Source of the DNA: Eubacteriaceae bacterium CHKCI004
Lineage (GTDB): Bacteria > Bacillota > Clostridia > Lachnospirales > Lachnospiraceae
Direction: 5' to 3'
Assembly (NCBI GenBank): GCA_900016875.1
Contig: FCNR01000021.1
Location: forward strand, 51,293-115,292
Length of the DNA stretch: 64,000 bases
Shown here: positions 1-64,000 of the stretch, piece after piece
How positions within the stretch are numbered: position 1 is the first letter of the stretch
Layout: each line of letters opens with the position of its first letter
Made by a program: the position numbers and the translations under genes
Notes under the pieces: model-generated
What the model saw: only the letters and a program-made list of their open reading frames with translations
What the model was told of the DNA's origin: nothing
Database searches by the model: none

Positions 1-429
1 CCCGGAAGTATTGGCACTTGGAGCGGCGATCACGCGCCGGCTCTCCCGAATCAATGCTCTTGCGCCGGGATGAGAAGGCATGCGCACTGCCACCGTCTTA
101 AGCCCCCCTGTGGTACCGTCCGGAACCGTTTCTTTTTTATTGAGAATCACGGTCAGCGGGCCGGGCCAGAAAGCCTCCATAATCTTCCTTGCCTGATTCG
201 GCACATTTTCCGCCACCAGATCTACCTGCTCCATGTCCGCTATGTGAACAATGAGCGGATTATCAGAAGGCCGTCCTTTCGCCGCATAAATCTTTGCTGC
301 CGCTTCACTGTTCATGGCGTCCGCACCAAGACCGTATACCGTCTCGGTAGGAAACGCCACCAGCCCCCCGGCACGAATAATCTCACCCGCCTCCTTCAAA
401 GCATCCATCTTCACCAATTTTGTTTTCAT
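1..429 (-). CDS. ywlC: L-threonylcarbamoyladenylate synthase (Sua5/YrdC/YwlC family), 3' end outside window
   Basis: This enzyme makes threonylcarbamoyl-AMP from threonine, bicarbonate and ATP in the cytoplasm, the first step of the t6A37 modification of ANN-decoding tRNAs. The first 143 codons are visible and the gene runs off the left edge. Family signatures seen are PTETVYGLG (residues 27-35), KGRPSDNPLIVH (51-62), WPGPLTVIL, VAVRMPSHP and the terminal APSANTSG. The ATG at 429 has an AGAGGTGA ribosome binding site just upstream. It is transcribed away from cwlD, from its own promoter. Whether it is the long form with a C-terminal Sua5 domain cannot be seen here. Confidence 0.93.
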   Translation of the reverse strand, partial: MKTKLVKMDALKEAGEIIRAGGLVAFPTETVYGLGADAMNSEAAAKIYAAKGRPSDNPLIVHIADMEQVDLVAENVPNQARKIMEAFWPGPLTVILNKKETVPDGTTGGLKTVAVRMPSHPGARALIRESRRVIAAPSANTSG

Positions 430-470
430 TGCAGTCACCTCTGTCATTCAGCCCGTCTTTGGCTTTTGCT

Positions 471-499
471 AGTGTAACATGCTTTATGCAGAAAGTCAA
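471..499 (-). promoter_or_regulatory. Sigma-A-type promoter for the Sua5/YwlC gene
   Basis: On the minus strand, TTGACT (494-499) and TACACT (471-476) are separated by 17 bp and lie about 45 bp upstream of the ATG at 429. Hexamers and spacing match the vegetative promoter consensus. Inferred from sequence only. Confidence 0.6.
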
Positions 500-615
500 A
501 AAACATGTCTTATTTTTTGTTACAGTTGTCATATTATTAACGTTTTTGTATTGCTGCTTCTTCTTTGCTTTGTAGAAGCATACTAATAATCGTACCTCAT
601 TTCAGGATTGTTTTT

Positions 616-795
616 ATGATAAATTTCTATTTTCACAAACTTTCTCCCCGAAATCTCTCTCTTTTCTTTCTTTTTCTGTTTTTGTCCGCCCTTGTTTTTG
701 CTGACATGGCCAGAACTTCCCCGATTTTTAAAACCTCCGGCATTTTCACCGTCGTCCTGGACCCGGGGCACGGCGGGTGTCAGATGTGCGGATGA
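616..795 (+). CDS. cwlD: cwlD 5' segment, interrupted by a recombinase element
   Basis: This is the N-terminal part of the spore-cortex N-acetylmuramoyl-L-alanine amidase. It starts at ATG 616 (AGGA eight bases upstream), has a hydrophobic membrane-anchor segment at about residues 13-31, and then the beta-strand plus zinc-ligand motif VVLDPGHGG. Directly after GHGG (position 777) the reading frame enters foreign sequence, adds five residues (CQMCG) and stops at 793-795, giving a 59-residue stub. The remainder of the gene lies in frame at 4771-5310. An upstream CATACTA (579-585) resembles the -10 element of sporulation sigma factors, but no convincing -35 was found. Alone this fragment lacks the other zinc ligands and cannot be an active amidase. 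Confidence 0.88.
   Translation: MINFYFHKLSPRNLSLFFLFLFLSALVFADMARTSPIFKTSGIFTVVLDPGHGGCQMCG
769..795 (+). repeat. Left attachment junction (attL): core plus right attP arm
   Basis: The 9-bp core CACGGCGGG (769-777) is shared with the right junction. The 24 bp at 772-795 are the inverted counterpart of 4737-4760, with 20 of 24 positions identical. Cores of this size with imperfect dyad arms fit large serine recombinase sites. Confidence 0.8.
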
Positions 796-896
796 AGCAC
801 GCGGGACATGTTCCCGGCGCCCTGTTCATATAAGACAGGCACTCCGCGTATATTTGTTACAGAAACAGAAATATCGCTCGATCAGGAGGGCCCTTT

Positions 897-1109
897 ATGC
901 CACAAAACACCCCCCGAAACATTTCTCCATACAATGCTTCATTCAATCTGCCATCCGAAAAGTCAGAAAAATACTCATTGCCCGGCAGGATAAAACAGTC
1001 TCCCTTCATCACTGTGGAGAGGGATTTTCTCTCCTCCATCACAGAAGATGAAGCGCTTATCCAGATTATCCGGGCGCATCTGCGGCAGTTATCCGCCGCT
1101 CCTCCATAA
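897..1109 (+). CDS. Small element-encoded protein, function unknown (70 aa)
   Basis: I do not recognise this protein. It is supported by a strong ribosome binding site (AGGAGG at 884-889, seven bases before the ATG) and by its position as the first gene of the cwlD element, upstream of the recombinase. It is soluble, with a Pro/Ser-rich N-terminal half and a more helical C-terminal half (about residues 44-65, TEDEALIQIIRAHLRQL). Small proteins next to serine recombinases are sometimes recombination directionality factors, so that role is possible here, but it rests on position alone. No cysteine cluster or membrane segment is visible. Confidence 0.55.
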   Translation: MPQNTPRNISPYNASFNLPSEKSEKYSLPGRIKQSPFITVERDFLSSITEDEALIQIIRAHLRQLSAAPP

Positions 1110-1182
1110 AAATCCCTGCATCTGCTGTAAGCTTATATCACTTGTACCCTTTAACACTATAAAAGAAAAAGAAGGTAAAAAT

Positions 1183-2817
1183 ATGCCGGATCTTTTTTAT
1201 ACCGCCGCTTATATCCGCCTTTCCCGTGAGGACGGCGACCGGGAAGAAAGCGACAGCGTCGCCAATCAGAAAAAGCTTCTCACCGGTTTTATTGAGAAAA
1301 AAGAGGAGCTTCTTCTATATAATATGTATATCGACGACGGATATTCGGGCGTCACTTTTCAGCGTCCCGCCTTTCGGAGGATGCTCGCAGACATTGAAAA
1401 CAAAAAAATCACCTGTGTCATTGTCAAAGATTTATCTCGTTTTGGCAGAGACTACATCGAGAGCGGGCGATATCTTGAACGATATTTTCCAGAGAAAGGA
1501 ATTCGTTTCATCTCCGTCTCCGACCATATAGACAGCCTGCGGCAGCCCTATGATATGCTTCTTCCCATTAAAAACATTTTTAACGAGCAATACGCGCGCG
1601 ATATATCCGGCAAGGTTCATTCCGCCCTGCAGACCAAACGGCAGTGCGGAGAGTTTATCGGAGCCTTTGCCAGCTATGGCTACCGGAAATCGCCCACAGA
1701 TAAAAACAAGCTGATCATCGACGAGTACGCCGCCTCCGTCGTCCGGCGGATCTTCTCTCTCTATCTGCAGGGTTTCGGCAAACAGCAGATTGCCCGGCTT
1801 TTAAATAGCGAGGGCGTCCTCTGTCCTTCCGCCTATAAACGGGCGTCAGGACTCCGCTATGCCAATCCCGGAGCCGGCTGCGGTTCCCTCTGGTCTTATT
1901 CTACCATTAATCACATCTTACATAAAGAAATATATGTGGGAAATATGGTACAGGGCACGAGAGAACAAAAGCTGCGGGGCAGACAGCAAATGCTCGGGCG
2001 GGAACGCTGGATCGTAGTCAAGGGAACTCACGAGGCCATCATCGATGAAGAAACGTGGCGGCGAACTCAGAAACTCCTGAAAAGCAACGTCCGCTCCCCG
2101 GCCGGAGCGTACGTTCCGGCACGTCATCTCTTTGCAGGTCTCCTCTTTTGCGGCGGCTGCGGGCGTCCCATGGTAAAAACAATCTGGCGGCACGCCGACG
2201 GCAGTCCGGAATATTCTTTCACCTGCGGTACCTGCAAGCGGCATGGGAGACATTTCTGCACCCCGCATACCATTCCCGCCCGGGCGTTGGAACAGGCGGT
2301 CCTTAACGATCTGAACCTTCTTCTGTCCCGCTGCGAAAAGCTGTCCGGGCTGGTATGGCAACAGGCGGAACAGTTTTTTGACCAGCCGGGCATCGAATCC
2401 GAGCTGCAGCTCATGGAAAATGAACGGAAAGCGGCGCGGGACATTTTTCTTACTTCTTATGAAGATTACAAATCAGGACTACTCTCCCGGGAAGAATTTC
2501 TGGTCTGCCGGGAAAAATACCGCCGGAAGGAACAATTCTGCCGTTCTAAACAGGAAGAACTCACAAACCGACGTGCTGATTTTTGGAAAAAAGTCCGGCA
2601 ATCTCCTTTATTAAATGAAAAACCGGCAGCCAGACCAGTCTCCTACCTGGACCGGGCATTGCTGTCAGCGTTGATTGCTAAAATTACTGTTTACGAAAAC
2701 CGCCGCATTCATATCTGTTACAATTTCCCGGGAGGCGCTTCTTTTTTCCCCGGGCAGTATTTTGTAAAACGGACTGATGACATACATATCTTAAGTAAAT
2801 CGTCCGAATTACAATAA
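1183..2817 (+). CDS. Large serine recombinase (resolvase/invertase family integrase)
   Basis: This 544-residue site-specific recombinase probably integrates and excises the surrounding element. The N-terminal resolvase domain (about 5-150) contains YIRLSRED with catalytic Ser14 and the conserved VKDLSRFGRD segment (81-90). A recombinase domain follows (about 160-280), then a zinc ribbon with Cys323/326 and Cys348/351 (plus Cys359), and a charged coiled-coil stretch (about 405-465), the usual large serine recombinase order. The ATG at 1183 is chosen because GAAGG lies just upstream and the protein then begins next to the catalytic domain. The open frame extends back to 1048 but those residues look non-coding. 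Its att sites can be read at both ends of the element. Confidence 0.92.
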   Translation: MPDLFYTAAYIRLSREDGDREESDSVANQKKLLTGFIEKKEELLLYNMYIDDGYSGVTFQRPAFRRMLADIENKKITCVIVKDLSRFGRDYIESGRYLERYFPEKGIRFISVSDHIDSLRQPYDMLLPIKNIFNEQYARDISGKVHSALQTKRQCGEFIGAFASYGYRKSPTDKNKLIIDEYAASVVRRIFSLYLQGFGKQQIARLLNSEGVLCPSAYKRASGLRYANPGAGCGSLWSYSTINHILHKEIYVGNMVQGTREQKLRGRQQMLGRERWIVVKGTHEAIIDEETWRRTQKLLKSNVRSPAGAYVPARHLFAGLLFCGGCGRPMVKTIWRHADGSPEYSFTCGTCKRHGRHFCTPHTIPARALEQAVLNDLNLLLSRCEKLSGLVWQQAEQFFDQPGIESELQLMENERKAARDIFLTSYEDYKSGLLSREEFLVCREKYRRKEQFCRSKQEELTNRRADFWKKVRQSPLLNEKPAARPVSYLDRALLSALIAKITVYENRRIHICYNFPGGASFFPGQYFVKRTDDIHILSKSSELQ

Positions 2818-2899
2818 CAAATTAAGTGTATTTTTTCTCACCACCATAATATTGTTTATTATTGCAGAATTTTTTAAAAAAATACTATATTTTTTTTAC

Positions 2900-2928
2900 T
2901 TGTGCAAAAATTGGAACTGTGCTAGACT
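2900..2928 (+). promoter_or_regulatory. Probable promoter of amt-glnB
   Basis: TTGTGC (2900-2905) and TAGACT (2923-2928) are separated by 17 bp, upstream of a terminator-like hairpin and the amt gene. The -10 is imperfect, so an activator or another sigma factor is possible. Confidence 0.45.
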
Positions 2929-2940
2929 GCATTACAAGAC

Positions 2941-2982
2941 AAAGGCGTTTACAGTATTACTCATACTGCAGACGCCTTTTTT
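2941..2982 (+). terminator. Terminator-like hairpin in the amt leader (possible attenuator)
   Basis: AAAGGCGT (2941-2948) pairs with ACGCCTTT (2972-2979), and an inner stem pairs CAGTAT with ATACTG around a TACTC loop. The outer stem runs into a run of T. It lies between the likely promoter and the amt start (3048), so it could terminate transcription conditionally. It could instead terminate readthrough from the recombinase gene if the true amt promoter lies further downstream. Confidence 0.6.
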
Positions 2983-3047
2983 CATGAAAACAGTCTGAAA
3001 CAATCATTTAAGCCGGCATTTTGAAGAAGGAAAGGATGAGATAAGAT

Positions 3048-4289
3048 ATGAATTCAGGAGATACAGCTTTTGTAATGATCTGTGCAGCTTTTGTATTTTT
3101 AATGACTCCGGGACTGGCGTTTTTCTACGGCGGTCTGGTACGGAGAAAAAATGTTGTAAATACCATGATGGCCTGCGTTGCTATTATGGGACTTTCCATT
3201 GTGATGTGGGCTTTATTTGGCTATTCCCTGGCCTTTGGCGGAAATCACGGCGGAATCATCGGTGATCTGCGATGGTTCGGATTAAATGGCGTTGGAATGG
3301 ATGTGGGTCCATATTCCGATTCTTTGCCGCACCTGGTTTTTTGTATGTTCCAGATGATGTTCGCCATGATTACCCCGGCCCTCATTACGGGATCTCTGGT
3401 GGGACGTATGAAATTTAAAGCGTTATTTTTCTTTATCGCCCTCTGGTCCATCATTGTTTATTATCCAATGGCTCACATGGTATGGGGCTCCGGCGGATTT
3501 CTTGCATCCATCGGTTCTGTAGACTTTGCGGGCGGTAATGTTGTACATATCAGCTCCGGTGTCAGCGCCCTTGTCCTCGCTATTATTCTTGGCAGAAGAA
3601 GAGGGTACGAACACACCACCTACCGTATTCACAATATTCCATTTGTAGCCCTTGGCGCTTCTCTCCTCTGGTTCGGATGGTTCGGCTTCAACGCAGGAAG
3701 CGCGTTAAAAGCAGACGGATTGGCTGCACACGCATTTATGACCTCCGCCATCTCCGCAGCTGCCGCGCTTCTTGCCTGGATGGCCATTGACGTCATCAAG
3801 ACCGGCAAACCTACGCTGGTCGGCGCTTCCACCGGCCTTGTCGTCGGTCTCGTCGCCATCACGCCGGGAGCCGGATTTGTTCCAATCTGGGCTTCATTTA
3901 TCATCGGTCTTCTGGTAAGTCCGATCTGCTACTTTGGCGTAGCTCTTGTGAAAAAGAAACTGAAAATTGATGACGCGCTCGACGCCTTTGGATGTCACGG
4001 CATCGGCGGTATCTGGGGCGGCATCGCGACAGGTCTGTTCGGTCAGTCCTCCATCAACAGCGTCGCCCAGTGGGACGGTCTGGTATTCGGTGATTTTCAT
4101 CTCTTTGCCGCCCAGCTCATCGGTATCGTCGTCACCATCGCTGTGGCTATTGTTGGAACGCTCATCTGCGTGGCTGTTGTAAAAATATTTACTCCTCTCC
4201 GCGTCACAGTAAAAGAGGAACAGATTGGACTGGATATCACGCAGCATGGAGAAAGCGCATATCCAAGCTTTAACGGATTAGATCAGTAA
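3048..4289 (+). CDS. amtB: Ammonium transporter (Amt/MEP family)
   Basis: This 413-residue polytopic membrane protein conducts ammonium/ammonia across the cytoplasmic membrane. It has about 11 hydrophobic segments, the N-terminal PGLAFFYGGLVRRKN signature, and the two pore-histidine contexts GGNVVHISSGVSALVLA and FGCHGIGGIWGGIATG. Length and layout are normal for Amt. GGAAAGGATGAG precedes the ATG. The PII gene follows within 15 bp, the standard transporter-PII pair in which PII blocks the pore when nitrogen is plentiful. The unusual feature is location: the pair is enclosed in the recombinase element that splits cwlD. Confidence 0.96.
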   Translation: MNSGDTAFVMICAAFVFLMTPGLAFFYGGLVRRKNVVNTMMACVAIMGLSIVMWALFGYSLAFGGNHGGIIGDLRWFGLNGVGMDVGPYSDSLPHLVFCMFQMMFAMITPALITGSLVGRMKFKALFFFIALWSIIVYYPMAHMVWGSGGFLASIGSVDFAGGNVVHISSGVSALVLAIILGRRRGYEHTTYRIHNIPFVALGASLLWFGWFGFNAGSALKADGLAAHAFMTSAISAAAALLAWMAIDVIKTGKPTLVGASTGLVVGLVAITPGAGFVPIWASFIIGLLVSPICYFGVALVKKKLKIDDALDAFGCHGIGGIWGGIATGLFGQSSINSVAQWDGLVFGDFHLFAAQLIGIVVTIAVAIVGTLICVAVVKIFTPLRVTVKEEQIGLDITQHGESAYPSFNGLDQ

Positions 4290-4302
4290 GGTGGGAAGAA
4301 AA

Positions 4303-4659
4303 ATGATGTTTAAAATTGAAGCATATATAAGAGAAGAAAAATTTGAAGATGTAAAAAAAGCGCTGGATGACCTCAATGTCAACGGACTGACCGTATATCA
4401 GGTCATGGGATGCGGCATCCAGAGAGGATATCAGGAAATCGTGCGGGGCATGGAAGTGGATATGCAGATGCAGCCAAAGGTAAAATTCGAGATTGCTGTT
4501 TCCTCGGAGGAATGGGCGGAAAAAACCGTGGACGCTATCCAGAAAGCAGCCTACACCGGAGAGATCGGAGATGGCAAAATCTTCACCTATGAAATCCGCT
4601 CCGCATTAAAAATCCGTACGAAGGAAACCGGTTACGACGCTATTCAGGAATCAGAATAA
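4303..4659 (+). CDS. glnB: PII family nitrogen regulatory protein
   Basis: This 118-residue homotrimeric signal protein senses 2-oxoglutarate and ATP/ADP and regulates the adjacent transporter. The T-loop region (GYQEIVRG...PKVKFEIAV), the B-loop (TGEIGDGKIF) and the C-terminal IRTKETGYDAI are recognisable. The residue corresponding to uridylylated Tyr51 of enteric PII (LYRG) is Val here (IVRG), so uridylylation at that site is not possible. Start ATG 4303 is preferred because AGGTGGGAAG is directly upstream; an in-frame GTG at 4291 lies only one base past the amt stop. It is cotranscribed with amt and followed by a terminator. Confidence 0.93.
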   Translation: MMFKIEAYIREEKFEDVKKALDDLNVNGLTVYQVMGCGIQRGYQEIVRGMEVDMQMQPKVKFEIAVSSEEWAEKTVDAIQKAAYTGEIGDGKIFTYEIRSALKIRTKETGYDAIQESE

Positions 4660-4672
4660 CTACTTCAGGGAT

Positions 4673-4699
4673 GGGAGGCGATTCAGCCTCCCCCTTTTA
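4673..4699 (+). terminator. Rho-independent terminator after glnB
   Basis: GGGAGGC (4673-4679) pairs with GCCTCCC (4686-4692) around a six-base loop, followed by CCTTTT. It closes the element's transcription unit about 40 bp before the right attachment arm, so readthrough into the cwlD 3' half should be limited. Confidence 0.85.
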
Positions 4700-4736
4700 T
4701 ATGTTGACGCGTCAGGGCAAGGCATATTCCGGATGA

Positions 4737-4770
4737 TCATCCGCGCTTCCGGCACCCGCCCCACGGCGGG
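4737..4770 (+). repeat. Right attachment junction (attR): left attP arm plus core
   Basis: The 24 bp at 4737-4760 are the inverted, 20/24 identical counterpart of 772-795. They are followed by CCAC and the shared core 4762-4770. In an excised circle the two arms would flank CCAC to form a 52-bp dyad whose central dinucleotide is the CA at 4762-4763. Confidence 0.8.
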
Positions 4771-5310
4771 GAAGACCCGGGAAAGGTCAGTGCTTCCGGC
4801 ATTCAGGAAAAGGACATTAATCTGTCCATTGCCCTCAAATGCCGAACCATTCTGGAACAAAACGGCATTCACGTGGTCATGACAAGAGAAACGGACTGCA
4901 GCCTTGAGGATGACGCCGTCTCCAATAAAAAAGCCAGCGATCTGAAAAACCGAAAATCCATCATCACGGAATCCTCCCCCAATTGTGCGGTGAGTATCCA
5001 TCAGAACAGTTTTCCTGACAGTACTCAGCACGGCGCGCAGGTCTTCTACCAGACTTCCAGCGAAGAAAGTCAGCGTCTCGCCTCTCTTATACAGGCACAG
5101 ACTCTGTATCTGACAGGAGAGGAAAATAAGAGAGAAATCAAATCCAATTCCGATTACTACCTGCTGCGGGACAACACTGTTCCCACAGTAATCGCAGAGA
5201 TCTGCTTTCTCTCCAATCCCTCTGAAGCCGAGATGATTGCGGATGAGAACATGCAGGAAAAGGCTGCTTTCGCTATTGCCATGGGGATTATGCAATATTT
5301 GTATTCCTGA
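4771..5310 (+). CDS. cwlD: cwlD 3' segment: catalytic remainder of the spore-cortex amidase
   Basis: This is the rest of the amidase_3 domain. It continues exactly from the GHGG codons with EDPGKVSASGIQEKD, then VVMTRETD, NCAVSIHQNS (second zinc histidine), HGAQVFYQ and VIAEICFLSN (catalytic glutamate). With the 5' segment (616-777) it encodes 233 residues with an N-terminal anchor. CwlD removes peptide side chains so that muramic delta-lactam can form in spore cortex, which germination lytic enzymes need. In the present arrangement this half has no start codon of its own before an internal ATG at 4873, with no good ribosome binding site, so it should be silent unless the element excises. Confidence 0.87.
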   Translation, partial: EDPGKVSASGIQEKDINLSIALKCRTILEQNGIHVVMTRETDCSLEDDAVSNKKASDLKNRKSIITESSPNCAVSIHQNSFPDSTQHGAQVFYQTSSEESQRLASLIQAQTLYLTGEENKREIKSNSDYYLLRDNTVPTVIAEICFLSNPSEAEMIADENMQEKAAFAIAMGIMQYLYS

Positions 5311-5459
5311 TGCATCTCGAGATCAGTTCATGTCTGCTTCTGGCTTATGATAACCGGCTTCGTATATCATATTACTATATTTTTTATTGTTTTACAATAA
5401 ATTTTGTGAATTCCTTGTGAAAACATGCCCGTTTACAGATATGTGGGTGATTTTAACAC

Positions 5460-5488
5460 TTTACAGTTTTCAGAATAATGTTTATACT
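5460..5488 (+). promoter_or_regulatory. Sigma-A-type promoter for mecA
   Basis: TTTACA (5460-5465) and TATACT (5483-5488) are separated by 17 bp. The rest of the 273-bp gap before mecA shows no other feature I can support. Confidence 0.7.
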
Positions 5489-5583
5489 ATACACACCACA
5501 TATTCTTGTCCCATATTTTCCATGGGACAGAACTCTCCATATATAATATCCTGATATGACTTTATCAAAAAGGAAGTGAATTC

Positions 5584-6429
5584 ATGAAATTAGAAAAATT
5601 GAATGATAATCAGATACGATGTACATTAAATAAATCTGACTTAGATAAACGGGAGCTGCGGCTTTCCGAACTGGCTTATGGTTCTGCCAAAGCCAGAGCA
5701 CTGTTTCGTGATATGATTCAGCAGGCTTCCATTGAGCTTGGCTTTGAGGCGGATAATATTCCTCTCATGATTGAGGCCATTCCGATTTCCAATGAATGCC
5801 TGGTACTTGTGGTCACCAAAGTGGAGGATCCGGATGAACTGGATACCCGATTCTCCAGATTTTCCAGTCCATTTGATGAGGATGATTTTGACGAAGATTA
5901 TTCTTCCGATGTTTTCGATGAAGATCTTGCTGACACTGATTCCTACGAAGAGGAATCTGTTTCTTTCAGCAGCAGTTCGGACGAAGATCTTCCTTTCGAA
6001 ACTTCATCCGATAAAGACGATGGAAGGCAGGCCGCCGATGATGCGCTCGATTTGATCGCTCCGTTCACTCAGGCTATTGCCCAGGCAAAAAAGGAAGTTC
6101 TGAGAAAGAAACAGGAGGCATCCAGGAAGAAACATAACCTTCAGATCTACACCTTTTCTGATCTGGATACCATCACACATCTGAGTGCGTTCCTCACCCC
6201 ATTTTACACCGGTGAGAGTCGTCTGTACAAAGACGCCGCCAGCCAGACCTACTACCTGTTTCTGATAAAAAACCAGTGTGAACATGACATTTTTAAAAGA
6301 GCCTGTACCATTGCTTCTGATTATGGTACTGTTCTGAACACGTCATACTCTACACTTTCCTATTTTGAGGAACATTTTCAGTCTGTATTCCGGGAAAATG
6401 CCCTGGAAACACTGAACCAGCTTAATTAA
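5584..6429 (+). CDS. mecA: Adaptor protein MecA
   Basis: MecA delivers substrate proteins to the ClpC unfoldase of the ClpCP protease. The 281-residue product starts MKLEKLNDNQIRCTL, typical of the family, with the N-terminal substrate-binding domain at about 1-85. A long acidic Asp/Glu/Ser linker follows (about 86-145), then the C-terminal ClpC-binding domain (about 180-275, including LYKDAASQTYYLFL). It is somewhat longer than the B. subtilis protein, mainly because of the acidic linker. AGGAAGTGAATTC precedes the ATG. It is a single gene with its own promoter and terminator. No competence genes are nearby, so its clients are unknown here. Confidence 0.9.
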   Translation: MKLEKLNDNQIRCTLNKSDLDKRELRLSELAYGSAKARALFRDMIQQASIELGFEADNIPLMIEAIPISNECLVLVVTKVEDPDELDTRFSRFSSPFDEDDFDEDYSSDVFDEDLADTDSYEEESVSFSSSSDEDLPFETSSDKDDGRQAADDALDLIAPFTQAIAQAKKEVLRKKQEASRKKHNLQIYTFSDLDTITHLSAFLTPFYTGESRLYKDAASQTYYLFLIKNQCEHDIFKRACTIASDYGTVLNTSYSTLSYFEEHFQSVFRENALETLNQLN

Positions 6430-6460
6430 ATATACATCGACCAAATAAATATTACGATAC

Positions 6461-6499
6461 AAAAAGCACAGCTTTGTTTTTTTCGAAGCTGTGCTTTTC
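6461..6499. terminator. Terminator hairpin after mecA
   Basis: AAAAGCACAGCTT pairs with AAGCTGTGCTTTT across a short T-rich loop. The T run and the A run allow termination from either side. Confidence 0.8.
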
Positions 6500-6532
6500 T
6501 GGTATTTACGACGTAAAAACGGTATTTCTGAC

Positions 6533-6592
6533 ATAAAAAGAAGGCGCAGCCGGGCGATATCTGAAGCATCGTGACATCTTTCCGGCTGCACC
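6533..6592 (-). terminator. Terminator of the DUF1858 gene
   Basis: On the minus strand GGTGCAGCCGG (6582-6592) pairs with CCGGCTGCGCC (6543-6553), followed by TTCTTTTT. The loop is about 28 nt. Confidence 0.65.
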
Positions 6593-6613
6593 GTTCATTG
6601 CTGTATCTGCTTT

Positions 6614-6829
6614 TTATTTATTTTTATTTGCCAGATAGTCATTAATGCGGCCAAGCACCTGGTCTGCGTCCATACCGTGCACCATGCATGCTTCTTCCAG
6701 ACTCTCCATAGCGGAAGACGGGCATCCAACACAGTGCATTCCTGCTGCCATTAAAATAGCGGCAATCCCCATATCCATCTGGAGCATCTCTCCGATTAAT
6801 GTATTCTTTGTAACAACCTGAGCTGCCAT
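6614..6829 (-). CDS. DUF1858 domain-containing protein (hybrid-cluster-associated type)
   Basis: This small 71-residue cytoplasmic protein has the DUF1858 core, including GMHCVGCPSSAMESLEEAC, whose CxxC pair is typical of the family. Members are often annotated as hybrid-cluster-protein-associated redox disulfide proteins, and related domains occur in ScdA-like iron-sulfur repair proteins. The reaction is not established. AGGAGGAAT precedes the ATG at 6829. It is transcribed alone from a clear promoter (6887-6915). A redox or metal-cluster role is an inference from the motif only. Confidence 0.8.
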   Translation of the reverse strand: MAAQVVTKNTLIGEMLQMDMGIAAILMAAGMHCVGCPSSAMESLEEACMVHGMDADQVLGRINDYLANKNK

Positions 6830-6886
6830 GATCTATTCCTCCTGTATTACTTCAAAAATCCTGTTTGTTTATCGGGTACTTTACTC

Positions 6887-6915
6887 AGTATAATACACGG
6901 AATCAAAAAATTCAA
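6887..6915 (-). promoter_or_regulatory. Promoter of the DUF1858 gene
   Basis: On the minus strand TTGAAT (6910-6915) and TATACT (6887-6892) are spaced by 17 bp, just after the ribH stop. Confidence 0.7.
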
Positions 6916-6921
6916 TAGTTA

Positions 6922-7395
6922 TTATTTTTCAATCTCCTTGATGAGGTTGATCATTTCAATAGCGCCAAGCGCGCAATCATACCCCTTGTTGCCCGCCTTT
7001 GTGCCGGCGCGCTCAATGGCCTGCTCGATGTTTTCCGTGGTGACGATACCGAATAATACCGGAATGCCGGACTGAAGTCCCACCTGCGCCACGCCTTTGG
7101 AAACCTCGCTGCACACATAATCATAGTGGCTGGTGGCGCCGCGGATAACCGTACCGAGAGCGATGACCGCGTCATATTTTCCTGAATTCGCCATCTTTTC
7201 ACAGATCAGCGGAATCTCGAATGCTCCCGGTACCCACGCCACATCAATATTTTCTTCTTTCATGCCGTGGCGGACAAGGCCGTCAATGGCGCCGCTCAAA
7301 AGCTTGGAAACGATAAACTCATTGAATCTCGCGCACACGATTCCCACTCTCTCTTCTCCGCCTACTACTTTTCCTTCAAATACGTTTACTCTCAT
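6922..7395 (-). CDS. ribH: 6,7-dimethyl-8-ribityllumazine synthase
   Basis: RibH condenses 5-amino-6-ribitylamino-uracil with dihydroxybutanone phosphate, the penultimate step of riboflavin synthesis. The 157-residue length is standard. Motifs are [12 protein letters not shown] near the N-terminus, WVPGAFEIP (substrate phosphate site) and [21 protein letters not shown], which includes the catalytic histidine. AGGAGGAAATATC precedes the ATG. It is the last gene of the ribD-ribE-ribBA-ribH operon, 35 bp after ribBA, and so should be under control of the FMN riboswitch at 10771-10896. Confidence 0.96.
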
Positions 7396-7430
7396 GATAT
7401 TTCCTCCTGTTCTTATCCATGAAATGTTTT

Positions 7431-8636
7431 TTAATATTTTGTGTAATGTCCCATCTTCTCCTGCTTGGTTTTCAGGTAGAAGAAGTCATCTTCATTTGCC
7501 TCAATGATGATTGGCACCCGCTCCACGATTTCTATGCCGTACCCGGACAGTCCCACTACCTTTGCCGGATTATTAGTCATGAGACGAAGTTTCTTAACGC
7601 CCAGGTCTGCGAGAATCTGTGCACCGATGCCATAGTCCCGCAGGTCCTCCGGAAATCCCAGAGCAATATTGGCCTCCACTGTATCCATACCCTGATCCTG
7701 CAGCTCATAAGCTTTTAGCTTGTTTATCAATCCAATACCCCGGCCTTCCTGTCTCATATAAAGAAGTACTCCGCGTCCTTCTTTCTCGATCATCCTCATA
7801 GCAGCCGCGTACTGCTGACCGCAGTCGCAGCGTCTCGAACCGAGCGCGTCCCCGGTCAGACATTCTGAGTGTACCCGGCAGAGCACCGGCCCGCCGTCGT
7901 CCACATTTCCTTTCACGATGGCCACATGATGTTCCCCGTTTAATTTGTTCACATAACCAAAAATCCGAAAATGACCGTAATGAGTCGGAAAATCCGCCTC
8001 AGCCTCACAGCTTACAAAACTTTCAGTCCGCCGGCGATACTGAATCATATCCGCTATGGTTATGATTTTGAGGTCATATTTCTCCGCAAACTTCAGCAGC
8101 TTTGGTACTTTTGCCACCGCCCCTTCTTCATCAAGGATTCCACAGCGCAATCCCACCGGCCTCAATCCTGCCATCTGTGCCAGATCCACCGCCGCTTCTG
8201 TAAAACCTGTACGTTTCAGCACGCCTCCCTGCAGCGCCACCTTAGGCACTATGGTCCCCGGCCGTCTGAACTCCTCCGGTCCCGCCGTCTCCGCCGCTGC
8301 GGTCATCACAGTCAGAGAACGATCCGCCGCCGAAGCGCCGCTCGCCGCATGTACACTGTCAATGGTCACTGTAGAAACAGAACGGGATAACTCCCGGTTC
8401 TCCCAAATCTGTTCCTCCACACCGATTTTCCTTGCCACATCTTCAGAAACCGGCATGGTCATGATTCCTTTTCCATGACTTAACATAAAATTCACTGCCT
8501 CTGGCGTGGCAAACTGGCCTGCCACCACAAGCGCACCGTCATTTTCCACATCACCGTCATCCACAACGATGACCATTTTGCCCTGTTTAAAATCTTCCAG
8601 AGCCTCCTCTATAGTATTGCATCGAAATTCATTCAT
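7431..8636 (-). CDS. ribBA: RibBA-type protein: intact GTP cyclohydrolase II, degenerate DHBP synthase domain
   Basis: A 401-residue fusion. The C-terminal half (about 205-395) is a complete GTP cyclohydrolase II: zinc cysteines in HSECLTGD and [15 protein letters not shown], and [10 protein letters not shown]. It opens GTP to start riboflavin synthesis. The N-terminal half has the RibB fold but several hallmark residues differ. The usual DDEDRENEGD is [16 protein letters not shown] is GTIVPK, and the RxGHTEAAVDL histidine is Phe ([11 protein letters not shown]). These positions bind metal or substrate in characterised DHBP synthases, so this half has probably lost that activity. It sits 35 bp upstream of ribH and downstream of ribE in the operon, with GGAGAATG upstream of the ATG. 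Confidence 0.92.
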
Positions 8637-8691
8637 TTTTCATTCTCCTCGTCTTTTTGTGATGTATGATCCTTTGAGTTATGCTTTACCG

Positions 8692-9342
8692 TCAGAATCC
8701 ATGGTTTCTCAAAAACTCCTCCGTGATACCCGACTGCGGCTTTTCCTCTTCCCTATTCAAACCCAGAAGCTTTTCCACATATTTGCCTATCATGTCCGTT
8801 TCCAGATTAACCATATCCCCGGGTTTCTTTTCAAGAAGAGTAGTACTGGCTCCCGTGTGAGGAATCACTGACACTGCAAAGCTCTTATCATCCACCCGCG
8901 CCACTGTGAGACTGATACCGTCAATCGCAATGGAGCCTTTTTCTACGATATATTTCAGGATGTCCGGCGGCGTCCGGACCGTTATCCATATAGCATTATC
9001 ATCTTTTTCCATGGATGCAATAGTACCCGGAGCATCCACATGGCCCGCCACCATATGGCCTCCAAACCTTCCATCCGCCGCCATAGCCCTCTCCAGATTC
9101 ACCCGGCTTCCGCTTTTCATTTTCCCCAGGCTGGTCCTCCGCAGTGTCTCATGCATCACATCCACATCATAGCTGTTCCTGTCAAACGATGTGACTGTCA
9201 GACATACTCCATTGGCAGCAATACTGTCGCCCACATGGATATCTTCCATCACCTTATCTGCCTGAATGGTGATGACGGCGGAATGAGCCCCCATCCTGAT
9301 ACTTCTTATCACTCCTATTTCCTCGATAATACCTGTAAACAT
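8692..9342 (-). CDS. ribE: Riboflavin synthase alpha subunit
   Basis: This enzyme dismutates two lumazine molecules to riboflavin plus the ribitylaminouracil substrate. The 216-residue protein shows the two-lobed family pattern: MFTGIIEEIG at the N-terminus, the first barrel with ANGVCLTVTSF, and the second with IDGISLTVARV. GHMVAGHVDAPG lies between them. AGGAG lies about 11 bases before the ATG. It is second in the rib operon, 27 bp after ribD, and is controlled with it by the upstream FMN riboswitch. It is sometimes named ribC in other organisms. Confidence 0.95.
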   Translation of the reverse strand: MFTGIIEEIGVIRSIRMGAHSAVITIQADKVMEDIHVGDSIAANGVCLTVTSFDRNSYDVDVMHETLRRTSLGKMKSGSRVNLERAMAADGRFGGHMVAGHVDAPGTIASMEKDDNAIWITVRTPPDILKYIVEKGSIAIDGISLTVARVDDKSFAVSVIPHTGASTTLLEKKPGDMVNLETDMIGKYVEKLLGLNREEEKPQSGITEEFLRNHGF

Positions 9343-9369
9343 CTCTGTATTATCTCCTTTCCCGTTTTT

Positions 9370-10524
9370 CTAGCGCACTACCCTGTATTCCAGCAGAATA
9401 TCCTCTCCAAACTGTCGCTGCCCGCACCGTTCAAGCATCCAGGCGTCCTTTACCAGCGCCGCGCCGCGGCCTTCCACCGGAGTTTTCGCGTCCGCACCGC
9501 CAAATATTTTGGGCGCCAGATAACAATAAACCTTAGATACAATCCCGGACTGAAGAGCGCTCTCGTTGAGCGTGCCGCCGCCTTCCAGCAAAATACCGTC
9601 GATTTTATTTTCACCCAGCTTCTGCATGAGACAACTCAAATCTATCATGTTCCGGTGCGGCTCTGCTTCCGTTTCCGGAGGTATCTCCCAGACCGTCACC
9701 CCTTTTTTCTCAAGCTGCTTTGCTTTTGTCCGGTTCTTTCCGGGAAGACACGCCACAATGACAGGCTGTTCCCGCGCGGTCTGCACCAGTCTGGATTCCA
9801 GAGGAATCCGCAGATGACTGTCACAGATAATCCTCACCGGATCTCTGCCTCCTTTCATGCGGCAGTTCAGCATAGGATCATCCGCCAGCACCGTTCCGAT
9901 ACCAGCCATGATTCCTTTAAAATGATTGCGCAGTCTGTGTACATGATTTCTGGCTTCCTCTCCGGTCACCCATCGGGAATCTCCCGTCCGGCAGGCAATC
10001 TTCCCATCCAGTGTCATGGCATATTTCATGGCCACATAAGGGCGCCCAGTACTGATGTAATAGAAGAACACCTCGTTGACAGCGTCACATTCTTCTTTCA
10101 GAAAATGTGGTATCACCGTAATGCCGTGCTCCCTCAATATCCGAAATCCTCTGCCTGCCACCAGGGGATTGGGATCATCCGAACCGACTACCACCGTCGT
10201 GATTCCTTCCTCGATAATCGCCTCTGTGCAGGGCGGCGTCTTTCCATAATGGCAGCAGGGCTCCAGGGTCACATAGATAGTGCTGCCTTCCAGACGGTGC
10301 CCGGCCGCTCTGGCATGGGCAATGGCATTTCGCTCCGCATGGAGCTCTCCATATTCTTCGTGCCAGCCTTCTCCGAGAATCTCTCCGTCCCGGACAATCA
10401 CCGCTCCCACCAGCGGATTTGGATTCACATGGCCGCTGCCGCGCTTCGCCAGCTCTATGGCTCTTCGCATATATTGCTCATCCGGATATGGCCCGGCCGC
10501 ATCTGATTTCTCAATGCCGTTCAT
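9370..10524 (-). CDS. ribD: Bifunctional pyrimidine deaminase/reductase
   Basis: RibD deaminates the pyrimidine intermediate and then reduces its ribosyl side chain with NADPH. The deaminase domain (about residues 15-140) has the zinc motif HAERNAI and PCCHYGKTPPC. The reductase domain (about 145-384) has MKYAMTLDGKIA and the GILLEGGGTLN motif. ATG 10524 is chosen because AGGAG lies upstream and the family motif then starts early; the open frame extends to a TTG at 10548. It is the first gene of the operon, 150 bp downstream of the leader terminator. Confidence 0.96.
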   Translation of the reverse strand: MNGIEKSDAAGPYPDEQYMRRAIELAKRGSGHVNPNPLVGAVIVRDGEILGEGWHEEYGELHAERNAIAHARAAGHRLEGSTIYVTLEPCCHYGKTPPCTEAIIEEGITTVVVGSDDPNPLVAGRGFRILREHGITVIPHFLKEECDAVNEVFFYYISTGRPYVAMKYAMTLDGKIACRTGDSRWVTGEEARNHVHRLRNHFKGIMAGIGTVLADDPMLNCRMKGGRDPVRIICDSHLRIPLESRLVQTAREQPVIVACLPGKNRTKAKQLEKKGVTVWEIPPETEAEPHRNMIDLSCLMQKLGENKIDGILLEGGGTLNESALQSGIVSKVYCYLAPKIFGGADAKTPVEGRGAALVKDAWMLERCGQRQFGEDILLEYRVVR

Positions 10525-10672
10525 ATTGACTTCTTCTCCTTTCCGCAATATATATCAGAAAATGTATGATCGGAGCTTCAGGAACAGGAATATTGGCAGA
10601 TTCTGCCGGATGACTGCAGGGTCGTTTACGATAAGAATCCTGGAAAGATTCCAGAAAGAAATATTTTAAATA

Positions 10673-10718
10673 CAAAAAGCCCTGAAACCAGCCGCTCACT
10701 GCGACTAATCTCAGGGCT
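10673..10718 (-). terminator. Riboswitch-controlled terminator upstream of ribD
   Basis: On the minus strand GCCCTGA (10711-10717) pairs with TCAGGGC (10679-10685), followed by TTTTTG. It lies between the FMN aptamer and ribD, the expected place for an expression-platform terminator used when FMN is bound. Confidence 0.88.
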
Positions 10719-10770
10719 TATCACCGCCATATAAATACACGTAAATAAAATACACGCATACAAATATAAA

Positions 10771-10896
10771 CATCTTCTACCATCCGGACTATACCGTCGG
10801 CTCCGGAATCTCACCGGAATCCTGCCTTTCGGCTCGCGGGCTCGCACTTCTCTGTGATTACCGCCGGTGGGGACTTACACCCCGCCCTGAAGACCG
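10771..10896 (-). promoter_or_regulatory. FMN riboswitch (RFN element) of the rib operon
   Basis: On the minus strand the conserved RFN parts are present in order: CAGGGCGGGGTGTAAGTCCC, CCACCGGCGGTAATC, GAGCCCGCGAGCC, GATTCCGGTGAGATTCCGG and AGCCGACGGTATAGTCCGG. It senses FMN and controls ribDEBAH by premature termination through the hairpin at 10673-10718. Confidence 0.97.
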
Positions 10897-10914
10897 TTTT
10901 TCATTTCTTTAGTT

Positions 10915-10943
10915 ATTATAACTCTTTATCAGAGGGTTTTCAA
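10915..10943 (-). promoter_or_regulatory. Promoter of the rib operon
   Basis: TTGAAA (10938-10943) and a perfect TATAAT (10915-10920) are separated by 17 bp on the minus strand, about 20 bp before the RFN element. Confidence 0.85.
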
Positions 10944-10970
10944 GTAAATCTTTTGTGATACAGGCGCGCA

Positions 10971-11933
10971 CTACGCCGTTCTCCCCCAGCTTTCCGGCAC
11001 TTTGCGTCCAATCAGCTCTTCCAGCCGGGCAATCTCGTCCTGATAATAGCGGTTAAGAATGCGCCGGGTCTGCGGAAACATTTTGGAACGGTCCGCGTCC
11101 CGTTGAATGCACATATTTTGAATCCACCGGAAGAACTTGCGCAGGACATGACGTACCTTAGGGAATCTGCCCAGATGCAGGAAATCTATCAAAATATGAT
11201 AGACGCCCTGAAAAAGATATATGACTTTGCTTCGCAGGGGTGAAACAGCGCAGAACACACTCTCATTACTCTTGATATTATAATTGATTCTGGAATTCTT
11301 CTCAACCCGGATAAAATCCAGAATATCTTCCGCAACTCTCTGTTCATCCTCGATCAATTCCTCAAAGAAAACGAACTTCATATTTTCTTTCGGGAAATAT
11401 TTAAGATATTCTTCAATACACCAGGCATAATTTCCCTGGGAAAAACAGAGGTATTTCAGTCTCCGGATCATAATGCCTTTCCGGTGAAACCGGCTGTGTA
11501 GAATGCTATTCACATATCGGTCAAATGCTGCCGCATGCCCTCTTTTTTTGTCATCCCTCACCGTCCGGCACGGGAGAAATCCCAGAGCAAGAAAATATTT
11601 GTAAGCAGAATAGCACCGGTCAGCCGGATCGCGCATGAGAAAAATCAAACGGGTCTCCTCCGGAAAATCCTTCCCGATCTTAGCTGCACAGCCCTGAAAA
11701 CCCAGTCCGGCATTCACTTCTCCGGCCATCCTCCCGTCCTCTGGCCGGACATGCCCAAAATATCTTTTTTCATACCATTTTTCTCCAAGGAAGAAACGAA
11801 ATAATGGAACCCTGTAAAACATGGGTTCCTTGACCCCCTCCGTCAGACAGATACCTTCATGCTGCCGCAGGATATCATACAAAGAAGTGGTTCCACATTT
11901 CTGGAATCCGATACAAATAAATGCAGGTTTCAT
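10971..11933 (-). CDS. Sulfotransferase family protein
   Basis: This 320-residue protein belongs to the PAPS-dependent sulfotransferase family, which transfers sulfate to carbohydrate or other acceptors. The N-terminal 5'-phosphosulfate loop is FIGFQKCGTTSL-like (ICIGFQKCGTTSLYD, residues 6-20), and the 3'-phosphate site is LMRDPADRCYSAYKY (about 99-113). KEPMFYR near residue 35 is also typical. There is no signal peptide or membrane segment. It is monocistronic, convergent with nothing, and has no sulfate-activation or exopolysaccharide genes nearby, so the acceptor is unknown. No ribosome binding site better than GATGAAA is obvious next to the ATG at 11933. Confidence 0.85.
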   Translation of the reverse strand: MKPAFICIGFQKCGTTSLYDILRQHEGICLTEGVKEPMFYRVPLFRFFLGEKWYEKRYFGHVRPEDGRMAGEVNAGLGFQGCAAKIGKDFPEETRLIFLMRDPADRCYSAYKYFLALGFLPCRTVRDDKKRGHAAAFDRYVNSILHSRFHRKGIMIRRLKYLCFSQGNYAWCIEEYLKYFPKENMKFVFFEELIEDEQRVAEDILDFIRVEKNSRINYNIKSNESVFCAVSPLRSKVIYLFQGVYHILIDFLHLGRFPKVRHVLRKFFRWIQNMCIQRDADRSKMFPQTRRILNRYYQDEIARLEELIGRKVPESWGRTA

Positions 11934-12125
11934 CTTTGTTTATGCCCGGGGCTGTCCCCCCGCCTTTCTTTCGTATATTTCACCTTAATATTAATCCCGG
12001 AAGCGGAAATTGATTTCAAAGGTAAGTTATTTTACATAAAAACTGTGTCCGGTCTGTGGTCAAATCGTAAAAAAATCGTAATTTTTTATTGTATTTATAA
12101 AATATTTTCTTTCTCTCCCTTTAAA

Positions 12126-12154
12126 TAGACAGTCTCCTTTTCATATAGTATAAT
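12126..12154 (+). promoter_or_regulatory. Promoter of the PPi-type phosphofructokinase gene
   Basis: TAGACA (12126-12131) and a perfect TATAAT (12149-12154) are separated by 17 bp, about 80 bp before the ATG. The region 11934-12125 is AT-rich and shows no other supported feature. Confidence 0.75.
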
Positions 12155-12232
12155 AATACTATCTTTTTTAACCAATGCTTATTATTGATGTAAGAATCAT
12201 ATGGCATTTGATTCATAATTAGGAGGTACACT

Positions 12233-13462
12233 ATGTCAGAAAAAATCCTTATTGTCGGTCAATCCGGCGGTCCTACGGCAGTTATCAACAGCAGCCTTTA
12301 CGGCGTTGTCTCGGAAGCCCGCCGTCATCCTGAAGCAATCAGCCATGTTTACGGCATGGTCAATGGCATCGAAGGCTTTTTAAATGATACGATCCTCGAT
12401 TTCGACGAGATTCTGCCAGGAGACAAACTTGACGCCCTTTTATATACGCCGGGCGCTTATCTGGGCTCCTGCCGCTATAAGCTTCCGGAATCTCTGGATG
12501 ATCCGGTTTACCCGAAGCTTTTTGAGAAGTTCAAAGAAATGAATATCGGTTATTTTCAGTACATCGGCGGAAATGATTCCATGGATACCGTGAGCAAGCT
12601 TTCCCGTTACGCCGCATCCGTCGGAAGCGATATCCGCATTATCGGTCAGCCAAAGACCATAGACAACGACCTGGTGCAGACAGATCACACTCCGGGATAT
12701 GGCAGCGCCGCAAAATATGTAGCTTCCACCGTTCGTGAAATTGTTCTGGACGCTAATGTTTACGAAAAAGAATCCGTTACTATCCTGGAGATCATGGGCC
12801 GCCATGCGGGATGGCTCACGGCCGCCGCTGCTCTGGCGCGGAAATATACCGGTGACAACCCGATGCTTATTTACCTGCCGGAAACTTCCTTTGACACCGA
12901 AGAGTTTCTAAACAGCGTCCGTCAGTGTCTCAAGAAGAACTGTAACGTCATTGTATGTGTATCTGAAGGTATCCACGACAAAGACGGCACATTTATCTGC
13001 GAATATGACAGTTCTGTGGGCACAGATACTTTCGGCCATAAAATGCTTGCCGGCTGCGGAAAATATCTGGAAAATCTTGTCCGTTCCCGTCTGGGCGTAA
13101 AGGCACGCTCCGTGGAGTTTAACGTAAGCCAGCGTTGTTCTGCCTCCATGCTTTCCGCCACCGATCAGCAGGAAGCCGCTGCTGCCGGTACTTTCGGCGT
13201 GCAGGCTGCCCTGAGAGGAGAGACTGGCAAAATGGTTTCCTTCAACCGTCAGGATACCGCCGGTTCCTATCAGATGGAATGCGGTCTTGTTGACGTGACT
13301 GAAGTGTGCAACAAAGAGAAAGCAGTACCTCTCTCATGGATCACTGCTGACGGTACTGATGTGACAGAAGAATTTATCTCCTACGCCCGCCCTCTGATTC
13401 AGGGCAAGGTAGATGTCCCTCTGGGAGAAGACGGTCTTCCGGCCTTTGTATCCCGCAAATAA
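12233..13462 (+). CDS. pfp: 6-phosphofructokinase, probably pyrophosphate-dependent
   Basis: This 409-residue cytoplasmic enzyme phosphorylates fructose 6-phosphate in glycolysis. The nucleotide/PPi site reads GGNDSMDT: Asp at the position that is Gly in ATP-using enzymes (GGDGS) is the hallmark of PPi use. The following PKTIDNDL has the matching lysine. IMGRHAGWL and the C-terminal half fit the PFP/long PFK clade. AGGAGG lies eight bases before the ATG. It is expressed alone from a strong promoter and ends at a bidirectional terminator. The window has a second PFK at 47100 of the ATP type. The donor assignment is inferred from these residues. Confidence 0.9.
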   Translation: MSEKILIVGQSGGPTAVINSSLYGVVSEARRHPEAISHVYGMVNGIEGFLNDTILDFDEILPGDKLDALLYTPGAYLGSCRYKLPESLDDPVYPKLFEKFKEMNIGYFQYIGGNDSMDTVSKLSRYAASVGSDIRIIGQPKTIDNDLVQTDHTPGYGSAAKYVASTVREIVLDANVYEKESVTILEIMGRHAGWLTAAAALARKYTGDNPMLIYLPETSFDTEEFLNSVRQCLKKNCNVIVCVSEGIHDKDGTFICEYDSSVGTDTFGHKMLAGCGKYLENLVRSRLGVKARSVEFNVSQRCSASMLSATDQQEAAAAGTFGVQAALRGETGKMVSFNRQDTAGSYQMECGLVDVTEVCNKEKAVPLSWITADGTDVTEEFISYARPLIQGKVDVPLGEDGLPAFVSRK

Positions 13463-13491
13463 TCCGCCGCAGTTCAGAAATATTTTAAAAT

Positions 13492-13541
13492 AAGCACGCC
13501 AATGATATGCGCTAAAAATGCATGTCATTGGCGTGCTTTTA
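13492..13541. terminator. Bidirectional terminator between pfp and the hydrolase gene
   Basis: AAGCACGCCAATGA pairs with TCATTGGCGTGCTT with inner pairs TATGC/GCATG, flanked by A and T runs. It overlaps the last codons of the minus-strand hydrolase gene. Confidence 0.85.
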
Positions 13542-14094
13542 TATATTCTTCCGTCTTCTTCATAATCTCTGTCAGATTCTTCAGATCCTCCTGTACATTT
13601 CCTGTCTCAAGAGAGTGATTGGCTCCCGCCGTCTCATAAAGGGGCAGGTTTCTTTTCGCGCATTCCGTTTCGATCACTTCTGTTCTTGCCCACGGATCAC
13701 TGGTGCCGTGGAACACAATGCCCGTTGTACCGATGGCAAGGAAGGATTCTTCCACCGGCGTGTAGTAGATCTGTCCGGCAGGTATCTGATACTTCCGGGC
13801 GAAAGCCGCCGCAACGGTGGTGCCGATACTCTTGGAAATGAACAGCACATCCTCGAAGCTGTCAAGAGCCGCGTCGCGAAGCTGCTCTTCCACCCGGGCA
13901 CTGGCCATCTCAAAGGCTTCCATCATTTTTGCTGCATTGCCTTTGATGCCGGACGGCAGCTCTCCGTAACTGACTTCCAGAATCTCATATCCGCCGGCCA
14001 CCGCCAGCTTCTTGCTGTAATAAAGAAGCGGCTTATCCGTGTGATAACCGACGCCCGGAAATATGACCGCTGCTTTTTTCTTTTTCTCTTCCAT
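13525..14094 (-). CDS. Small alpha/beta hydrolase family protein
   Basis: The 189-residue protein fits a compact alpha/beta-hydrolase fold: an N-terminal strand AAVIFPGVGYHTDKPLLYY with an oxyanion-type glycine pair, and a nucleophile elbow SKSIGT (GxSxG-like with Lys/Ser changes). An acid loop HGTSDPWA and a late histidine in GANHSLE complete a plausible Ser-Asp-His triad. It is presumably cytoplasmic, as no signal peptide is seen. AGGGGAATCTTAG precedes the ATG. The substrate is unknown. It lies 66 bp upstream (in transcription sense) of pfp's terminator and is not clearly linked to either neighbour. Confidence 0.72.
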   Translation of the reverse strand: MEEKKKKAAVIFPGVGYHTDKPLLYYSKKLAVAGGYEILEVSYGELPSGIKGNAAKMMEAFEMASARVEEQLRDAALDSFEDVLFISKSIGTTVAAAFARKYQIPAGQIYYTPVEESFLAIGTTGIVFHGTSDPWARTEVIETECAKRNLPLYETAGANHSLETGNVQEDLKNLTEIMKKTEEYIKARQ

Positions 14095-14160
14095 CTAAGA
14101 TTCCCCTCTCTTCCGGCATGCTGGTCATTCGACTTCCACGCACATTTCCACCACTCATAT

Positions 14161-14745
14161 CTAATATCCCTGCTTCAGCTCATAAGAATGAATCAATTCC
14201 ACATTATACAGCTCCACATCATTGAGGACAGATTCGTCGAAATCTGCGGAGGATGTCTGCGCCACATACCAATCCTGCCGGTTAAAATAGTCCTGAATAT
14301 CCTGATCATTGAACATCCTGCCATGGCGGGCATAAATCTCATTTCTTGTAATGCACAGGCCATAGGAGTCCAGCCAGGACAATTCTTTCCAGGTATAGCG
14401 GACACTGTCCGTATATGCCAGATGGTCAGCCTTTTCGTAAGGATTAGATCCGGTATCTTTTCCTTTAACCAGATACACACTCTCGCTCTCTCCCGTACTG
14501 TCCTCAGCATCTTCCTCTGCTTCGTCTCCGTCCTCTCCGGCAGTTTCCTCTTCTTTTTTTGCCTTGCCTATTTCAATGGTGATCTCCGTCTGCCCCTCCG
14601 TATCCGACGCGGCAGAGATCTCGCTCTCATGTCTCCTCTGAAGCATCACGAAAGCAAAAATCACAGCAATAAGCGCAAGACATACGATCACCACTGCACT
14701 GATCATCATTCCCGCTGTTTTTTTATCATCCCCAGGGTTCCACAT
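14161..14745 (-). CDS. YARHG domain-containing membrane-anchored protein
   Basis: The 194-residue protein has a short cytoplasmic N-terminus, one membrane segment (about residues 12-35), and an acidic, low-complexity linker (about 40-90). A C-terminal YARHG domain (about 115-185) contains ITRNEIYARHGRMF and the paired NRQDWY. The domain is thought to be extracellular and associated with cell-surface proteins of Firmicutes, but no activity is established. The ATG at 14745 is chosen over a TTG three bases upstream; AAGGGGGG is upstream. It is a single gene. Confidence 0.82.
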   Translation of the reverse strand: MWNPGDDKKTAGMMISAVVIVCLALIAVIFAFVMLQRRHESEISAASDTEGQTEITIEIGKAKKEEETAGEDGDEAEEDAEDSTGESESVYLVKGKDTGSNPYEKADHLAYTDSVRYTWKELSWLDSYGLCITRNEIYARHGRMFNDQDIQDYFNRQDWYVAQTSSADFDESVLNDVELYNVELIHSYELKQGY

Positions 14746-15306
<561 letters not shown>

Positions 15307-15339
15307 TCTGGAATATTAAGTTGCCTTCGGGCATAGAAA

Positions 15340-15375
15340 AGAGTGTCTGTTTTGCAGGCACTCTTTTTGTTTTTT
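15340..15375 (+). terminator. Terminator of the ferredoxin gene
   Basis: AGAGTG pairs with CACTCT with an inner CTG/GCAG stem, followed by TTTTTGTTTTTT. Confidence 0.85.
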
Positions 15376-15393
15376 ATTTTATATTAAAGATAG

Positions 15394-16209
15394 TTATATT
15401 TTCCTCTTGTTCTTTCTGAAAAAACGACTTTTCTTCCGTCCTCCCTCATCTTTGGACACCGCGATTTCCTGTCTCGCTTTCTGATGACTTCGAATCGCCT
15501 CATCTAATTTTTTATAGCGGGCCTCTTCCCGCTCCTCCTGCTCCTCAAGCACATCATCCAGCTCTCTGATCACCCGATTGCTGATGTGGTCGCTCATGAC
15601 ATCCCCCATCATCTCCGCCTGTTCCCGCAGCGCTTTTCCGATGATCCGTCCCATGATCGACTCAAACTCCCGCATTTTTTCCTCGTTGCTCCTGAGAGAA
15701 CCCGATGCTGCTTCCCTCGCTGCAGGATGACTTTCCGTATAATCATTCCCTTTTCTCATGGCCACCACCTTTCCGTTGTGTCCGGTTTTCTTTGAGTCTT
15801 CTTTTTGAAAAGTATCTATCCGGAACTCTTCGCTCTCTGATTCTTCATCGGATACTTCCACGCTTTGCTGTCCTGTCCCGTCTTCCGATAAGCCGTCTGC
15901 CTCCGGCCTGTCCTCCTCAACGCCCATGTTCTCAAGCTCTACTTGGGTGGCCAGCAGCTTATGTACGTCAATGAGTTTTTTCTGTTCCAGATCCGGCAGC
16001 ACTTCCTTCACTGCCTTCAGCTGAAAGCCTTTATTCTTTAATTCTTTAATACAGTTTAAAAGCTGTATTTCCTCTTCTCTGTAATAGCGGTGTCCCAGCT
16101 CGTTTCTTGGAATGGTAAGCTCCAGCTCCTCCTCCCAATACCGGAGAACGTGGTTCTCCACCTCCAGAAGTCTGGACGCCTCCGAGATGGAATATCTTTT
16201 TTCCTTCAT
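15394..16209 (-). CDS. MerR-type helix-turn-helix regulator with long coiled C-terminus
   Basis: The first 75 residues form a MerR-family DNA-binding domain: YSISEASRLLEVENHVLRYWEEE with the wing HRYYREEEI. The remaining about 190 residues are highly charged, acidic then basic and probably coiled-coil, and end in a basic KKSRFFRKNKRKI tail. There is no recognisable ligand domain, so the signal is unknown. ATG 16209 is preferred (AGGAG upstream) over an in-frame ATG at 16230 without a binding site. It lies downstream of dnaB but is separated from it by a terminator. Its target may be its own promoter; that is inference. Confidence 0.8.
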   Translation of the reverse strand: MKEKRYSISEASRLLEVENHVLRYWEEELELTIPRNELGHRYYREEEIQLLNCIKELKNKGFQLKAVKEVLPDLEQKKLIDVHKLLATQVELENMGVEEDRPEADGLSEDGTGQQSVEVSDEESESEEFRIDTFQKEDSKKTGHNGKVVAMRKGNDYTESHPAAREAASGSLRSNEEKMREFESIMGRIIGKALREQAEMMGDVMSDHISNRVIRELDDVLEEQEEREEARYKKLDEAIRSHQKARQEIAVSKDEGGRKKSRFFRKNKRKI

Positions 16210-16304
16210 ATTCTTATTCGCTCCTGTCATACTATAATTTTTAATATCGGCATATTCATAGTATAGCAAGGTTCAGGCTACATTCTCAATGATATTCGTC
16301 TTCT

Positions 16305-16345
16305 AAAAAAAGACAAAAGGAGCGGATTTCTACTGAATCCGCTCC
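16305..16345 (-). terminator. Terminator after dnaB
   Basis: GGAGCGGATT pairs with AATCCGCTCC on the minus strand, followed by TTTTGTCTTTTTTT. It includes the last dnaB codons. Confidence 0.85.
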
Positions 16346-17679
16346 TTGTTTGCAAATTTCGTATATTGTCCCAGCCAGACAAGTTCAATACTGCCGGTGG
16401 CACCATTTCTCTGCTTCGCCACAATGACTTCCGCTATATTCTTTTTTTCTGTATCCGGATTATAATACTCGTCTCTGTACAGGAACATCACCACATCGGC
16501 ATCCTGCTCGATGGCTCCGGATTCACGGAGATCCGACAACATCGGCCGGTGATCCTGCCTTGCTTCCACCGCACGGGAAAGCTGAGACAGGGCGATGATC
16601 GGAATATTCAGCTCTCTGGCAAGCACCTTGAGAGCACGGGAAATCTCAGAAATCTCCTGCTGCCTTGATTCATTCCTTCTTGTATTACTGCCGCTCATAA
16701 GCTGCAGATAGTCGATGACAACCATTTCTATATCATAAGTCTGCTTGTACTTCCGGCATTTGGAACGAATCTCCGCCAGAGAAGACGCCGTATCATCGAT
16801 GATCAGTCTGGAATTGCCGATGAGAGCGGCTCCCTCCAGAAGCTTCTCCCAGTCAGAATCCCTCAGATCTCCGGTACGAATCTGCTGAGAATCCACCATT
16901 GACTCCGACGCCATCAATCTCGTAACAAGCTGTTCTTTGGACATCTCCAGACTGAACATGGCAATAGCGTGATTATCCTTAAACGCCGCATACTGGGCAA
17001 TGTTCAAGACAAATGCCGTCTTACCCATGGCCGGTCTTGCCGCCACCAGTATGAGTTCCGCCGGATGGAGACCCGTAAGCTTATAATCGAGCTCTGTGAA
17101 CCCGGTAGCTATACCTGTGACCCGTCCTCTGGTCTTCGCCGCATCTTCTATGGCATTTAAGGAATTCAGCACGATATCCTGGATAGGTACAAAATCCGAC
17201 ATTCTGTTCCGGTTCTGCAGCAGACCGAAAATCTCTTTCTCCGTTTTCTCCAGAATAGCCGGCGTCTCCTCTTTGCCCAGATAGCAGGCATTGCCGATAT
17301 CCTCGGTCACCTTGATGAGGGACCGGAGCGTCGCCTTATCGTGGACAATCTGCGCGTACTGCCGCACGTTGGTGGATGTGGGAACAATATCCACCAGTTC
17401 CCGGAAAAAATCCAGGCTGGAAAGAGCTTCCGGAACATCTTTCTCCTTCAGCTTATCCTGGAGAGTGATCAGATCCACTGGTTTGCCCTCCTGATAAAGC
17501 TCCACCATGGCTTCAAACAGTATTCCATACTGCCGCTGGTAGAAATCCTCTTTAACAAGGATATCCTCCGCCTCCACAATGGCGTCTCTGTCCATGAGCA
17601 TGGAACCCAGCACAGATTTTTCCGCCTCCTCACTGTGAGGCTGTATTCGTTTAATAAAATTCTCGTCTACTGTCGGCAT
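16330..17679 (-). CDS. dnaB: Replicative DNA helicase DnaB
   Basis: This hexameric 5'-3' helicase drives the replication fork. The 449-residue protein has the DnaB N-terminal domain (about 10-110, PHSEEAEKSVLGSMLMD). The RecA-like motor follows with Walker A AARPAMGKTAF (about 212-222), Walker B MVVIDYLQLM, LSQLSRAVE and the C-terminal RNGATGSIEL motif. Length is normal. It follows gdpP and rplI on the same strand, the conserved Firmicute gdpP-rplI-dnaB arrangement. No intein or insertion is seen. Confidence 0.97.
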   Translation of the reverse strand: MPTVDENFIKRIQPHSEEAEKSVLGSMLMDRDAIVEAEDILVKEDFYQRQYGILFEAMVELYQEGKPVDLITLQDKLKEKDVPEALSSLDFFRELVDIVPTSTNVRQYAQIVHDKATLRSLIKVTEDIGNACYLGKEETPAILEKTEKEIFGLLQNRNRMSDFVPIQDIVLNSLNAIEDAAKTRGRVTGIATGFTELDYKLTGLHPAELILVAARPAMGKTAFVLNIAQYAAFKDNHAIAMFSLEMSKEQLVTRLMASESMVDSQQIRTGDLRDSDWEKLLEGAALIGNSRLIIDDTASSLAEIRSKCRKYKQTYDIEMVVIDYLQLMSGSNTRRNESRQQEISEISRALKVLARELNIPIIALSQLSRAVEARQDHRPMLSDLRESGAIEQDADVVMFLYRDEYYNPDTEKKNIAEVIVAKQRNGATGSIELVWLGQYTKFANKERIQ

Positions 17680-17755
17680 ATCATCACATCTCTATCATCA
17701 TCTGTCATATTTACAGGATACGCACGCATCCACAGGAAACCATTTCCTGACTGAC

Positions 17756-18202
17756 CTACATCTCTGATACTTTTACCTTGAGAGTCGCTGTCACCTTCGG
17801 ATGAAGCTTAATCTTGACATTGTGTACTCCCAGGCTCTTAATCGGCTCGTCAACGGAAATCTTCTTTTTATCCAGCTCCATATCAAGCTGCTCTTTGGCT
17901 GCCGCCGCGATTTCCTTGGTGGAGATGGCTCCAAAGGTCTTTCCGCCTTCGCCCACCTTCATTTTTACTTCCACAGACTTCTCGGCAAGATCTTCTGCCA
18001 GTGCTTTCGCTGCGGCAAGCTGCTCTGCAGCCACCTTATCCTGATGTGCTTTCTGCAGCTTCAGATCGTTGATATTCTTGCCGGTGGCTTCCACACCCAG
18101 CTTCTTCGGAAGGATAAAGTTCCTTGCGTAGCCGTTGTTGACCTCTACCAGATCTCCTTTTTTGCCTAATGCTTTCACATCTTCTAATAAAATTACTTTC
18201 AT
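17756..18202 (-). CDS. rplI: 50S ribosomal protein L9
   Basis: The 148-residue protein binds domain V of 23S rRNA at the base of the L1 stalk. The N-terminal domain [21 protein letters not shown] with [14 protein letters not shown] is the L9 signature. A long alkaline helix and the C-terminal domain ([22 protein letters not shown]) follow. It lies 14 bp downstream of gdpP and 76 bp upstream of dnaB. AAGGAGGATTAAT is directly upstream of the ATG. Confidence 0.98.
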
Positions 18203-18216
18203 AAAATTAATCCTCC

Positions 18217-20271
18217 TTAAATATCTCCTTCTTTTTTCATTGAAGCAAGAAGATTTTTCAAATCATTGACCACTTCATCCATGGTTTTATCTTTAAGCTG
18301 TGCCGCAGCCACTGTGAGATGACCGCCGCCGCCAAATTTCTCCATTATAATCTGTACATTTAAGTCATCGATGGAACGGGCGCTCACATAAATACAGCTG
18401 GAAATTTCCGTGATAACAAAGCTTCCCCGGATACCCTGCACATCCAGCAGCGCATTCGCCGCTTTGGCGCCGATCACTGTCGCTCCATCCACATTTCTTC
18501 CATCAAAAGTTGAGATCGCAAATTCATCATAAAACAGCTCCGCACGGTTTATGATATCCGCACGTATCTTGCAGTTCTCCATATCTTCGCGGAACATTTT
18601 CCGTACTCTCGTTACATCTGCTCCGGCACGGCGGAGATATGCCGCTGCCTCAAAGGTCCGGACTCCCGCTTTTACAACAAAATTATCGGTATCTACCAGA
18701 ATACCCGAATACAGTGCGTCCGCCTCAATAGGGCGCAGCTTCGGCTTATCCGGGATGTACTGCAGAATCTCTGCCACCATCTCGCAGGATGAAGAAGCAT
18801 ACGGCTCCACATAGGAAACCACCGCCTTTTTGATGGTATCATTATTCTGCCGATGGTGATCCAGCACCACAATGGTTTCTATCTGTTTAATCAGCTCCGG
18901 ACACTCCGTCATGGCCGGCAGGTTTACATCCACTATGATCAGCATGGAAGAAGCGTCTCTCAGAGACAACGCCTGCTCATTGGTGATAAACGGAAAATCT
19001 TCTGCTCCGCTGTCATTAATCATCCCTTCTACAATGGGCCGTATGGCCGCGCAATCCTTATCCATGACGATATAAGTCTTCTTATCAAATGTACGTGCCA
19101 GCCGGTAAATTCCCAGCGCAGCTCCCACTGCGTCGGCGTCCGGCAGCTTATGACCCATAATAAAAATCTTGTCATGGGTCATGATGATCTCCCGCAATGC
19201 ATGAGCCTTCACTCTCGCCTTGACTCTCGTACTTTTCTCTACTTTCTGAGTCTTTCCTCCATAATAGGAGATGGAATCCCCGTCTTTTACAACGGCCTGA
19301 TCGCCGCCTCTTCCCAGCGCCAGATCCATGGCGATCCGGGCGCTCTCGTAGGTGTCCACATAGGTGGGCGCGTTGACTCCCACACTGATACTCAAAGTCA
19401 TGGACAGTTCATTACCGATGTTGATCATCCGTACTTCATCCAGCAGAGAAAACTTCGATTCCATGAGCTTCTGAAGGTTCTTCTCCTCAAAAACGAAGAG
19501 GAACTTATCCTTCTCGAACTTCTTGACAATGGCGTCCAGTCCCTGCATGTACCGTATGACCTTTCTCTCTACCAGCGCAAGGAGAAGAGACTGCCGCACT
19601 TCTTCCATGTTCTCGAGAACTTCTTCATAGTTGTCAATGTAAATGAGACCGGCGACCATTCGCTTGCTCTTGGACTCTTCCCGGTATTCCATCAACTGAG
19701 TCTCGTCAAAGAAATAGAAGGCGAGAAGCACATTATCAGGATCTGTCTCCCCTTTTTCTTTTTCTTCTTCCGTCATACATACGCTTTTGCATTCCACCCG
19801 GAACTTTCTGTCTTCCATCGTAATACAGAACTCTTTCGTACTGCCGGGCTTCGGAAACACTTTCTTATAAAGGGAAGCGAACATCTGCGTGATATTCTTT
19901 TTCTCAGTTTTTTCTCCGGCCATCTCAGCAAAGCTGTTATTATACCAGATGACCAGTCCTTCATCATCCGTCAGAATATAGGGGACGGGCAGCTCCTTCA
20001 GAAGATCCTTCTGTATCTGCCCCTGCTCAAATCCTGCGGCAAGAAGCTCCGCTGTCGCCAGCTTCTCAAAGTATTCGTAATGAACCACCGCAGCTATCAA
20101 AAAAACAAAAGCCCCCGCTATGGTCATATATCCAAAAAACGGACGAATGGTCATGACAGAAAATCCGACCATAAGAAAGGCTGCTACCATGATAATAGAC
20201 AGCCATAAACTAAACTTGATCTGTGTTGAGACTTTTTTATTTTGTTTCATTTCCTTCACCAGATAAATCAT
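18217..20271 (-). CDS. gdpP: GdpP-type cyclic-di-AMP phosphodiesterase (DHH/DHHA1)
   Basis: This membrane protein hydrolyses cyclic-di-AMP to pApA and so affects potassium, osmotic and cell-wall homeostasis. Order of parts in 684 residues: two membrane segments (about 20-65), a PAS-like domain (about 85-190), a degenerate GGDEF domain (about 200-340), then DHH ([25 protein letters not shown]) and DHHA1 ending [13 protein letters not shown]. All manganese-binding motifs of the DHH part are present. An alternative start at ATG 20250 has GGTGA a few bases upstream and would remove seven residues. It leads the gdpP-rplI-dnaB cluster. Confidence 0.94.
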
Positions 20272-20375
20272 TTTACATATGGCTTGTCAGCCAAACTTCA
20301 ATAGACCTGCGAATATATTGTGTTATTATAGCACTATTTTCTGGTTTTTAAAAGAGTTTATTAACGCCGTCTCAT

Positions 20376-21407
20376 TTACTTATTCTGATAAGCAAAATTA
20401 TTCAGATTATCTGCTGTATCTGTCGTAATCAATACACAATCCGTCAACTGTTTCTCCTCAAGTCCAGTAGATCCCGTTTTAAGATATTCTTCAGCCTGAC
20501 CGACAGCGTCCCTTGTCATGTTGTCTATCTGCTGCAATACTGTTACCAAACATTTACCATCCTTAATATAATTCCTCATATCATCCGTCCCACCAAAACC
20601 GATAATATAGACTTCATGATCCAAATTTTCCGATGCAACTGCGTCAGCAGCGCCGCAGGCCAGCTCATCATTTTCACAGACCACGGCTCGAATCGCCGGA
20701 TATTGTTTCAACAGAGTCTCTGTTTTCTTCATTCCTTCCTCTCGGGTTTCTCCGGCTATTTCCCTAACCGCCATTTCCATATTAGTCCGGTCAATAACAG
20801 CGTGAAAAGCCTCAGAACGTAGTTGAGACTTTCGGTTTTCTTTTTCCAACAGCTCTACATAGAGTCCCTCCCCTCCTGTAGTTTCCGCCAGATACCCGGC
20901 CGCTTCTGCAACCCCCTGGCTGTCATCTGACAAAATCTGAGCTACAGCAGTGCCTTCCTGATTTATCTCACTATTTACCAGAAAGGTAGGAATTCCGGCA
21001 TTTCTGGCATTCTGTACATCTGTGATGGCAGAATCTGCATCCGCACTGTTACAGATAACAGCCGATGCCTTTTCAGAAACAGCTTCATCAAATAATTTTG
21101 CCTGTTTTGCTGTATCGCCGTTATGATAAACGCATTTTACCGTATAGCCAGCCTTCTCTCCTTCCTCTATACACGCATTTTGCATAACAACTGCGTCAGA
21201 GTCATCAGGAGACGATGTAATGCAGTATAACAGCTTTTGCTCCGCATTATCATTTAAAATATCTTCCGTCACTTGCTCCGCCGAATTTTCTTCTTTTTCC
21301 GCCGTCGTTACTTCTTCTGTGGAAGTCTTCTGCCTGTCGGCCTTTCCGCAACCCGATATCGATACCGCCACAGCCATAAACAACACCGTAATAACTCTTT
21401 TAACCAT
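20376..21407 (-). CDS. Substrate-binding lipoprotein, sugar-type (orphan)
   Basis: The 343-residue protein begins with a lipoprotein signal (MVKRVITVLFMAVAVSISGC), so Cys20 is probably lipidated and the protein sits on the outer face of the membrane. The mature part is a two-lobed periplasmic-binding fold of the ribose/galactose type (VVMQNACIEEGEKAGY, AVICNSADADSAI, IRAVVCENDELACGAADAV, VYIIGFGGTDDMRNYIKDG). GGGAGGATATACA supports ATG 21407. No permease or ATPase gene is adjacent, so it may serve a distant transporter or a sensor kinase. The ligand is unknown. Confidence 0.85.
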   Translation of the reverse strand: MVKRVITVLFMAVAVSISGCGKADRQKTSTEEVTTAEKEENSAEQVTEDILNDNAEQKLLYCITSSPDDSDAVVMQNACIEEGEKAGYTVKCVYHNGDTAKQAKLFDEAVSEKASAVICNSADADSAITDVQNARNAGIPTFLVNSEINQEGTAVAQILSDDSQGVAEAAGYLAETTGGEGLYVELLEKENRKSQLRSEAFHAVIDRTNMEMAVREIAGETREEGMKKTETLLKQYPAIRAVVCENDELACGAADAVASENLDHEVYIIGFGGTDDMRNYIKDGKCLVTVLQQIDNMTRDAVGQAEEYLKTGSTGLEEKQLTDCVLITTDTADNLNNFAYQNK

Positions 21408-21534
21408 TGTATATCCTCCCGTCAATTCGACCTTTTCCATATAGTAAAGTCATTATAATTTTTTTGAAGGCTCTTTTCAATGGGCATTTACATTTATTAA
21501 AATAATTTGTAGCCTTTTTATATCGCTCTTTTGA

Positions 21535-21563
21535 TTGCGATTTTTCAGAAAATTCTGTATAAT
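21535..21563 (+). promoter_or_regulatory. Promoter of malQ
   Basis: TTGCGA (21535-21540) and perfect TATAAT (21558-21563) are separated by 17 bp. Confidence 0.65.
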
Positions 21564-21646
21564 AAACGAAGTATGTGATATAAACATCAAAAGCTTTGCA
21601 GCCGAAGATATCACGAAATATCAGAAAAATAAAAAAGGAGGAAAGT

Positions 21647-23164
21647 ATGCGTGAGCAATTAGACACGATAAAACACATGCACCGCCTCTCGGGCATTCTG
21701 GTTCACCCCACTTCTCTTCCCGGGGAATACGGCATCGGGGACCTTGGCCCGGAGGCTTACCGTTTTGTAGATTTTCTCAGAGACGCCGGTCAGCATATCT
21801 GGCAGACATTGCCTCTCGGTCCTACCGGCGAAACGAACTGTCCTTATCAGTGCTATTCGTCTTTCGCAGGTCAGCCGCTGTTGATCAGCCCGGAGCTTCT
21901 GATGAAGGACGGCCTTTTGACCGGGGAGGATCTGCGGGATAAACCGGATTTTCCGGAGGAGCAGGTGGATTACGAGCTGGTAAAAGAATATAAGGACACG
22001 TTGTTTCGCAAAGCATTTGCAAAGTTCCAAATGTCTTCGCAGGAGCGAATTCTCACACTGAAAAAAGAATTTGACGCCTTCTGCCTGCATACAGACTGGC
22101 TTCCTGATTATGCTATGTTCATGGCCATCAAAAAAAGCAAGAAGGGAGCCCACTGGCTGAACTGGGAGAAAAAATACCGGAAACCGACCAAATCCCAGAA
22201 GGCGGTCATTGAAAGAGAATTGTATGAAGAAATCTGCTACGAGAAGTTTCTGCAGTGGCTTTTTTTCCGGCAGTGGACAGCTCTGAAGGAATATGCCAAT
22301 GAACAGGGTATTCTTTTCATCGGAGATATCCCGATTTTTGTTGCGGGAGACAGCGCCGACGTTTGGTCGCAGCCAAAACTGTTCCAGCTGGATAAAGACG
22401 GTTTCCCAGTTGTGGTGGCCGGAGTACCGCCGGATTATTTCAGTTCCACCGGACAGCTCTGGGGAAATCCCCTTTACGACTGGAAGTATCACAAAAAAAC
22501 TGATTTTGCATGGTGGATGAAACGTATTGAGACGCAGCTTACCATGAGCGACATTGTCCGCATCGATCATTTCCGCGGACTGGAAAGCTACTGGGAGGTT
22601 CCTGCTGATGCTGAGAACGCGCTTTCCGGCAAATGGACGGAAGGTCCCCGGGACGCCTTCTTTGAACGGATCGAAGAGATTTTCGGGACAGATCTTCCGA
22701 TTATCGCAGAAGATCTCGGTATTATCACCGATGAGGTTCGGGCTCTTCGGGACCGCTACCATCTGCCCGGTATGAAAATACTGCAGTTTGCCTTTGAGGA
22801 TGATAACAGCAGTTATCTTCCATATAACCAGCCATATAACTGCATCTGTTATTCCGGCACCCATGATAACGATACAAGCACCGGTTGGTATGAACATGCG
22901 CCAGAACATATCCGGGACAAAGTACGCCGTTATATGAATACGGATGGTTCCCAGATCAGCTGGGATTTTATCCGCACCTGTTTTGGCTCTCCCGCCCGCA
23001 TCGCCATTGTTCCGGTTCAGGATCTGCTCTGCCAGGGCAGCGAATACCGCATGAATATTCCGGGCGTTGCTGACGGAAACTGGGCCTACCGTATTAAAAA
23101 CGGCCTGCTGACCTCCGATATCGCCAAGCGTCTCTATGACATTACCCGGCTTTATGGCAGATAG
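21647..23164 (+). CDS. malQ: 4-alpha-glucanotransferase (amylomaltase)
   Basis: MalQ moves alpha-1,4-glucan segments between maltodextrins in the cytoplasm and releases glucose (GH77 family). The 505-residue product shows RLSGILVHPTSLPGEYGIGDLG, the QTLPLGPTG motif, VAGVPPDYFSSTGQLWGNP, the nucleophile region DIVRIDHFRGLESYWEVP, the acid region IAEDLGIIT and the GTHDNDTSTGWY block. AAGGAGG lies five bases before ATG 21647, which is therefore preferred to an upstream in-frame start. plsC follows 11 bp downstream and is probably cotranscribed. No maltose transporter or phosphorylase is nearby. Confidence 0.96.
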   Translation: MREQLDTIKHMHRLSGILVHPTSLPGEYGIGDLGPEAYRFVDFLRDAGQHIWQTLPLGPTGETNCPYQCYSSFAGQPLLISPELLMKDGLLTGEDLRDKPDFPEEQVDYELVKEYKDTLFRKAFAKFQMSSQERILTLKKEFDAFCLHTDWLPDYAMFMAIKKSKKGAHWLNWEKKYRKPTKSQKAVIERELYEEICYEKFLQWLFFRQWTALKEYANEQGILFIGDIPIFVAGDSADVWSQPKLFQLDKDGFPVVVAGVPPDYFSSTGQLWGNPLYDWKYHKKTDFAWWMKRIETQLTMSDIVRIDHFRGLESYWEVPADAENALSGKWTEGPRDAFFERIEEIFGTDLPIIAEDLGIITDEVRALRDRYHLPGMKILQFAFEDDNSSYLPYNQPYNCICYSGTHDNDTSTGWYEHAPEHIRDKVRRYMNTDGSQISWDFIRTCFGSPARIAIVPVQDLLCQGSEYRMNIPGVADGNWAYRIKNGLLTSDIAKRLYDITRLYGR

Positions 23165-23175
23165 GAGAGAATATT

Positions 23176-23931
23176 ATGAATTTACGTGCGTTTTTTGTTC
23201 TATTTTATGTAGTTAATTTTATTATAGTGACCACGCCGGAAAGAAAACGCCTGCGGAAGCTGGCAGAGACCGATCCGGCAGAAAGCTCCCGAATTGCACA
23301 TTTGCAGGTGAAAAAAGCGTTTCGCAATATGCTGCGGATTGCCGGAGTAAAAATTGAAGTGAGCGGCCTTGACAATATTCCTGATGAATCCTGCCTCTAC
23401 GTGGGCAACCATAACAGTTATGTGGATATTCTCGTGAGCGAAGTTGTCATACCGACAGGAGCAGGCTTTGTATCCAAAGACAGCCTGCAGAAAATTCCCG
23501 GCCTTTCCTCATGGATGTATCTGATCCACTGTCTGTTCTTAAACAGAACCGACGTCCGGGAGGGTCTTAAAATGATCACCACCGGAGCTGAATATCTGAA
23601 AGAGGGATATTCCATGTTTATTTTCCCGGAAGGGACACGCAGCCGCGACGGCCATATCGGTGAATTTAAAGGAGGCAGCCTGAAAATGGCCCAGAAAGCC
23701 GGCGCTCCAATTGTTCCTGTGGCCATCTCCGGTACCAGCAGTATCTTTGAAAAAAACGGAGGTTTCCGCATTAAGCCGGGCAATGTCAGAGTTGCCTTTG
23801 GAACTCCGTTCAAATTTTCAGAGCTGACAAAAGAGCAGAAAAAGACCATCAGCGAGCACACACGGGCTGCAATTCAGGAAATGCTTGACAGACATACGGA
23901 GAGCATTCAGGAAGAACAAAAGGAGTTATAA
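23176..23931 (+). CDS. plsC: 1-acyl-sn-glycerol-3-phosphate acyltransferase
   Basis: PlsC adds the second acyl chain in phosphatidic acid synthesis at the membrane. The 251-residue protein has an N-terminal hydrophobic stretch (about 4-19). The acyltransferase blocks are NHNSYVDI (the catalytic NHxxxxD), FPEGTRSRDG and VPVAISGTSS. Its start follows malQ after 11 bp, with AGGAGAGAATATT as ribosome binding site. The malQ-plsC pairing has no obvious metabolic meaning. Confidence 0.93.
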   Translation: MNLRAFFVLFYVVNFIIVTTPERKRLRKLAETDPAESSRIAHLQVKKAFRNMLRIAGVKIEVSGLDNIPDESCLYVGNHNSYVDILVSEVVIPTGAGFVSKDSLQKIPGLSSWMYLIHCLFLNRTDVREGLKMITTGAEYLKEGYSMFIFPEGTRSRDGHIGEFKGGSLKMAQKAGAPIVPVAISGTSSIFEKNGGFRIKPGNVRVAFGTPFKFSELTKEQKKTISEHTRAAIQEMLDRHTESIQEEQKEL

Positions 23932-24072
23932 GGAATTCTCATTTTTTTTCCTGATTCATCTTTTCATAACAAGAAAAAAATGTTACAATGTTTGTTTGTA
24001 ATAATGAACTGCCCGGAATCAGCAGATACATTTCTGCCGGTTCCGGACATATATAACTTAGGAGGATGAGAC

Positions 24073-24591
24073 ATGAGTGTAAATCCATGGATTATTACGG
24101 CTGTCATTCTGGTTATCGCCATCGCCGTTCTCGCGTTCCTTTATTACAAAGGCTCCAAAATGCAGAAACAGCAGGCCGAACAGAAAAGCAAGCTTGTCGA
24201 TGCGGCACAGCAGGCCACCATTCTTGTCATTGACAAAAAAAGAATGCCGCTGATTGATTCAGGACTCCCGCAGGCGGTTCTCGACCAGACTCCAAAAAGA
24301 GCGCGCCGGGCAAAAGTCCCTGTAGTCAAAGCAAAAATCGGTCCAAAAGTAATGTCCCTGATTGCCGATGAGGATGTATACGATCTGATTCCTGTAAAGG
24401 CAGAGGTCAAGGCTATGATCAGTGGTATCTATATCACAAGCATCAATAACTTCCGTAAAGCTCCTGTGCCGGAACCGGAGAAAAAAGGCTTTGTTGCAAA
24501 AATCCGCAAAAAAGCTGACAAAGCACAGGAAAACATTGACGCCGCAAAAGTTAAACAAGAAAAAGCAAAGAAAGACCGCAAGAAAAAATAA
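24073..24591 (+). CDS. Single-span membrane protein of unknown function
   Basis: I do not recognise a named family. The 172-residue protein has one N-terminal membrane segment (about residues 6-26, IITAVILVIAIAVLAFLYY). A conserved-looking middle domain follows (about 45-130, ATILVIDKKRMPLIDSGLPQ, KVPVVKAKIGPKVMSLIADE), then a very basic, Lys-rich C-terminal tail that may be a coiled coil. The topology suggests a small anchor with a cytoplasmic domain. AGGAGGATGAGAC precedes the ATG. It has its own terminator and is separated from plsC by 141 bp, so it is probably its own transcript. Confidence 0.75.
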   Translation: MSVNPWIITAVILVIAIAVLAFLYYKGSKMQKQQAEQKSKLVDAAQQATILVIDKKRMPLIDSGLPQAVLDQTPKRARRAKVPVVKAKIGPKVMSLIADEDVYDLIPVKAEVKAMISGIYITSINNFRKAPVPEPEKKGFVAKIRKKADKAQENIDAAKVKQEKAKKDRKKK

Positions 24592-24597
24592 CAAAAA

Positions 24598-24646
24598 AGG
24601 CGCATCACAGCAGGAAAGTAATTTCACCTGTGATGCACCTTTTTTT
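24598..24646. terminator. Bidirectional terminator
   Basis: GCATCACAG (24602-24610) pairs with CTGTGATGC (24628-24636), with A run before and TTTTTTT after. It serves the plus-strand gene ending at 24591 and the minus-strand gene ending at 24645. Confidence 0.85.
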
Positions 24647-25154
24647 ATTCTGTTTCTTCCGGCACCGGTTTTCCCTCCACTGTCAGATGATAGTCGGACA
24701 CCAGCATTCCTGACATATAAAATGAATATTCCAGCGTCAGCCGGAGTAAATCTTCCCCTGCGTGCATTTTTATCCGCCTGGTATCTGATACCATCTCCAG
24801 CGCTCCCGCCGGTGACTGATACACACAGGTCTCCGAATGTCCCTCCCGAAACCGCAGCAGTGAATCTCCACAGCCGCTTTTTTTCAGTTCCACCACATCC
24901 GGAGAAACAGTCAAACGATTCTTTAATGTCCGCCCTTCTTCCGTAGTTTCGGAATAGAAAATGTAATGCTTCTCATTTTTCATAAAATAATCGGCAAACG
25001 TGGTAATCTCCGAGACCTCTTCCTGTCCGAATCCTCTCTGTACTCCTTTTACCGTCAATCGAAGCTTTCTTTTTTTATGGACTGCGCCGCCTGGCCGGCC
25101 TGCTCTCTCCGGCTCTTCTCTGTGCGGCGCCTGCCCGCCATTTTCTTTTGTCAT
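24645..25154 (-). CDS. DUF1934 (YwiB-like) beta-barrel protein
   Basis: The 169-residue protein matches the DUF1934/YwiB family, small calycin-like beta-barrels of unknown ligand. Features are KVKGVQRGFGQEEVSE-like (LTVKGVQRGFGQEEVSE), YFMKNEKHYIFYSE, a basic RFREGHSETCVYQ and the C-terminal LEYSFYMSGMLVSDYHLTV. The first 30 residues are charged and low-complexity. AGAGGGATATAAAT supports ATG 25154. It starts 12 bp after ddl and is likely cotranscribed with it, which hints at a cell-envelope link, although no function is known. Confidence 0.82.
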   Translation of the reverse strand: MTKENGGQAPHREEPERAGRPGGAVHKKRKLRLTVKGVQRGFGQEEVSEITTFADYFMKNEKHYIFYSETTEEGRTLKNRLTVSPDVVELKKSGCGDSLLRFREGHSETCVYQSPAGALEMVSDTRRIKMHAGEDLLRLTLEYSFYMSGMLVSDYHLTVEGKPVPEETE

Positions 25155-25166
25155 ATTTATATCCCT

Positions 25167-26228
25167 CTATCCTTCATAGCGAATCATCGCCAGATCGATC
25201 AACTGCTGCACCAGTGCTTTCTTGTCAACACCTTCCGCCTCCCAGAGCATCGGATACATGCTGATGGCCGTAAAGCCCGGCAGCGTGTTAATCTCGTTGA
25301 ATACCACTTCATTGGTATCCTCTTTCAGGAAGAAATCCACACGGGAAAGTCCATAGCAATCGAGCGCTTTAAAAATCGCTTCCGCATCTCTGCGAATTTC
25401 CTCAGCTTTTCCTTCCGGAAGCTCCGGTCCCACGATGGTTTTTGAATCTGCGTTATTATATTTTGCCTCGTAGGTATAGAACGTATCCGCCGCAAGAATC
25501 TCTCCCACACCGGAAGCTTTGGCCTCAATGCCTCCAAGCACCGCGCATTCCAGCTCTCTTCCCACGATATTTTCTTCCACAAGAATCTTGGAATCATGCC
25601 GAGCCGCCAGCTCCAGCGCGTCTACAAGCTCCTCACGGCAGCCTGCCTTGCCTACTCCCTGTGAAGAACCTGCCTTGGACGGCTTCACAAAAACAGGATA
25701 CGGGAGACTCTCCTCCACTCTGGCAACGACCGCATCCATATCTTTTAACTGCCAGCGGTAAACACCTACAAACTTCGCCTGGCGGATACCGATGGAGTCC
25801 ACGATGATCTTCGTATAGAACTTATCCATGGAGCAGGCAGAAGCCAGCACGCCGCATCCCACATATGGAATCTTCGCCAGCTCCAGCAGTCCCTGCAACG
25901 TTCCGTCCTCTCCGTTCATGCCGTGGAGCACCGGGAACACCACGTCAACATTCAGCCGTTCTACGCGGTCTCCATAAACAAGACAAAGTTCATTCTTTCC
26001 GGTCTCAGGGGAAATGAACGCCTGAACCCGGCCTTTTACCCAGGTGCCGTCCTTCACCTTGTCCATGGAATCAATCAGCTTCCACTGACCGTCCTTTGTA
26101 ATTCCTATCATAATCACATTGTAGATATCAGTATTAATGTTTTCAATTACCGTGGCGGCAGACATGAGGGATACCTCATGCTCTGATGATCTGCCTCCCA
26201 TAATTACAACAATATTTTTCTCTGCCAT
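25167..26228 (-). CDS. ddl: D-alanine--D-alanine ligase
   Basis: Ddl makes the D-Ala-D-Ala dipeptide for peptidoglycan using ATP (ATP-grasp fold). In the 353 residues the motifs are VIMGGRSSEHEVSLMSA, HGMNGEDGTLQG, KPSKAGSSQGVGKA, the lysine- and glutamate-containing ATP lid (LVEENIVGRELECAVLGG), YNNADSKTIVGPELPE and FNEINTLPGFTAISMYP. The DSK lid triplet (with Tyr at YNNAD) should be checked against resistant-type ligases but looks ordinary. AAAGGAAAGG precedes the ATG. DUF1934 follows in the same transcript. Confidence 0.96.
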   Translation of the reverse strand: MAEKNIVVIMGGRSSEHEVSLMSAATVIENINTDIYNVIMIGITKDGQWKLIDSMDKVKDGTWVKGRVQAFISPETGKNELCLVYGDRVERLNVDVVFPVLHGMNGEDGTLQGLLELAKIPYVGCGVLASACSMDKFYTKIIVDSIGIRQAKFVGVYRWQLKDMDAVVARVEESLPYPVFVKPSKAGSSQGVGKAGCREELVDALELAARHDSKILVEENIVGRELECAVLGGIEAKASGVGEILAADTFYTYEAKYNNADSKTIVGPELPEGKAEEIRRDAEAIFKALDCYGLSRVDFFLKEDTNEVVFNEINTLPGFTAISMYPMLWEAEGVDKKALVQQLIDLAMIRYEG

Positions 26229-26410
26229 TTTTCCTTTCCTTTCGAATACTTCTCCGTATTATCTTTTTTCACTTCTGCAATACTATATCATATTCTCCTT
26301 CATTTGAACACTTTACATTATTCTTTCGCTTTTCCGCATTATAACATCTTTTCGCTTCCACATGAGCGAAAGGGGGCTGTCCATAAAAAAATAGTGCGGC
26401 AGCATTTTTA

Positions 26411-26450
26411 TTGCAAAGAATAAGAGCCAGGTCTGTAAAAGACCCAGCTC
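26411..26450 (-). terminator. Terminator of the small gene at 26492
   Basis: GAGCTGGGTCT pairs with AGACCTGGCTC on the minus strand around TTTAC, followed by TTATTCTTTG. Confidence 0.75.
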
Positions 26451-26491
26451 TCTTCGCAGCTTACCGTAATAATTATTTTCTTCTCTGCAGC

Positions 26492-26692
26492 CTACAGAGG
26501 TACTTCTTCATCATATACGATATCAAGGTTTCCGTTTTCTGGTCCCTGCTCTTTCCAGTAGTTCTCATAAAAACTGTCGAAAATACCTGCTACAGATGTA
26601 GCCTTTCCTCCTGTGCTGCCCAAAACACCTCCGAACATAATTAAGGCCATTGCAAGGCAAACTGCAGGTACCATTAACCACTTACGAAACAT
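26492..26692 (-). CDS. Small exported or membrane-anchored protein of unknown function (66 aa)
   Basis: No known family recognised. An N-terminal signal-like or anchor segment (residues 6-27, WLMVPAVCLAMALIMFGGVL) is followed by a 40-residue acidic region ending NGNLDIVYDEEVPL. It has a ribosome binding site (AAGGGAG, about nine bases before the ATG) and its own terminator, both arguing for a real gene. It lies between ddl and the pilus operon without obvious link to either. A peptide precursor or small surface protein are both possible. Confidence 0.6.
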   Translation of the reverse strand: MFRKWLMVPAVCLAMALIMFGGVLGSTGGKATSVAGIFDSFYENYWKEQGPENGNLDIVYDEEVPL

Positions 26693-26851
26693 TGTTCAAC
26701 TCTCCCTTCTGGTATATTTTGAATCCATTTTATATTAAAAATAGTAGCACAGCAACCGCCCTCTGTCAACAATTCCCATTACATTTTACATATTAATCCA
26801 GAGTTTTCCACTCTTTTGAAACGAAAAATGTAATGAACTATGACAATAAAT

Positions 26852-27910
26852 CTAAACGAGCTTTTTCTTAAGCATTCCGGGATTCATAGCATTCGCAAGC
26901 GCAGTCTCTTTTTCTACCTTTCCTTTTCCGCACAAACCTGCCAGATAATAATCCATCGAAAACAAATTATCCGCGACAGAAGAATAAATCATACCGTCGA
27001 TCTGGTGCACTTTACCGTCGCGAATCATATTTTTTATGGCAGTATTCACCGTCATCAGCTCAAAGGCTGGAATACGCCTGCCGTCTGTTCCTGTCACAAG
27101 CTGCTGCGATACCACTGCGTTTAATACGGAAGCCAGCTGTACTGTAATCTGCCGCTGCTGATTAGGCGGAAACACATCAATAATTCGATCCACCGCATTA
27201 GCCGCCCCCACTGTGTGAAGTGTGGAAAACACCAGATGCCCGGTCTCAGCCGCCGTCATGGCAATCTGAATAGTCTCATAATCCCGCATCTCTCCCAGCA
27301 GAATCACATCCGGGCTCTGCCGCAGAGCCGCCCGCAAAGCTGTCTGATAGCTTTCCGTATCAGAGCTTACCTCCCTCTGGCTCACGATACTCTTTTTATG
27401 CCGGTGAAGAAATTCCAGCGGATCTTCCAGAGTAATGATATGACTCTCCCTCGTACTGTTAATTCTGTCAATGAGACATGCCAATGTGGTTGATTTGCCG
27501 CTTCCCGCCGGTCCAGTTACCAGTACCAGCCCCTTTCGGTAATCCGCCAGATTTAAAATAGATGCCGGAATCTCCAGCTCTTCCGGATTGGGAAGCTGAA
27601 ACGCAATGAGACGAATCACTGCTGCCAGAGATCCCCTCTGCTTATATATACTGGCACGAAAACGGGCAAGATTTGCAATAGAGAAGGAGAAATCATCGTC
27701 TCCTTTTTTCTGCAGCTCTTCCAGACTATGGTTAGAAGCCAGGGCATAAATGTCTCTGATAAGCCGTTCTGTCTCTTCCGGCATAACCCTTTCTTCTCCC
27801 ATATGTATCATTTTACCGTTGACCTTACAGGTCAGCGGCAGACCTGCGACAATAAACAGATCTGACGCTCCCTGCGCTGTGGCCTTTTCCAGATATTCCC
27901 GCAATTCCAT
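26852..27910 (-). CDS. pilT: PilT-family type IV pilus ATPase
   Basis: A 352-residue secretion-family ATPase, last gene of a compact pilus operon. Walker A GPAGSGKSTT (about 133-142), the Asp box ITLEDPLEFLH, Walker B VILLGEMRD, the His box TAAETGHLVFSTLHT, and the PilT-specific AIRNLIREG-like AIKNMIRDGKVHQI near the C-terminus are all present. Retraction ATPases of this type power pilus disassembly in other bacteria. No PilB-type extension ATPase is present in this cluster, so here it may serve both directions. GGAGG lies 13 bases before the ATG. Confidence 0.92.
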   Translation of the reverse strand: MELREYLEKATAQGASDLFIVAGLPLTCKVNGKMIHMGEERVMPEETERLIRDIYALASNHSLEELQKKGDDDFSFSIANLARFRASIYKQRGSLAAVIRLIAFQLPNPEELEIPASILNLADYRKGLVLVTGPAGSGKSTTLACLIDRINSTRESHIITLEDPLEFLHRHKKSIVSQREVSSDTESYQTALRAALRQSPDVILLGEMRDYETIQIAMTAAETGHLVFSTLHTVGAANAVDRIIDVFPPNQQRQITVQLASVLNAVVSQQLVTGTDGRRIPAFELMTVNTAIKNMIRDGKVHQIDGMIYSSVADNLFSMDYYLAGLCGKGKVEKETALANAMNPGMLKKKLV

Positions 27911-27935
27911 ACTATTTCATTCGCCTCCGTTTCTA

Positions 27936-28343
27936 TTACTGTTCTCCCTGGTATACATCCAGCGAGCGGTCTGCCTCCCAGTCCTCCGAGGACTGCAGCT
28001 GCCACTGTACCACATCAAAATCTCTCTCTTCGCCGTCTCCTGTCACAACCACAGAAGCGACGAGTATCTGTCCGTCGGATACTTCTTCCTGAAAAGAAAA
28101 CTGTGTGCCGGCGGCCAGATTCTGCTCCTGCGCCTCCTGCATCCGGTCCGCGATCTGCTCCTGTATCCGGTTGGCCGCATCGTAATAAGCCGCTGTGTGG
28201 TCCGCAGCCTTCTGCGACAGCCGCCTGTCCGCCACCGCATTTTCCAGCGACAGCACCGAAAACGTAAGAAGAGCCAGAGTCATAAAAATAAAAATCAGCA
28301 GAGATATCCCCACATTCATAACCGGGATTCCTTTTTTCTTCAT
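27936..28343 (-). CDS. Hypothetical pilus-cluster membrane protein
   Basis: The 135-residue protein has a short positive N-terminus, one hydrophobic segment (about residues 10-32) and a soluble extracytoplasmic domain. It resembles a minor-pilin or PilX-like protein by shape but lacks a clear prepilin peptidase site (no G before FxxxE). It overlaps the preceding pilin-like gene by four bases and is followed by pilT after 25 bp. GGAGG lies seven bases before the ATG. The call rests on topology and position. Confidence 0.65.
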   Translation of the reverse strand: MKKKGIPVMNVGISLLIFIFMTLALLTFSVLSLENAVADRRLSQKAADHTAAYYDAANRIQEQIADRMQEAQEQNLAAGTQFSFQEEVSDGQILVASVVVTGDGEERDFDVVQWQLQSSEDWEADRSLDVYQGEQ

Positions 28344-28885
28344 GAGACGCCTCCTTCCGCTTCCGGACGATATAATCTCAGTGTGAGCTGATAGATGGAT
28401 GACTGACCAGCCGCTGTCTGCGAAACATTTACCTCACCTGCCCCGACAGTCACATTCCACATCTCTCCGTCCTGCTGCCAGGCAGCCGAGATCACATATA
28501 CCCCGTCCTCAGCCCGGCAGATCTTCCAGTTCTCATCGTAATATATGCTGGCTCCGCTCCCGGCGGTCTCCAGTTCCGGAAAATACTGCTGCAATTCCTG
28601 CAAAAAGAACTGGCTGGAGTCATACTGATCAGACTCATCCACATCGCCGGTATTTTGTCCGGTGGCAACGGCCTGCTCTTCGGCATCCTGGTCGGTGCCT
28701 CCCAGTATCTCCGCCACAGAGGAGCACAGCTTCTGCGCCTGAAACAGATTCTCCGCCTCCCGGCTGATGGCATTTGACTTTGCGAAAGCCTGCAGGAACA
28801 CCGCCGTGGTCATGGCAAAAAACGCAATGGCTATCATCAATTCAATTAGAAATAATCCTGATCTGGAATGTCTTCGTATCCTCAT
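28340..28885 (-). CDS. Type IV prepilin-like protein
   Basis: The 181-residue protein has a basic leader and a hydrophobic helix beginning SGLFLIELMIAIAFFAMTTAVFLQAF, with Glu at the fifth position after the Gly-Leu cut site, as expected for a class III signal peptide. The remaining domain is acidic and probably exposed. It starts one base inside the stop of the upstream gene. It may be the major or a minor pilin; no other gene here has a cleaner prepilin signature. Confidence 0.72.
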   Translation of the reverse strand: MRIRRHSRSGLFLIELMIAIAFFAMTTAVFLQAFAKSNAISREAENLFQAQKLCSSVAEILGGTDQDAEEQAVATGQNTGDVDESDQYDSSQFFLQELQQYFPELETAGSGASIYYDENWKICRAEDGVYVISAAWQQDGEMWNVTVGAGEVNVSQTAAGQSSIYQLTLRLYRPEAEGGVS

Positions 28886-29436
28886 TATTCCATCCCTCCG
28901 ACAGATGTTCCACTGCTCTCATAACCATTTTCCGCGGTTTCAGCCGTGGCGGCCACTCCATTTGCCGCGGTCCGGATAAAGACGGTCTCCTCCTGGCCGT
29001 CCGCCGACAGGTCAAACTGCAGCAGGCTTTCTTCGGGTCTGCTCACTGAAAATGTGTCCAGAGCAACCAGCTCCTGCCCACCCTGAAGCCCGGAAAATGT
29101 TTCTTTCTTTGTGAAGAGCTCTTTCAGATATCCGTCTTCCTGATAGATGTAGGAAGCATAACTCTCGCCGTTCACATCTGCTTCAATGACCAGCACCTGC
29201 CGCCCGGACATTTCCTTCACCGTTATTTTGGAAGAGTCTCCGCACTCGCGGACCTTTTCCTGCAGATAGGATACCGCCGTCCGAACCGTATAATTTTCTT
29301 CCAGACCCGCCGCCGTTTTCTCATAAATCCTTGCGCCCTGCAGCACCACCAGCAGCGCGCAGAAACAAAACAGCAGGATAAACAGCAGCGGAAATAAAAT
29401 ATCTATCGTATGTATGCTTCCGCCGTTCTTTTTCAT
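28885..29436 (-). CDS. DUF4860 domain-containing pilus-cluster protein
   Basis: The 183-residue protein has a membrane segment near the N-terminus (about 10-33, HTIDILFPLLFILLFCFCAL), then a soluble domain with TVRTAVSYLQEKVREC and YIYQEDGYLKELF, the pattern of DUF4860 proteins found in Lachnospiraceae pilus operons. Its function is unknown; a minor-pilin-like role is inferred from position. Start and stop codons overlap with the neighbours, supporting translational coupling. Confidence 0.75.
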   Translation of the reverse strand: MKKNGGSIHTIDILFPLLFILLFCFCALLVVLQGARIYEKTAAGLEENYTVRTAVSYLQEKVRECGDSSKITVKEMSGRQVLVIEADVNGESYASYIYQEDGYLKELFTKKETFSGLQGGQELVALDTFSVSRPEESLLQFDLSADGQEETVFIRTAANGVAATAETAENGYESSGTSVGGME

Positions 29437-29762
29437 TTTTCCTCCCGGGACAGCCGCAGCACCCGAACCTGCGGCCGGATATTTTTCGCGACAATCTCAT
29501 AATCCACAATATATTTTTCCTCGTTATAACGCAGCCCGTAATGCTCTTTGAGATACTCGATGCTCTCCGGATACGCGCCCTCCGTCCCGTAGCACAACAC
29601 CGCCGACTGCACCACCGCATTTTCTATGTTTTCCATCTCGGTCTCCTCCGTCACCGAGGAAACCGACTGGATTCCATATAAAAACACAGCTATAAATATA
29701 AGAAAGATGCACACGGACAAAAAAAGCTGCCCGTGTCGGTTCTTTCGGATATACTTTTCCAT
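29433..29762 (-). CDS. Small pilus-cluster membrane protein
   Basis: The 109-residue product has a basic start (MEKYIRKNRHGQ), a hydrophobic helix (about 11-30, QLFLSVCIFLIFIAVFLYGI) and a 75-residue soluble domain (AVLCYGTEGAYPESIEYLKEHYGL). The domain has the look of a pseudopilin, as the Tyr-Pro pair followed by a helix is common in GspG-like proteins. No leader-peptidase glycine is seen. GGGAGGCATAG precedes the ATG. Confidence 0.65.
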   Translation of the reverse strand: MEKYIRKNRHGQLFLSVCIFLIFIAVFLYGIQSVSSVTEETEMENIENAVVQSAVLCYGTEGAYPESIEYLKEHYGLRYNEEKYIVDYEIVAKNIRPQVRVLRLSREEK

Positions 29763-29782
29763 CTATGCCTCCCTGTACAGTC

Positions 29783-30832
29783 TCATCCTATACTGGACAA
29801 TATTCCCATCAGCGGCACCATGACCGACAGAAGGATTCCGCCCACCAGCACGGACAGAATCGCCACCATCGTTGGCTCCAGCACGGAGATAAAGTTCTGA
29901 ATCCGCGCCGTCACCTCGCTGTCCGCCTGCAGCGCAATCTTTTTCAGCGCGCCGTCCGTATCTCCCGTCCTCTCCGCTATGTAAAGCATCCTGCCGTAAA
30001 GGCCGGTCAGCATGCCCGACTGCACAGCCGCCGCGGAAAATGACTCGCCTTCCTCGACGCGCTCCCGGCAGTCCTCCAGTTTCTTCCTCACTTTGTCATC
30101 CCCTTGCAGCAGGGAATCCACCATATGAAAAGCACCGGTATAATCCATACCGCTGCGAAGAGCCATAGACATGCCCGAAGCAAACCGCGCCGTCTGCATC
30201 CGGCTCAGAATCTTCCGGGTTCCAAAGAAACCTCCTGCCATCTTCCTGAAACGCTCCTTGCCCTGCGGCGTGCAGAACAGCCAGAGACATCCGGCAGCCA
30301 GCAGGAAAACAATCAGCAGAATCACTCCATAATATCGGCGGATTCCGATTCCCGCCTGCAGCAGAACAGCCGCCATACCGGTCATCTGTCCGCCCAGCTG
30401 TTCATAAACCTGCGCGAACACCGGCAGCACCTTGACAATCATCACCAGGAAAATGACTAGCATCATGCCAAGCATGAGCAGCGGATAGGTCACGGCGCTC
30501 TTGATGTCCTGGACCATATTTTCCTCGCGCTCATAATAGGCCGCCAGTCCTTCCATGACCTCATCCAGATTACCTGTCTGCTCTCCGATGCGGGCCATCT
30601 GGATCATATAATCCGGAAAAGCTCCGGTCTCCTCCAGCGCATCATAAAAAATGCCTGTCTCGTCCAGATTCCTCTGAATCTCCTCATAAAGCTCCCGAAG
30701 GGGACTCTCCTCCTGTCCGGCGTCCTCCTTCATAATCATAATTCCTTCCGCCGCAGAAATTCCTGATTTCAAAATCATCCCCATCTGCTCGCAGAAAAGA
30801 ATCCTCTCACTGTTTGATAATACTTTTCCCAT
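29783..30832 (-). CDS. pilC: PilC/GspF-type inner-membrane platform protein
   Basis: This 349-residue protein is the membrane platform for pilus assembly, with the duplicated T2SSF domain. The first copy is at about 10-130 (FCEQMGMILKSGISAAEGI, ARIGEQTGNLDEVMEGL) and the second at about 210-330 (FASGMSMALRSGMDYTGAF, YIAERTGDTDGALKKIA). Three to four membrane segments lie at about 108-130, 150-185 and 320-345. It heads the operon that ends with pilT. GAGGATGAAAG precedes the ATG. Confidence 0.92.
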   Translation of the reverse strand: MGKVLSNSERILFCEQMGMILKSGISAAEGIMIMKEDAGQEESPLRELYEEIQRNLDETGIFYDALEETGAFPDYMIQMARIGEQTGNLDEVMEGLAAYYEREENMVQDIKSAVTYPLLMLGMMLVIFLVMIVKVLPVFAQVYEQLGGQMTGMAAVLLQAGIGIRRYYGVILLIVFLLAAGCLWLFCTPQGKERFRKMAGGFFGTRKILSRMQTARFASGMSMALRSGMDYTGAFHMVDSLLQGDDKVRKKLEDCRERVEEGESFSAAAVQSGMLTGLYGRMLYIAERTGDTDGALKKIALQADSEVTARIQNFISVLEPTMVAILSVLVGGILLSVMVPLMGILSSIG

Positions 30833-30941
30833 CTTTCATCCTCAAAGCGGCAAAACCGCGTATCTTCTGTCCGGCGTCCCGCCGATTTCCCTTCCGGCAA
30901 GCCTGCCGCCGCCTTCCGCATTTTCATCAGCCGGACAGCCA

Positions 30942-31622
30942 TCAGGACGCCAGCTCTGAAAACCACTCCAGTATCCTTATCCGAAAGCGTCCCTTTTTTC
31001 CAAAAAGTACCTGACTTTCTTTCCTGGAAAGATCTCTTTCCACGTCTTCTCCGCCCTTTTCTGACAGAGCGGAAGATTCCTCTGCATTATAACATAGTTC
31101 CGGGTAAATTGCACACCACCAGTTATGTCCTTGGGCCGCTCCGATATCCACCCGCAGCGCCTCATAAACGCCCGCCGGGAAGAACATTTTCCCGTACCTG
31201 CGCGCCGGAAATCTCTCCTGCACCACAGACACCCTGACGGCATCTTCGCTGCCGTTTTCCCTAAGGGTTTCCGCCGCCGTCTGCACAATATCGGGAAGCA
31301 TTTTTTCCACCTCCGTTTTCAGTTCCCCGGCACTCTCCGCCCGGTCAGCAGCAGGCCGCAGCACCGCAAGCACCTCGTCCCGCACTTTAAGCTTCAGTTC
31401 CTGCTCCTCCGCCCCGTCTGACGCCGCTCTCACATGAAAGCGCAGCGCGGAATCATAAATCTGAAAATGATTTTCCATATAAATCTGATACAGCAGCACT
31501 GCCGTAAGCAGGAAAAGGATCGCCATGGCTGTGCGGACCATGATTCGAGACGCTGCCACCACCGTACGGGCCACAGCCGCCCGCAGGCGAATTCTGCCCG
31601 CGCAGCTTGTTTTGTCTGTCAT
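30942..31622 (-). CDS. spoIIR: Stage II sporulation protein R
   Basis: SpoIIR is the forespore-made, exported signal that triggers SpoIIGA to process pro-sigma-E in the mother cell. The conserved core is present: LRFHVRAASDGAEEQELKLK, VRDEVL, ERFPARRYGKMFFPAGVYEALRV and HNWWCAIYPELC. One membrane/signal segment lies at about residues 30-50. The start is uncertain. ATG 31622 gives 226 residues, close to the 224 of B. subtilis, but has no clear ribosome binding site; another ATG at 31541 lies just before the signal segment. The upstream frame is open but low-complexity and probably not coding. Confidence 0.88.
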   Translation of the reverse strand: MTDKTSCAGRIRLRAAVARTVVAASRIMVRTAMAILFLLTAVLLYQIYMENHFQIYDSALRFHVRAASDGAEEQELKLKVRDEVLAVLRPAADRAESAGELKTEVEKMLPDIVQTAAETLRENGSEDAVRVSVVQERFPARRYGKMFFPAGVYEALRVDIGAAQGHNWWCAIYPELCYNAEESSALSEKGGEDVERDLSRKESQVLFGKKGRFRIRILEWFSELAS

Positions 31623-31764
31623 ATATTTTATTCTTGCATTTCGTTTTGTCTTTATATTCCATTCCTTTTTTGTATTCCATTTTGTTTTTGCATTCATAGG
31701 AAAAGGATAGACAGAAAATGAGAGCTTTAAACTGCCGGACGGGCAGCGCGGCAAAAAAGAACAG

Positions 31765-31804
31765 AAAACACAAGAAGGAGCACCCGAAACCGGGCCTCCC
31801 TCCT
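31765..31804 (-). terminator. Terminator of the Rpn-family gene
   Basis: On the minus strand GGAGG...CCCGGTTTCGGG...CTCC forms a GC-rich hairpin (31777-31804) followed by TTCTTGTGTTTT. Confidence 0.6.
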
Positions 31805-31871
31805 TTGCAGCCGGAAATGTATTCCGGTCATTGGTATTCATTTTTACAATTATTGTCCTGCAGCTTCCCAC

Positions 31872-32852
31872 TCACTGCTCTGCAGAAGAAAGAATGCTCT
31901 CTGCTGCCAGCCATTTTTCCACCTGGGAGACATCCACCTTCAATACGCTTGCAATCACATCTTCCTCCATTCCGATCCGTGCCATCTCCACCGCGGTTTC
32001 TCTGGCCTTTTTCAACTCTCCGGCCTTTTTGCCCCTGGCTTCTCCCTGGGCTTCTCCCGCCGCAAAGGCTTCTTCCTGCTGTTTTCTTCTGTGAATCGTA
32101 TCGTCAAAAATCACATCCAGCATACTTGTCACCTCCTCCTGTCTGCTGAGAAGATACTCCTTTAAAATATTATGATCTATACAGTATCTGAATAATTCTT
32201 CTGCCGCCTTACTTGTTCTTCCGTACTTTTGAAAAAAATATTTTACCTGCTTTGTAAAAGAAACATACTGGCTTAGAATATCCTTTTCTTTTTTCCCATT
32301 ATATATCATGTGAACGGTCAGTTCAACATCTTTACAGGCGCCGTGGAATATGTGTTCAGAGAGTTTTAGCACCGTCAGTCTGCTTTTGCGCTCCCCTGTA
32401 TAAACTACATATAACTCCGGTATCGGCAAATTCAAATCTTTTGACGAAAACACATCCAGACCATTCTGAACAATATAATTCTTCCAGATTTCTGCCAGAT
32501 ATATGAATATCCGAATTACGATATTCTCGCTCCACGTCGTCTGAGCCTCTATCATAATAAGAAACTTACCGCCTATGTACATGCCCAGATCGTTTCTGAT
32601 GCCATTCGTTATCTCTTTTGTGATAGTCAGATATGAAATATCCGCTTCTGTTGCCGTTGTATCCTCCGGATGCAATATCCGGTATAACTGCAGCGCATAT
32701 TTGGGCTCGAGAAACAGATGTCTGAATACACTGTCTCTCACCGTATGCTTTGGTATCTTGTCGTTATTATCATTTATCGATGCGGTACTTTGTGGATTAT
32801 TTATCTTTTTGTTCAGAATTGTATCTGTATAATCCAAAACTTCACCCCGCAT
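31872..32852 (-). CDS. Rpn family PD-(D/E)XK nuclease / recombination-promoting protein
   Basis: The 326-residue protein matches the Rpn/YhgA-like family, often labelled putative transposase. These are recA-independent recombination-promoting endonucleases in Escherichia coli. The nuclease core is RNDLGMYIGGKFLIMIEAQTTW (Asp, Glu-x-Gln), preceded by RHLFLEPKYALQLYRIL. The C-terminal part has an Ala/Glu/Gly-rich stretch (AFAAGEAQGEARGKKAGELKKA) that varies in length in this family. Base composition just upstream (32853-33000) is much more AT-rich than neighbours, consistent with acquired DNA. The role in this host is unknown. Confidence 0.85.
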   Translation of the reverse strand: MRGEVLDYTDTILNKKINNPQSTASINDNNDKIPKHTVRDSVFRHLFLEPKYALQLYRILHPEDTTATEADISYLTITKEITNGIRNDLGMYIGGKFLIMIEAQTTWSENIVIRIFIYLAEIWKNYIVQNGLDVFSSKDLNLPIPELYVVYTGERKSRLTVLKLSEHIFHGACKDVELTVHMIYNGKKEKDILSQYVSFTKQVKYFFQKYGRTSKAAEELFRYCIDHNILKEYLLSRQEEVTSMLDVIFDDTIHRRKQQEEAFAAGEAQGEARGKKAGELKKARETAVEMARIGMEEDVIASVLKVDVSQVEKWLAAESILSSAEQ

Positions 32853-32999
32853 TTTTTATTTACAATTGCAATTGTATTTTTATTATATAATAAATATCAG
32901 ATTTATCAATACTTTTTTTATAAAAACATTCTTTATTATATATAATCAGGGCTCGCATATTTTTCTGTATAACATGCATATTAATACTTCCATTTTTTA

Positions 33000-33033
33000 A
33001 ATCGGATAGGGGAAGTTCCTTCCCCCTCCGATT
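33000..33033 (-). terminator. Hairpin downstream of the germination operon
   Basis: AATCGGA and TCCGATT pair around an inner GGGGAA/TTCCCC stem, 64 bp after the gerB-C fusion stop. The T run after it is weak (TTTAAAAAATG), so it is only a possible terminator. Confidence 0.4.
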
Positions 33034-33096
33034 AGCGCGATTCGCCGAGCTCATGTCAAAGCCGTTTGCTGTCCGCTGCACATCGGGCGTCTCCCC

Positions 33097-35010
33097 TCAT
33101 TCCGGCAGCCGGTACCCCCGTTTCAGCACCAGCCGTCTCCATTGGATTTTGGTCTGGTAGAGATAAATGTCTTTTTCGCCCCCGGACTTTGCCTTGAGAA
33201 CTTCGATTGGGGTGCGGCAATAGATGCCTCCTTCGCCGGGATTGTTCCATCCAAAAATATGCTGTCCTTCCTGTTCAGTCTGCTCCATGAGGCGGCTGAT
33301 TTCCTGACCGGCAGCGCCTTCGGGAATATTTTTGATGTCAAGAAGTTCTTCAGGGGTCTGGAGGCAGACGGAGAGCAGGACGTTGGGTGACTTCTGCCAG
33401 GAGGCCTCCCATTCTTTTAGAAATGTATCGAGACGCTCCGGATTCCCAATCAATTTCGGTCCCAGAAATATAGTGTCAATATGATTCCATTCCAGAATGC
33501 CTGTCTGCGTTTTGGCAAACTTTTCTTCCATGGCTTCCATATTTTCAGCAGTGAAGTGGATAGTGATACATGGAATACTGTCTTCCTGTGCCTCCATGGA
33601 CGCCAGGTCTGCTGTAGACAGCCAATATTCATATGTTTCTCCACCATCCTCCACATATAGGGATAAAACATAACTTTTTTCTTCCACATCGGCCTGCCTG
33701 CCGCAGCCGGACATGGTAAACATCACCACTAAAACGGCGCCTGCCGCCACAACACGCCGGGGCAGACGACCGCCCGGTTTCCGCAGCAGCGCCAGCAGAG
33801 GCAGCAGAATCAACAGGGGGAAATCAATCCATTTCTTATAAAAAACAAACCATGTGAAAAGCCAGGATCCATCCTGTCCCGCCACAAAACAGGAAATGAG
33901 AAGCATAATGGTTATGACAGCAGCAGTAATGACAGAAACTCTCAGGCGAAGAGTTCTGCCGTCCAGGATTCTGCCGCCAAAGATTTCCTCGCCTATTTTT
34001 CTGCCGTAATACAGATATCCGCTTAAAACGCCCACCAGACAGAGAATCCAGAAGACTGCCAGCAGTATATCAAAACGCTCCAGAAAACCGCCCGGCAGCC
34101 GGATCAGCTGCATTACTTTTATGACAGGCCACGGAGAAGAGGCGGTGAGCTCGCCGCCCAGATTCTCTATGGTCACAAACCAAAGGAGAAGGTTCCAGAT
34201 AAAAACGCCCGCCACCGCGCGCCAGACAAAGGCTTTCCGTTTTTTCCACCAGGGATCCGGAGAAATTTCTTTTCCGCTCTCCAATTCCTCGGGAACAGGT
34301 TCTCTTCCTGCCGCATTTTCTTCGCCCGCTTCCGGTTCTCCGCACGTTTCTCCCTGCTGCGCCCGAGGGCTTTTTTTCGCCCAGAGGTTCTCCGTCACTG
34401 CCGGGACCAGAAAGAGGAGAAACTCCAGCGGCGTGGTGCACAGCAGCAGGAGATATCCGTTGCCCAGCACTGTTGAGACGGCATCCTGAAGCTCTGGCAG
34501 ATGAAATTTTCCTTCCAGTCCCAGAACTGCAAAGAATATCAGTATGACGAACAGACCCGCAATCCACGGAAAAAGCAGTTCCAGAAAACGCGCCCGTTTC
34601 TGCAGGGTTGTCTGGGTACAGTACCAGAGCAGTAATGCGAAAGGCAGAAGTATCATAAAGAGGCTCACGCCCGGCATGTAAATCTGCTGTATGGACAGAC
34701 CGAAAAAGTAAAAAAGCGCCAGAGCGTTTATAAAGAGCCGGAACATGTAGAGGATTCCCAGCCATTTGCTTAATACGAATCCGTATCCGGCGGACATTCC
34801 TGCAGGATTTCTCTTTTCCAGCCTGTGAATCAGCAACAGCAGCCAGGCGGAAAACAAAAATAATAATCCGCCGTAGAGGATAATGGGGAACAACCCTTCC
34901 GACCGGCTGCCAAGCGCCGCTGCCGCCGGAAATGTAAGGCCCGACGCCCCGATTCCCTCTATATATATCATTCTTGTCAGCTGCCGTTTTGAGATTTTAC
35001 TTTCATTCAA
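33097..35010 (-). CDS. Spore germination protein: fused GerAB-type permease and GerAC-type lipoprotein domain
   Basis: A 637-residue fusion of two germinant-receptor subunits. Residues about 1-425 form the B-type, APC-superfamily membrane protein (about ten segments; QLTRMIYIEGIGASGLTFPAA at the start). They are followed by FTMSGCGRQADVEEK at about 432-446, a lipobox-like cysteine motif where a separate C subunit would begin, and then about 190 residues of Ger(x)C-like domain. The motif normally marks lipid attachment, but here it follows a membrane segment inside one chain. It overlaps gerA by four bases, giving a two-gene receptor. The extramembrane linker around 215-270 is unusually charged. 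Confidence 0.85.
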   Translation of the reverse strand: MNESKISKRQLTRMIYIEGIGASGLTFPAAAALGSRSEGLFPIILYGGLLFLFSAWLLLLIHRLEKRNPAGMSAGYGFVLSKWLGILYMFRLFINALALFYFFGLSIQQIYMPGVSLFMILLPFALLLWYCTQTTLQKRARFLELLFPWIAGLFVILIFFAVLGLEGKFHLPELQDAVSTVLGNGYLLLLCTTPLEFLLFLVPAVTENLWAKKSPRAQQGETCGEPEAGEENAAGREPVPEELESGKEISPDPWWKKRKAFVWRAVAGVFIWNLLLWFVTIENLGGELTASSPWPVIKVMQLIRLPGGFLERFDILLAVFWILCLVGVLSGYLYYGRKIGEEIFGGRILDGRTLRLRVSVITAAVITIMLLISCFVAGQDGSWLFTWFVFYKKWIDFPLLILLPLLALLRKPGGRLPRRVVAAGAVLVVMFTMSGCGRQADVEEKSYVLSLYVEDGGETYEYWLSTADLASMEAQEDSIPCITIHFTAENMEAMEEKFAKTQTGILEWNHIDTIFLGPKLIGNPERLDTFLKEWEASWQKSPNVLLSVCLQTPEELLDIKNIPEGAAGQEISRLMEQTEQEGQHIFGWNNPGEGGIYCRTPIEVLKAKSGGEKDIYLYQTKIQWRRLVLKRGYRLPE

Positions 35011-36548
35011 TGATTTCCTTCTCCTTTCTTCTGCGGATCTTGCGATGCCGGTTTTCTTCGTATCCGCCGGCCCTCCCTCGTGAATAACGGCCTTTTTTTC
35101 ATAAAGCGCAGCGGATAACGCAGATATTCATCTTTTCTGGCGTCATAGTCCAGATGTCCGCCGCACACAGATGGAAGCATGTAGGGAACGCCAAAAGATT
35201 CCAGCTGAGCCAGATGAAACAGCAGAGCCGCAAACAACAGCAGATAACCGTAGATTCCCCACAACGCCGCCACAAAGATAAAAAGGAATTTGAGAAGACG
35301 GAAAACCGCCCCGAAAGCCTCGCTGGGTACGATAAAAGACGCAATGGCCGTAAAGGAAACCACGATGACCACAATGGTGCTGACGATTCCTGCGTCCACC
35401 GCCGCCTGCCCCACGATCAGTCCTCCGACAATGCCGATGGTGCCGCCCAGCTGGCCCGGGATGTGAATGCCTGCCTCGCGGAGCAGTTCAAATTGAAATT
35501 CCATCAGCAGCACTTCCAGAACAACCGGAATCACTATTCCGGTTCTCGCCTGAGCAATGGACAGCAAAAATGCTGTGGGGAGCATTTCCGTGTGAAATCC
35601 GGCAATGGCCACATACAGCCCCGGAAATCCAATGGCAAATACCGCCGCCGCAAACCGGAGGATCCTTGCAAAGGAAGCCACCTCGAAACGGCTGTAATAA
35701 TCGTCGCCCGCCTGAAAAAACATACCGTAGGTCACAGGGAGAAGCAGCACTCCCGGCGAATTATCAACGACCAGCACAATGCGTCCTTCCAGCAGCCCGC
35801 TGGCAGCTTTGTCCGGACGCTCCGTATGCTGAAACTGCGGAAACGGCGTCCAGGGATTTTTCTCCATGAGCTGCTCCACCATCCCTCCGTCAAAAATACC
35901 ATCCAGGCTGATTTCTTTTACTTTCTTTCGGATTTTATCGAGAAGCTCCGGCTCCACCAGGTCTTCCACGTAACAGATGGCAATATCAGTTTTGGAGCGT
36001 TCTCCCACTTTTGTGTGCTCCATTTTCAGCCGCGGATCCCGGATGCGGCGGCGGATCAGCGCCGTGTTGGTGCGGAAATTCTCTGTGAAGCTGTCCTTCG
36101 GCCCCCGCATGACCATTTCCTGCTGCGTCTCTCCCACACCCCGGCTGGGAAAATTCTTGGTGGACAGTGACACCGCCTTCTCGCAGCCTTCCACCAGCAG
36201 AAGAGAATTGCCCGACAAAATGTCCGTCAGGGCATCCTCATATGTCTCCACACTCTTCCAGTCCACCGTTTCCAGCACATGATTTTCCACAAAAGACAGC
36301 AGATTATTCCTGCCCTCCAGGACTGTCTCCTGCAACGGGCGGATCACAAAATCCTGCAGAGTCTGAGAGTCGGTCAGCCCGTCCACATAGATGACCACCG
36401 CCCTTGTTTTACCATCGCCGGCGTAAAACACATTTTTTACCATGTCTCCGCTGTTCTCCAGCGCTTTTTCCAGGAATGCATAATCCAGATCAAAATTGTT
36501 CTGCAGCCTCCCTTTTATTTTCTGATTTCTTCCGTATACCGTATCCAT
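35007..36548 (-). CDS. gerA: Spore germination protein GerA family (A subunit)
   Basis: This A-type germinant-receptor subunit sits in the spore inner membrane and helps convert germinant binding into ion release. Of 513 residues, the first about 270 form the soluble GerA domain (RDPRLKMEHTKVGERSKTDIAICYVEDL). About five membrane segments follow, with VVDNSPGVLLLPVTYGMFFQAGDDYY, AIAGFHTEMLPTAFLLSIAQ and the ESFGVPYMLPS end. AAGGAG lies five bases before ATG 36548, which is therefore preferred to an upstream in-frame start. The downstream partner is the B-C fusion; no separate gerAC is present. Confidence 0.93.
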   Translation of the reverse strand: MDTVYGRNQKIKGRLQNNFDLDYAFLEKALENSGDMVKNVFYAGDGKTRAVVIYVDGLTDSQTLQDFVIRPLQETVLEGRNNLLSFVENHVLETVDWKSVETYEDALTDILSGNSLLLVEGCEKAVSLSTKNFPSRGVGETQQEMVMRGPKDSFTENFRTNTALIRRRIRDPRLKMEHTKVGERSKTDIAICYVEDLVEPELLDKIRKKVKEISLDGIFDGGMVEQLMEKNPWTPFPQFQHTERPDKAASGLLEGRIVLVVDNSPGVLLLPVTYGMFFQAGDDYYSRFEVASFARILRFAAAVFAIGFPGLYVAIAGFHTEMLPTAFLLSIAQARTGIVIPVVLEVLLMEFQFELLREAGIHIPGQLGGTIGIVGGLIVGQAAVDAGIVSTIVVIVVSFTAIASFIVPSEAFGAVFRLLKFLFIFVAALWGIYGYLLLFAALLFHLAQLESFGVPYMLPSVCGGHLDYDARKDEYLRYPLRFMKKRPLFTREGRRIRRKPASQDPQKKGEGNH

Positions 36549-36659
36549 AATTTCTCCTTCTCCGGAAATATAAATATCGTAAAACAGCATTTTCCTGTAG
36601 TATCTGGCGATAATGAAAAAATATACCTGTAATCTCTTGCACTTCTTCCGCTTCTTTTC

Positions 36660-36687
36660 TTGATTTTTGCCCAAAATAAGATATAAT
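36660..36687 (+). promoter_or_regulatory. Promoter of ispE
   Basis: TTGATT (36660-36665) and TATAAT (36682-36687) are separated by 16 bp, 34 bp before the ATG. Confidence 0.7.
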
Positions 36688-36721
36688 TCATGTATACAAG
36701 ATACACAGGAGGAACAATTTT

Positions 36722-37618
36722 ATGGCACAACCCTTACATTTGAAAGCCTATGGAAAGGTGAATCTCGGGCTGGACGTTATCCGAAGACGGGAAGATGGAT
36801 ACCACGAAGTGCGAATGATCATGCAGACAGTCAAGCTTTACGACCGGATTATTTTGGAACGGAATCATTCCGGCAATATTTCTCTGCGGACAAATCTGCC
36901 GTATCTTCCTGTTAATGAAAAAAATCTTGTTTACCGCGCCATTGATATCATACGCCGGGAGTATGGCATCAAGGACGGGGTCAGCGCAAATATCATAAAA
37001 CGAATCCCTGTAGCCGCCGGAATGGCAGGCGGAAGTACCGACGCGGCTGCCGCTTTTGTGGGGATGAATCAGCTTTTCTCCCTGAACATCACACAGGAAA
37101 AGCTCATGGAATACGGCGTCTCCCTGGGGGCAGATATTCCTTACTGCATCATGCGGGGAACGGCGCTCTCCGAAGGCATCGGGGAGATTCTCACCCCTCT
37201 GCCTCCGGTTCCCGGCTGCTGGTTTCTCATAGTTAAACCGGGATTTTCCATGTCCACAAAGTTTGTCTATGAACATCTGACTCTGGATGAACATACATCC
37301 CACCCTGATATTGACGGTATGGTCAGCGCTCTTAAAAACCACGATCTCACCGGCGTCACCGACCGCATGGGAAATGTACTGGAACAGGTGACGAAGCAGC
37401 ATTATCCTGCCATTGACGAGTTGAAAACCATCATGAAGAAAAACGGCGCTCTGAACGCTTTGATGAGCGGCAGCGGCCCGACCGTTTTTGGTATTTTCAC
37501 TTCAAAAGAAGAAGCGGAACATGCCGCCAGAGCATGTAGACGTCACCCGGCCGTACGGCAGACCGCCGTGGTCCGGCCTTTTAACAAATCGCTGCATCCG
37601 AGACCGGCGGCACATTGA
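36722..37618 (+). CDS. ispE: 4-diphosphocytidyl-2-C-methyl-D-erythritol kinase
   Basis: IspE phosphorylates CDP-methylerythritol in the MEP pathway to isoprenoids. The 298-residue GHMP kinase has AYGKVNLGLDV at the N-terminus, the phosphate-binding IPVAAGMAGGSTDAAA loop (about 98-113), SLGADIPYCI, and the C-terminal LMSGSGPTVFGIF. Length is normal. AGGAGG precedes the ATG. It is divergent from gerA and 52 bp upstream of the GntR-type regulator, which may be in the same transcript. Confidence 0.96.
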   Translation: MAQPLHLKAYGKVNLGLDVIRRREDGYHEVRMIMQTVKLYDRIILERNHSGNISLRTNLPYLPVNEKNLVYRAIDIIRREYGIKDGVSANIIKRIPVAAGMAGGSTDAAAAFVGMNQLFSLNITQEKLMEYGVSLGADIPYCIMRGTALSEGIGEILTPLPPVPGCWFLIVKPGFSMSTKFVYEHLTLDEHTSHPDIDGMVSALKNHDLTGVTDRMGNVLEQVTKQHYPAIDELKTIMKKNGALNALMSGSGPTVFGIFTSKEEAEHAARACRRHPAVRQTAVVRPFNKSLHPRPAAH

Positions 37619-37670
37619 TACATTTTTTATCGTAAAGCACTAAAAATCACACACAAACAGGAGACTTCAT

Positions 37671-38348
37671 ATGAATCAGAATCAGGACCATTTAAAAGAT
37701 ACCATGAATGAATATCTTCCTCTCCGGGACGTGGTTTTCAACACCCTTCGCCGCGCCATCATTACCGGCGAATTCGCCCCGGGAGAGCGTCTGATGGAGA
37801 TTTCTCTCGCCAACCGTCTGGGCGTCAGCCGCACACCGGTGCGGGAGGCCATCCGGAAGCTGGAGCTGGAGGGACTTGTCATCATGATTCCCCGGAAAGG
37901 CGCGCAGGTGGCGAAGATTACGGAAAAAAGCCTCCGGGACGTTATAGAAATCCGCTGTGTGCTGGAGGAGTTTGCCGCCTCTCTCGCCTGCGAGCGGATT
38001 ACCGAGGAAGGGAAAGAGAAATTAAAAGAGGCGCACCGGCAGTTTGTCGAGGCCGCCCAGACCAATGATATCATCGACATTGTGGAGAAGGACGAGCAGT
38101 TTCACGACGCTATTTTTCAGGCGACCTGCAATGACAGACTGATCACCATCATCAACAATCTTCGGGAACAGTTCTACCGCTACCGCATGGAATATGTCAA
38201 GGATATCGAGCAGCATTCCGTGCTGGTGACGGAACATGAACAACTGCTTCACGCCATCTTCAACCAGGACAGCGAGACCGCCAAACAGATCATGCGGACC
38301 CACCTGAAGAACCAGCAGGAAGGCGTTATTCAGGCAATACAAGAGTAA
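37671..38348 (+). CDS. GntR family transcriptional regulator, FadR/FCD subfamily
   Basis: The 225-residue protein has a winged-helix domain (about 15-80, LRRAIITGEFAPGERLMEISLANRLGVSRTPVREA) and an FCD ligand-binding helical bundle (about 85-220). The bundle includes DVIEIRCVLEEFAASLA and DEQFHDAIFQATCNDRL, whose Asp/His pattern suggests a metal-binding acid site. The effector is unknown; members often sense organic acids or sugar acids. No transport or catabolic operon is adjacent. CAGGAGACTTCAT precedes the ATG. Confidence 0.92.
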   Translation: MNQNQDHLKDTMNEYLPLRDVVFNTLRRAIITGEFAPGERLMEISLANRLGVSRTPVREAIRKLELEGLVIMIPRKGAQVAKITEKSLRDVIEIRCVLEEFAASLACERITEEGKEKLKEAHRQFVEAAQTNDIIDIVEKDEQFHDAIFQATCNDRLITIINNLREQFYRYRMEYVKDIEQHSVLVTEHEQLLHAIFNQDSETAKQIMRTHLKNQQEGVIQAIQE

Positions 38349-38405
38349 GCCGGGAGAAAGATTTCCCCGGCATCCGGCTGATAACATTTAAACCTATTAC
38401 AGCAA

Positions 38406-38476
38406 AAAAGGCTTCCGCCTTTCGGAAATCTCAGAAAATGTGTTCTTAGATTCCGAGGCGAAAGCCTTTTATTATG
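38406..38476. terminator. Long bidirectional terminator hairpin
   Basis: AAAAGGCTT pairs with AAGCCTTTT, continuing through CGCC...GGCG and TCGGAAATCT / AGATTCCGA arms. It serves the GntR gene and, on the other strand, ribU. Confidence 0.8.
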
Positions 38477-38517
38477 TCTTTCTTATCTCTGCCTGCGTAT
38501 CACATTTTACATCGCAT

Positions 38518-39144
38518 CTATCTGCTTAAAAAGCTGTGCAGAAAATTGGAAATTCTTTTGTAAATGTAAAATGTAACAAGACCATTGATACCCGCTTTGA
38601 TCACGTTAAATGCAATGATAAACGGCATCAGGCTCCAGACTGTTCCGGTCGGAACGCCCATGAAAGCCGGGGTAATGATCATGTTGGCCGGTATCATGAT
38701 GAGCGCCATCACTGCCATACCTGCCAGAAGTCCGATCAATGCCGTCCGTCTTGTTTTTCTGCTGTAATATACAGTACCCGCTGTCACCACCAGAGCACTC
38801 GTAGCGATGATATGCATCAGAATGCCGTAAAATCCGCTGCCGGCGCTGACTGTCAATCCCTGTACAACAGAAGTCACTACGGTAAGCATCAGTCCGGCTG
38901 CCGGACCAAATGCAAAGGTACCGATAAGAATCGGAATATCCGCCGGATCATATTCCAGGAATGGAACCATCGGCATGATCGGGAAATGAACCAGATAAAC
39001 AAGTGCCACTGAAATTGCCACCATCATTGCCATGGTCACCATTTTCTTCGTTTTGCCGACGCCTTCCAGGGCTCCGGCTCCTGCCTGCGGGTGTACTTCT
39101 GCTTTTGCGCGTGCCTGCGGGCGGCGCATCCTTTCGTCTGACAT
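38518..39144 (-). CDS. ribU: Riboflavin ECF transporter S component
   Basis: RibU is the substrate-binding membrane subunit that imports riboflavin together with a shared ECF energising module (not in this window). The 208-residue protein has six hydrophobic segments after a charged N-terminus, with the family motif FPIMPMVPFLEYDPADIPI and GTFAFGPAAGLMLT. It lies directly downstream of an FMN riboswitch and terminator, which independently supports riboflavin as substrate. AGGAGGAATTTGCA is upstream of the ATG. Confidence 0.95.
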   Translation of the reverse strand: MSDERMRRPQARAKAEVHPQAGAGALEGVGKTKKMVTMAMMVAISVALVYLVHFPIMPMVPFLEYDPADIPILIGTFAFGPAAGLMLTVVTSVVQGLTVSAGSGFYGILMHIIATSALVVTAGTVYYSRKTRRTALIGLLAGMAVMALIMIPANMIITPAFMGVPTGTVWSLMPFIIAFNVIKAGINGLVTFYIYKRISNFLHSFLSR

Positions 39145-39244
39145 TGCAAATTCCTCCTCAAAAATAATATTTTCGAAGAATCTGCCAGGTATTTCGCTGA
39201 TTGAAGTTTTTGTGGAACGGAAATCCCGATGGAACTGCCGCCAA

Positions 39245-39276
39245 TAAAAAAAGTCCTGAAATATAAATTTCAGGAC
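39245..39276 (-). terminator. Riboswitch-controlled terminator upstream of ribU
   Basis: On the minus strand GTCCTGAAAT (39267-39276) pairs with ATTTCAGGAC (39253-39262), followed by TTTTTTTAT. It lies between the FMN aptamer and ribU. Confidence 0.88.
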
Positions 39277-39306
39277 AACAAAAAAACATAATCAACTATC
39301 GTTTCT

Positions 39307-39438
39307 TTCATCCGGACTATACCGTTGGTATGGGATTCTAACCCATTCAACCTCAGCGCGCATACGCACGCTTTTGGCTCGTGGACTTAAGGTCTTGGCC
39401 TGTCACCACCAGTGAGGAATCTCACCTCGCCCTGAAAC
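39307..39438 (-). promoter_or_regulatory. FMN riboswitch (RFN element) of ribU
   Basis: On the minus strand the RFN parts are CAGGGCGAGGTGAGATTCCT, CACTGGTGGTGACAGGCC, GTCCACGAGCC, ATGGGTTAGAATCCCATACC and CAACGGTATAGTCCGGATG. It controls import of riboflavin in step with the rib operon switch at 10771-10896. Confidence 0.96.
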
Positions 39439-39455
39439 AGATTTTTCTGATTCCT

Positions 39456-39484
39456 ATCATAGCACTATTCTATGATTTCGTCAA
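39456..39484 (-). promoter_or_regulatory. Promoter of the ribU transcript
   Basis: TTGACG (39479-39484) and TATGAT (39456-39461) are separated by 17 bp on the minus strand, directly before the RFN element. Confidence 0.75.
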
Positions 39485-39499
39485 CTGTTCCAGTGAAAT

Positions 39500-41074
39500 T
39501 TACTCCCCGATGACCGCATCCATAGCTTTAATAAGAAACAGTTTTCGTCCGGTTTCCAGCGGTTCCTCCACATTTTCATTATACTGCCGGATTTTTTCTA
39601 TGGTAGTTCCATAACGTTTGGCGATCATCCACAGCGTGTCGCCTGGTTTTACCACATAACCGGTTATGGACGGAATCTGTGCCAGCTCCTCGTCATCATA
39701 CGGCATCTCTTCCACATCTTCAATCATATCCATATCCATTTGGGCAAATCCAGTCACATATATGCCTGCCACCGCGCGGATTTCCAGCTCGTTTCCATCC
39801 ACCACATAACCGCCGATCTGTTCCAGAACCCCGCGGATCTCACAACGGTTAGACGGACTGACCGACTGCGTTTCAACCAGATATTCAAATGGAATCACCA
39901 CTTCCTTTGCCTGCATCGGCGTGCCGTCATCTCCCGCAATATAAAGCACCCTGCAGAAAATCAGCCCCTCCGTAGCGATGCCGTTTTCCTCAAATCTAAC
40001 ATCTTCGATTTTTACTGTTCCTTCTACATTGAGTATCTGCAGCAGCTTATAAGGATTTCCCTCGGAATTTACCCGGTATGTTATTTTGGTCTTTGCATTA
40101 TTCTGGAATATGAGATTTTCAAATTTTACCGGTCTTGTCTTTAACCGCAGTTTACGGTTATTGGCATACATATCTTTTAACACCGGCATCTGCAATTCCT
40201 TATATGCCTTCAAATCCAGCTCAAGAACCGCATCCACTTCCACATTCCGCGGCTCTCCATCTTCATCCGGCTTTATGACAGACTGGTGACTGCCCAGAGT
40301 CACCGCAATATTTCCAATCAGATTTTCCTGGCTGTCAGAACATTCCAGTTCATTGGTAAATGGAATCTCCCAGTCATAATATTGTACCGGCTCCTGCTCC
40401 TCCTCACTCTGGTACAGTATAAACAGAAAAAGCTCTCCCCTGATCAGAAGCTTTCCTTCCATCATCCGCACATCCACATCCCGAAGCTGCATGGAGTTCC
40501 ACAGGATTTCCCGGATATTCGGCTTTCCTGCCGGCAGTGTCACGTCCGCCCGTATTCGCTGAATATCCTTTTTGTAGAGAACCACTTCCGTCATCGGCGT
40601 GGATTCATAAAGACACTGTACTTTATCTTTTTGTTCTACTCCCACGCTGCACTCCACAAACTTAGTCTCGGAAATATGTATGTGGAAAAACAATACGGAG
40701 CGCACACCACATTTTCTTGAATTGATGACAGAGACAGTCAGGTCTTCCAGATCCACCGATACTTTCGCTGCATCCGTGGGCTGGGTACCCTCCACGTTCA
40801 TAAATTCTTCCAGAGCGAACTCATGCTCCATACAGGAGATTTTTTGCTCTTTTTCCGCGCTGAGATACAATATCTGAACCAAAAACATCCCCCGGATACG
40901 GATGCGGTCCGTCAGCATTTCAATCTCATCAACATGAACCTCTCCGCGGCTCTCCACCACCTTTTCCACATCCGGCTTTGTATCCGGCACATTCATATCC
41001 TGATCTATGGTAATCTGTACATTTTTTTCCAGCTTTAAAATACCGGACTGTACCGTTTTCTTTTCAATCTTCAT
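39500..41074 (-). CDS. sipL: DUF3794 (SPOCS) and LysM domain protein, SipL-like spore morphogenesis factor
   Basis: The 524-residue protein contains three SPOCS/DUF3794 repeats (about 35-145, 165-290 and 310-430). A C-terminal LysM domain follows (about 470-520, YVVKPGDTLWMIAKRYGTTIEKIRQYN). This architecture and length match Clostridioides difficile SipL, which binds SpoIVA and is needed to build the spore coat around the forespore. The LysM domain there mediates SpoIVA binding. The function is inferred from architecture; no spoIVA is in the window. It is monocistronic on the minus strand. AAGGGAGGATTTT precedes the ATG. Confidence 0.87.
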   Translation of the reverse strand: MKIEKKTVQSGILKLEKNVQITIDQDMNVPDTKPDVEKVVESRGEVHVDEIEMLTDRIRIRGMFLVQILYLSAEKEQKISCMEHEFALEEFMNVEGTQPTDAAKVSVDLEDLTVSVINSRKCGVRSVLFFHIHISETKFVECSVGVEQKDKVQCLYESTPMTEVVLYKKDIQRIRADVTLPAGKPNIREILWNSMQLRDVDVRMMEGKLLIRGELFLFILYQSEEEQEPVQYYDWEIPFTNELECSDSQENLIGNIAVTLGSHQSVIKPDEDGEPRNVEVDAVLELDLKAYKELQMPVLKDMYANNRKLRLKTRPVKFENLIFQNNAKTKITYRVNSEGNPYKLLQILNVEGTVKIEDVRFEENGIATEGLIFCRVLYIAGDDGTPMQAKEVVIPFEYLVETQSVSPSNRCEIRGVLEQIGGYVVDGNELEIRAVAGIYVTGFAQMDMDMIEDVEEMPYDDEELAQIPSITGYVVKPGDTLWMIAKRYGTTIEKIRQYNENVEEPLETGRKLFLIKAMDAVIGE

Positions 41075-41203
41075 AAAATCCTCCCTTATACCTTTCTATG
41101 CATTATATGCGAGGGAATCCTGCGATATGCACAGGAATCCCGGATCATGTTCCTCCCCGAAACTCCCGCCTCTCCGTCACCGTTATATATGAATCTCCTT
41201 TTA

Positions 41204-41659
41204 TCAGTCCTCAATCACGCAGAAAACATCCATCTGCTGACACCGCACCACAATATATGGGTAGGTGTCCGTCTCTACGATATCTTCCCCGGCGGCCGGT
41301 CCCATGAGCTGTGTCCGGAGAAAAAGCGTTTCTTCGCTGCGCCAGCATTCTTCAATTTTGACACTGTATCCACTGTAAGCTCTTTTCCCGTAGCAAACTA
41401 CAAGATAAATGTACCGGGAATTCCTGTAAGTAAATGTACCGGGATTTTTTTTCTTTTCTTCCAGAAGAGTTTTCAGCTGATCGGGAAGATTACTGTCTTT
41501 ACAAATGACATATTCCACATTTTTCTTCTGCCCGTTCAGATTCAGCGTCCTGACACACCCCCAGGCAGCCAGGCAGAGAACGGCCGTCATACACAGAATA
41601 ACGGCGATGCGCGCTGCCGCACACGCGCATCCCGGTTTCGGCAAGTTTCTTTTTATCAT
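41204..41659 (-). CDS. PrcB-like C-terminal domain protein, exported
   Basis: The 151-residue protein has a signal-like hydrophobic segment (about residues 17-36, RIAVILCMTAVLCLAAWGC) ending at a cysteine in a lipobox-like AAWGC. A PrcB-type domain follows with YLVVCYGKRAYSGYSVKIEECW and LMGPAAGEDIVETDTYPYIVV. PrcB binds and stabilises a cell-surface protease in Treponema, but most family members are uncharacterised. GGGAGGTTTCCC supports ATG 41659. It is a single gene between sipL and cca. Confidence 0.75.
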   Translation of the reverse strand: MIKRNLPKPGCACAAARIAVILCMTAVLCLAAWGCVRTLNLNGQKKNVEYVICKDSNLPDQLKTLLEEKKKNPGTFTYRNSRYIYLVVCYGKRAYSGYSVKIEECWRSEETLFLRTQLMGPAAGEDIVETDTYPYIVVRCQQMDVFCVIED

Positions 41660-41740
41660 GGGAAACCTCCCGTTTTTGATTCATGTTCACATAGATCCCG
41701 CTTATACGTACAATCTCGCTTATATATATGCAAATCCCCC

Positions 41741-41769
41741 TTAGCAAATACCAGAAAATGTGGTATGAT
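41741..41769 (+). promoter_or_regulatory. Promoter of cca
   Basis: TTAGCA (41741-41746) and TATGAT (41764-41769) are separated by 17 bp, about 50 bp before the ATG. Confidence 0.6.
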
Positions 41770-41819
41770 TGTTTTTAAAAGTGCTGAAAGATATTTTATT
41801 ATGACAGGAGGGTTTTCCC

Positions 41820-43172
41820 ATGAAATTATATATTCCAAAACAGGCTGCCAGCATCATACAGACCCTCTCTTCCCATGGCTACGAAGCCTTTGTGGTGGGC
41901 GGCTGCGTCCGGGACTCCATTCTCGGCAAGACGCCTTCTGACTGGGACATCACCACTTCTGCCCGGCCGGAACAAGTGAAGGCTCTCTTTGCCAAAACCA
42001 TCGACACCGGCATCAAACACGGTACGGTCACGGTGATGATGGACAAAGTGGGCTACGAAGTAACCACCTACCGCATTGACGGAACCTATGAAGATCACCG
42101 CCGTCCCAATGATGTAACCTTCACCACCAGCCTGCGGGAGGATCTGATGCGCCGGGATTTCACCATCAATGCCATGGCCTACAACGATGCGGACGGTCTT
42201 ATCGACCTGTTCGGAGGCATGGACGATCTTGAAAATAAAGTAATCCGCTGCGTGGGACAGGCGAAAGACCGTTTCGAAGAAGACGCCCTTCGTATGCTGC
42301 GTGCCGTCCGTTTTGCGGGACAGCTGAATTTCCGCATTGAACATTCCACCCGGGAGGCCATCGCCGCCTGCTGCGAGAATATCAGGGATGTGAGCGCCGA
42401 GCGGATTCAGATGGAGCTGCTGAAGCTTCTGATCTCCAGCCATCCGGAGATCTTGAAGGAGGCATATTCCACAGGACTGACCGCTGTATTCTTTCCGGAA
42501 TTTGACCGGATGATGGACACGGCGCAGCGGAATCCTCATCACTGTTATTCGGTGGGTGAACACACGCTCCACGCAGTACGCACCATTGAACCCAATCCGG
42601 TGCTGCGGCTGACCATGCTGCTTCACGATGTGGGTAAACCTGCTACCAAAACTACAGATGAATATGGTATTGACCACTTTTATAATCACTATAAAGTGGG
42701 CGCAGATATGAGCAAAGAGATTCTGAAACGTCTTAAATTTGACAATAAGACCATTCAGATTGTCTGCCAGCTCATTTCTCATCATGATATTCGTTTCAAG
42801 GATCCGAAAACCAATGGGCGGCGGCACGTCCGCAAGGTAATGCATTCTATCGGACCAACGCTGTTTCCTTACCTTCTGAAGGTCATGGAAGCCGATGTCC
42901 GCTCTCAGAGCGATTATTATCAGGCGGAAAAACTCGCCATCTTAAAAGAAACCTGGGAAGCCTACGAGGAGATTCTTAAAGACCAGGACTGTCTCTCTCT
43001 AAAGGATTTGAAGATCAACGGAAATCAGTTAAAGGCACTGGGAATCAGGGAAGGCAAGGTCATTGGAGCGATTCTTAACACGCTTCTTTCCATGGTTCTT
43101 GAACATCCGGAATTAAATGAATATTCTTATCTTAAGGAACTTGCTCTTAAGATCTACAGACAGCTCCGCTAA
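41820..43172 (+). CDS. cca: CCA tRNA nucleotidyltransferase
   Basis: This enzyme adds or repairs the 3'-CCA of tRNAs. In the 450 residues the nucleotidyltransferase head has FVVGGCVRDSILGKTPSDWDIT (catalytic Asp pair) and RRDFTINAMAYN. The RNA-binding neck has RFEEDALRMLRAVRFAGQL (the nucleotide-selecting motif), and an HD domain follows (HHCYSVGEHTLHAV, LLHDVGKP). An attached HD domain suggests additional phosphohydrolase activity. AGGAGGG lies about eight bases before the ATG. Its stop codon lies inside the terminator stem. Confidence 0.96.
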   Translation: MKLYIPKQAASIIQTLSSHGYEAFVVGGCVRDSILGKTPSDWDITTSARPEQVKALFAKTIDTGIKHGTVTVMMDKVGYEVTTYRIDGTYEDHRRPNDVTFTTSLREDLMRRDFTINAMAYNDADGLIDLFGGMDDLENKVIRCVGQAKDRFEEDALRMLRAVRFAGQLNFRIEHSTREAIAACCENIRDVSAERIQMELLKLLISSHPEILKEAYSTGLTAVFFPEFDRMMDTAQRNPHHCYSVGEHTLHAVRTIEPNPVLRLTMLLHDVGKPATKTTDEYGIDHFYNHYKVGADMSKEILKRLKFDNKTIQIVCQLISHHDIRFKDPKTNGRRHVRKVMHSIGPTLFPYLLKVMEADVRSQSDYYQAEKLAILKETWEAYEEILKDQDCLSLKDLKINGNQLKALGIREGKVIGAILNTLLSMVLEHPELNEYSYLKELALKIYRQLR

Positions 43173-43187
43173 CGCGGGGCTGTTTTT
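43161..43187 (+). terminator. Terminator of cca
   Basis: CAGCTCCGC pairs with GCGGGGCTG around a TAAC-type loop, followed by TTTTT. Confidence 0.85.
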
Positions 43188-43276
43188 ACTTTTTACTTTC
43201 TGTCATAACCCTCCTGCGCCGGTCATAGGATAGACCATGCCACCGGAAACCTGCTTTTTTGTTTGGAGGGATCATT

Positions 43277-44263
43277 GTGAATGATAAGTACCGTGAATTG
43301 TTAGAGCAGTATGATGTGAAGGTCATTTCCACCTTTCGAAGCCGGGGAACCTTTCAGTGCGAGACTGACCAGGGGCTTGCCCTTTTGAAGGAGTATCACA
43401 GTTCCCTCCGAAAGCTCGCCATAGAATATGAATGGAAGGAAAAGCTTTCAGAAGCAGGATTTTCCCTGACGGACCGATATTTTATCTCAAAAGAGAACAG
43501 TCTGGTGGTCTATGACCGCTACCATACCCCTTTTGTTTTAAAACATTACTTTCCCGGACGTGAATGCGATCTGCACAGTGAAACAGACGTCTACGCCGCC
43601 TGCCGGAATCTGGCGCTTCTTCACAAAACATCTGCCAGTATTTCTGATATACCTTTTGAAAATCCCCGCACCGAACCTGTCTCTCTTATTTTTGCCCGGC
43701 GTAATCAGGAACTTCGGACTATCCGGCGCTATATAGGCAAAGTAAACCGTAAAAAAGCCTTTGAGCTGTTATACATGAAGTATTTTCATACGTTTTATGA
43801 GGAGGCTGTGCAAGCTTTTGATACGCTGCAGCAGATGGACCTGAAGGATGATTCCTCAGCCTGCGGAGTCTGCCACGGCGCCTACCATCACCATAACATT
43901 TTAATACTCCCGGACGGCACGGTGGCCACCGTGGGTTTTGAATCCATCTGCTATCAGCCTTACCTCATGGATCTCTATTTGTTCCTGCGCAAAACCATGG
44001 AAAAAAATCATTATGACTGGCGGCTTTTTGAGCGGGGAATAGCCGGATATTCAGAGCAGCGTTCCATAGATGTCCATGACCTTCGCTTTCTCTATCTTCT
44101 CTTTTTATATCCGGAAAAATTCTGGAAGATTTCCAATCAGTATTACAATCACCGAAAAAGCTGGATTTCTCCGAAGATGCTGGAAAAACTGGAGAAAATT
44201 CCTGCACAGAACCAGGAACGACATAGCTTTTTACAGTATTTTTCCCGGTATTTATTGAAATGA
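43277..44263 (+). CDS. CotS-family spore coat protein, probable pseudokinase
   Basis: The 328-residue protein belongs to the CotS/CotI/YutH family of spore-coat proteins with an aminoglycoside-phosphotransferase-like fold. The N-lobe includes FRSRGTFQCETDQGLALLKEY and YEWKEKL. In the C-lobe the catalytic loop is CHGAYHHHNIL, where active kinases have HGDxxxxN, and the metal-binding DFD/DFG position is GFES. Two catalytic aspartates are therefore missing, pointing to a structural, non-catalytic role. GTG 43277 is chosen because GGAGGG lies six bases upstream. It sits between cca and dnaX, alone. Confidence 0.82.
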   Translation: MNDKYRELLEQYDVKVISTFRSRGTFQCETDQGLALLKEYHSSLRKLAIEYEWKEKLSEAGFSLTDRYFISKENSLVVYDRYHTPFVLKHYFPGRECDLHSETDVYAACRNLALLHKTSASISDIPFENPRTEPVSLIFARRNQELRTIRRYIGKVNRKKAFELLYMKYFHTFYEEAVQAFDTLQQMDLKDDSSACGVCHGAYHHHNILILPDGTVATVGFESICYQPYLMDLYLFLRKTMEKNHYDWRLFERGIAGYSEQRSIDVHDLRFLYLLFLYPEKFWKISNQYYNHRKSWISPKMLEKLEKIPAQNQERHSFLQYFSRYLLK

Positions 44264-44266
44264 AAA

Positions 44267-44295
44267 TTGTCATTCCTGTGTAAATATGCTAAAAT
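44267..44295 (+). promoter_or_regulatory. Promoter of dnaX-ybaB-recR
   Basis: TTGTCA (44267-44272) and TAAAAT (44290-44295) are separated by 17 bp. Confidence 0.65.
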
Positions 44296-44334
44296 GTTCG
44301 GGTAATAGATACTTTACTGGGGAGAGTGATTTTC

Positions 44335-46008
44335 ATGGCTTACATGGCTTTATATCGAAAATGGCGCCCGAACGATTTTGATGAGGTTCAGGGTCAGGAT
44401 GCCATCGTGCGGACTCTGCGCAATGAGATCCTCTATGACAGAATCGGTCACGCATACCTTTTCCGCGGCACAAGGGGAACTGGCAAAACATCCATCGCGA
44501 AGCTTTTTGCAAAGGCAGTGAACTGCCAGCATCCGGTGGACGGCAATCCGTGCAATCAGTGTCCGTCCTGCCAGGCCATCAATAATCAGAGTTCTCTGGA
44601 TGTTCTGGAGATTGACGCCGCTTCCAACAACGGAGTGGATCATATCCGGGAAATCCGTGAGCAGGTGCAGTACTCTCCCGTTGAGGGTAAATATAAGGTA
44701 TATATCATCGACGAAGTTCACATGTTATCTTCCGGCGCCTTCAACGCTCTCTTAAAGACGCTTGAAGAACCGCCGTCCTACGTTATATTTATCCTTGCCA
44801 CAACTGAAAAACACAAGATTCCGGTGACCATACTCTCCCGGTGCCAGAAATATGATTTCAAACGCATTTCCATCGATACCATCACAAGTCATCTGGTACA
44901 TTTAATGGAAAAGGAAGGCATTCCTGCCGAGGAGAAGGCTCTCCGTTATATTGCCCGGGCTGCTGATGGTTCCATGCGTGACGCTCTGAGCCTTCTGGAT
45001 CAGTGCATCGCCTTTTATCTAAACCAGACCCTGACTTACGACAATGTCCTTGAGGTTCTGGGGACCGTGGATACCGCTGTTTTCAGTCAGCTTCTGCGGA
45101 ATATTCTGGCGCACGACACCATCGCCGTTCTTCATACTGTCGACCAGATGATCACGGAAGGACGGGAATTATCACAATTCCTGGCAGATTTTCTCTGGTA
45201 TCTCCGCAATCTTCTGATCATCAAAGATCAGAATGGCATGGAGGACAGTCTGGATCTGTCCACGGAATCCATTGCAGTGCTGCAGGAAGAAGCGTCACTG
45301 ATCGAGACAAACACCCTGCTGCGGTTTATCCGTGTTCTGTCTGACTTATCCGGCCAGATTCGCAATGCCACCCAGAAAAGGATTCTTCTGGAAGTGGGAT
45401 TTATCCGGCTCTGCACACCGCAGATGGAGACTGATACCGGAAGTCTGCTGGACAGAGTGCATATACTGGAACAGAAAATAGCCGAGGGGATTCCCGTACA
45501 GTCGGCCGGTCCGGGCGGATACGGTGCTGCCGGTCCGGGCACAGGCGGTATGGGGGGCAGCGGCGCAGCTTATGGTTCCGGTGCTGCAGGCAATGGCAGT
45601 ATGAATGGCGGCAGCGAAGATTCTCTTAATTCTTCTGAAAATGCTGCGAACGCCCTTAAGGAGCGGTTTTCTCCGGCGGAGGCCGCCGACTTAAAGGCCA
45701 TTGCTTCCAGCTGGAACACCATTGTGGCTCAGACCGCCATGCCTATGCAGAAGTTCCTACAGGCCGCCCGCATTGCGGTTTCGGAGGACAGCAGCATTAT
45801 TCAGCTGGTTTTTGAGCGGGACGACATTGAGAAAAATTATTTCGAGAGAAATCATCAGCATAATCTGGGGATTCTTTCCGATATTGTCGCTGAACAAACG
45901 GGCAAACGTGTCAAATTTGAATGTTCTGTCCACAATCAGGAAACTGGAGGACAGCCATCCAGCTTTATTGATTTAAGCAAAATTCATCAGACTGTAATCT
46001 TTGAATAA
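44335..46008 (+). CDS. dnaX: DNA polymerase III subunits gamma and tau
   Basis: This is the clamp-loader ATPase of the replisome. The 557-residue protein has Walker A FRGTRGTGKTSIAKLFAKAV, a four-cysteine zinc module (CQHPVDGNPCNQCPSC), Walker B IIDEVHML, the SRC arginine finger (ILSRCQKYDF) and AADGSMRDALSLLDQC. Domain III follows, then a Gly/Ala/Ser-rich linker (about 385-435) and a C-terminal tau-like domain. No A-rich slippery heptamer with a downstream stem was seen near the linker, so a separate gamma product is not supported. ATG 44335 fits the GGGGAG upstream. It is followed by ybaB and recR, the classic cluster. Confidence 0.96.
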   Translation: MAYMALYRKWRPNDFDEVQGQDAIVRTLRNEILYDRIGHAYLFRGTRGTGKTSIAKLFAKAVNCQHPVDGNPCNQCPSCQAINNQSSLDVLEIDAASNNGVDHIREIREQVQYSPVEGKYKVYIIDEVHMLSSGAFNALLKTLEEPPSYVIFILATTEKHKIPVTILSRCQKYDFKRISIDTITSHLVHLMEKEGIPAEEKALRYIARAADGSMRDALSLLDQCIAFYLNQTLTYDNVLEVLGTVDTAVFSQLLRNILAHDTIAVLHTVDQMITEGRELSQFLADFLWYLRNLLIIKDQNGMEDSLDLSTESIAVLQEEASLIETNTLLRFIRVLSDLSGQIRNATQKRILLEVGFIRLCTPQMETDTGSLLDRVHILEQKIAEGIPVQSAGPGGYGAAGPGTGGMGGSGAAYGSGAAGNGSMNGGSEDSLNSSENAANALKERFSPAEAADLKAIASSWNTIVAQTAMPMQKFLQAARIAVSEDSSIIQLVFERDDIEKNYFERNHQHNLGILSDIVAEQTGKRVKFECSVHNQETGGQPSSFIDLSKIHQTVIFE

Positions 46009-46051
46009 ATGATTACAAAGGATTCATTTTAATATTTATGGAGGTTTTATT

Positions 46052-46405
46052 ATGGCAAGACGAGGTGGTTTTCCTGGCGGAATGCCGGGAAACATGAATA
46101 ATCTTATGAAACAGGCACAGAAAATGCAGAAACAGATGGCGGAGACTCAGCAGGCTCTTGAAGAAAAGACCTATGAAGCTTCTGCCGGCGGCGGCGTTGT
46201 CTCCGTTACTGTTTCCGGCAAACGTGAAGTGACCGCTGTGAAAATCGCAGAAGAGGTCGTTGATCCTGACGATATCGAGATGCTGGAAGATCTGATCATG
46301 GCTGCAGCCAACGAAGCGCTCCGCGCCATGGAGACCGATTCTCAGAATCAGATGGCAAAATTCACCGGTGGTCTTGGCGGCCTTGGCGGAGGTCTTGGCT
46401 TCTAA
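46052..46405 (+). CDS. ybaB: YbaB/EbfC family nucleoid-associated protein
   Basis: The 117-residue protein forms dimers that bind DNA and is almost always linked to recR and dnaX. The charged helix [23 protein letters not shown] is followed by the [17 protein letters not shown] strand block and ends in a Gly-rich tail. GGAGGTTTTATT precedes the ATG. Its stop codon TAA shares its last A with the start of recR (TAATG), indicating coupled translation. Confidence 0.95.
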
Positions 46406-47004
46406 TGAATTATTATGGCACTCAGGTTACCAATCTGATCGAAGAGCTGCGCCGTCTGCCGGGTATCGGCAGCAAGTCTGCGCAGCGTCTTGCATTTCAC
46501 ATTATCAACATGCCCGAGGAGCATGTGGAACATCTGGCTGAGGTTCTCGTCAGTGCAAGAAAAAATATTCGTTACTGTAAATGCTGCTGTACACTCACAG
46601 ACCGGGAAATCTGCCCGATCTGTTCCAGCGACAAACGGGATCACAGCACCATAATGGTGGTAGAACATACGCAGGATCTTGCTGCCTATGAAAAAACCGG
46701 GCAGTATAACGGCGTCTACCATGTTCTTCAAGGTACTCTCGTCCCAAGCCTTGGCAAAGGACCTGACGACATCCGTTTCAAAGAGCTTGAAGAACGTCTG
46801 GATAATACCCCTGTCAAAGAGCTGATTCTGGCTACCAACTCCAGTCTGGACGGGGAGGCTACCGCCATGTATATCACAAAGAAGGTCAAGCCCAGAGGTA
46901 TCCGGATTACGCGAATCGCCAGCGGCGTGCCGATCGGCGGCGAGCTGGAATACATCGATGAAGTGACTCTCTCGCGGGCTCTGGATGGCCGGATTGAGCT
47001 TTAA
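46405..47004 (+). CDS. recR: Recombination protein RecR
   Basis: RecR acts with RecO and RecF to load RecA at gaps. The 199 residues contain a helix-hairpin-helix (LRRLPGIGSKSAQRLAFH), a four-cysteine zinc finger (CKCCCTLTDREICPIC) and a Toprim domain (IMVVEHTQDLAAYEKTGQYNGVYHVLQG, GEATAMYI). The C-terminal Walker B-like region is ASGVPIGGELEYIDEVTLSRAL. Length is standard. It overlaps ybaB by one base and is the last gene before pfkA. Confidence 0.97.
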   Translation: MNYYGTQVTNLIEELRRLPGIGSKSAQRLAFHIINMPEEHVEHLAEVLVSARKNIRYCKCCCTLTDREICPICSSDKRDHSTIMVVEHTQDLAAYEKTGQYNGVYHVLQGTLVPSLGKGPDDIRFKELEERLDNTPVKELILATNSSLDGEATAMYITKKVKPRGIRITRIASGVPIGGELEYIDEVTLSRALDGRIEL

Positions 47005-47099
47005 CTAACCTTTAATACACTTATTAACCAATGGTCCGTGACCTATTCACGCTCCATTCACCTGCTGATTACTCAGATGAAAAGAAAGGAAATGGTACA

Positions 47100-48173
47100 A
47101 TGAAGAGAATTGGTATGTTAACAAGCGGGGGAGACTGTCAGAGCTTAAATGCCACCATGCGTGGTGTTGTAAAAGGACTGATTCACCTGGAAGGCAACGT
47201 AGAATTTTACGGCTTTGAAGACGGTTATAAAGGGTTGATCTACGGTAATTATAAACGTCTGACTTCCAAAGATTTCTCAGGAATCCTGACACGGGGCGGA
47301 ACTATCCTCGGAACTTCCAGACAGCCATTTAAATTAATGCGTGTTCCTGATGAAAACGGTGTGGACAAAGTGGAAGCCATGAAATCCACTTATAAATATC
47401 TTGATCTCGACTGTCTGGTAGTCCTCGGCGGAAACGGAAGCCAGAAATCCGCCAATATGTTAAGTGAAGAGGGCTTAAATGTTGTATCCCTTCCAAAAAC
47501 CATCGACAATGATCTGTGGGGAACTGATATGACTTTTGGTTTCCAGAGTGCCGTTGATATCGCAACCAACGCCATCGACTGTATTCATACCACTGCCGCT
47601 TCCCATGACCGTGTATTTATTGTTGAGCTCATGGGACACAAAGTTGGCTGGGTAACTTTACATGCCGGTATTGCCGGAGGCGCTGACGTTATTCTGATTC
47701 CGGAGATTCCATACAACCTGAATCATGTCATCGAAGCCATCAAACGTCGTTCCGAGCAGGGTAAAGGTTTCACCATCCTTGCGGTGGCAGAAGGCGCCAT
47801 CTCCAAAGAGGATGCCAAGTTATCCAAAAAACAGTACAAAGAGAAACTGGCTAACCGTCAGCACTCCACTGTAGGTTATGAGCTGGCCGCACAGATCGAG
47901 GAAGCAACCGGCCAGGAAGTACGTGTGACTATTCCTGGACATACTCAGAGAGGCGGAAGCCCGGTTCCTTTCGACCGCGTTATCTCCAGCCGTCTGGGTG
48001 CTGCTGCTGCCGAACTCATCCATAACGAAGATTACGGCAAAATGGTAATCATGAAAGGTTATGAAGTTTCCTCTATCCCACTGAAAGAAACAGCCGGTAA
48101 ACTGAAATACGTTTCTCCGGATGATCAGATCGTAAAACAGGCAAAAACTCTCGGTATCTCCTTCGGAGACTGA
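47100..48173 (+). CDS. pfkA: 6-phosphofructokinase, ATP-type
   Basis: This glycolytic kinase phosphorylates fructose 6-phosphate with ATP. The 357 residues start MKRIGMLTSGGDCQSLNA. The phosphate-donor motif is GGNGSQKSA, with Gly where the enzyme at 12233 has Asp, which indicates ATP. PKTIDNDLWGTDMTFGF, MGHKVGWVTLHAGIAGGAD and TIPGHTQRGGSPVPFDRV are conserved blocks. AAAGGAAATGGTACA supports ATG 47100. It lies 95 bp after recR and has its own strong terminator; its promoter was not located. Confidence 0.95.
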   Translation: MKRIGMLTSGGDCQSLNATMRGVVKGLIHLEGNVEFYGFEDGYKGLIYGNYKRLTSKDFSGILTRGGTILGTSRQPFKLMRVPDENGVDKVEAMKSTYKYLDLDCLVVLGGNGSQKSANMLSEEGLNVVSLPKTIDNDLWGTDMTFGFQSAVDIATNAIDCIHTTAASHDRVFIVELMGHKVGWVTLHAGIAGGADVILIPEIPYNLNHVIEAIKRRSEQGKGFTILAVAEGAISKEDAKLSKKQYKEKLANRQHSTVGYELAAQIEEATGQEVRVTIPGHTQRGGSPVPFDRVISSRLGAAAAELIHNEDYGKMVIMKGYEVSSIPLKETAGKLKYVSPDDQIVKQAKTLGISFGD

Positions 48174-48190
48174 TTTTGCCGAAAATATAT

Positions 48191-48229
48191 CCCGGCGGAG
48201 AATTTTTTCTCTGCCGGGATTTTTTTATA
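48191..48229 (+). terminator. Terminator of pfkA
   Basis: CCCGGCGGAGAA pairs with TCTCTGCCGGG (one bulge) around a T-rich loop, followed by seven T. Confidence 0.85.
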
Positions 48230-48256
48230 TAAAAAGAGTTCTGTCTGGCAGAACTC

Positions 48257-48289
48257 CTAAAAAATGACAGGCTGCCGAAGCAGCCTGCC
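48257..48289 (-). terminator. TTCG-loop terminator facing the rhomboid gene
   Basis: On the minus strand GGCAGGCTGC-TTCG-GCAGCCTGTC is followed by ATTTTTTAG. It lies about 110 bp after the rhomboid stop. Confidence 0.75.
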
Positions 48290-48400
48290 AAAATCCATTA
48301 TGAGGGGAGAGGATTTTTATAAGAATTAATCTTACGAGTCATAGTATAAAGAAAAGTTGTGACCGTTGTGTGTTTGAAAACTTACTAAGTTCTGACGAAA

Positions 48401-49432
48401 TCATTTCCGAATTGACAATATTCCAGTTAATACGAATCCACACACAAGACCTCCCACATGAGCTGCATTGTCGACCCCCGTTGTCGTAAAACCATACGAC
48501 AATGCCGAAACAATAACAAATATCATACCGCTTAGGCCAATCTCTTCCATCCGTTTTCTTTTCTTTTGTACAACATCCTTGATGATTAAAAACAGCAGTC
48601 CTCCCATAACGCCAAAAATTGCTCCGGATGCGCCTGCTGACACAGTGTATGGATCTCTTGCCAGTGTGACAAACAACGAGGTTAACGATGCGGCGATCCC
48701 TGATCCCAGATATACCGCCAGATATTTTCCTCCTCCGAGGATTCTCTCCAGTCTCGGACCAATCAAGAGCAGAATGAGCATATTCTGAACGAGATGTTCG
48801 ACACCAAAATGCATGAATGTTGAGGTGAACAGCCGGTAATATTCGCCCTGTTCAACCACGGCATCCCACACCATAGCGCCATGGTCCGCCATAAAAACGG
48901 CGTCCATCACATTACCCATAAGGCTCAAAATAAGAAATACCATAATATTTATGCCAACCAGAACTGTATTGACCGGCCGGAACATCCGGCGCAGCTCATT
49001 TTTATCTGCAGTTTGTTCCGCCTTCCGATAATCGCCAAGAAATTGCTCCAGGCGATCTTTCATACCATAAAAATCTCCTCTCTGATGCTCATATATAAAC
49101 AGTCGTCCGCCGCTCATATCCAGACACCAGATATTTGGATACGGCATTATTTCTTCCACCGTTCTTCCTTCCGGCATTCCCCTAAACAGCATCAGCGTAA
49201 GCCTTTCTGTTTTCTTTCCCAGACGAATCATGATCTGGTTCTCCAGCCGTCCGATCCGCTCTTCCTGCCGGGCGACCGGCAGCCTGTTCTGCCCGGGCAG
49301 CCTCTCCGGTATAATCTCTATCAATTCTATCCTTGTTTCCTTTTCCTTCATCCACAGCAGACCTCCATCGGCCTTGACTCTTACGAATCCCTGCCGGTTC
49401 AGAAATCTCTGCAGTTCATTTATAAAATCCAT
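48401..49432 (-). CDS. Rhomboid family intramembrane serine protease
   Basis: The 343-residue protein has a soluble N-terminal domain (about 1-150, with DFINELQRFLNRQGFVRV), then a rhomboid domain of about six membrane segments. The domain includes TFMHFGVEHLVQNM (H and N of the oxyanion region), the catalytic SAGASGAIFGVMGGL (GxSG) and the catalytic histidine in DNAAHVGGLVCGF. It cleaves membrane proteins within the bilayer; the substrate is unknown. GGAGGTAAT sits directly before ATG 49432, which is preferred to an upstream in-frame start. Confidence 0.92.
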   Translation of the reverse strand: MDFINELQRFLNRQGFVRVKADGGLLWMKEKETRIELIEIIPERLPGQNRLPVARQEERIGRLENQIMIRLGKKTERLTLMLFRGMPEGRTVEEIMPYPNIWCLDMSGGRLFIYEHQRGDFYGMKDRLEQFLGDYRKAEQTADKNELRRMFRPVNTVLVGINIMVFLILSLMGNVMDAVFMADHGAMVWDAVVEQGEYYRLFTSTFMHFGVEHLVQNMLILLLIGPRLERILGGGKYLAVYLGSGIAASLTSLFVTLARDPYTVSAGASGAIFGVMGGLLFLIIKDVVQKKRKRMEEIGLSGMIFVIVSALSYGFTTTGVDNAAHVGGLVCGFVLTGILSIRK

Positions 49433-49601
49433 ATTACCTCCACTTCCGGCATATTTCTCTCTGCATTTTAACATATTTCGTTTTCTAATACAGTAAAGTA
49501 TCTTGGAAATGATTATAATAGGATTTTACAAAAAAGCAACCGCAAAATCAGTAAACCTGCCGCAGAACTTTCCACGACCTGTTTTTTACATATAAACTGT
49601 T

Positions 49602-50957
49602 CTACACAAAGCCATCTGTAATTTCAAAACGGTATGTATGCCCGGCAAACCGGAGTACATCTCCGTCTTTTAACTGTACCTGATCATTTTCTATTCTCGT
49701 ATGATTCACCCATGTTCCATTGGTCGACTGCAGATCCTTTAAAACATAGCTGCCCGCCATATCCCCCCGCTCAATAACGGCATGCTTCCTGCTTACCGTA
49801 TTGTCATAAATAGTCAGCTGATTCAGCCCCTTGTCATTGCCTATATAAAAAGGATAACTCTGAACGGGTATTAACTCTCCGGTGGCTTCCTCCTTTAAAA
49901 CCGGCTGTTTTCTCTTCATTCCCATATCCAGCCGTACAGTGTCCTCGTCTCCTTCTCCCTCCTGAAAAAAAAGAGCTGTTTCTGCGATCTGTTCTCCACG
50001 ATCCGGGACTGCCGCTTTTCTCCGGCAGTGTATCTGATAAGTTCCCTCAACCAAAAGCACAGCCAGCAGAACGCCGGCTATCCAGTAGCGGTCATACAGC
50101 GGCACATTGCCGCTCCGCATCAAATAAATTCCCAAAGCTGTCACCATTATGACAGAAGCCGCAGCTGAAACTCCCATAATAATTTCCACAATAAACGGCA
50201 ATCTTTTCCCTTCCGTCTCCCTTTTTCCCGGATTCATTCTTTTTTCCGGATTCATGTTTTTTTCCGGATTCATTCTTTTTTCTGGATTTATGTTTTTTCC
50301 TGGATTCATCGGCCGTTCTTTTTCCGATGGGCCGCTCTCATCTTTCTTGCTTTTTTGTGCAATTTCTTCTGCAAAGAAACTCTCATAAGGAGTGCTTCGC
50401 GGAACATCTTCCTCATAATTCAGGCAGTCTTCGATCAGTTTCTCTGAAAACTTTTTGTTTCGTATCATCCAATAAATATGATAAATATAACGTACTGCTT
50501 CTGAATCCCCATAATTGATCTCAGACAGCATCCAGGAAAAAAACTGCTGTACTTCCTTCTCCAAATCATGTCTCTCATCCGGGCAGTACATCCACCGAAA
50601 TCCGTTTTCTCCTGTTCTGTAAATGCATCCCGGCGAAAAATTGATATGTTCCGGGGCCAGCAGGAGTTCATCCAGATCCTTTAAAAGCTGACGCAGACTT
50701 TGCAGCAGCATCCTGCAATCCGCTTTTGAAAAATTATTTCCATGAGAATTATTTTCTTCGGAAATTTCTTCCAGACTTTTGGTATCAGACAGTTCATACA
50801 ACAGCTTTATCATTCCATCCTGTTCCCGAAGCAGAACAGGCAGTAAAGTATCCGGATGATTGTATCGGATTGTGTGATATTCAACTGAAAGGAAATACTC
50901 ATTTTGCACAGAATCTGACACCCTGTATGTATGGAGTCCTTCTTTTTCTATTTCCAT
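49602..50957 (-). CDS. FHA domain protein with DUF6382-like N-terminus (Tad locus)
   Basis: The 451-residue protein is the last gene of the Tad operon. The N-terminal about 190 residues resemble the DUF6382 domain common in Lachnospiraceae (FSPGCIYRTGENGFRWMYCPD). A low-complexity linker of five tandem six-residue repeats follows (MNPEKN/R type, about 215-245), then two membrane segments (about 258-310). A C-terminal FHA phosphothreonine-binding domain (about 370-450) contains FYIGNDKGLNQL, VSRKHAVIERG and LKDLQSTNGTWVNHTRI. It probably links pilus assembly to Ser/Thr-kinase signalling, an inference. Start ATG 50957 overlaps the previous gene by ten bases. Confidence 0.85.
   Translation of the reverse strand: MEIEKEGLHTYRVSDSVQNEYFLSVEYHTIRYNHPDTLLPVLLREQDGMIKLLYELSDTKSLEEISEENNSHGNNFSKADCRMLLQSLRQLLKDLDELLLAPEHINFSPGCIYRTGENGFRWMYCPDERHDLEKEVQQFFSWMLSEINYGDSEAVRYIYHIYWMIRNKKFSEKLIEDCLNYEEDVPRSTPYESFFAEEIAQKSKKDESGPSEKERPMNPGKNINPEKRMNPEKNMNPEKRMNPGKRETEGKRLPFIVEIIMGVSAAASVIMVTALGIYLMRSGNVPLYDRYWIAGVLLAVLLVEGTYQIHCRRKAAVPDRGEQIAETALFFQEGEGDEDTVRLDMGMKRKQPVLKEEATGELIPVQSYPFYIGNDKGLNQLTIYDNTVSRKHAVIERGDMAGSYVLKDLQSTNGTWVNHTRIENDQVQLKDGDVLRFAGHTYRFEITDGFV
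50226..50310 (-). repeat. Tandem 18-bp minisatellite within the FHA-protein gene
   Basis: Five near-identical 18-bp units encode repeats of the form MNPEKx/MNPGKx. Unit boundaries are clear on both strands. The array is in frame, so copy-number changes would keep the reading frame. Confidence 0.85.
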
Positions 50958-51469
50958 TTCAAACTCGCCCCCAATCTCAATTGTTCTTCCCAATTATCCA
51001 ACGGAGATTCTACCGTACAGGAAAAAGACAACAATTCTCCCATCAGCTTTTCCACACCGGGAAGGGGCCATCGAAAGCATAGCTCTGCTTCCACCTTTAC
51101 CTGGTTCATGCGGACAGTCACTGAATTTTCTTTCCGTTTGCTGACCAGAAGTCGTTCATCCATTCTGGAAGCCATTCTCTTTTGTGCCTTTCCTTCCATT
51201 TCACTCCGGTTTCCTGACACCAAAAAATACACATCCCTCGACAACAGTTTCTTCTCATCATATACACCGGTTATCAGGCTTCCATCTGATTTCCAGGCCG
51301 CCGCAGTTTCACTTGCGATACGCATTACCTCACTTTTAGCCACCGATATATCCAGAAAAAAGAGAAAGAAAAAAACAACTCCCACCAGGATAAAGGATAC
51401 AGCGGGAACAATCACAGCCGCTTCCACTGTCATCATTCCCTCCTGTTCCTTTAATAATCTTTCCCGCAT
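50948..51469 (-). CDS. TadE-family pilus assembly protein
   Basis: The 173-residue protein has the TadE pattern: EQEGMMTVEAAVIVPAVSFILVGVVFF, a positively charged start followed by a Glu-containing hydrophobic helix cleaved by a Tad prepilin peptidase. A soluble domain with SGNRSEMEGKAQKRM and a C-terminal FRWPLPGVEKLMG follow. ATG 51469 (AGGAAG upstream) is preferred; a GTG at 51520 in the same frame is an alternative. It overlaps the FHA gene by ten bases. Confidence 0.82.
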   Translation of the reverse strand: MRERLLKEQEGMMTVEAAVIVPAVSFILVGVVFFFLFFLDISVAKSEVMRIASETAAAWKSDGSLITGVYDEKKLLSRDVYFLVSGNRSEMEGKAQKRMASRMDERLLVSKRKENSVTVRMNQVKVEAELCFRWPLPGVEKLMGELLSFSCTVESPLDNWEEQLRLGASLKWK

Positions 51470-51500
51470 AACACTCTGCTTCCTTTCCAAATTCCTTTTC

Positions 51501-52475
51501 TCATTTCTGCCCCGCCGCACATCGGCTGCACATCCTCATTCCCTCCGCTTCATCTCTGGGAATTGCTTTTACTGTTCTCTTTAAACCGCTGCAGCCCAGG
51601 GAAGAGTGATATTTATCTCCGTATCTGGTCACATAAAGAACAGAAGGAATCTTTCCATTATCCATACATTTATCACACGCCTGATATTTATCTTCCTGCA
51701 ATATTTTTTTTACGCTGTCTCCGTCTATGCGAAGACAGATGTGGCTGCAGGATAAACTGGTATGATATACGCTCCCATGTTCTGTCACATACACCACGTC
51801 CCCTCCATTGTTTCCTCCTGCCTCGCCGCCGTGTTCCACATACCCGCTGAAGACACGCTGTACTGCTTCCGCCTTCCCAGGAAAAGCATATTCTCCCAAA
51901 AAGGGAATTTCTATTTTGAGACGATAAGACGCGCGCACCCTGACAGCCGTTTCCTCTTCTCCCAGCAGGGACGCAGATAAAATTATACCGGCTCTTCCTC
52001 CATATATAGAAGTGTCATCTGACAAAGTATCTTCATACACAGAAGTAAAGATCATATGCAGACCAGCGTTCGTCAGCAGCATATCCGCCGCATCCTCTGC
52101 GGTATCTTGCATACTTGTTTTTTTCGTCCGTGCATCCGTCAGATCATCATTCCGGTTCGACGCCACATTATCCAGAGCCATTTTAACTGCATACATATCT
52201 GCTGTTCTTGACAGAGCATACTGAATTTTAGCTTCTGTAAGAAGAAGATTACCCAGCATGAGCAGTCCAACAGCGGCGCACAGGAATAATGGCAGTGCCA
52301 GCGCGGTTTCCACTGTGGCGGTACCTTCACAGGAGACAAAACGGAGTGCTCCCTTTCTCTTTTGCAGCCATGCCTCGACTTGCGCTTGGAGAGACCGCAT
52401 AAAAAAAATTATTATTTTATTTATAATAAGTACCGCATGGCGGGTATTGCTTTTGCCGTATCTTATCAGGAACAC
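51501..52475 (-). CDS. TadE-like protein with duplicated cysteine-rich C-terminal domain
   Basis: The 324-residue protein has a TadE-like segment, CEGTATVETALALPLFLCAAVGLLML (about 49-74), a mid domain, and two similar cysteine modules at the C-terminus. The modules are VYVTEHGSVYHTSLSC...CDKC and LYVTRYGDKYHSSLGC...CSRC, each with a V/LYVT-x-x-G-x-x-YH-S-L-x-C pattern and a later CxxC, so probable small metal or disulfide modules. AGGAGGTGAAACGGG strongly supports the GTG at 52475 rather than an internal ATG at 52400 that lacks a binding site. It sits 37 bp after the DUF5702 gene. Confidence 0.8.
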   Translation of the reverse strand: MFLIRYGKSNTRHAVLIINKIIIFFMRSLQAQVEAWLQKRKGALRFVSCEGTATVETALALPLFLCAAVGLLMLGNLLLTEAKIQYALSRTADMYAVKMALDNVASNRNDDLTDARTKKTSMQDTAEDAADMLLTNAGLHMIFTSVYEDTLSDDTSIYGGRAGIILSASLLGEEETAVRVRASYRLKIEIPFLGEYAFPGKAEAVQRVFSGYVEHGGEAGGNNGGDVVYVTEHGSVYHTSLSCSHICLRIDGDSVKKILQEDKYQACDKCMDNGKIPSVLYVTRYGDKYHSSLGCSGLKRTVKAIPRDEAEGMRMCSRCAAGQK

Positions 52476-52512
52476 CCCGTTTCACCTCCTCCTGAATAAA
52501 ACCTTCACACTC

Positions 52513-54141
52513 TCAATAGCTGTTCAGCCGATCCAGCTTTACTGTGAAACCTCCCGGACTGTTTTGTCCGGTGCCTGGAAAAAAATCGAACCATCCTCCA
52601 CAGGAAAATTCAGACTCCCATCGAAATGCGAACAAACACTCTTCCATAAGGAACCCCGGCTCCTCCAGAGCCGTATTCAGCTGCATAATATCCATCATAC
52701 GAAACAAAATACGATTTCTCTGCATTCTGGCCGACAGCAGCAATTTCAGATAGTCCGCATAATCCGCATTCACTCTGCCCTGCTTAACCGGCCCCTTATT
52801 GCGCAGAAGTGTGGCCGCATTTTCCAGGGTCAGATTCCAGGTAGATGCATCTTTTATTATGGGAACCTCGTCTCCCGCCAGGAGCGCATGGATATCCAGC
52901 ATAGATTCACCAAACGTAACGGCGGCAGTGAGAAGTACCTGCACCGCCTTCCGGGCCTGTGGAAATCCAAGTATCCCAGTCAATGCGGCCGCTGCACTGC
53001 CAGACACAGTTTTCCATCTTGCATCCTGAGAGAGATAAATATAATTGGACAAAAAGCGAAAACAGAGTATCCGGTCTGCGACCGTCTTTAAATTATCCAT
53101 ATCCGATTCCTTTCCCGCAATCAGATACTCCACCTCATACAACAGTGCATTTCCTGAATCGGTTCTTTTTCCCTCCGCCATCCTGCTGCCCTGCGCCGTC
53201 CCGTTTCCATTGTCATCCATGTAGTTTCTGAAGTTTTCCTCTATATATTCCAAAAGATAAAATTCATCGGTCAGAGCAGTTCCGTTCCACTCTTCCATCC
53301 GTATCTCTCCCAGCATCTTCTTCCACTCATCTACTTTCAGAAAAGATAAAACGCCCGTAAAATAATCTACCATATCATTTTCAGCCGACTGCAGACCGGA
53401 AGGAAGGCCGTCTGTGGAAATCGAGAGCTTTGATATTGCTCCCACATCATCCGCCGCATATACAAGGATTCCCGCCTGGGTAATATTTGTTAAAAGACTT
53501 TTTAATTCTTCCCACTTTACTCCGGTCTTTCCTCCTGTCTGCACATTCTGGCTGCCGCCGCTTTCTCCGGACTTTCCGGAAGAATTGTTCCCGTCCGAAT
53601 CGCCCGCATTCGCCGTATCACTTGTTTTTGCCTTTTCCGATTCCTCAATGGCCGCCTCCGCCTTATCCATGTCTGCCCGGGCCAGGGACGTCCCCGTTCC
53701 GGTATCAGAAGCGGAAGAAAAAAGCTTTTTGAGTTCTTCCCCTGCCTTTGTAACCTCCCGGTATTTCATCCACTCACGAATCTGATGTTTCAGATACAAC
53801 CCATCCTCATCCACAGCCGTTTTCTCTTCCGTCACTTCCAGACTGTCACAGGAATAGCGGAAAAAACTCTCTTTTCCAGGACACATCGACAGATACTCCT
53901 TTCCATCACTTTCTATTAATCCCCGCTCTCTAGGATCCAGAAAAAAGATATGATATCTGTCAAAAAGATTCCTGTTATAATTAGCAAGGACATAATTTCC
54001 CGCACTTCTCATGGAATCTTCCGCCAGAGAAGATTCCATGAAACTGTACATACCTTCAAGCACACATAAAGTCAGACCAAGCAGTACAAAAAATATTAAC
54101 GAGAGAAAAACGGTAATCTGTCCTTCTTCCTGTCTGAGCAT
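52513..54141 (-). CDS. DUF5702 domain-containing Tad-locus protein
   Basis: The 542-residue protein begins EEGQITVFLSLIFFVLLGLTL, a TadE/G-like N-terminal helix with a Glu-Gly start. A large extracytoplasmic domain follows (SMRSAGNYVLANYNRNLFDRYHIFFLD is typical of DUF5702), with Ser/Gly-rich stretches around 165-210. It has no known activity but is a regular member of Lachnospiraceae Tad loci. Its start (TGATG) overlaps the flp stop by one base. Confidence 0.82.
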   Translation of the reverse strand: MLRQEEGQITVFLSLIFFVLLGLTLCVLEGMYSFMESSLAEDSMRSAGNYVLANYNRNLFDRYHIFFLDPRERGLIESDGKEYLSMCPGKESFFRYSCDSLEVTEEKTAVDEDGLYLKHQIREWMKYREVTKAGEELKKLFSSASDTGTGTSLARADMDKAEAAIEESEKAKTSDTANAGDSDGNNSSGKSGESGGSQNVQTGGKTGVKWEELKSLLTNITQAGILVYAADDVGAISKLSISTDGLPSGLQSAENDMVDYFTGVLSFLKVDEWKKMLGEIRMEEWNGTALTDEFYLLEYIEENFRNYMDDNGNGTAQGSRMAEGKRTDSGNALLYEVEYLIAGKESDMDNLKTVADRILCFRFLSNYIYLSQDARWKTVSGSAAAALTGILGFPQARKAVQVLLTAAVTFGESMLDIHALLAGDEVPIIKDASTWNLTLENAATLLRNKGPVKQGRVNADYADYLKLLLSARMQRNRILFRMMDIMQLNTALEEPGFLMEECLFAFRWESEFSCGGWFDFFPGTGQNSPGGFTVKLDRLNSY

Positions 54142-54344
54142 CAGCGTATCTTTCCCGCATTGGTTTCAATGGTGGAAAAAATCGTGGATACCACGCTTTT
54201 AATATTTGTCTGGAAGATGATAACAAGACCGATCAGCACAACTATAATCAAGATCACTTCAACAACGCCCATTCCGTCTTCCGCTGTCAATGCTCTGCGA
54301 AGACGATTTCTGAAACAGATACATGCATTTTTCAAAGCTGCCAT
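54141..54344 (-). CDS. Flp-type pilin (Flp1-like)
   Basis: The 67-residue protein is the likely major pilin of the Tad pilus. A basic leader is followed by EDGMGVVEVILIIVVLIGLVIIFQ, a Gly-x-Glu-containing class III signal and helix of the Flp1-like family, and a short C-terminal tail (TNIKSVVSTIFSTIETN). GGGAGGGATTGTT precedes ATG 54344. A longer in-frame start at 54416 is less likely. Position between tadC and DUF5702 supports the role. Confidence 0.85.
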   Translation of the reverse strand: MAALKNACICFRNRLRRALTAEDGMGVVEVILIIVVLIGLVIIFQTNIKSVVSTIFSTIETNAGKIR

Positions 54345-54446
54345 AACAATCCCTCCCACTGTTTTTGACGTTTTTATGCTCCTGTCATGTCGTTTTATTC
54401 CATTTCCTGCACTCATATTGTTTTTATCATTTCTGTGGTGCTGCTG

Positions 54447-55826
54447 TCAGAATCCCCGGAAACGTACAATGGCCGGAAACATCACAAGCAGCATGACCAT
54501 TCCAAGAAGTACTATCATGGGAAATAAAAGCTTCGTAGAAGCCTCCTCCCCCTCTTTCTTTGCCTGATCCATCCTCTGGCGAAACGCTTCCTGTTCCATA
54601 TGGCTCATTAATGTTCTTCCTTCTTTCGTTCCCTTTGCCATCACCTGCAGCAGCGTCAGGGAAAGCTTTTGATAGGCCGGTTCTTTAAATCTTTTCCCCC
54701 ACTGCATACATGCTTCCTGCTGCCCTTCCCCCAGTTTCATACAGGTATCCATATGAAGGATCTCCTCAAAGGCATAGGTTCTTTTTCTATCTGTACGGGA
54801 CATATAATCCACACTGATTCTATGCACCGCCGACGGGAAGGAAAGACCAGCTCCCATATACAGCGCCAGCAGATGAACAATCACCGGAAAATCCCGAAGA
54901 GTTTCCTTTCTGCACAGCTTTTCCCCGTTTTTCAGCTCTGACACATTGCGCAGCAGCAGCAACAAAAGAATTGCCATACCAAACAGCAGCAGGGCGGCCG
55001 GAGATATCCTCTGCTTTCTTCCGGCACTGACTCCATCGGAGAGTGACGGCACAGTATAAGTTTTCTCCCCTCTTGTTTCTTTTTCGGTTCTTCTCAGAAC
55101 TTCCATCGCTTTTGAAAAAGGAGTCGCCTTCTGCGCCTTCTCCTGCGCTTTAAACTGTACTTTATACTCCTTGCGCCAGACATACATATCATATTCCGCC
55201 GTAACCGCCACTCTGGTACTTAATTTCTCCTGCCCTCTCAGGGAACGGCTTTTCTCTCCCAGACTGCCGTCAATATGCAGATACTCGGTGTTCTGGGGCT
55301 CATACGAGATATAAAATGGCCAGCCTGGCAGTTCTTCCTCAAAACAGAGCTTTTGATTGACCTGCTGTAAGGAATCATTCGCTCCTGCCATCTGCATTGC
55401 CAGCTCATGAAAAAAGTCTTTCCTCAGCACTTTTTCTTCTTTGCGCGACAATTTCTGTTCTCCCAGAGTCAGGGAATATTCTTTCTGTTGTTTTTCTTTA
55501 TTCAGTATAACGGAAATCTCCTTGTCCCCTTCCCCAAAACCGTTTCTCTCAAAAATCAGAGTCCCCGGCTCCAGAAGGTGATAAACCAGCAGACTGCCAA
55601 GCAGCACCGTAAGCAGAGCCATTCCCCAGAAAATCAGCATCCCTTCTCCGATGAGAAACTCTTCTGCTCTCCGTTCCGTCTGCTCTTCCGTCTCCGCGTA
55701 CTGCCCCTCTATTCTTCTTTTCACAGCGTCAGTCAAACGCCGCCGTATAGAAAAAGGAACTTTTATAAACATGACCTCCGCAGGCTTCCTCAAAATCCTT
55801 CTGCTTTTTTTATTTCTGTCTGCCAT
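54447..55826 (-). CDS. TadC-like platform protein with large extracytoplasmic insertion
   Basis: The 459-residue protein resembles TadC (T2SSF domain) in its C-terminal third (about 320-455, FPVIVHLLALYMGAGLSFPSAVHRI, LSLTLLQVMAKGTKEGRTLM, final hydrophobic pair). It is much longer than typical TadC. A membrane segment at about 63-85 and another at about 277-295 enclose some 190 residues of charged, extracytoplasmic-looking sequence (about 86-276). TadB lies just upstream, as usual. The insertion has no recognisable domain. Confidence 0.82.
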   Translation of the reverse strand: MADRNKKSRRILRKPAEVMFIKVPFSIRRRLTDAVKRRIEGQYAETEEQTERRAEEFLIGEGMLIFWGMALLTVLLGSLLVYHLLEPGTLIFERNGFGEGDKEISVILNKEKQQKEYSLTLGEQKLSRKEEKVLRKDFFHELAMQMAGANDSLQQVNQKLCFEEELPGWPFYISYEPQNTEYLHIDGSLGEKSRSLRGQEKLSTRVAVTAEYDMYVWRKEYKVQFKAQEKAQKATPFSKAMEVLRRTEKETRGEKTYTVPSLSDGVSAGRKQRISPAALLLFGMAILLLLLLRNVSELKNGEKLCRKETLRDFPVIVHLLALYMGAGLSFPSAVHRISVDYMSRTDRKRTYAFEEILHMDTCMKLGEGQQEACMQWGKRFKEPAYQKLSLTLLQVMAKGTKEGRTLMSHMEQEAFRQRMDQAKKEGEEASTKLLFPMIVLLGMVMLLVMFPAIVRFRGF

Positions 55827-55853
55827 ACTTTTCCGGACTGCTGACCCGGGATG

Positions 55854-56594
55854 TCACAGTTCCACTGCCATGATCTTCTCCGTCCAGAAATAACACAGCA
55901 CCGTACCTGCAATTACGGATGTCATAAGCAGATTCCCCGCCGGGATACTGTAAAGACTATCTACATATCCCGGATTGGCCAGACGCAGATACAGCAGAAC
56001 TCCAAACGGCATGAAGAGCATGATATTCTTCTCAAAGATACGTCCGCTGAGACTGACCTGAAGTTCTTCCGCCACTTCCATCTTATTCTGGAGATGTTCC
56101 ATAGAATTCTTCAGAATATCTACCACGTTGCCTCCGGTGCTCTTTGCTATGTGCAGTACGACAGCGAACTCATAAATCTCTTCTGCCTGCGATTCCTGCG
56201 CGTACTCCATAAACATCTGTTCCACCGGACGGTTAAGCTCAATTCCTCTGACAATCCGCTGCAGCTGCTCAACTGTCGGATGATTCCCGGAACGATACAA
56301 ATCCGAAATCTCACGCAGAGAAGTCCGGCATGCATTCTCCAGGGAATATCCCGCCTGCAGGGAAGTCATCAGCGACTGCAGTACTTCCCGAAATCCTGCG
56401 ATATGCTGCAGCTTCCGGCGCTTCCTCCTCTTACCTTTCAGCACTTTATGTACCGGAAGCAGAAGAATCTGCAGCGGCAGTATCCAGATAAAACTGTCAT
56501 AACCGATCACCGCCAGCAAAATGATGATACCTTCTCCCGCCATAACGGAAAAAAATAACTCTTTCCAGCGCTCACTGTATATCATATCCCGCAT
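55854..56594 (-). CDS. tadB: TadB-like platform protein
   Basis: The 246-residue membrane protein has hydrophobic segments at about 15-45 and 190-235 and a T2SSF domain (FREVLQSLMTSLQAGYSLENACRTSL, VVLHIAKSTGGNVVDILKN). It forms the inner-membrane platform with TadC. GGAGG lies six bases before ATG 56594. It overlaps tadA by 23 bases. Confidence 0.85.
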   Translation of the reverse strand: MRDMIYSERWKELFFSVMAGEGIIILLAVIGYDSFIWILPLQILLLPVHKVLKGKRRKRRKLQHIAGFREVLQSLMTSLQAGYSLENACRTSLREISDLYRSGNHPTVEQLQRIVRGIELNRPVEQMFMEYAQESQAEEIYEFAVVLHIAKSTGGNVVDILKNSMEHLQNKMEVAEELQVSLSGRIFEKNIMLFMPFGVLLYLRLANPGYVDSLYSIPAGNLLMTSVIAGTVLCYFWTEKIMAVEL

Positions 56595-57822
56595 CAAACA
56601 CCTCCATGGCCTGCAGATATGCCTGCATCTGTCCGTAATCTTTTAACCGTTCCACCCGGACCAGCCTGCCCTTTGCCACAAGCCTCCCTTCTTCATATCT
56701 TTCCCCTCTTTCATAAAGGAACAGGGGATTCAACTGATATTCCTTCCCATCAAAATCAAGTAGTTCATACATCTCCAGAATCTTTCGCTGCCCTGTGGAC
56801 AGACGCCCCAGATGAATCAGAATATCCATAGCCGAAGCTATGAGCCCCTGTACAGCCCGCAGAGGAATGTCCATACCCATAAGAACCATCGTCTCCAGAC
56901 GGCGGAGTGCGTTTCTGCAGGAGCTGCCATGTATCGTAGATAATCCACTGTGTCCGGTGGAAGCGGCATTGAGAAGGGCACCGGCTTCCTCTCCTCTAAC
57001 CTCACCTACGATGATCCGGGTTGGACGCATGCGGAGACTCGCCTTGATCAGATCGTTCATTGTAATAGCGTTGGCCCCTTCCATATTGGCATTGCGGGTC
57101 TCCAGCCGCACCAGATTATCCACATGATAAAACTGCAGCTCCGCAGAATCTTCGATGGTGATAATCCGTTCATCAGGCAGAAGATATTCAGCCAGCGCGT
57201 TCAGCAGGGAAGACTTCCCCGAATTAGTTGCGCCGCTGATTAGAATACTGTATCTTCCTCTCACCAGACAGGCGAGCACTGCCGCCAGTTCCGGAGGAAA
57301 CTCCCCGCAGTCCATCAAATGCTTCATGGTCATGCCTCCTTTTTTAAACTTCCGGATGGTTATCACCGGTCCTTCCAGGGAAACCGGCGGCAGCACGACA
57401 TGCACCCGGGAACCATCGGGAAGCCTTCCGTCCACCATAGGCACCGATTCATTAACCAGGCGGTTCAGCGGAGCCGTCATCTGATCAATAAGACGATATA
57501 CATCCTCTTCTGAGCAAAAACTCCTGTCTGTCTTCTTAAGGATTCCATCCTGTTCCACAAAAATCTTCGAAGCTCCGATAACCATGATCTCAGTCACTGT
57601 ATCATCCCGCAGATATTCTTCAAGAACATCGTAACCCCGTATGGAATGAAAAAGCTGCTCCCGCAGTTCCCTTTTTTCCAGAAGTGTTCCGTACTGACTA
57701 TGTCCCTCCTGAAGAATAGTCTGATCAATGGCATGATAAATGTCTTCATCTGTTGTCCGGATACTGCCGTTAAGTCTTTCCAGCACCTCCCGGCGAAGCT
57801 TCTGCTTACTGAACGGCTGCAT
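56572..57822 (-). CDS. tadA: TadA/CpaF-type secretion ATPase
   Basis: This cytoplasmic ATPase drives Tad pilus assembly. The 416 residues contain VTEIMVIGASKIFVEQDG, DGRLPDGSRVHVVLPP, Walker A ISGATNSGKSSLLNAL, the Asp box TIEDSAELQ, Walker B MRPTRIIVGEVRGEEA and the His box TGHSGLSTIHGSS. GGAGG lies nine bases before ATG 57822, which overlaps the upstream gene by 17 bases and is preferred to an earlier in-frame start. It is the only ATPase of the Tad locus. Confidence 0.94.
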   Translation of the reverse strand: MQPFSKQKLRREVLERLNGSIRTTDEDIYHAIDQTILQEGHSQYGTLLEKRELREQLFHSIRGYDVLEEYLRDDTVTEIMVIGASKIFVEQDGILKKTDRSFCSEEDVYRLIDQMTAPLNRLVNESVPMVDGRLPDGSRVHVVLPPVSLEGPVITIRKFKKGGMTMKHLMDCGEFPPELAAVLACLVRGRYSILISGATNSGKSSLLNALAEYLLPDERIITIEDSAELQFYHVDNLVRLETRNANMEGANAITMNDLIKASLRMRPTRIIVGEVRGEEAGALLNAASTGHSGLSTIHGSSCRNALRRLETMVLMGMDIPLRAVQGLIASAMDILIHLGRLSTGQRKILEMYELLDFDGKEYQLNPLFLYERGERYEEGRLVAKGRLVRVERLKDYGQMQAYLQAMEVFDAGYDIQ

Positions 57823-58678
57823 CCAACAGGTCCTCCCGGTATTTCCTCTCATATACACCCTGAAAACGTCGGCTCTCAGACTGCAGTGCCTGTTCCAAAA
57901 AACCACAGCAGGCATGCTGCCGCTCATTGTTTCTGGAATCAATGAGGACAAACCGGTCAAACAGCATATTCAGGGAAATCTGTGTAAAAATTCCGCTGCC
58001 AAGTCCCACATAAATATCTCCATATTCTCCACTGTCCTTCAGGCATTGGAAAAACCACTGATACTCCTCCGGCGTCAATTCCAGCAGATCCAGACTCAGA
58101 TCCGGAGAATCCACATACCAGATACCGTCCGCTTCTCTTGCCGTCTCCTTTACACGGCCGGCTATCTCTCTGTTCTTCAATCCGATAAAATAACATAAAT
58201 CACCCATGTTTCCTCCTCCGCTGGTCAGGCTTCCGACATCTTCCATCCCCAGATACAGATCCCCCTGCTTCATTCCGGCAGATGCGATCTTGTCCAGCTC
58301 CGGTTCAAACACCGGCGAATACAGCGCCGTCACCGTGCAGTTGATTCCCCCTCCTCGGGAATCTCCGGCGGCGCCATTCTGTCTTTCTTCAATCATCTGA
58401 ATCAATTCTTCCGGAGGATGATACCTGCAAAAGCTCCCTTCTCTCTCCTCATTGGTAAGAAGAATGCATCTGTCTGCAATATAGGGCGGCAGTTCCTCCT
58501 GCATACAATGAAAAAAATGTTCATCCAGCAGGTAACAATCCGCTTTCTCCTCTGATGCCCGGAGAGTCTCCGGCCTGGTAAAACTGTGCAGCCGGAGGGA
58601 ACCTGTCCAGTGTGTTTCCAGATATTTTCTCAGACGGCATCCATATTCCCCTTCCTCTCCGATTATCATAGTAAACAT
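57806..58678 (-). CDS. TadZ/CpaE-like localisation protein
   Basis: The 290-residue protein leads the Tad operon. The N-terminal about 100 residues look like an atypical receiver domain. The C-terminal part (about 110-290) matches the shape of CpaE/TadZ MinD-like proteins (GDLCYFIGLKNREIAGRV, GDIYVGLGSGIFTQISLNMLFDRFVLI) but has no convincing Walker A loop. GGAGG lies six bases before ATG 58678. It has a good promoter upstream at 58728-58756. Function as a localisation factor is inferred from position and fold. Confidence 0.72.
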   Translation of the reverse strand: MFTMIIGEEGEYGCRLRKYLETHWTGSLRLHSFTRPETLRASEEKADCYLLDEHFFHCMQEELPPYIADRCILLTNEEREGSFCRYHPPEELIQMIEERQNGAAGDSRGGGINCTVTALYSPVFEPELDKIASAGMKQGDLYLGMEDVGSLTSGGGNMGDLCYFIGLKNREIAGRVKETAREADGIWYVDSPDLSLDLLELTPEEYQWFFQCLKDSGEYGDIYVGLGSGIFTQISLNMLFDRFVLIDSRNNERQHACCGFLEQALQSESRRFQGVYERKYREDLLDAAVQ

Positions 58679-58727
58679 AAGCTGCCTCCTTCTCCTTTCC
58701 TCCATTATTCTTTGTTATCCCATCCAC

Positions 58728-58756
58728 ACTATACCATAAATATTATTTCTTGTCTA
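58728..58756 (-). promoter_or_regulatory. Promoter of the Tad operon
   Basis: On the minus strand TAGACA (58751-58756) and TATAGT (58728-58733) are separated by 17 bp, about 50 bp before the first gene. Confidence 0.7.
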
Positions 58757-58807
58757 TTAGTATTTTACATTTTTTCTAAATTTTTACATTTTCAAAGATT
58801 GCTGAGG

Positions 58808-58835
58808 GAATAATTATTTCTTCTCCGCATAGTAT
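58808..58835 (+). promoter_or_regulatory. Possible sigma-E-like promoter of bofA
   Basis: GAATAAT (58808-58814) and CATAGTAT (58828-58835) resemble mother-cell sigma-E elements, with about 15 bp between ATA and CATA, slightly short. bofA is mother-cell expressed in Bacillus, which fits. Low confidence. Confidence 0.3.
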
Positions 58836-58862
58836 GTACAAATAATGAGCAGGATCTTTTTC

Positions 58863-59135
58863 ATGAATCAGAATCAGATTATTATTCTATTATCCACAGC
58901 CGCTCTGGCAATTTACCTGATTTCCTACATCAGAAAAAGACCCGCGGCGCTTCTCTCCTTTTTGGGAAGAGGCGCTGCGGGCCTGTCTTACATTTATCTG
59001 TTTAATTCTTTCTGCATCGCCAGAGGAATCGCCACTCATCTGGGCATCAACCTGATCACTTTCGGGCTGTCTGCCTTTCTCGGAATCCCCGGCGTACTTC
59101 TTGCCTATGGAGTAAATCTGCTGCGTTTTCTGTAA
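58863..59135 (+). CDS. bofA: Pro-sigma-K processing inhibitor BofA family protein
   Basis: The 90-residue membrane protein has two hydrophobic segments (about 3-18 and 58-88), with the central family motif RGAAGLSYIYLFNSFCIARG and LGIPGVLLAYGVNLL. In Bacillus, BofA holds the SpoIVFB protease inactive until a forespore signal. In clostridia, where pro-sigma-K often lacks a pro-sequence, its job is less clear. ATG 58863 gives the family length; an in-frame ATG at 58845 is also possible. It faces away from the Tad operon. Confidence 0.88.
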   Translation: MNQNQIIILLSTAALAIYLISYIRKRPAALLSFLGRGAAGLSYIYLFNSFCIARGIATHLGINLITFGLSAFLGIPGVLLAYGVNLLRFL

Positions 59136-59158
59136 AAACCTTTCATATTCTCATTGTC

Positions 59159-60064
59159 TTACTCTGTGGTGGCCTCCGGAGCGGAACTGTCCTGTCCGAT
59201 TCCAAAGAAACTGAGAATCCTTGAGAAGAAATCTTTGATAGTCTGCCAGATTCCTTCTGTATTGAGATTCAACTTGCTGAGCTCGTCATAAATGTTGGCA
59301 GCCTGCTCACGCAGCTTATCCACATTTAAATCCAGATTGCTGATCTTCTCCATCAGCTCGGCAATCTGCTGACGCTGCTCTTCAGTCAGCTCAATCTGCA
59401 GCTGTTCCTCGCAGTCCTGCACAACCTGTGTGATATCTTCCACACTGCTGATGTCAGCGGAAACGACTTCCTCTTTTACAAGTGCCAGAAATTGCTCCGC
59501 TTTCTGTGAATCATCCAATGCGGAAGCCAGTTCACTGGTGACTACCAGTTCGTTGGTAGCCGCATCCTTACTTTCCTCCGTAATATTTTCTCCTGTCATA
59601 TCCTCATAAGCAGTCATAGCTCCTACCAGTGCCGCTGTTCCCGTAATATTGAACGGTCCGGCAACTACCACGTCGGCGTCAGCGATACCCGCCGTGGACA
59701 ATGCGTTTTCGTACATTCCTTCCGTACAGTAGGTGATGTTTTTGGTAGTGACATTGATTCCGCTCCCTTCCCCCGTCTTCTCAATGAGAACCGAAGAAAG
59801 AGCCCGGCTTCCGATGACCGATGCGCTGAGATAATCATCCAGATACTCGTGTTCATCCGCATTTGTAATCTGCACTACTGTATAGTTGTCAAGCTCTGAC
59901 TCATTTACTCCCAGAAGCCGAAGAACTGTCTGGCGTTCCTGTTTATTCAAATCTGCTCCCAGCGAAAGGTACGGCTGATCAACTCCATCCGCCAGAACCG
60001 GCGTCTGGCACAGCATGATCCCCGCCATAGCCAGGGCTGATATTCTCATTATTTTTCTCTTCAT
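59159..60064 (-). CDS. DUF1002 domain-containing secreted protein
   Basis: The 301-residue protein has a cleavable signal peptide (about 1-25, ending TPVLADG). The DUF1002 domain (YpuA-like, about 26-230) contains LSLGADLNKQERQTVLRLLG and VVVAGPFNITGTAALVGAM. A helical C-terminus follows (about 235-290, Leu/Asn heptads) ending with Ala/Thr residues. GGAGGTTTTAGT supports ATG 60064. It lies 47 bp after yfhO and may share its transcript. Its function is unknown. Confidence 0.85.
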   Translation of the reverse strand: MKRKIMRISALAMAGIMLCQTPVLADGVDQPYLSLGADLNKQERQTVLRLLGVNESELDNYTVVQITNADEHEYLDDYLSASVIGSRALSSVLIEKTGEGSGINVTTKNITYCTEGMYENALSTAGIADADVVVAGPFNITGTAALVGAMTAYEDMTGENITEESKDAATNELVVTSELASALDDSQKAEQFLALVKEEVVSADISSVEDITQVVQDCEEQLQIELTEEQRQQIAELMEKISNLDLNVDKLREQAANIYDELSKLNLNTEGIWQTIKDFFSRILSFFGIGQDSSAPEATTE

Positions 60065-60111
60065 ACTAAAACCTCCTACTAAAATATCCCGTCTCCGTTT
60101 GTCCGATTGTA

Positions 60112-62715
60112 TCACAGATTGGCAAGCTCATCATCTGTGGGCATTTCTTCATTTTTTCGCAGTTCCCATTCCTGTCTCTTTCTGCGGATTACAGGAGCAC
60201 AGATACATATGAGAATATAAATACCAAAACAGAGCAGAGATATTTTCCATCCTGCCGAAAATCCGGACGGCGTGAATGTCAGCGATATATGATGTTCGCC
60301 CGGCGTCAGGGAAACTGCCAGAAACGCGCTGCCGATCTTCTCCGTATCCGCCGGTTTGCCATCCACCAGCACTTCCCATCCGTCATCATACGGAACCGAC
60401 AAAAACAGTTTCTGATTTTCTCCGGCACTGACCGTTCCGGAAATATACCGGTCGGTCATTTCGTCTATCTGAAAAGCCCTGGAAGTCATGATTTTTACCA
60501 GACTTTCATACAATGTGGCATTAAAATCTGCCGCGGACAGCCGGACATATCCCGTTGGCGTCTCGCCTTTCAGCTCAAACTTTACCGTCACAACGCTGCC
60601 TTCTTCCACCTGACCCACTGGCAGCATATAACTATCAAGGTCTCCCTGCTTTACAACGCTGCCGTTGATGGAAATCTCCGCATTTTCCACCTGTGTACCG
60701 TCATAAAAAATGTACAGATCATCCATATCCTTCTCAACAGGAATACTGAAGACCATATTATCTTCGGATGATTCTTCATATTCAAAATAATATTCCCCAT
60801 CGTTGGTCCTGGATGCCGTACAGCCATTGACCGCAGGATCCGGAATCTCCAGCCCTTCAAAAATATCGTAAATCCCCCAGCCGTAGGCACAGAGTTCATT
60901 CTGCACCCTGAACGGGTAGGCGCTCTCATAAAACCAGTTGTCAATATCATTATTTATCATATACCCTATGGACATTCCCCGGGTCGTATTTTCATATACG
61001 TCAAAATCCCCAAAAGTATCTTTGTAAGCAAAATCTGTATTCATCTGATCTTCCGGATGATAGTAAATGTACCGCACATTCAGCAGCAGATTGGTCACCG
61101 GCGTTCCTCCCTGATACAGATATTCATTGGCTCCTGTATAAAATCCAAGAGAATCCATGATTTTCACCATACCGTCGGCAGCGGTGGATCCGAACAGCCC
61201 CACTGCATTGAGCCGATACCATGCATTTTCATTGACCATTTTAGCATCTGCCAGTTCGCTTCTGTAAAAAGTACCATTATCCAGAGCGTCCACTGCCTCT
61301 TCCATATCTTCCGTACCGGAAAAAAACTTAGGTACGCTGATCTGTCCGATATAATCAAACCCCAGCACTGCCGTCACACACAGCTCCGCTACAGCTACTG
61401 CACTAAAGGCCGTCACATGCCATTTCCTGTGTCTTTTGTCAAAGCTCATCACAAACAGAATGAGGCCGTAAAGCAGCATCAGCATTCCCGCCGCGCCGTA
61501 TATGCCGTCATCCAGCGGGGATTCCGCCCATTTCCTGCTGACGAAAAGCAGCCCCACACCCACGAGACAGCTGAGGACCACCTGCCAGTTTTTTATACAA
61601 TCCCTGTGCTCCATTACCTCAAAGAGCATGCAAAGCAGCACAAAACCGAACAAAAATGAAAATCGGTTAGGGATGCCGTATTGATTGTGAAAACCATGCC
61701 AGATAAAGTTGAGAATATCCTCACTGAAACTCAGATAGAATAACACCAGCAGCAGTCCCTTTTTCAATTTATCCAGCAGACGGATTTCCCGGTTAAAAAG
61801 ATAAAGAACCACGGCAAAAACAGCAAACATGCCGATGTACAAATTAGCATTTCCATCAAAATTATCATGACTTACGGGATGTACCATATCAAATTGCCTG
61901 GTGAGCAAGTCAGCAAATCCTGTCTGCCAGGCATGCTCCGGAAGCCCCATATCCGTACCTGACGCTGTCTGCCGGATACCGAGGTATGCCGGAATCAGCA
62001 GAATCGCCGCCATCCCCGCTGACAACAGTGAATAAAAGGCAAAAGCAATTCCCCGGAAAAAGAACTGCCGGACACTTCGGAAAGAATAAAAGAGATACCA
62101 GATCACGGCAAAAATGCATATCATAAATGCAATATAGTAATTACAGTACAGCGCATAAAATAATGCCGCTCCATACAGTCTTCCATCTTTCTTATCAATG
62201 AGACGCTCAATTCCCAATATTACAATCGGAAAAATCATTACCGCATCCAGCCACATCACATTCCAGCAGTAGCCCACCATATAACTGTTCAGCGCATAGG
62301 CAGCAGAGCAGACCAGTACCGTAACTCCAGGCTTTTTCGTTTTGGATGAAAAATAAATGCCTGCCGTCAGCCCGGACAGTGCAATTTTCAACACGATCAG
62401 CAGACTGACCGCCATATTTAACTGCGTCTTATCAAAAAGCAAAATAAAAAAATTCAGCGGGCTGGACAGATAATAGGAAAACAGGGACAAAAAATTGATC
62501 CCCAGCCCTGCCCGGAAGCTGTAAAACAGACTTCCTCCTTCCTGCAGCTTATCATACAGTATCGAAAAGAACGGCATGTATTGATGCAGACCGTCAATGA
62601 TCAGAAAAGAGTTATTTCCAAAAGGCTCCACCTGAAAAATCGCCATACAGGCGATCATTACCGCCAGAGGGATACAGAAGGACAGTAATAAAAGATATTT
62701 CTTTTTGATTTCCAT
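60112..62715 (-). CDS. YfhO family membrane protein
   Basis: The 867-residue protein has about 12 membrane segments. It matches the YfhO family, which with a partner glycosyltransferase modifies cell-wall or lipoteichoic acid polymers by adding sugars in B. subtilis and Listeria. Signatures are EPFGNNSFLIIDGLHQYMPF near the start, SFRAGLGINFLS and the C-terminal extracellular domain with VDGKPADTEKIGSAFLAVSLTPG and GEHHISLTF. AAGGAGACAAAC supports ATG 62715. It lies 25 bp after a family-2 glycosyltransferase gene on the same strand. Confidence 0.88.
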   Translation of the reverse strand: MEIKKKYLLLLSFCIPLAVMIACMAIFQVEPFGNNSFLIIDGLHQYMPFFSILYDKLQEGGSLFYSFRAGLGINFLSLFSYYLSSPLNFFILLFDKTQLNMAVSLLIVLKIALSGLTAGIYFSSKTKKPGVTVLVCSAAYALNSYMVGYCWNVMWLDAVMIFPIVILGIERLIDKKDGRLYGAALFYALYCNYYIAFMICIFAVIWYLFYSFRSVRQFFFRGIAFAFYSLLSAGMAAILLIPAYLGIRQTASGTDMGLPEHAWQTGFADLLTRQFDMVHPVSHDNFDGNANLYIGMFAVFAVVLYLFNREIRLLDKLKKGLLLVLFYLSFSEDILNFIWHGFHNQYGIPNRFSFLFGFVLLCMLFEVMEHRDCIKNWQVVLSCLVGVGLLFVSRKWAESPLDDGIYGAAGMLMLLYGLILFVMSFDKRHRKWHVTAFSAVAVAELCVTAVLGFDYIGQISVPKFFSGTEDMEEAVDALDNGTFYRSELADAKMVNENAWYRLNAVGLFGSTAADGMVKIMDSLGFYTGANEYLYQGGTPVTNLLLNVRYIYYHPEDQMNTDFAYKDTFGDFDVYENTTRGMSIGYMINNDIDNWFYESAYPFRVQNELCAYGWGIYDIFEGLEIPDPAVNGCTASRTNDGEYYFEYEESSEDNMVFSIPVEKDMDDLYIFYDGTQVENAEISINGSVVKQGDLDSYMLPVGQVEEGSVVTVKFELKGETPTGYVRLSAADFNATLYESLVKIMTSRAFQIDEMTDRYISGTVSAGENQKLFLSVPYDDGWEVLVDGKPADTEKIGSAFLAVSLTPGEHHISLTFTPSGFSAGWKISLLCFGIYILICICAPVIRRKRQEWELRKNEEMPTDDELANL

Positions 62716-62740
62716 GTTTGTCTCCTTACGATGTCTTCTT

Positions 62741-63490
62741 TCATGAATCAGTTTCTGAATTTTGCGGCTCAAAATATTTTTTCACTCTCTTTTTTAAAAG
62801 AAGCAGGCACCAAAGTATATTCATTCGTTTTTTTATCATAAATAAGAGACTTCCGTGACGGAGCTCCGTGACGTTGCCTCCGTGCCTCCGGTATCCGATC
62901 AATGGTTCTCTCAGCAGTCCCACGCCTCCGCAAAGTTCTGCTGCCGTTCCAATCCAGTAATCATGCATATACATTTTCTCCGGTATGGGAAGAAGCACGG
63001 GAATCAGTTCCTTTCGAAAAGCCAGACAACATCCCACGTAACTGTTTTTAACGAGATTTTTCAAAATACCGCTCCGGCTTCCGCGCATCTCAAACATTGT
63101 TTTTTGATCTGTCATCCTCCCCTTCTCATCCATAATCTCCGCATTATGAAGAATCGCATCTGCACCGGACCGCCGGAAAGCCTTTATGACCTTTTCCACT
63201 TTGCCTTCTTTCCAGATGTCATCCTGATCGGAAAGAAAAATAATATCACCGTCACAATGCGCAATTGCATTTTCAAAATTCTTCACCACCCCCTGCGCCG
63301 GTCCTGCCAGAAGATGAATCCGGGAATCATCCTGCGCCCAACGTTCCAGCAGCTCCCCGGAACCGTCCGATGCCGCGTCCACCGACACGATGACCTCATC
63401 CCCGCTTCCCAGCTGTTCCAAAATGGACGTGAGCTGTTCCTGTATATATTCTCCGCCATTATAGTAGGCCATGGCTACTGATACTTTCAT
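62741..63490 (-). CDS. Family 2 glycosyltransferase
   Basis: The 249-residue protein has the GT2 fold with VSVAMAYYNGGEYIQEQLTSIL, the DAASDGSGELL loop, FLSDQDDIWKEGKVEKV (DxD-type) and a late KNSYVGCCLAFRKEL block. It has no membrane segments, unlike the CsbB-type partners of YfhO that carry two. GGAGGGCATA precedes the ATG. It lies nine bases after the small gene at 63500 and precedes yfhO, so the three genes probably form one operon. Substrate unknown. Confidence 0.85.
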   Translation of the reverse strand: MKVSVAMAYYNGGEYIQEQLTSILEQLGSGDEVIVSVDAASDGSGELLERWAQDDSRIHLLAGPAQGVVKNFENAIAHCDGDIIFLSDQDDIWKEGKVEKVIKAFRRSGADAILHNAEIMDEKGRMTDQKTMFEMRGSRSGILKNLVKNSYVGCCLAFRKELIPVLLPIPEKMYMHDYWIGTAAELCGGVGLLREPLIGYRRHGGNVTELRHGSLLFMIKKRMNILWCLLLLKKRVKKYFEPQNSETDS

Positions 63491-63499
63491 TATGCCCTC

Positions 63500-63679
63500 C
63501 TATAAAATGATATCGTCTTCTTCTTTCTTTCTCTGCGCCGCCAGAATCCGCTTCCGCTCTTCTTCTGACAGATTTTCGTCCTGAAGAAGTTTATCATAAT
63601 TTTTTGTACTTCTTGTTAAATTGTTTCCCAAAAAGATTTTTTCCACCTGACTGTCCATTCTCCCTATGACAACTCCCAT
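63500..63679 (-). CDS. Small conserved-looking protein of the yfhO cluster (59 aa)
   Basis: A 59-codon gene with a strong ribosome binding site (AAGGAGGGTGTT before ATG 63679) and coupled spacing to the glycosyltransferase. The protein has a hydrophobic start (MGVVIGRMDSQ) and a charged helical second half (QDENLSEEERKRILAAQRKK). I do not recognise a family. Its size, start signal and position argue for a real gene. Confidence 0.6.
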   Translation of the reverse strand: MGVVIGRMDSQVEKIFLGNNLTRSTKNYDKLLQDENLSEEERKRILAAQRKKEEDDIIL

Positions 63680-63826
63680 AACACCCTCCTTATATCCAAA
63701 TATTTCGACTTATTTCACACTTTGTTCAAAAACAGTTCAAAATCAGGACATACTTTTTTATTATACTACAGTCAGCAACAAAGAAATCCCTCTATTTCTT
63801 GTGGCTAAAGATTTTTTTCATATTTT

Positions 63827-63866
63827 GAAGCCCATAGGTTAAGGCATATGGGCTTCCTCCTTTTTT
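63827..63866 (+). terminator. Strong terminator hairpin near the right edge
   Basis: GAAGCCCATA pairs with TATGGGCTTC around GGTTAAGGCA, followed by CTCC and six T. It probably ends a plus-strand unit or, because the flanks are symmetric, acts in both directions. The gene it ends is not in view. Confidence 0.65.
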
Positions 63867-63879
63867 AAGTGCTGGGGCT

Positions 63880-64000
63880 GTCGCACCAAAAACAGCTTAT
63901 GCCCTATGGCAGGGATTCATGCTTTGCATGGAATCGCTGCCATATTTTTTTGAATAAGCGTGGGACCTATGGCATAATCGCAGACGACTTGCGTTTTGCG
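63880..64000. repeat. Structured non-coding segment with nested inverted repeats (edge of window)
   Basis: ATGGCAG-GATTC-ATGC pairs with GCAT-GGAATC-CTGCCAT (63906-63943) and is followed by seven T. It is flanked by near-inverse outer arms TTATGCCCTATGG (63897-63908) and CCTATGGCATAA (63966-63977). No ORF is visible. It could be a mobile small repeat, an RNA leader or a double terminator. The segment continues past the window. The span 63680-63826 is AT-rich, with only a TATAAT on the minus strand at 63760-63765. Confidence 0.4.

Follow-up and report, generated by a model that had tools for sequence, protein, structure and literature searches.

The split cwlD-like gene

The analysed window is a stretch of 64,000 nucleotides from Eubacteriaceae bacterium CHKCI004, which is related to the gut-dwelling Anaerobutyricum. 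It contains a cwlD-like gene in two parts; all features given below lie on the forward strand except where stated. The 5' part (616..777) comprises 54 codons with a hydrophobic N-terminus and ends in ..VVLDPGHGG, after which its frame runs into a stop at 793-795, behind CQMCG. The 3' part (4771..5310) consists of 179 codons and the stop. Two exact copies of CACGGCGGG, the left core and left attachment site at 769..777 and the right core and right attachment site with the HGG codons at 4762..4770, are spaced 3,993 bp apart, and joining at a single core gives 54 + 179 = 233 codons in frame. These coordinates, frames, core, spacing and join had been given in the initial annotation and were all confirmed by a re-check of the sequence. 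On the left lies a gene on the reverse strand (1..447, cut by the window start), which we take to be TsaC/Sua5-like, and on the right a MecA-like gene (5584..6429); both also adjoin intact cwlD in relatives.

The joined protein aligns across the junction with the intact cwlD of relatives. The join falls between the adjacent residues 68 and 69 of the intact protein L010 (74.8% identity over 234 columns), and in the alignment with L007 200 residues spanning it are gap-free. With a profile built from eight intact cwlD sequences within the genus, the joined protein reaches 411.1 bits, compared with 360.9 for the 3' part and 31.6 for the 5' part alone. Between the stop preceding the 3' part (ending at 4707) and the HGG codons there is no in-frame ATG, GTG or TTG, which rules out independent expression of the 3' part in the window; among the 56 targets of the family described below, such a start codon is absent in 36 and present in 20. 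An assembly artefact is out as the source of the split, as the same arrangement occurs in other genomes, including that of the isolate Eubacterium sp. An11 (L093). The comparisons support a precise, in-frame and reversible split within the codons of the His-Gly-Gly zinc-site motif.

Five Amidase_3 genes are encoded by the genome, of which only the split one is cwlD-like (TIGR02883: 189.1 bits, the next 92.9). A second intact cwlD, which according to the initial annotation would have spoken against its reading, was searched for in the genome and not found. The score lies below the curated cut-off of the NCBIfam CwlD family (221.55 bits), which is reached in none of the 24 genomes of the genus, intact genes included. 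The closest solved structure is 7rag_B (140.6 bits, the next 67.3), which we take to be C. difficile CwlD with GerS. One cwlD match at E 1e-45 is present in 189 of 190 genomes, and H1, E16, H80 and E146, presumably the zinc and catalytic residues, are invariant in the 18 cwlD-type 3' parts (of 31) that were aligned. Judged by its best solved relative, single copy and conserved residues, the split gene can be regarded as an ortholog of C. difficile CwlD.

A tentative promoter of the 5' part with the sigma-E-like -10 sequence GCATACTAATA (578..588) is kept in four split species; the sequence was compared by eye with GCATATACTG, which precedes spoIVA. A clear -35 was not found upstream of the 5' part, and with the -10 only a sigma-E promoter for the split cwlD could not be established.

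Genes carried by the element

The element begins with a left arm (778..795), which is TTGCGCAA-like in relatives and diverged here, and ends with a right arm (4737..4761). It holds a small ORF (orf70), a large serine recombinase, amtB and glnK; the small ORF, amtB and glnK were missing from the initial annotation. The recombinase (1183..2817, 544 aa, start codon picked from the alignment) comprises Resolvase, Recombinase and zinc ribbon domains, and the Ser of YIRLSREDGD, presumably its catalytic serine, is invariant in all 15 aligned recombinases. The small ORF (897..1109) contains a VEREFL-type motif, has a relative directly upstream of the recombinase in 75 of 81 loci and is a candidate recombination directionality factor.

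The ammonium transporter gene amtB (3048..4289) is the sole match to PF00909 in the genome, and in the three sister species that share this split, too, it is the only ammonium transporter found. It is followed by glnK (4303..4659), encoding a P-II protein. A terminator-like hairpin with a T run lies between the recombinase and amt (2941..2983; fold z-score -6.4, not listed by the consensus terminator scan), and a second terminator-like hairpin 3' of glnK (4673..4692) was found by terminator scan and fold analysis. Flanked by these two hairpins, amt-glnK appears to form a separate unit; a stable hairpin is also present in the amt leader. The consensus scan gave no terminator-like site on the forward strand from 778 to 1183. 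A weak one lies within the recombinase (1735-1750), and the total of eight sites from the terminator scan is near chance (mean 5.9).

The same split in related species

Four other species of the genus show the same split at the same codons, namely G001 (L066), G002 (L067), G023 (L089 and L068, the halves being on two contigs) and G008 (L088). It also occurs in other genera, and this recurrence is more than chance. G001, G002 and G023 contain the same element in the same place with the same cargo, and the cwlD of G008 contains a related element without amt. The search for intact cwlD genes in close relatives, which the initial annotation had proposed, revealed them in eight species of the genus, with the same genes on either side. 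Among the four amt-bearing species the amt genes are 91-96% and the recombinases 63-69% identical. A single descent of these four splits can be suggested but not firmly, because the flanking genes group them with a support of only 81/94, their cwlD 3' parts form two pairs that are not united, and in the recombinase tree the partner of the window is G001 (L092), not G002.

In four of the five split species the 3' parts are without stop or frame shift and keep the invariant residues. The dN/dS values are 0.06-0.20 for the 3' part (six species pairs, 179 codons, gap-free alignment), 0.16-0.24 for the recombinase (three pairs) and 0.08-0.40 for the less constrained 5' part (51 codons), all of them well below 1 by value, without a formal test. 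The ratio of dN to that of MecA is 0.85-1.01 for the split 3' parts (six pairs) and 0.45-0.78 for the intact genes (28 pairs), which suggests a somewhat looser constraint on the split cwlD. In the 3' fragment of G008, located at a contig end, the profile match is interrupted by two stops and a catalytic His column is occupied by Pro, which may be due to error or decay.

A family of elements at amidase genes

As a family sample, 80 relatives of the recombinase (the best 80 of 455) were fetched with their loci. In 55 of these the recombinase is followed, in the same orientation and at a distance of 17 bp to 7.3 kb, by an Amidase_3 3' part that begins at the His-Gly-Gly zinc-site codons. The right-hand HGG is kept in all 56 targets, the window included, and the left-hand core copy is altered in 6 of 26. 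Related elements of which both ends were found measure 1.8 to 9.2 kb. No amidase neighbour was seen in the other 25 loci, four of which (L094, L111, L130, L159) have less than 800 bp of contig left.

Near-identical recombinases are found in different amidase genes of different bacterial families (L112, L113, L119, L120), and in one MAG two amidase genes are preceded by identical ones (L128, L129). The recombinase tree, which was built by a quick method with L094 and L165 left out, shows at least 18 changes of the target class as labelled in this analysis. The cargo varies between the elements; amt is present only in L092, L093 and L108 among the 80 loci, plus a fragment in L094. Docking in the common L001-type amidase was not seen: 21 other amidases were checked and score 47-118 bits with the second profile, a range into which no target falls; L113 (145 bits, same profile) belongs to neither target type. 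An early interpretation of the second target class, as phage lysins, was abandoned. Among 82 more distant loci, three (42-44% identical) contain the VEREFL ORF and one a weak amidase match (L262, 20.6 bits, 1.6 kb off), so far placing the amidase site solely with recombinases close to the window's own.

A phage origin was rejected as well: the recombinase is at most 38.2% identical among the 15 phage records listed out of 23 and at most 43% in 68 viral-contig loci, and the long ORFs of the element, the recombinase, amt and glnK, plus orf70, do not make up a prophage. The element belongs to a mobile family for which the HGG codons in the amidase genes of spore-formers serve as docking site. The serine-recombinase element of the initial annotation thus holds, but its picture of a one-off case in cwlD gives way to that of a mobile family at HGG codons, represented here by a member carrying amt-glnK.

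Link to sporulation

A spore-former marker set is present in the split host. All five split species have SpoIVA matches, G008 by fragments at contig ends, and keep PdaA-like genes, the matches to which are below the family cut-off in all 24 genomes. All 20 hosts of the close recombinases, defined by a match score of 418 bits or more, have SpoIVA, compared with 194 of 299 genomes (p 1.5e-4). Within the 299 genomes, SpoIVA is present in 185 of the 190 that match cwlD and in 153 of the 157 that match the other target type.

In C. difficile, cwlD is described as a sigma-E, that is mother-cell, gene (PMC3789822). The initial annotation had supposed that excision confines the cortex amidase to sporulation; such a timing control is not needed because cwlD is already sporulation-specific, which may be why the split is tolerated. 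Like a skin-type element, the insertion lies inside a sporulation gene whose frame is restored by its removal, encodes a site-specific recombinase, has a short direct repeat at both ends and is absent from the same place in relatives with the intact gene. In our reading it is a new form of the skin-type elements that interrupt sporulation genes, with a predicted excision in the mother cell.

Proposed mechanism and alternatives

It is probable that the cwlD-like gene is split by a site-specific element of 3,993 bp which its own serine recombinase removes precisely and in frame, likely in the sporulating mother cell. The 5' part, orf70 and the recombinase would be read from cwlD's own sporulation promoter, and therefore the switch-on of cwlD would trigger excision. 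The recombinase would join the two core copies with the orf70 protein as directionality factor, rebuilding cwlD and freeing a circle with amt-glnK; viral contigs, searched once for the junction of such a circle, yielded 0 matches. Since the mother cell dies, the spore would keep the element and its cargo. Coupling to the promoter of the target cannot be a rule for the whole family, because in some relatives (L104) the 5' part is several kb away from the recombinase. The docking site of the family would be the conserved HGG codons in amidase genes that are presumably not expressed during growth. We lean slightly towards a wider reading, by which small mobile elements of spore-forming Lachnospiraceae and Erysipelotrichia dock at amidase zinc-site codons, park growth-phase cargo (here the only ammonium transporter) in sporulation-only genes and eject in the doomed mother cell, a bacterial split of germ line and soma with reusable docking sites.

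The frequent changes of target class, the differing cargo and the near-identical or identical recombinases in different amidase genes would fit a mobile integrative element for which the HGG codons are a chance insertion site, sporulation-only amidase genes are harmless places, and excision is rare and regardless of sporulation. A gene that is never rebuilt should decay, however, and likewise a recombinase serving nothing, but four species of the Anaerobutyricum group share element, cargo and place, and their recombinase as well as the two halves of the gene have dN/dS values far under 1; we consider this explanation unlikely. The same low dN/dS, the intact 3' parts in four of the five species and the retained SpoIVA and PdaA-like genes make it very improbable that cwlD is permanently inactivated, the halves being remnants in a species with spores lacking a muramic-lactam cortex or with no spores, even though split pairs exceed intact ones in dN relative to MecA, the 3' part alone has no start codon that includes the HGG motif, and stops occur in the G008 fragment. 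Because the cargo is amt-glnK, the element could also be a real switch on another signal, such as nitrogen status, with cwlD merely as its seat. The failure to find a further ammonium transporter in the genome, the neighbouring glnK and the hairpin in the amt leader would fit such a switch, which we nevertheless hold to be hardly credible as amt-glnK looks like its own unit between two hairpins and amt is rare among the 80 loci.

If excision in the mother cell is true, sporulating bacteria would remove DNA in a programmed way more commonly than in the handful of published cases found (sigK, spoVFB, spoVR, gerE, spsM, yabG), and the process would extend to spore-forming gut families. It would follow a simple rule, docking at codons indispensable to the catalytic site in genes that growth does not need, and explain the broken look of cwlD in these genomes. 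The family would also be a source of compact recombinases with predictable sites.

Comparison with known systems

No intervening element in cwlD was found in the accessible portions of the literature, in agreement with the initial annotation, which knew of no described case. In the case of the skin elements in sigK of B. subtilis and C. difficile, an own serine recombinase excises the element and rebuilds the gene, in C. difficile with the directionality factor CD1234 (PMC5025042). The cwlD element shares with skin the position inside a mother-cell sporulation gene and the own serine recombinase. It differs in the gene, in the lack of visible phage genes, in its four genes compared with 19 in skinCd, in a site within codons common to many paralogous genes and in its amt-glnK cargo; its excision is predicted. 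Gin in gerE of B. cereus ATCC10987 is, like the cwlD element, a non-phage element with a serine recombinase and a 9-bp shared sequence, and it has the helper factor GirX (PMC5595907), to which orf70 would be the candidate counterpart. Gin measures 28.6 kb and has three recombinases, the cwlD element 4 kb and one. Excision at the time of sporulation is described for vfbin (spoVFB), vrin (spoVR) and SPbeta (spsM), and yin sits in the sporulation gene yabG (PMC4191935, PMC5025042, PMC10747680); excision of SPbeta restores spsM (PMC4191935). These four are prophages or prophage-like and none lies in an amidase gene.

The fdxN/nifD elements of heterocyst-forming cyanobacteria interrupt a gene needed only in the differentiated cell (PMC4874684). 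They belong to another phylum and another process; the recombinase of the cwlD element is distantly related to XisF and scores 85.3 bits with the NCBIfam XisF model (cut-off 375 bits). The best solved relative of the recombinase is YokA of SPbeta (91.3 bits), presumably identical with SprA, closely followed by the catalytic domain of TnpX (2mhc, 88.2 bits). Recombinases of TnpX/TndX-type transposons, which we take to be Tn4451 and Tn5397, are thus related to that of the cwlD element, a plasmid TndX being 34.7% identical.

The split cwlD-like gene

The initial annotation described cwlD as split by a serine-recombinase element at CACGGCGGG, and its coordinates and the 233-codon in-frame join of the two parts were reproduced. 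The codons for VVLDPGHGG end at 777 and those for EDPGKVSASG begin at 4771; the exact common stretch lies at 769-777 and 4762-4770, a spacing of 3,993 bp. In the alignment the join maps between adjacent residues of the intact cwlD gene L010. Against a profile built from eight intact cwlD sequences of this genus the joined gene scores 411.1 bits, compared with 360.9 when the 3' part is scored by itself and 31.6 for the 5' part. Translation of the 5' part meets a stop five codons past the HGG motif and the 3' part lacks a start codon ahead of HGG, so neither half alone should yield an enzyme.

Among solved structures the 3' part is most similar to 7rag_B, the germination-specific amidase CwlD of C. 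difficile (140.6 bits, runner-up 67.3). The TIGR02883 score is 189.1 bits and stays below the cut-off of 221.55, which is reached in none of the 24 genus genomes, intact cwlD genes included. The gene is therefore labelled cwlD-like; we treat it as orthologous to cwlD on the grounds of its best match, its single copy and its co-occurrence with SpoIVA. A second cwlD, which the initial annotation had regarded as a possible objection, was not found in the genome; the next of its five Amidase_3 genes scores 92.9 bits.

Contents of the element

The element carries orf70 (897-1109), a large serine recombinase gene (1183-2817), amtB (3048-4289) and glnK (4303-4659). Hairpins with a T run lie 3' of the recombinase gene (2941-2983, z -6.4, missing from the consensus-scan list) and 3' of glnK (4673-4692, z -2.9). 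The terminator consensus scan, whose total is near chance, gave a weak site within the recombinase gene and none from the cwlD 5' part to the recombinase start.

In 75 of 81 loci the recombinase gene is preceded by a relative of orf70, with a shared core of about 30 residues (Y.VEREFL....EELL.RII..H); where the recombinase is more distant, only three of 82 loci have an ORF of that type. L262, one of these distant loci without it, shows a weak amidase match 1.6 kb off. In L131 from genome G008 the orf70 relative shares the reading frame of the cwlD 5' part. The orf70 of the window has no match in Pfam or NCBIfam; its place and company suggest a candidate directionality factor like CD1234 or GirX.

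The amt gene on the element is the sole PF00909 match in the host genome, as it is in G001, G002 and G023. Two relatives with intact cwlD, G003 and G004, encode amt-glnK at another place (86% identity), and L108, a cwlD element beyond the four amt-bearing species, holds the pair at 89% identity. The L108 copy is closer than that of G004 from the same genus, which suggests that the element took this cargo along when it moved. The eight elements inspected contain, among others, transporter, chemoreceptor, HD-domain and ATPase-nuclease genes. The cargo of one cwlD element (L158:6747-8785, reverse strand) includes a D-Ala-D-Ala-ligase-like gene adjoining a 2-hydroxyacid dehydrogenase gene.

A recombinase family that docks in amidase genes

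One scan of species genomes revealed 455 recombinase relatives, and the loci of the top 80 were retrieved. In 55 of these 80 an Amidase_3 3' part follows on the same strand after 17 bp to 7.3 kb. With the window this makes 56 targets, 31 cwlD-type and 25 other, in classes set by profiles built from these same loci. Against TIGR02883 (NCBIfam) four cwlD-type representatives score 159.7-202.7 bits and six others 67.3-79.6. L105, L106 and L120 were called cwlD-type by an "over 110 bits" rule and the 162.4 bits of L106 to TIGR02883; all three score higher on the other-class profile, whose training set held two of them. The 3' parts of 18 of the 25 other targets, including L165 and L166, comprise 242-370 aa. 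A SPOR domain exceeded the cut-off in the three of these that were scanned (L095, L099, L115) and was absent from three shorter other-class targets scanned. For L095 it matches 1x60, a sporulation-specific amidase (CwlC of B. subtilis).

On either side of the core lie TTGCGCAA-type arms. HGG is encoded by all 56 right-hand core copies and not by six of 26 left-hand copies (Fisher p 6.6e-4), the latter being 22 from a two-ended search plus the window, L139, L146 and L169, under a pattern requiring CA[CT]G and excluding L094 and L160, which have a left end without a right end. Because the right copy is the gene's and the left copy the element's, this bias fits selection on the rebuilt gene; alternatively, the left copy may never have encoded HGG. 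The split of cwlD is real, precise and widespread.

Two further loci were observed. L277 (about 4288-4296, G060) has an unsplit cwlD-type gene with a short N-terminus and HGD replacing HGG at the zinc-site motif. L276 (reverse strand) has a different serine recombinase (32% identical) ahead of a cwlD 3' part near 5314 of the reverse complement, which likewise starts at HGG; the stretch, which runs to the contig end, contains no 5' part.

A quick tree of 79 recombinases indicates at least 18 changes of target class. Near-identical recombinases are shared across records titled Lachnospiraceae or Hominisplanchenecus (L112, L119) on the one hand and Erysipelotrichaceae or Thomasclavelia (L113, L120) on the other. 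A single MAG contains both L128 and L129, whose recombinases are identical although the 3' part that follows is cwlD-type in one locus and of the other class in the second. The window groups with L092 (G001) and L093 (Eubacterium sp. An11) in a separate, long-branched clade. Element sizes range from 1.8 to 9.2 kb in 22 loci with both ends located. L275 (about 1282-7866, G128) has a cwlD interrupted at these same codons by an insertion of about 6.6 kb, and a search of it for a recombinase similar to that of the window found none (tblastn, 1e-5); G128 also has a recombinase-bearing element in the other amidase type (L082), which perhaps excises the L275 insertion in trans.

Relatives and descent

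A search of close relatives for intact cwlD and the same junction, proposed in the initial annotation, found the gene intact in eight of the 24 genus genomes (G003, G004, G006, G007, G009, G010, G012, G014) and split in five (G000, the host, and G001, G002, G008, G023); no match of the same grade occurs in the remaining 11. In G023 the halves sit on two contigs. The G008 element lacks amt; the contig end truncates its cwlD 3' part, and the remainder contains two stop codons and has Pro where His is conserved. SpoIVA is present in 14 of the 24 genomes, namely the 13 with cwlD (G008 as fragments) and G011.

dN/dS was calculated with our own Nei-Gojobori script, and the ratios are rough because dS is about 1 in many pairs: 0.058-0.204 for the cwlD 3' part (six pairs, 179 codons each), 0.079-0.403 for the 5' part (51 codons), 0.027-0.047 for amt and 0.155-0.244 for the recombinase (three pairs, G023 omitted because of its insertions). 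As a counterpoint, relative to the flanking MecA-like gene the 3' part has changed more in split (0.85-1.01, six pairs) than in intact genes (0.45-0.78, 28 pairs), which may reflect looser constraint or other causes. The G023 recombinase (L089:1495-3648, 717 aa) carries long in-frame repeat-like insertions, and its N-terminal part aligns normally.

Link to sporulation

In the family of the host SpoIVA is found in 194 of 299 genomes. A cwlD match is present in 190, of which 185 are SpoIVA-positive. The other-target profile, built from 16 of the 25 other targets and in some matches spanning the amidase part only, matched 157; 153 of them have SpoIVA and the other four have cwlD. A close recombinase (at least 418 bits, a cut chosen by us) occurs in 20 genomes, all SpoIVA-positive (p 1.5e-4). 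Both cwlD (PMC3789822) and the skin directionality factor (PMC5025042) are described as sigma-E genes in C. difficile.

Excision of the element in the mother cell is predicted as the best reading, and we consider it probable. Our confidence is slightly lower because the cwlD, recombinase and flank trees disagree on one descent: the flanking-gene tree unites the four amt-bearing split species (support 81/94, not starred), the cwlD 3'-part tree divides them into a window-G002 pair (82/84) and a separate G001-G023 pair (80/83), and in the recombinase tree the window pairs with G001.

Earlier reports name elements in the sporulation genes sigK, spoVFB, spoVR, gerE, spsM and yabG (PMC5595907, PMC10747680, PMC4191935, PMC5025042, PMC3789822). 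Among the matches listed from the full-text literature, which mostly leaves subscription papers outside, none concerned an element in cwlD or another amidase gene, in line with the initial annotation, which knew of no described case. PMC10083194 surveys thousands of these recombinases together with their sites; its text does not contain the word 'amidase', and its tables may include members of this family. We read the element as a variant of the sporulation intervening element.

Upstream of cwlD the window has TGTTACA at 518-524, kept in three of four split species; in reverse, this sequence is similar to the SpoIIID motif TGTAACAAT quoted for CD1234 in PMC5025042. Elsewhere in the window two FMN riboswitches were identified (10768-10898 and 39296-39443, minus strand), the first upstream of same-strand ORFs at 6.9-9.3 kb which by eye resemble riboflavin genes.
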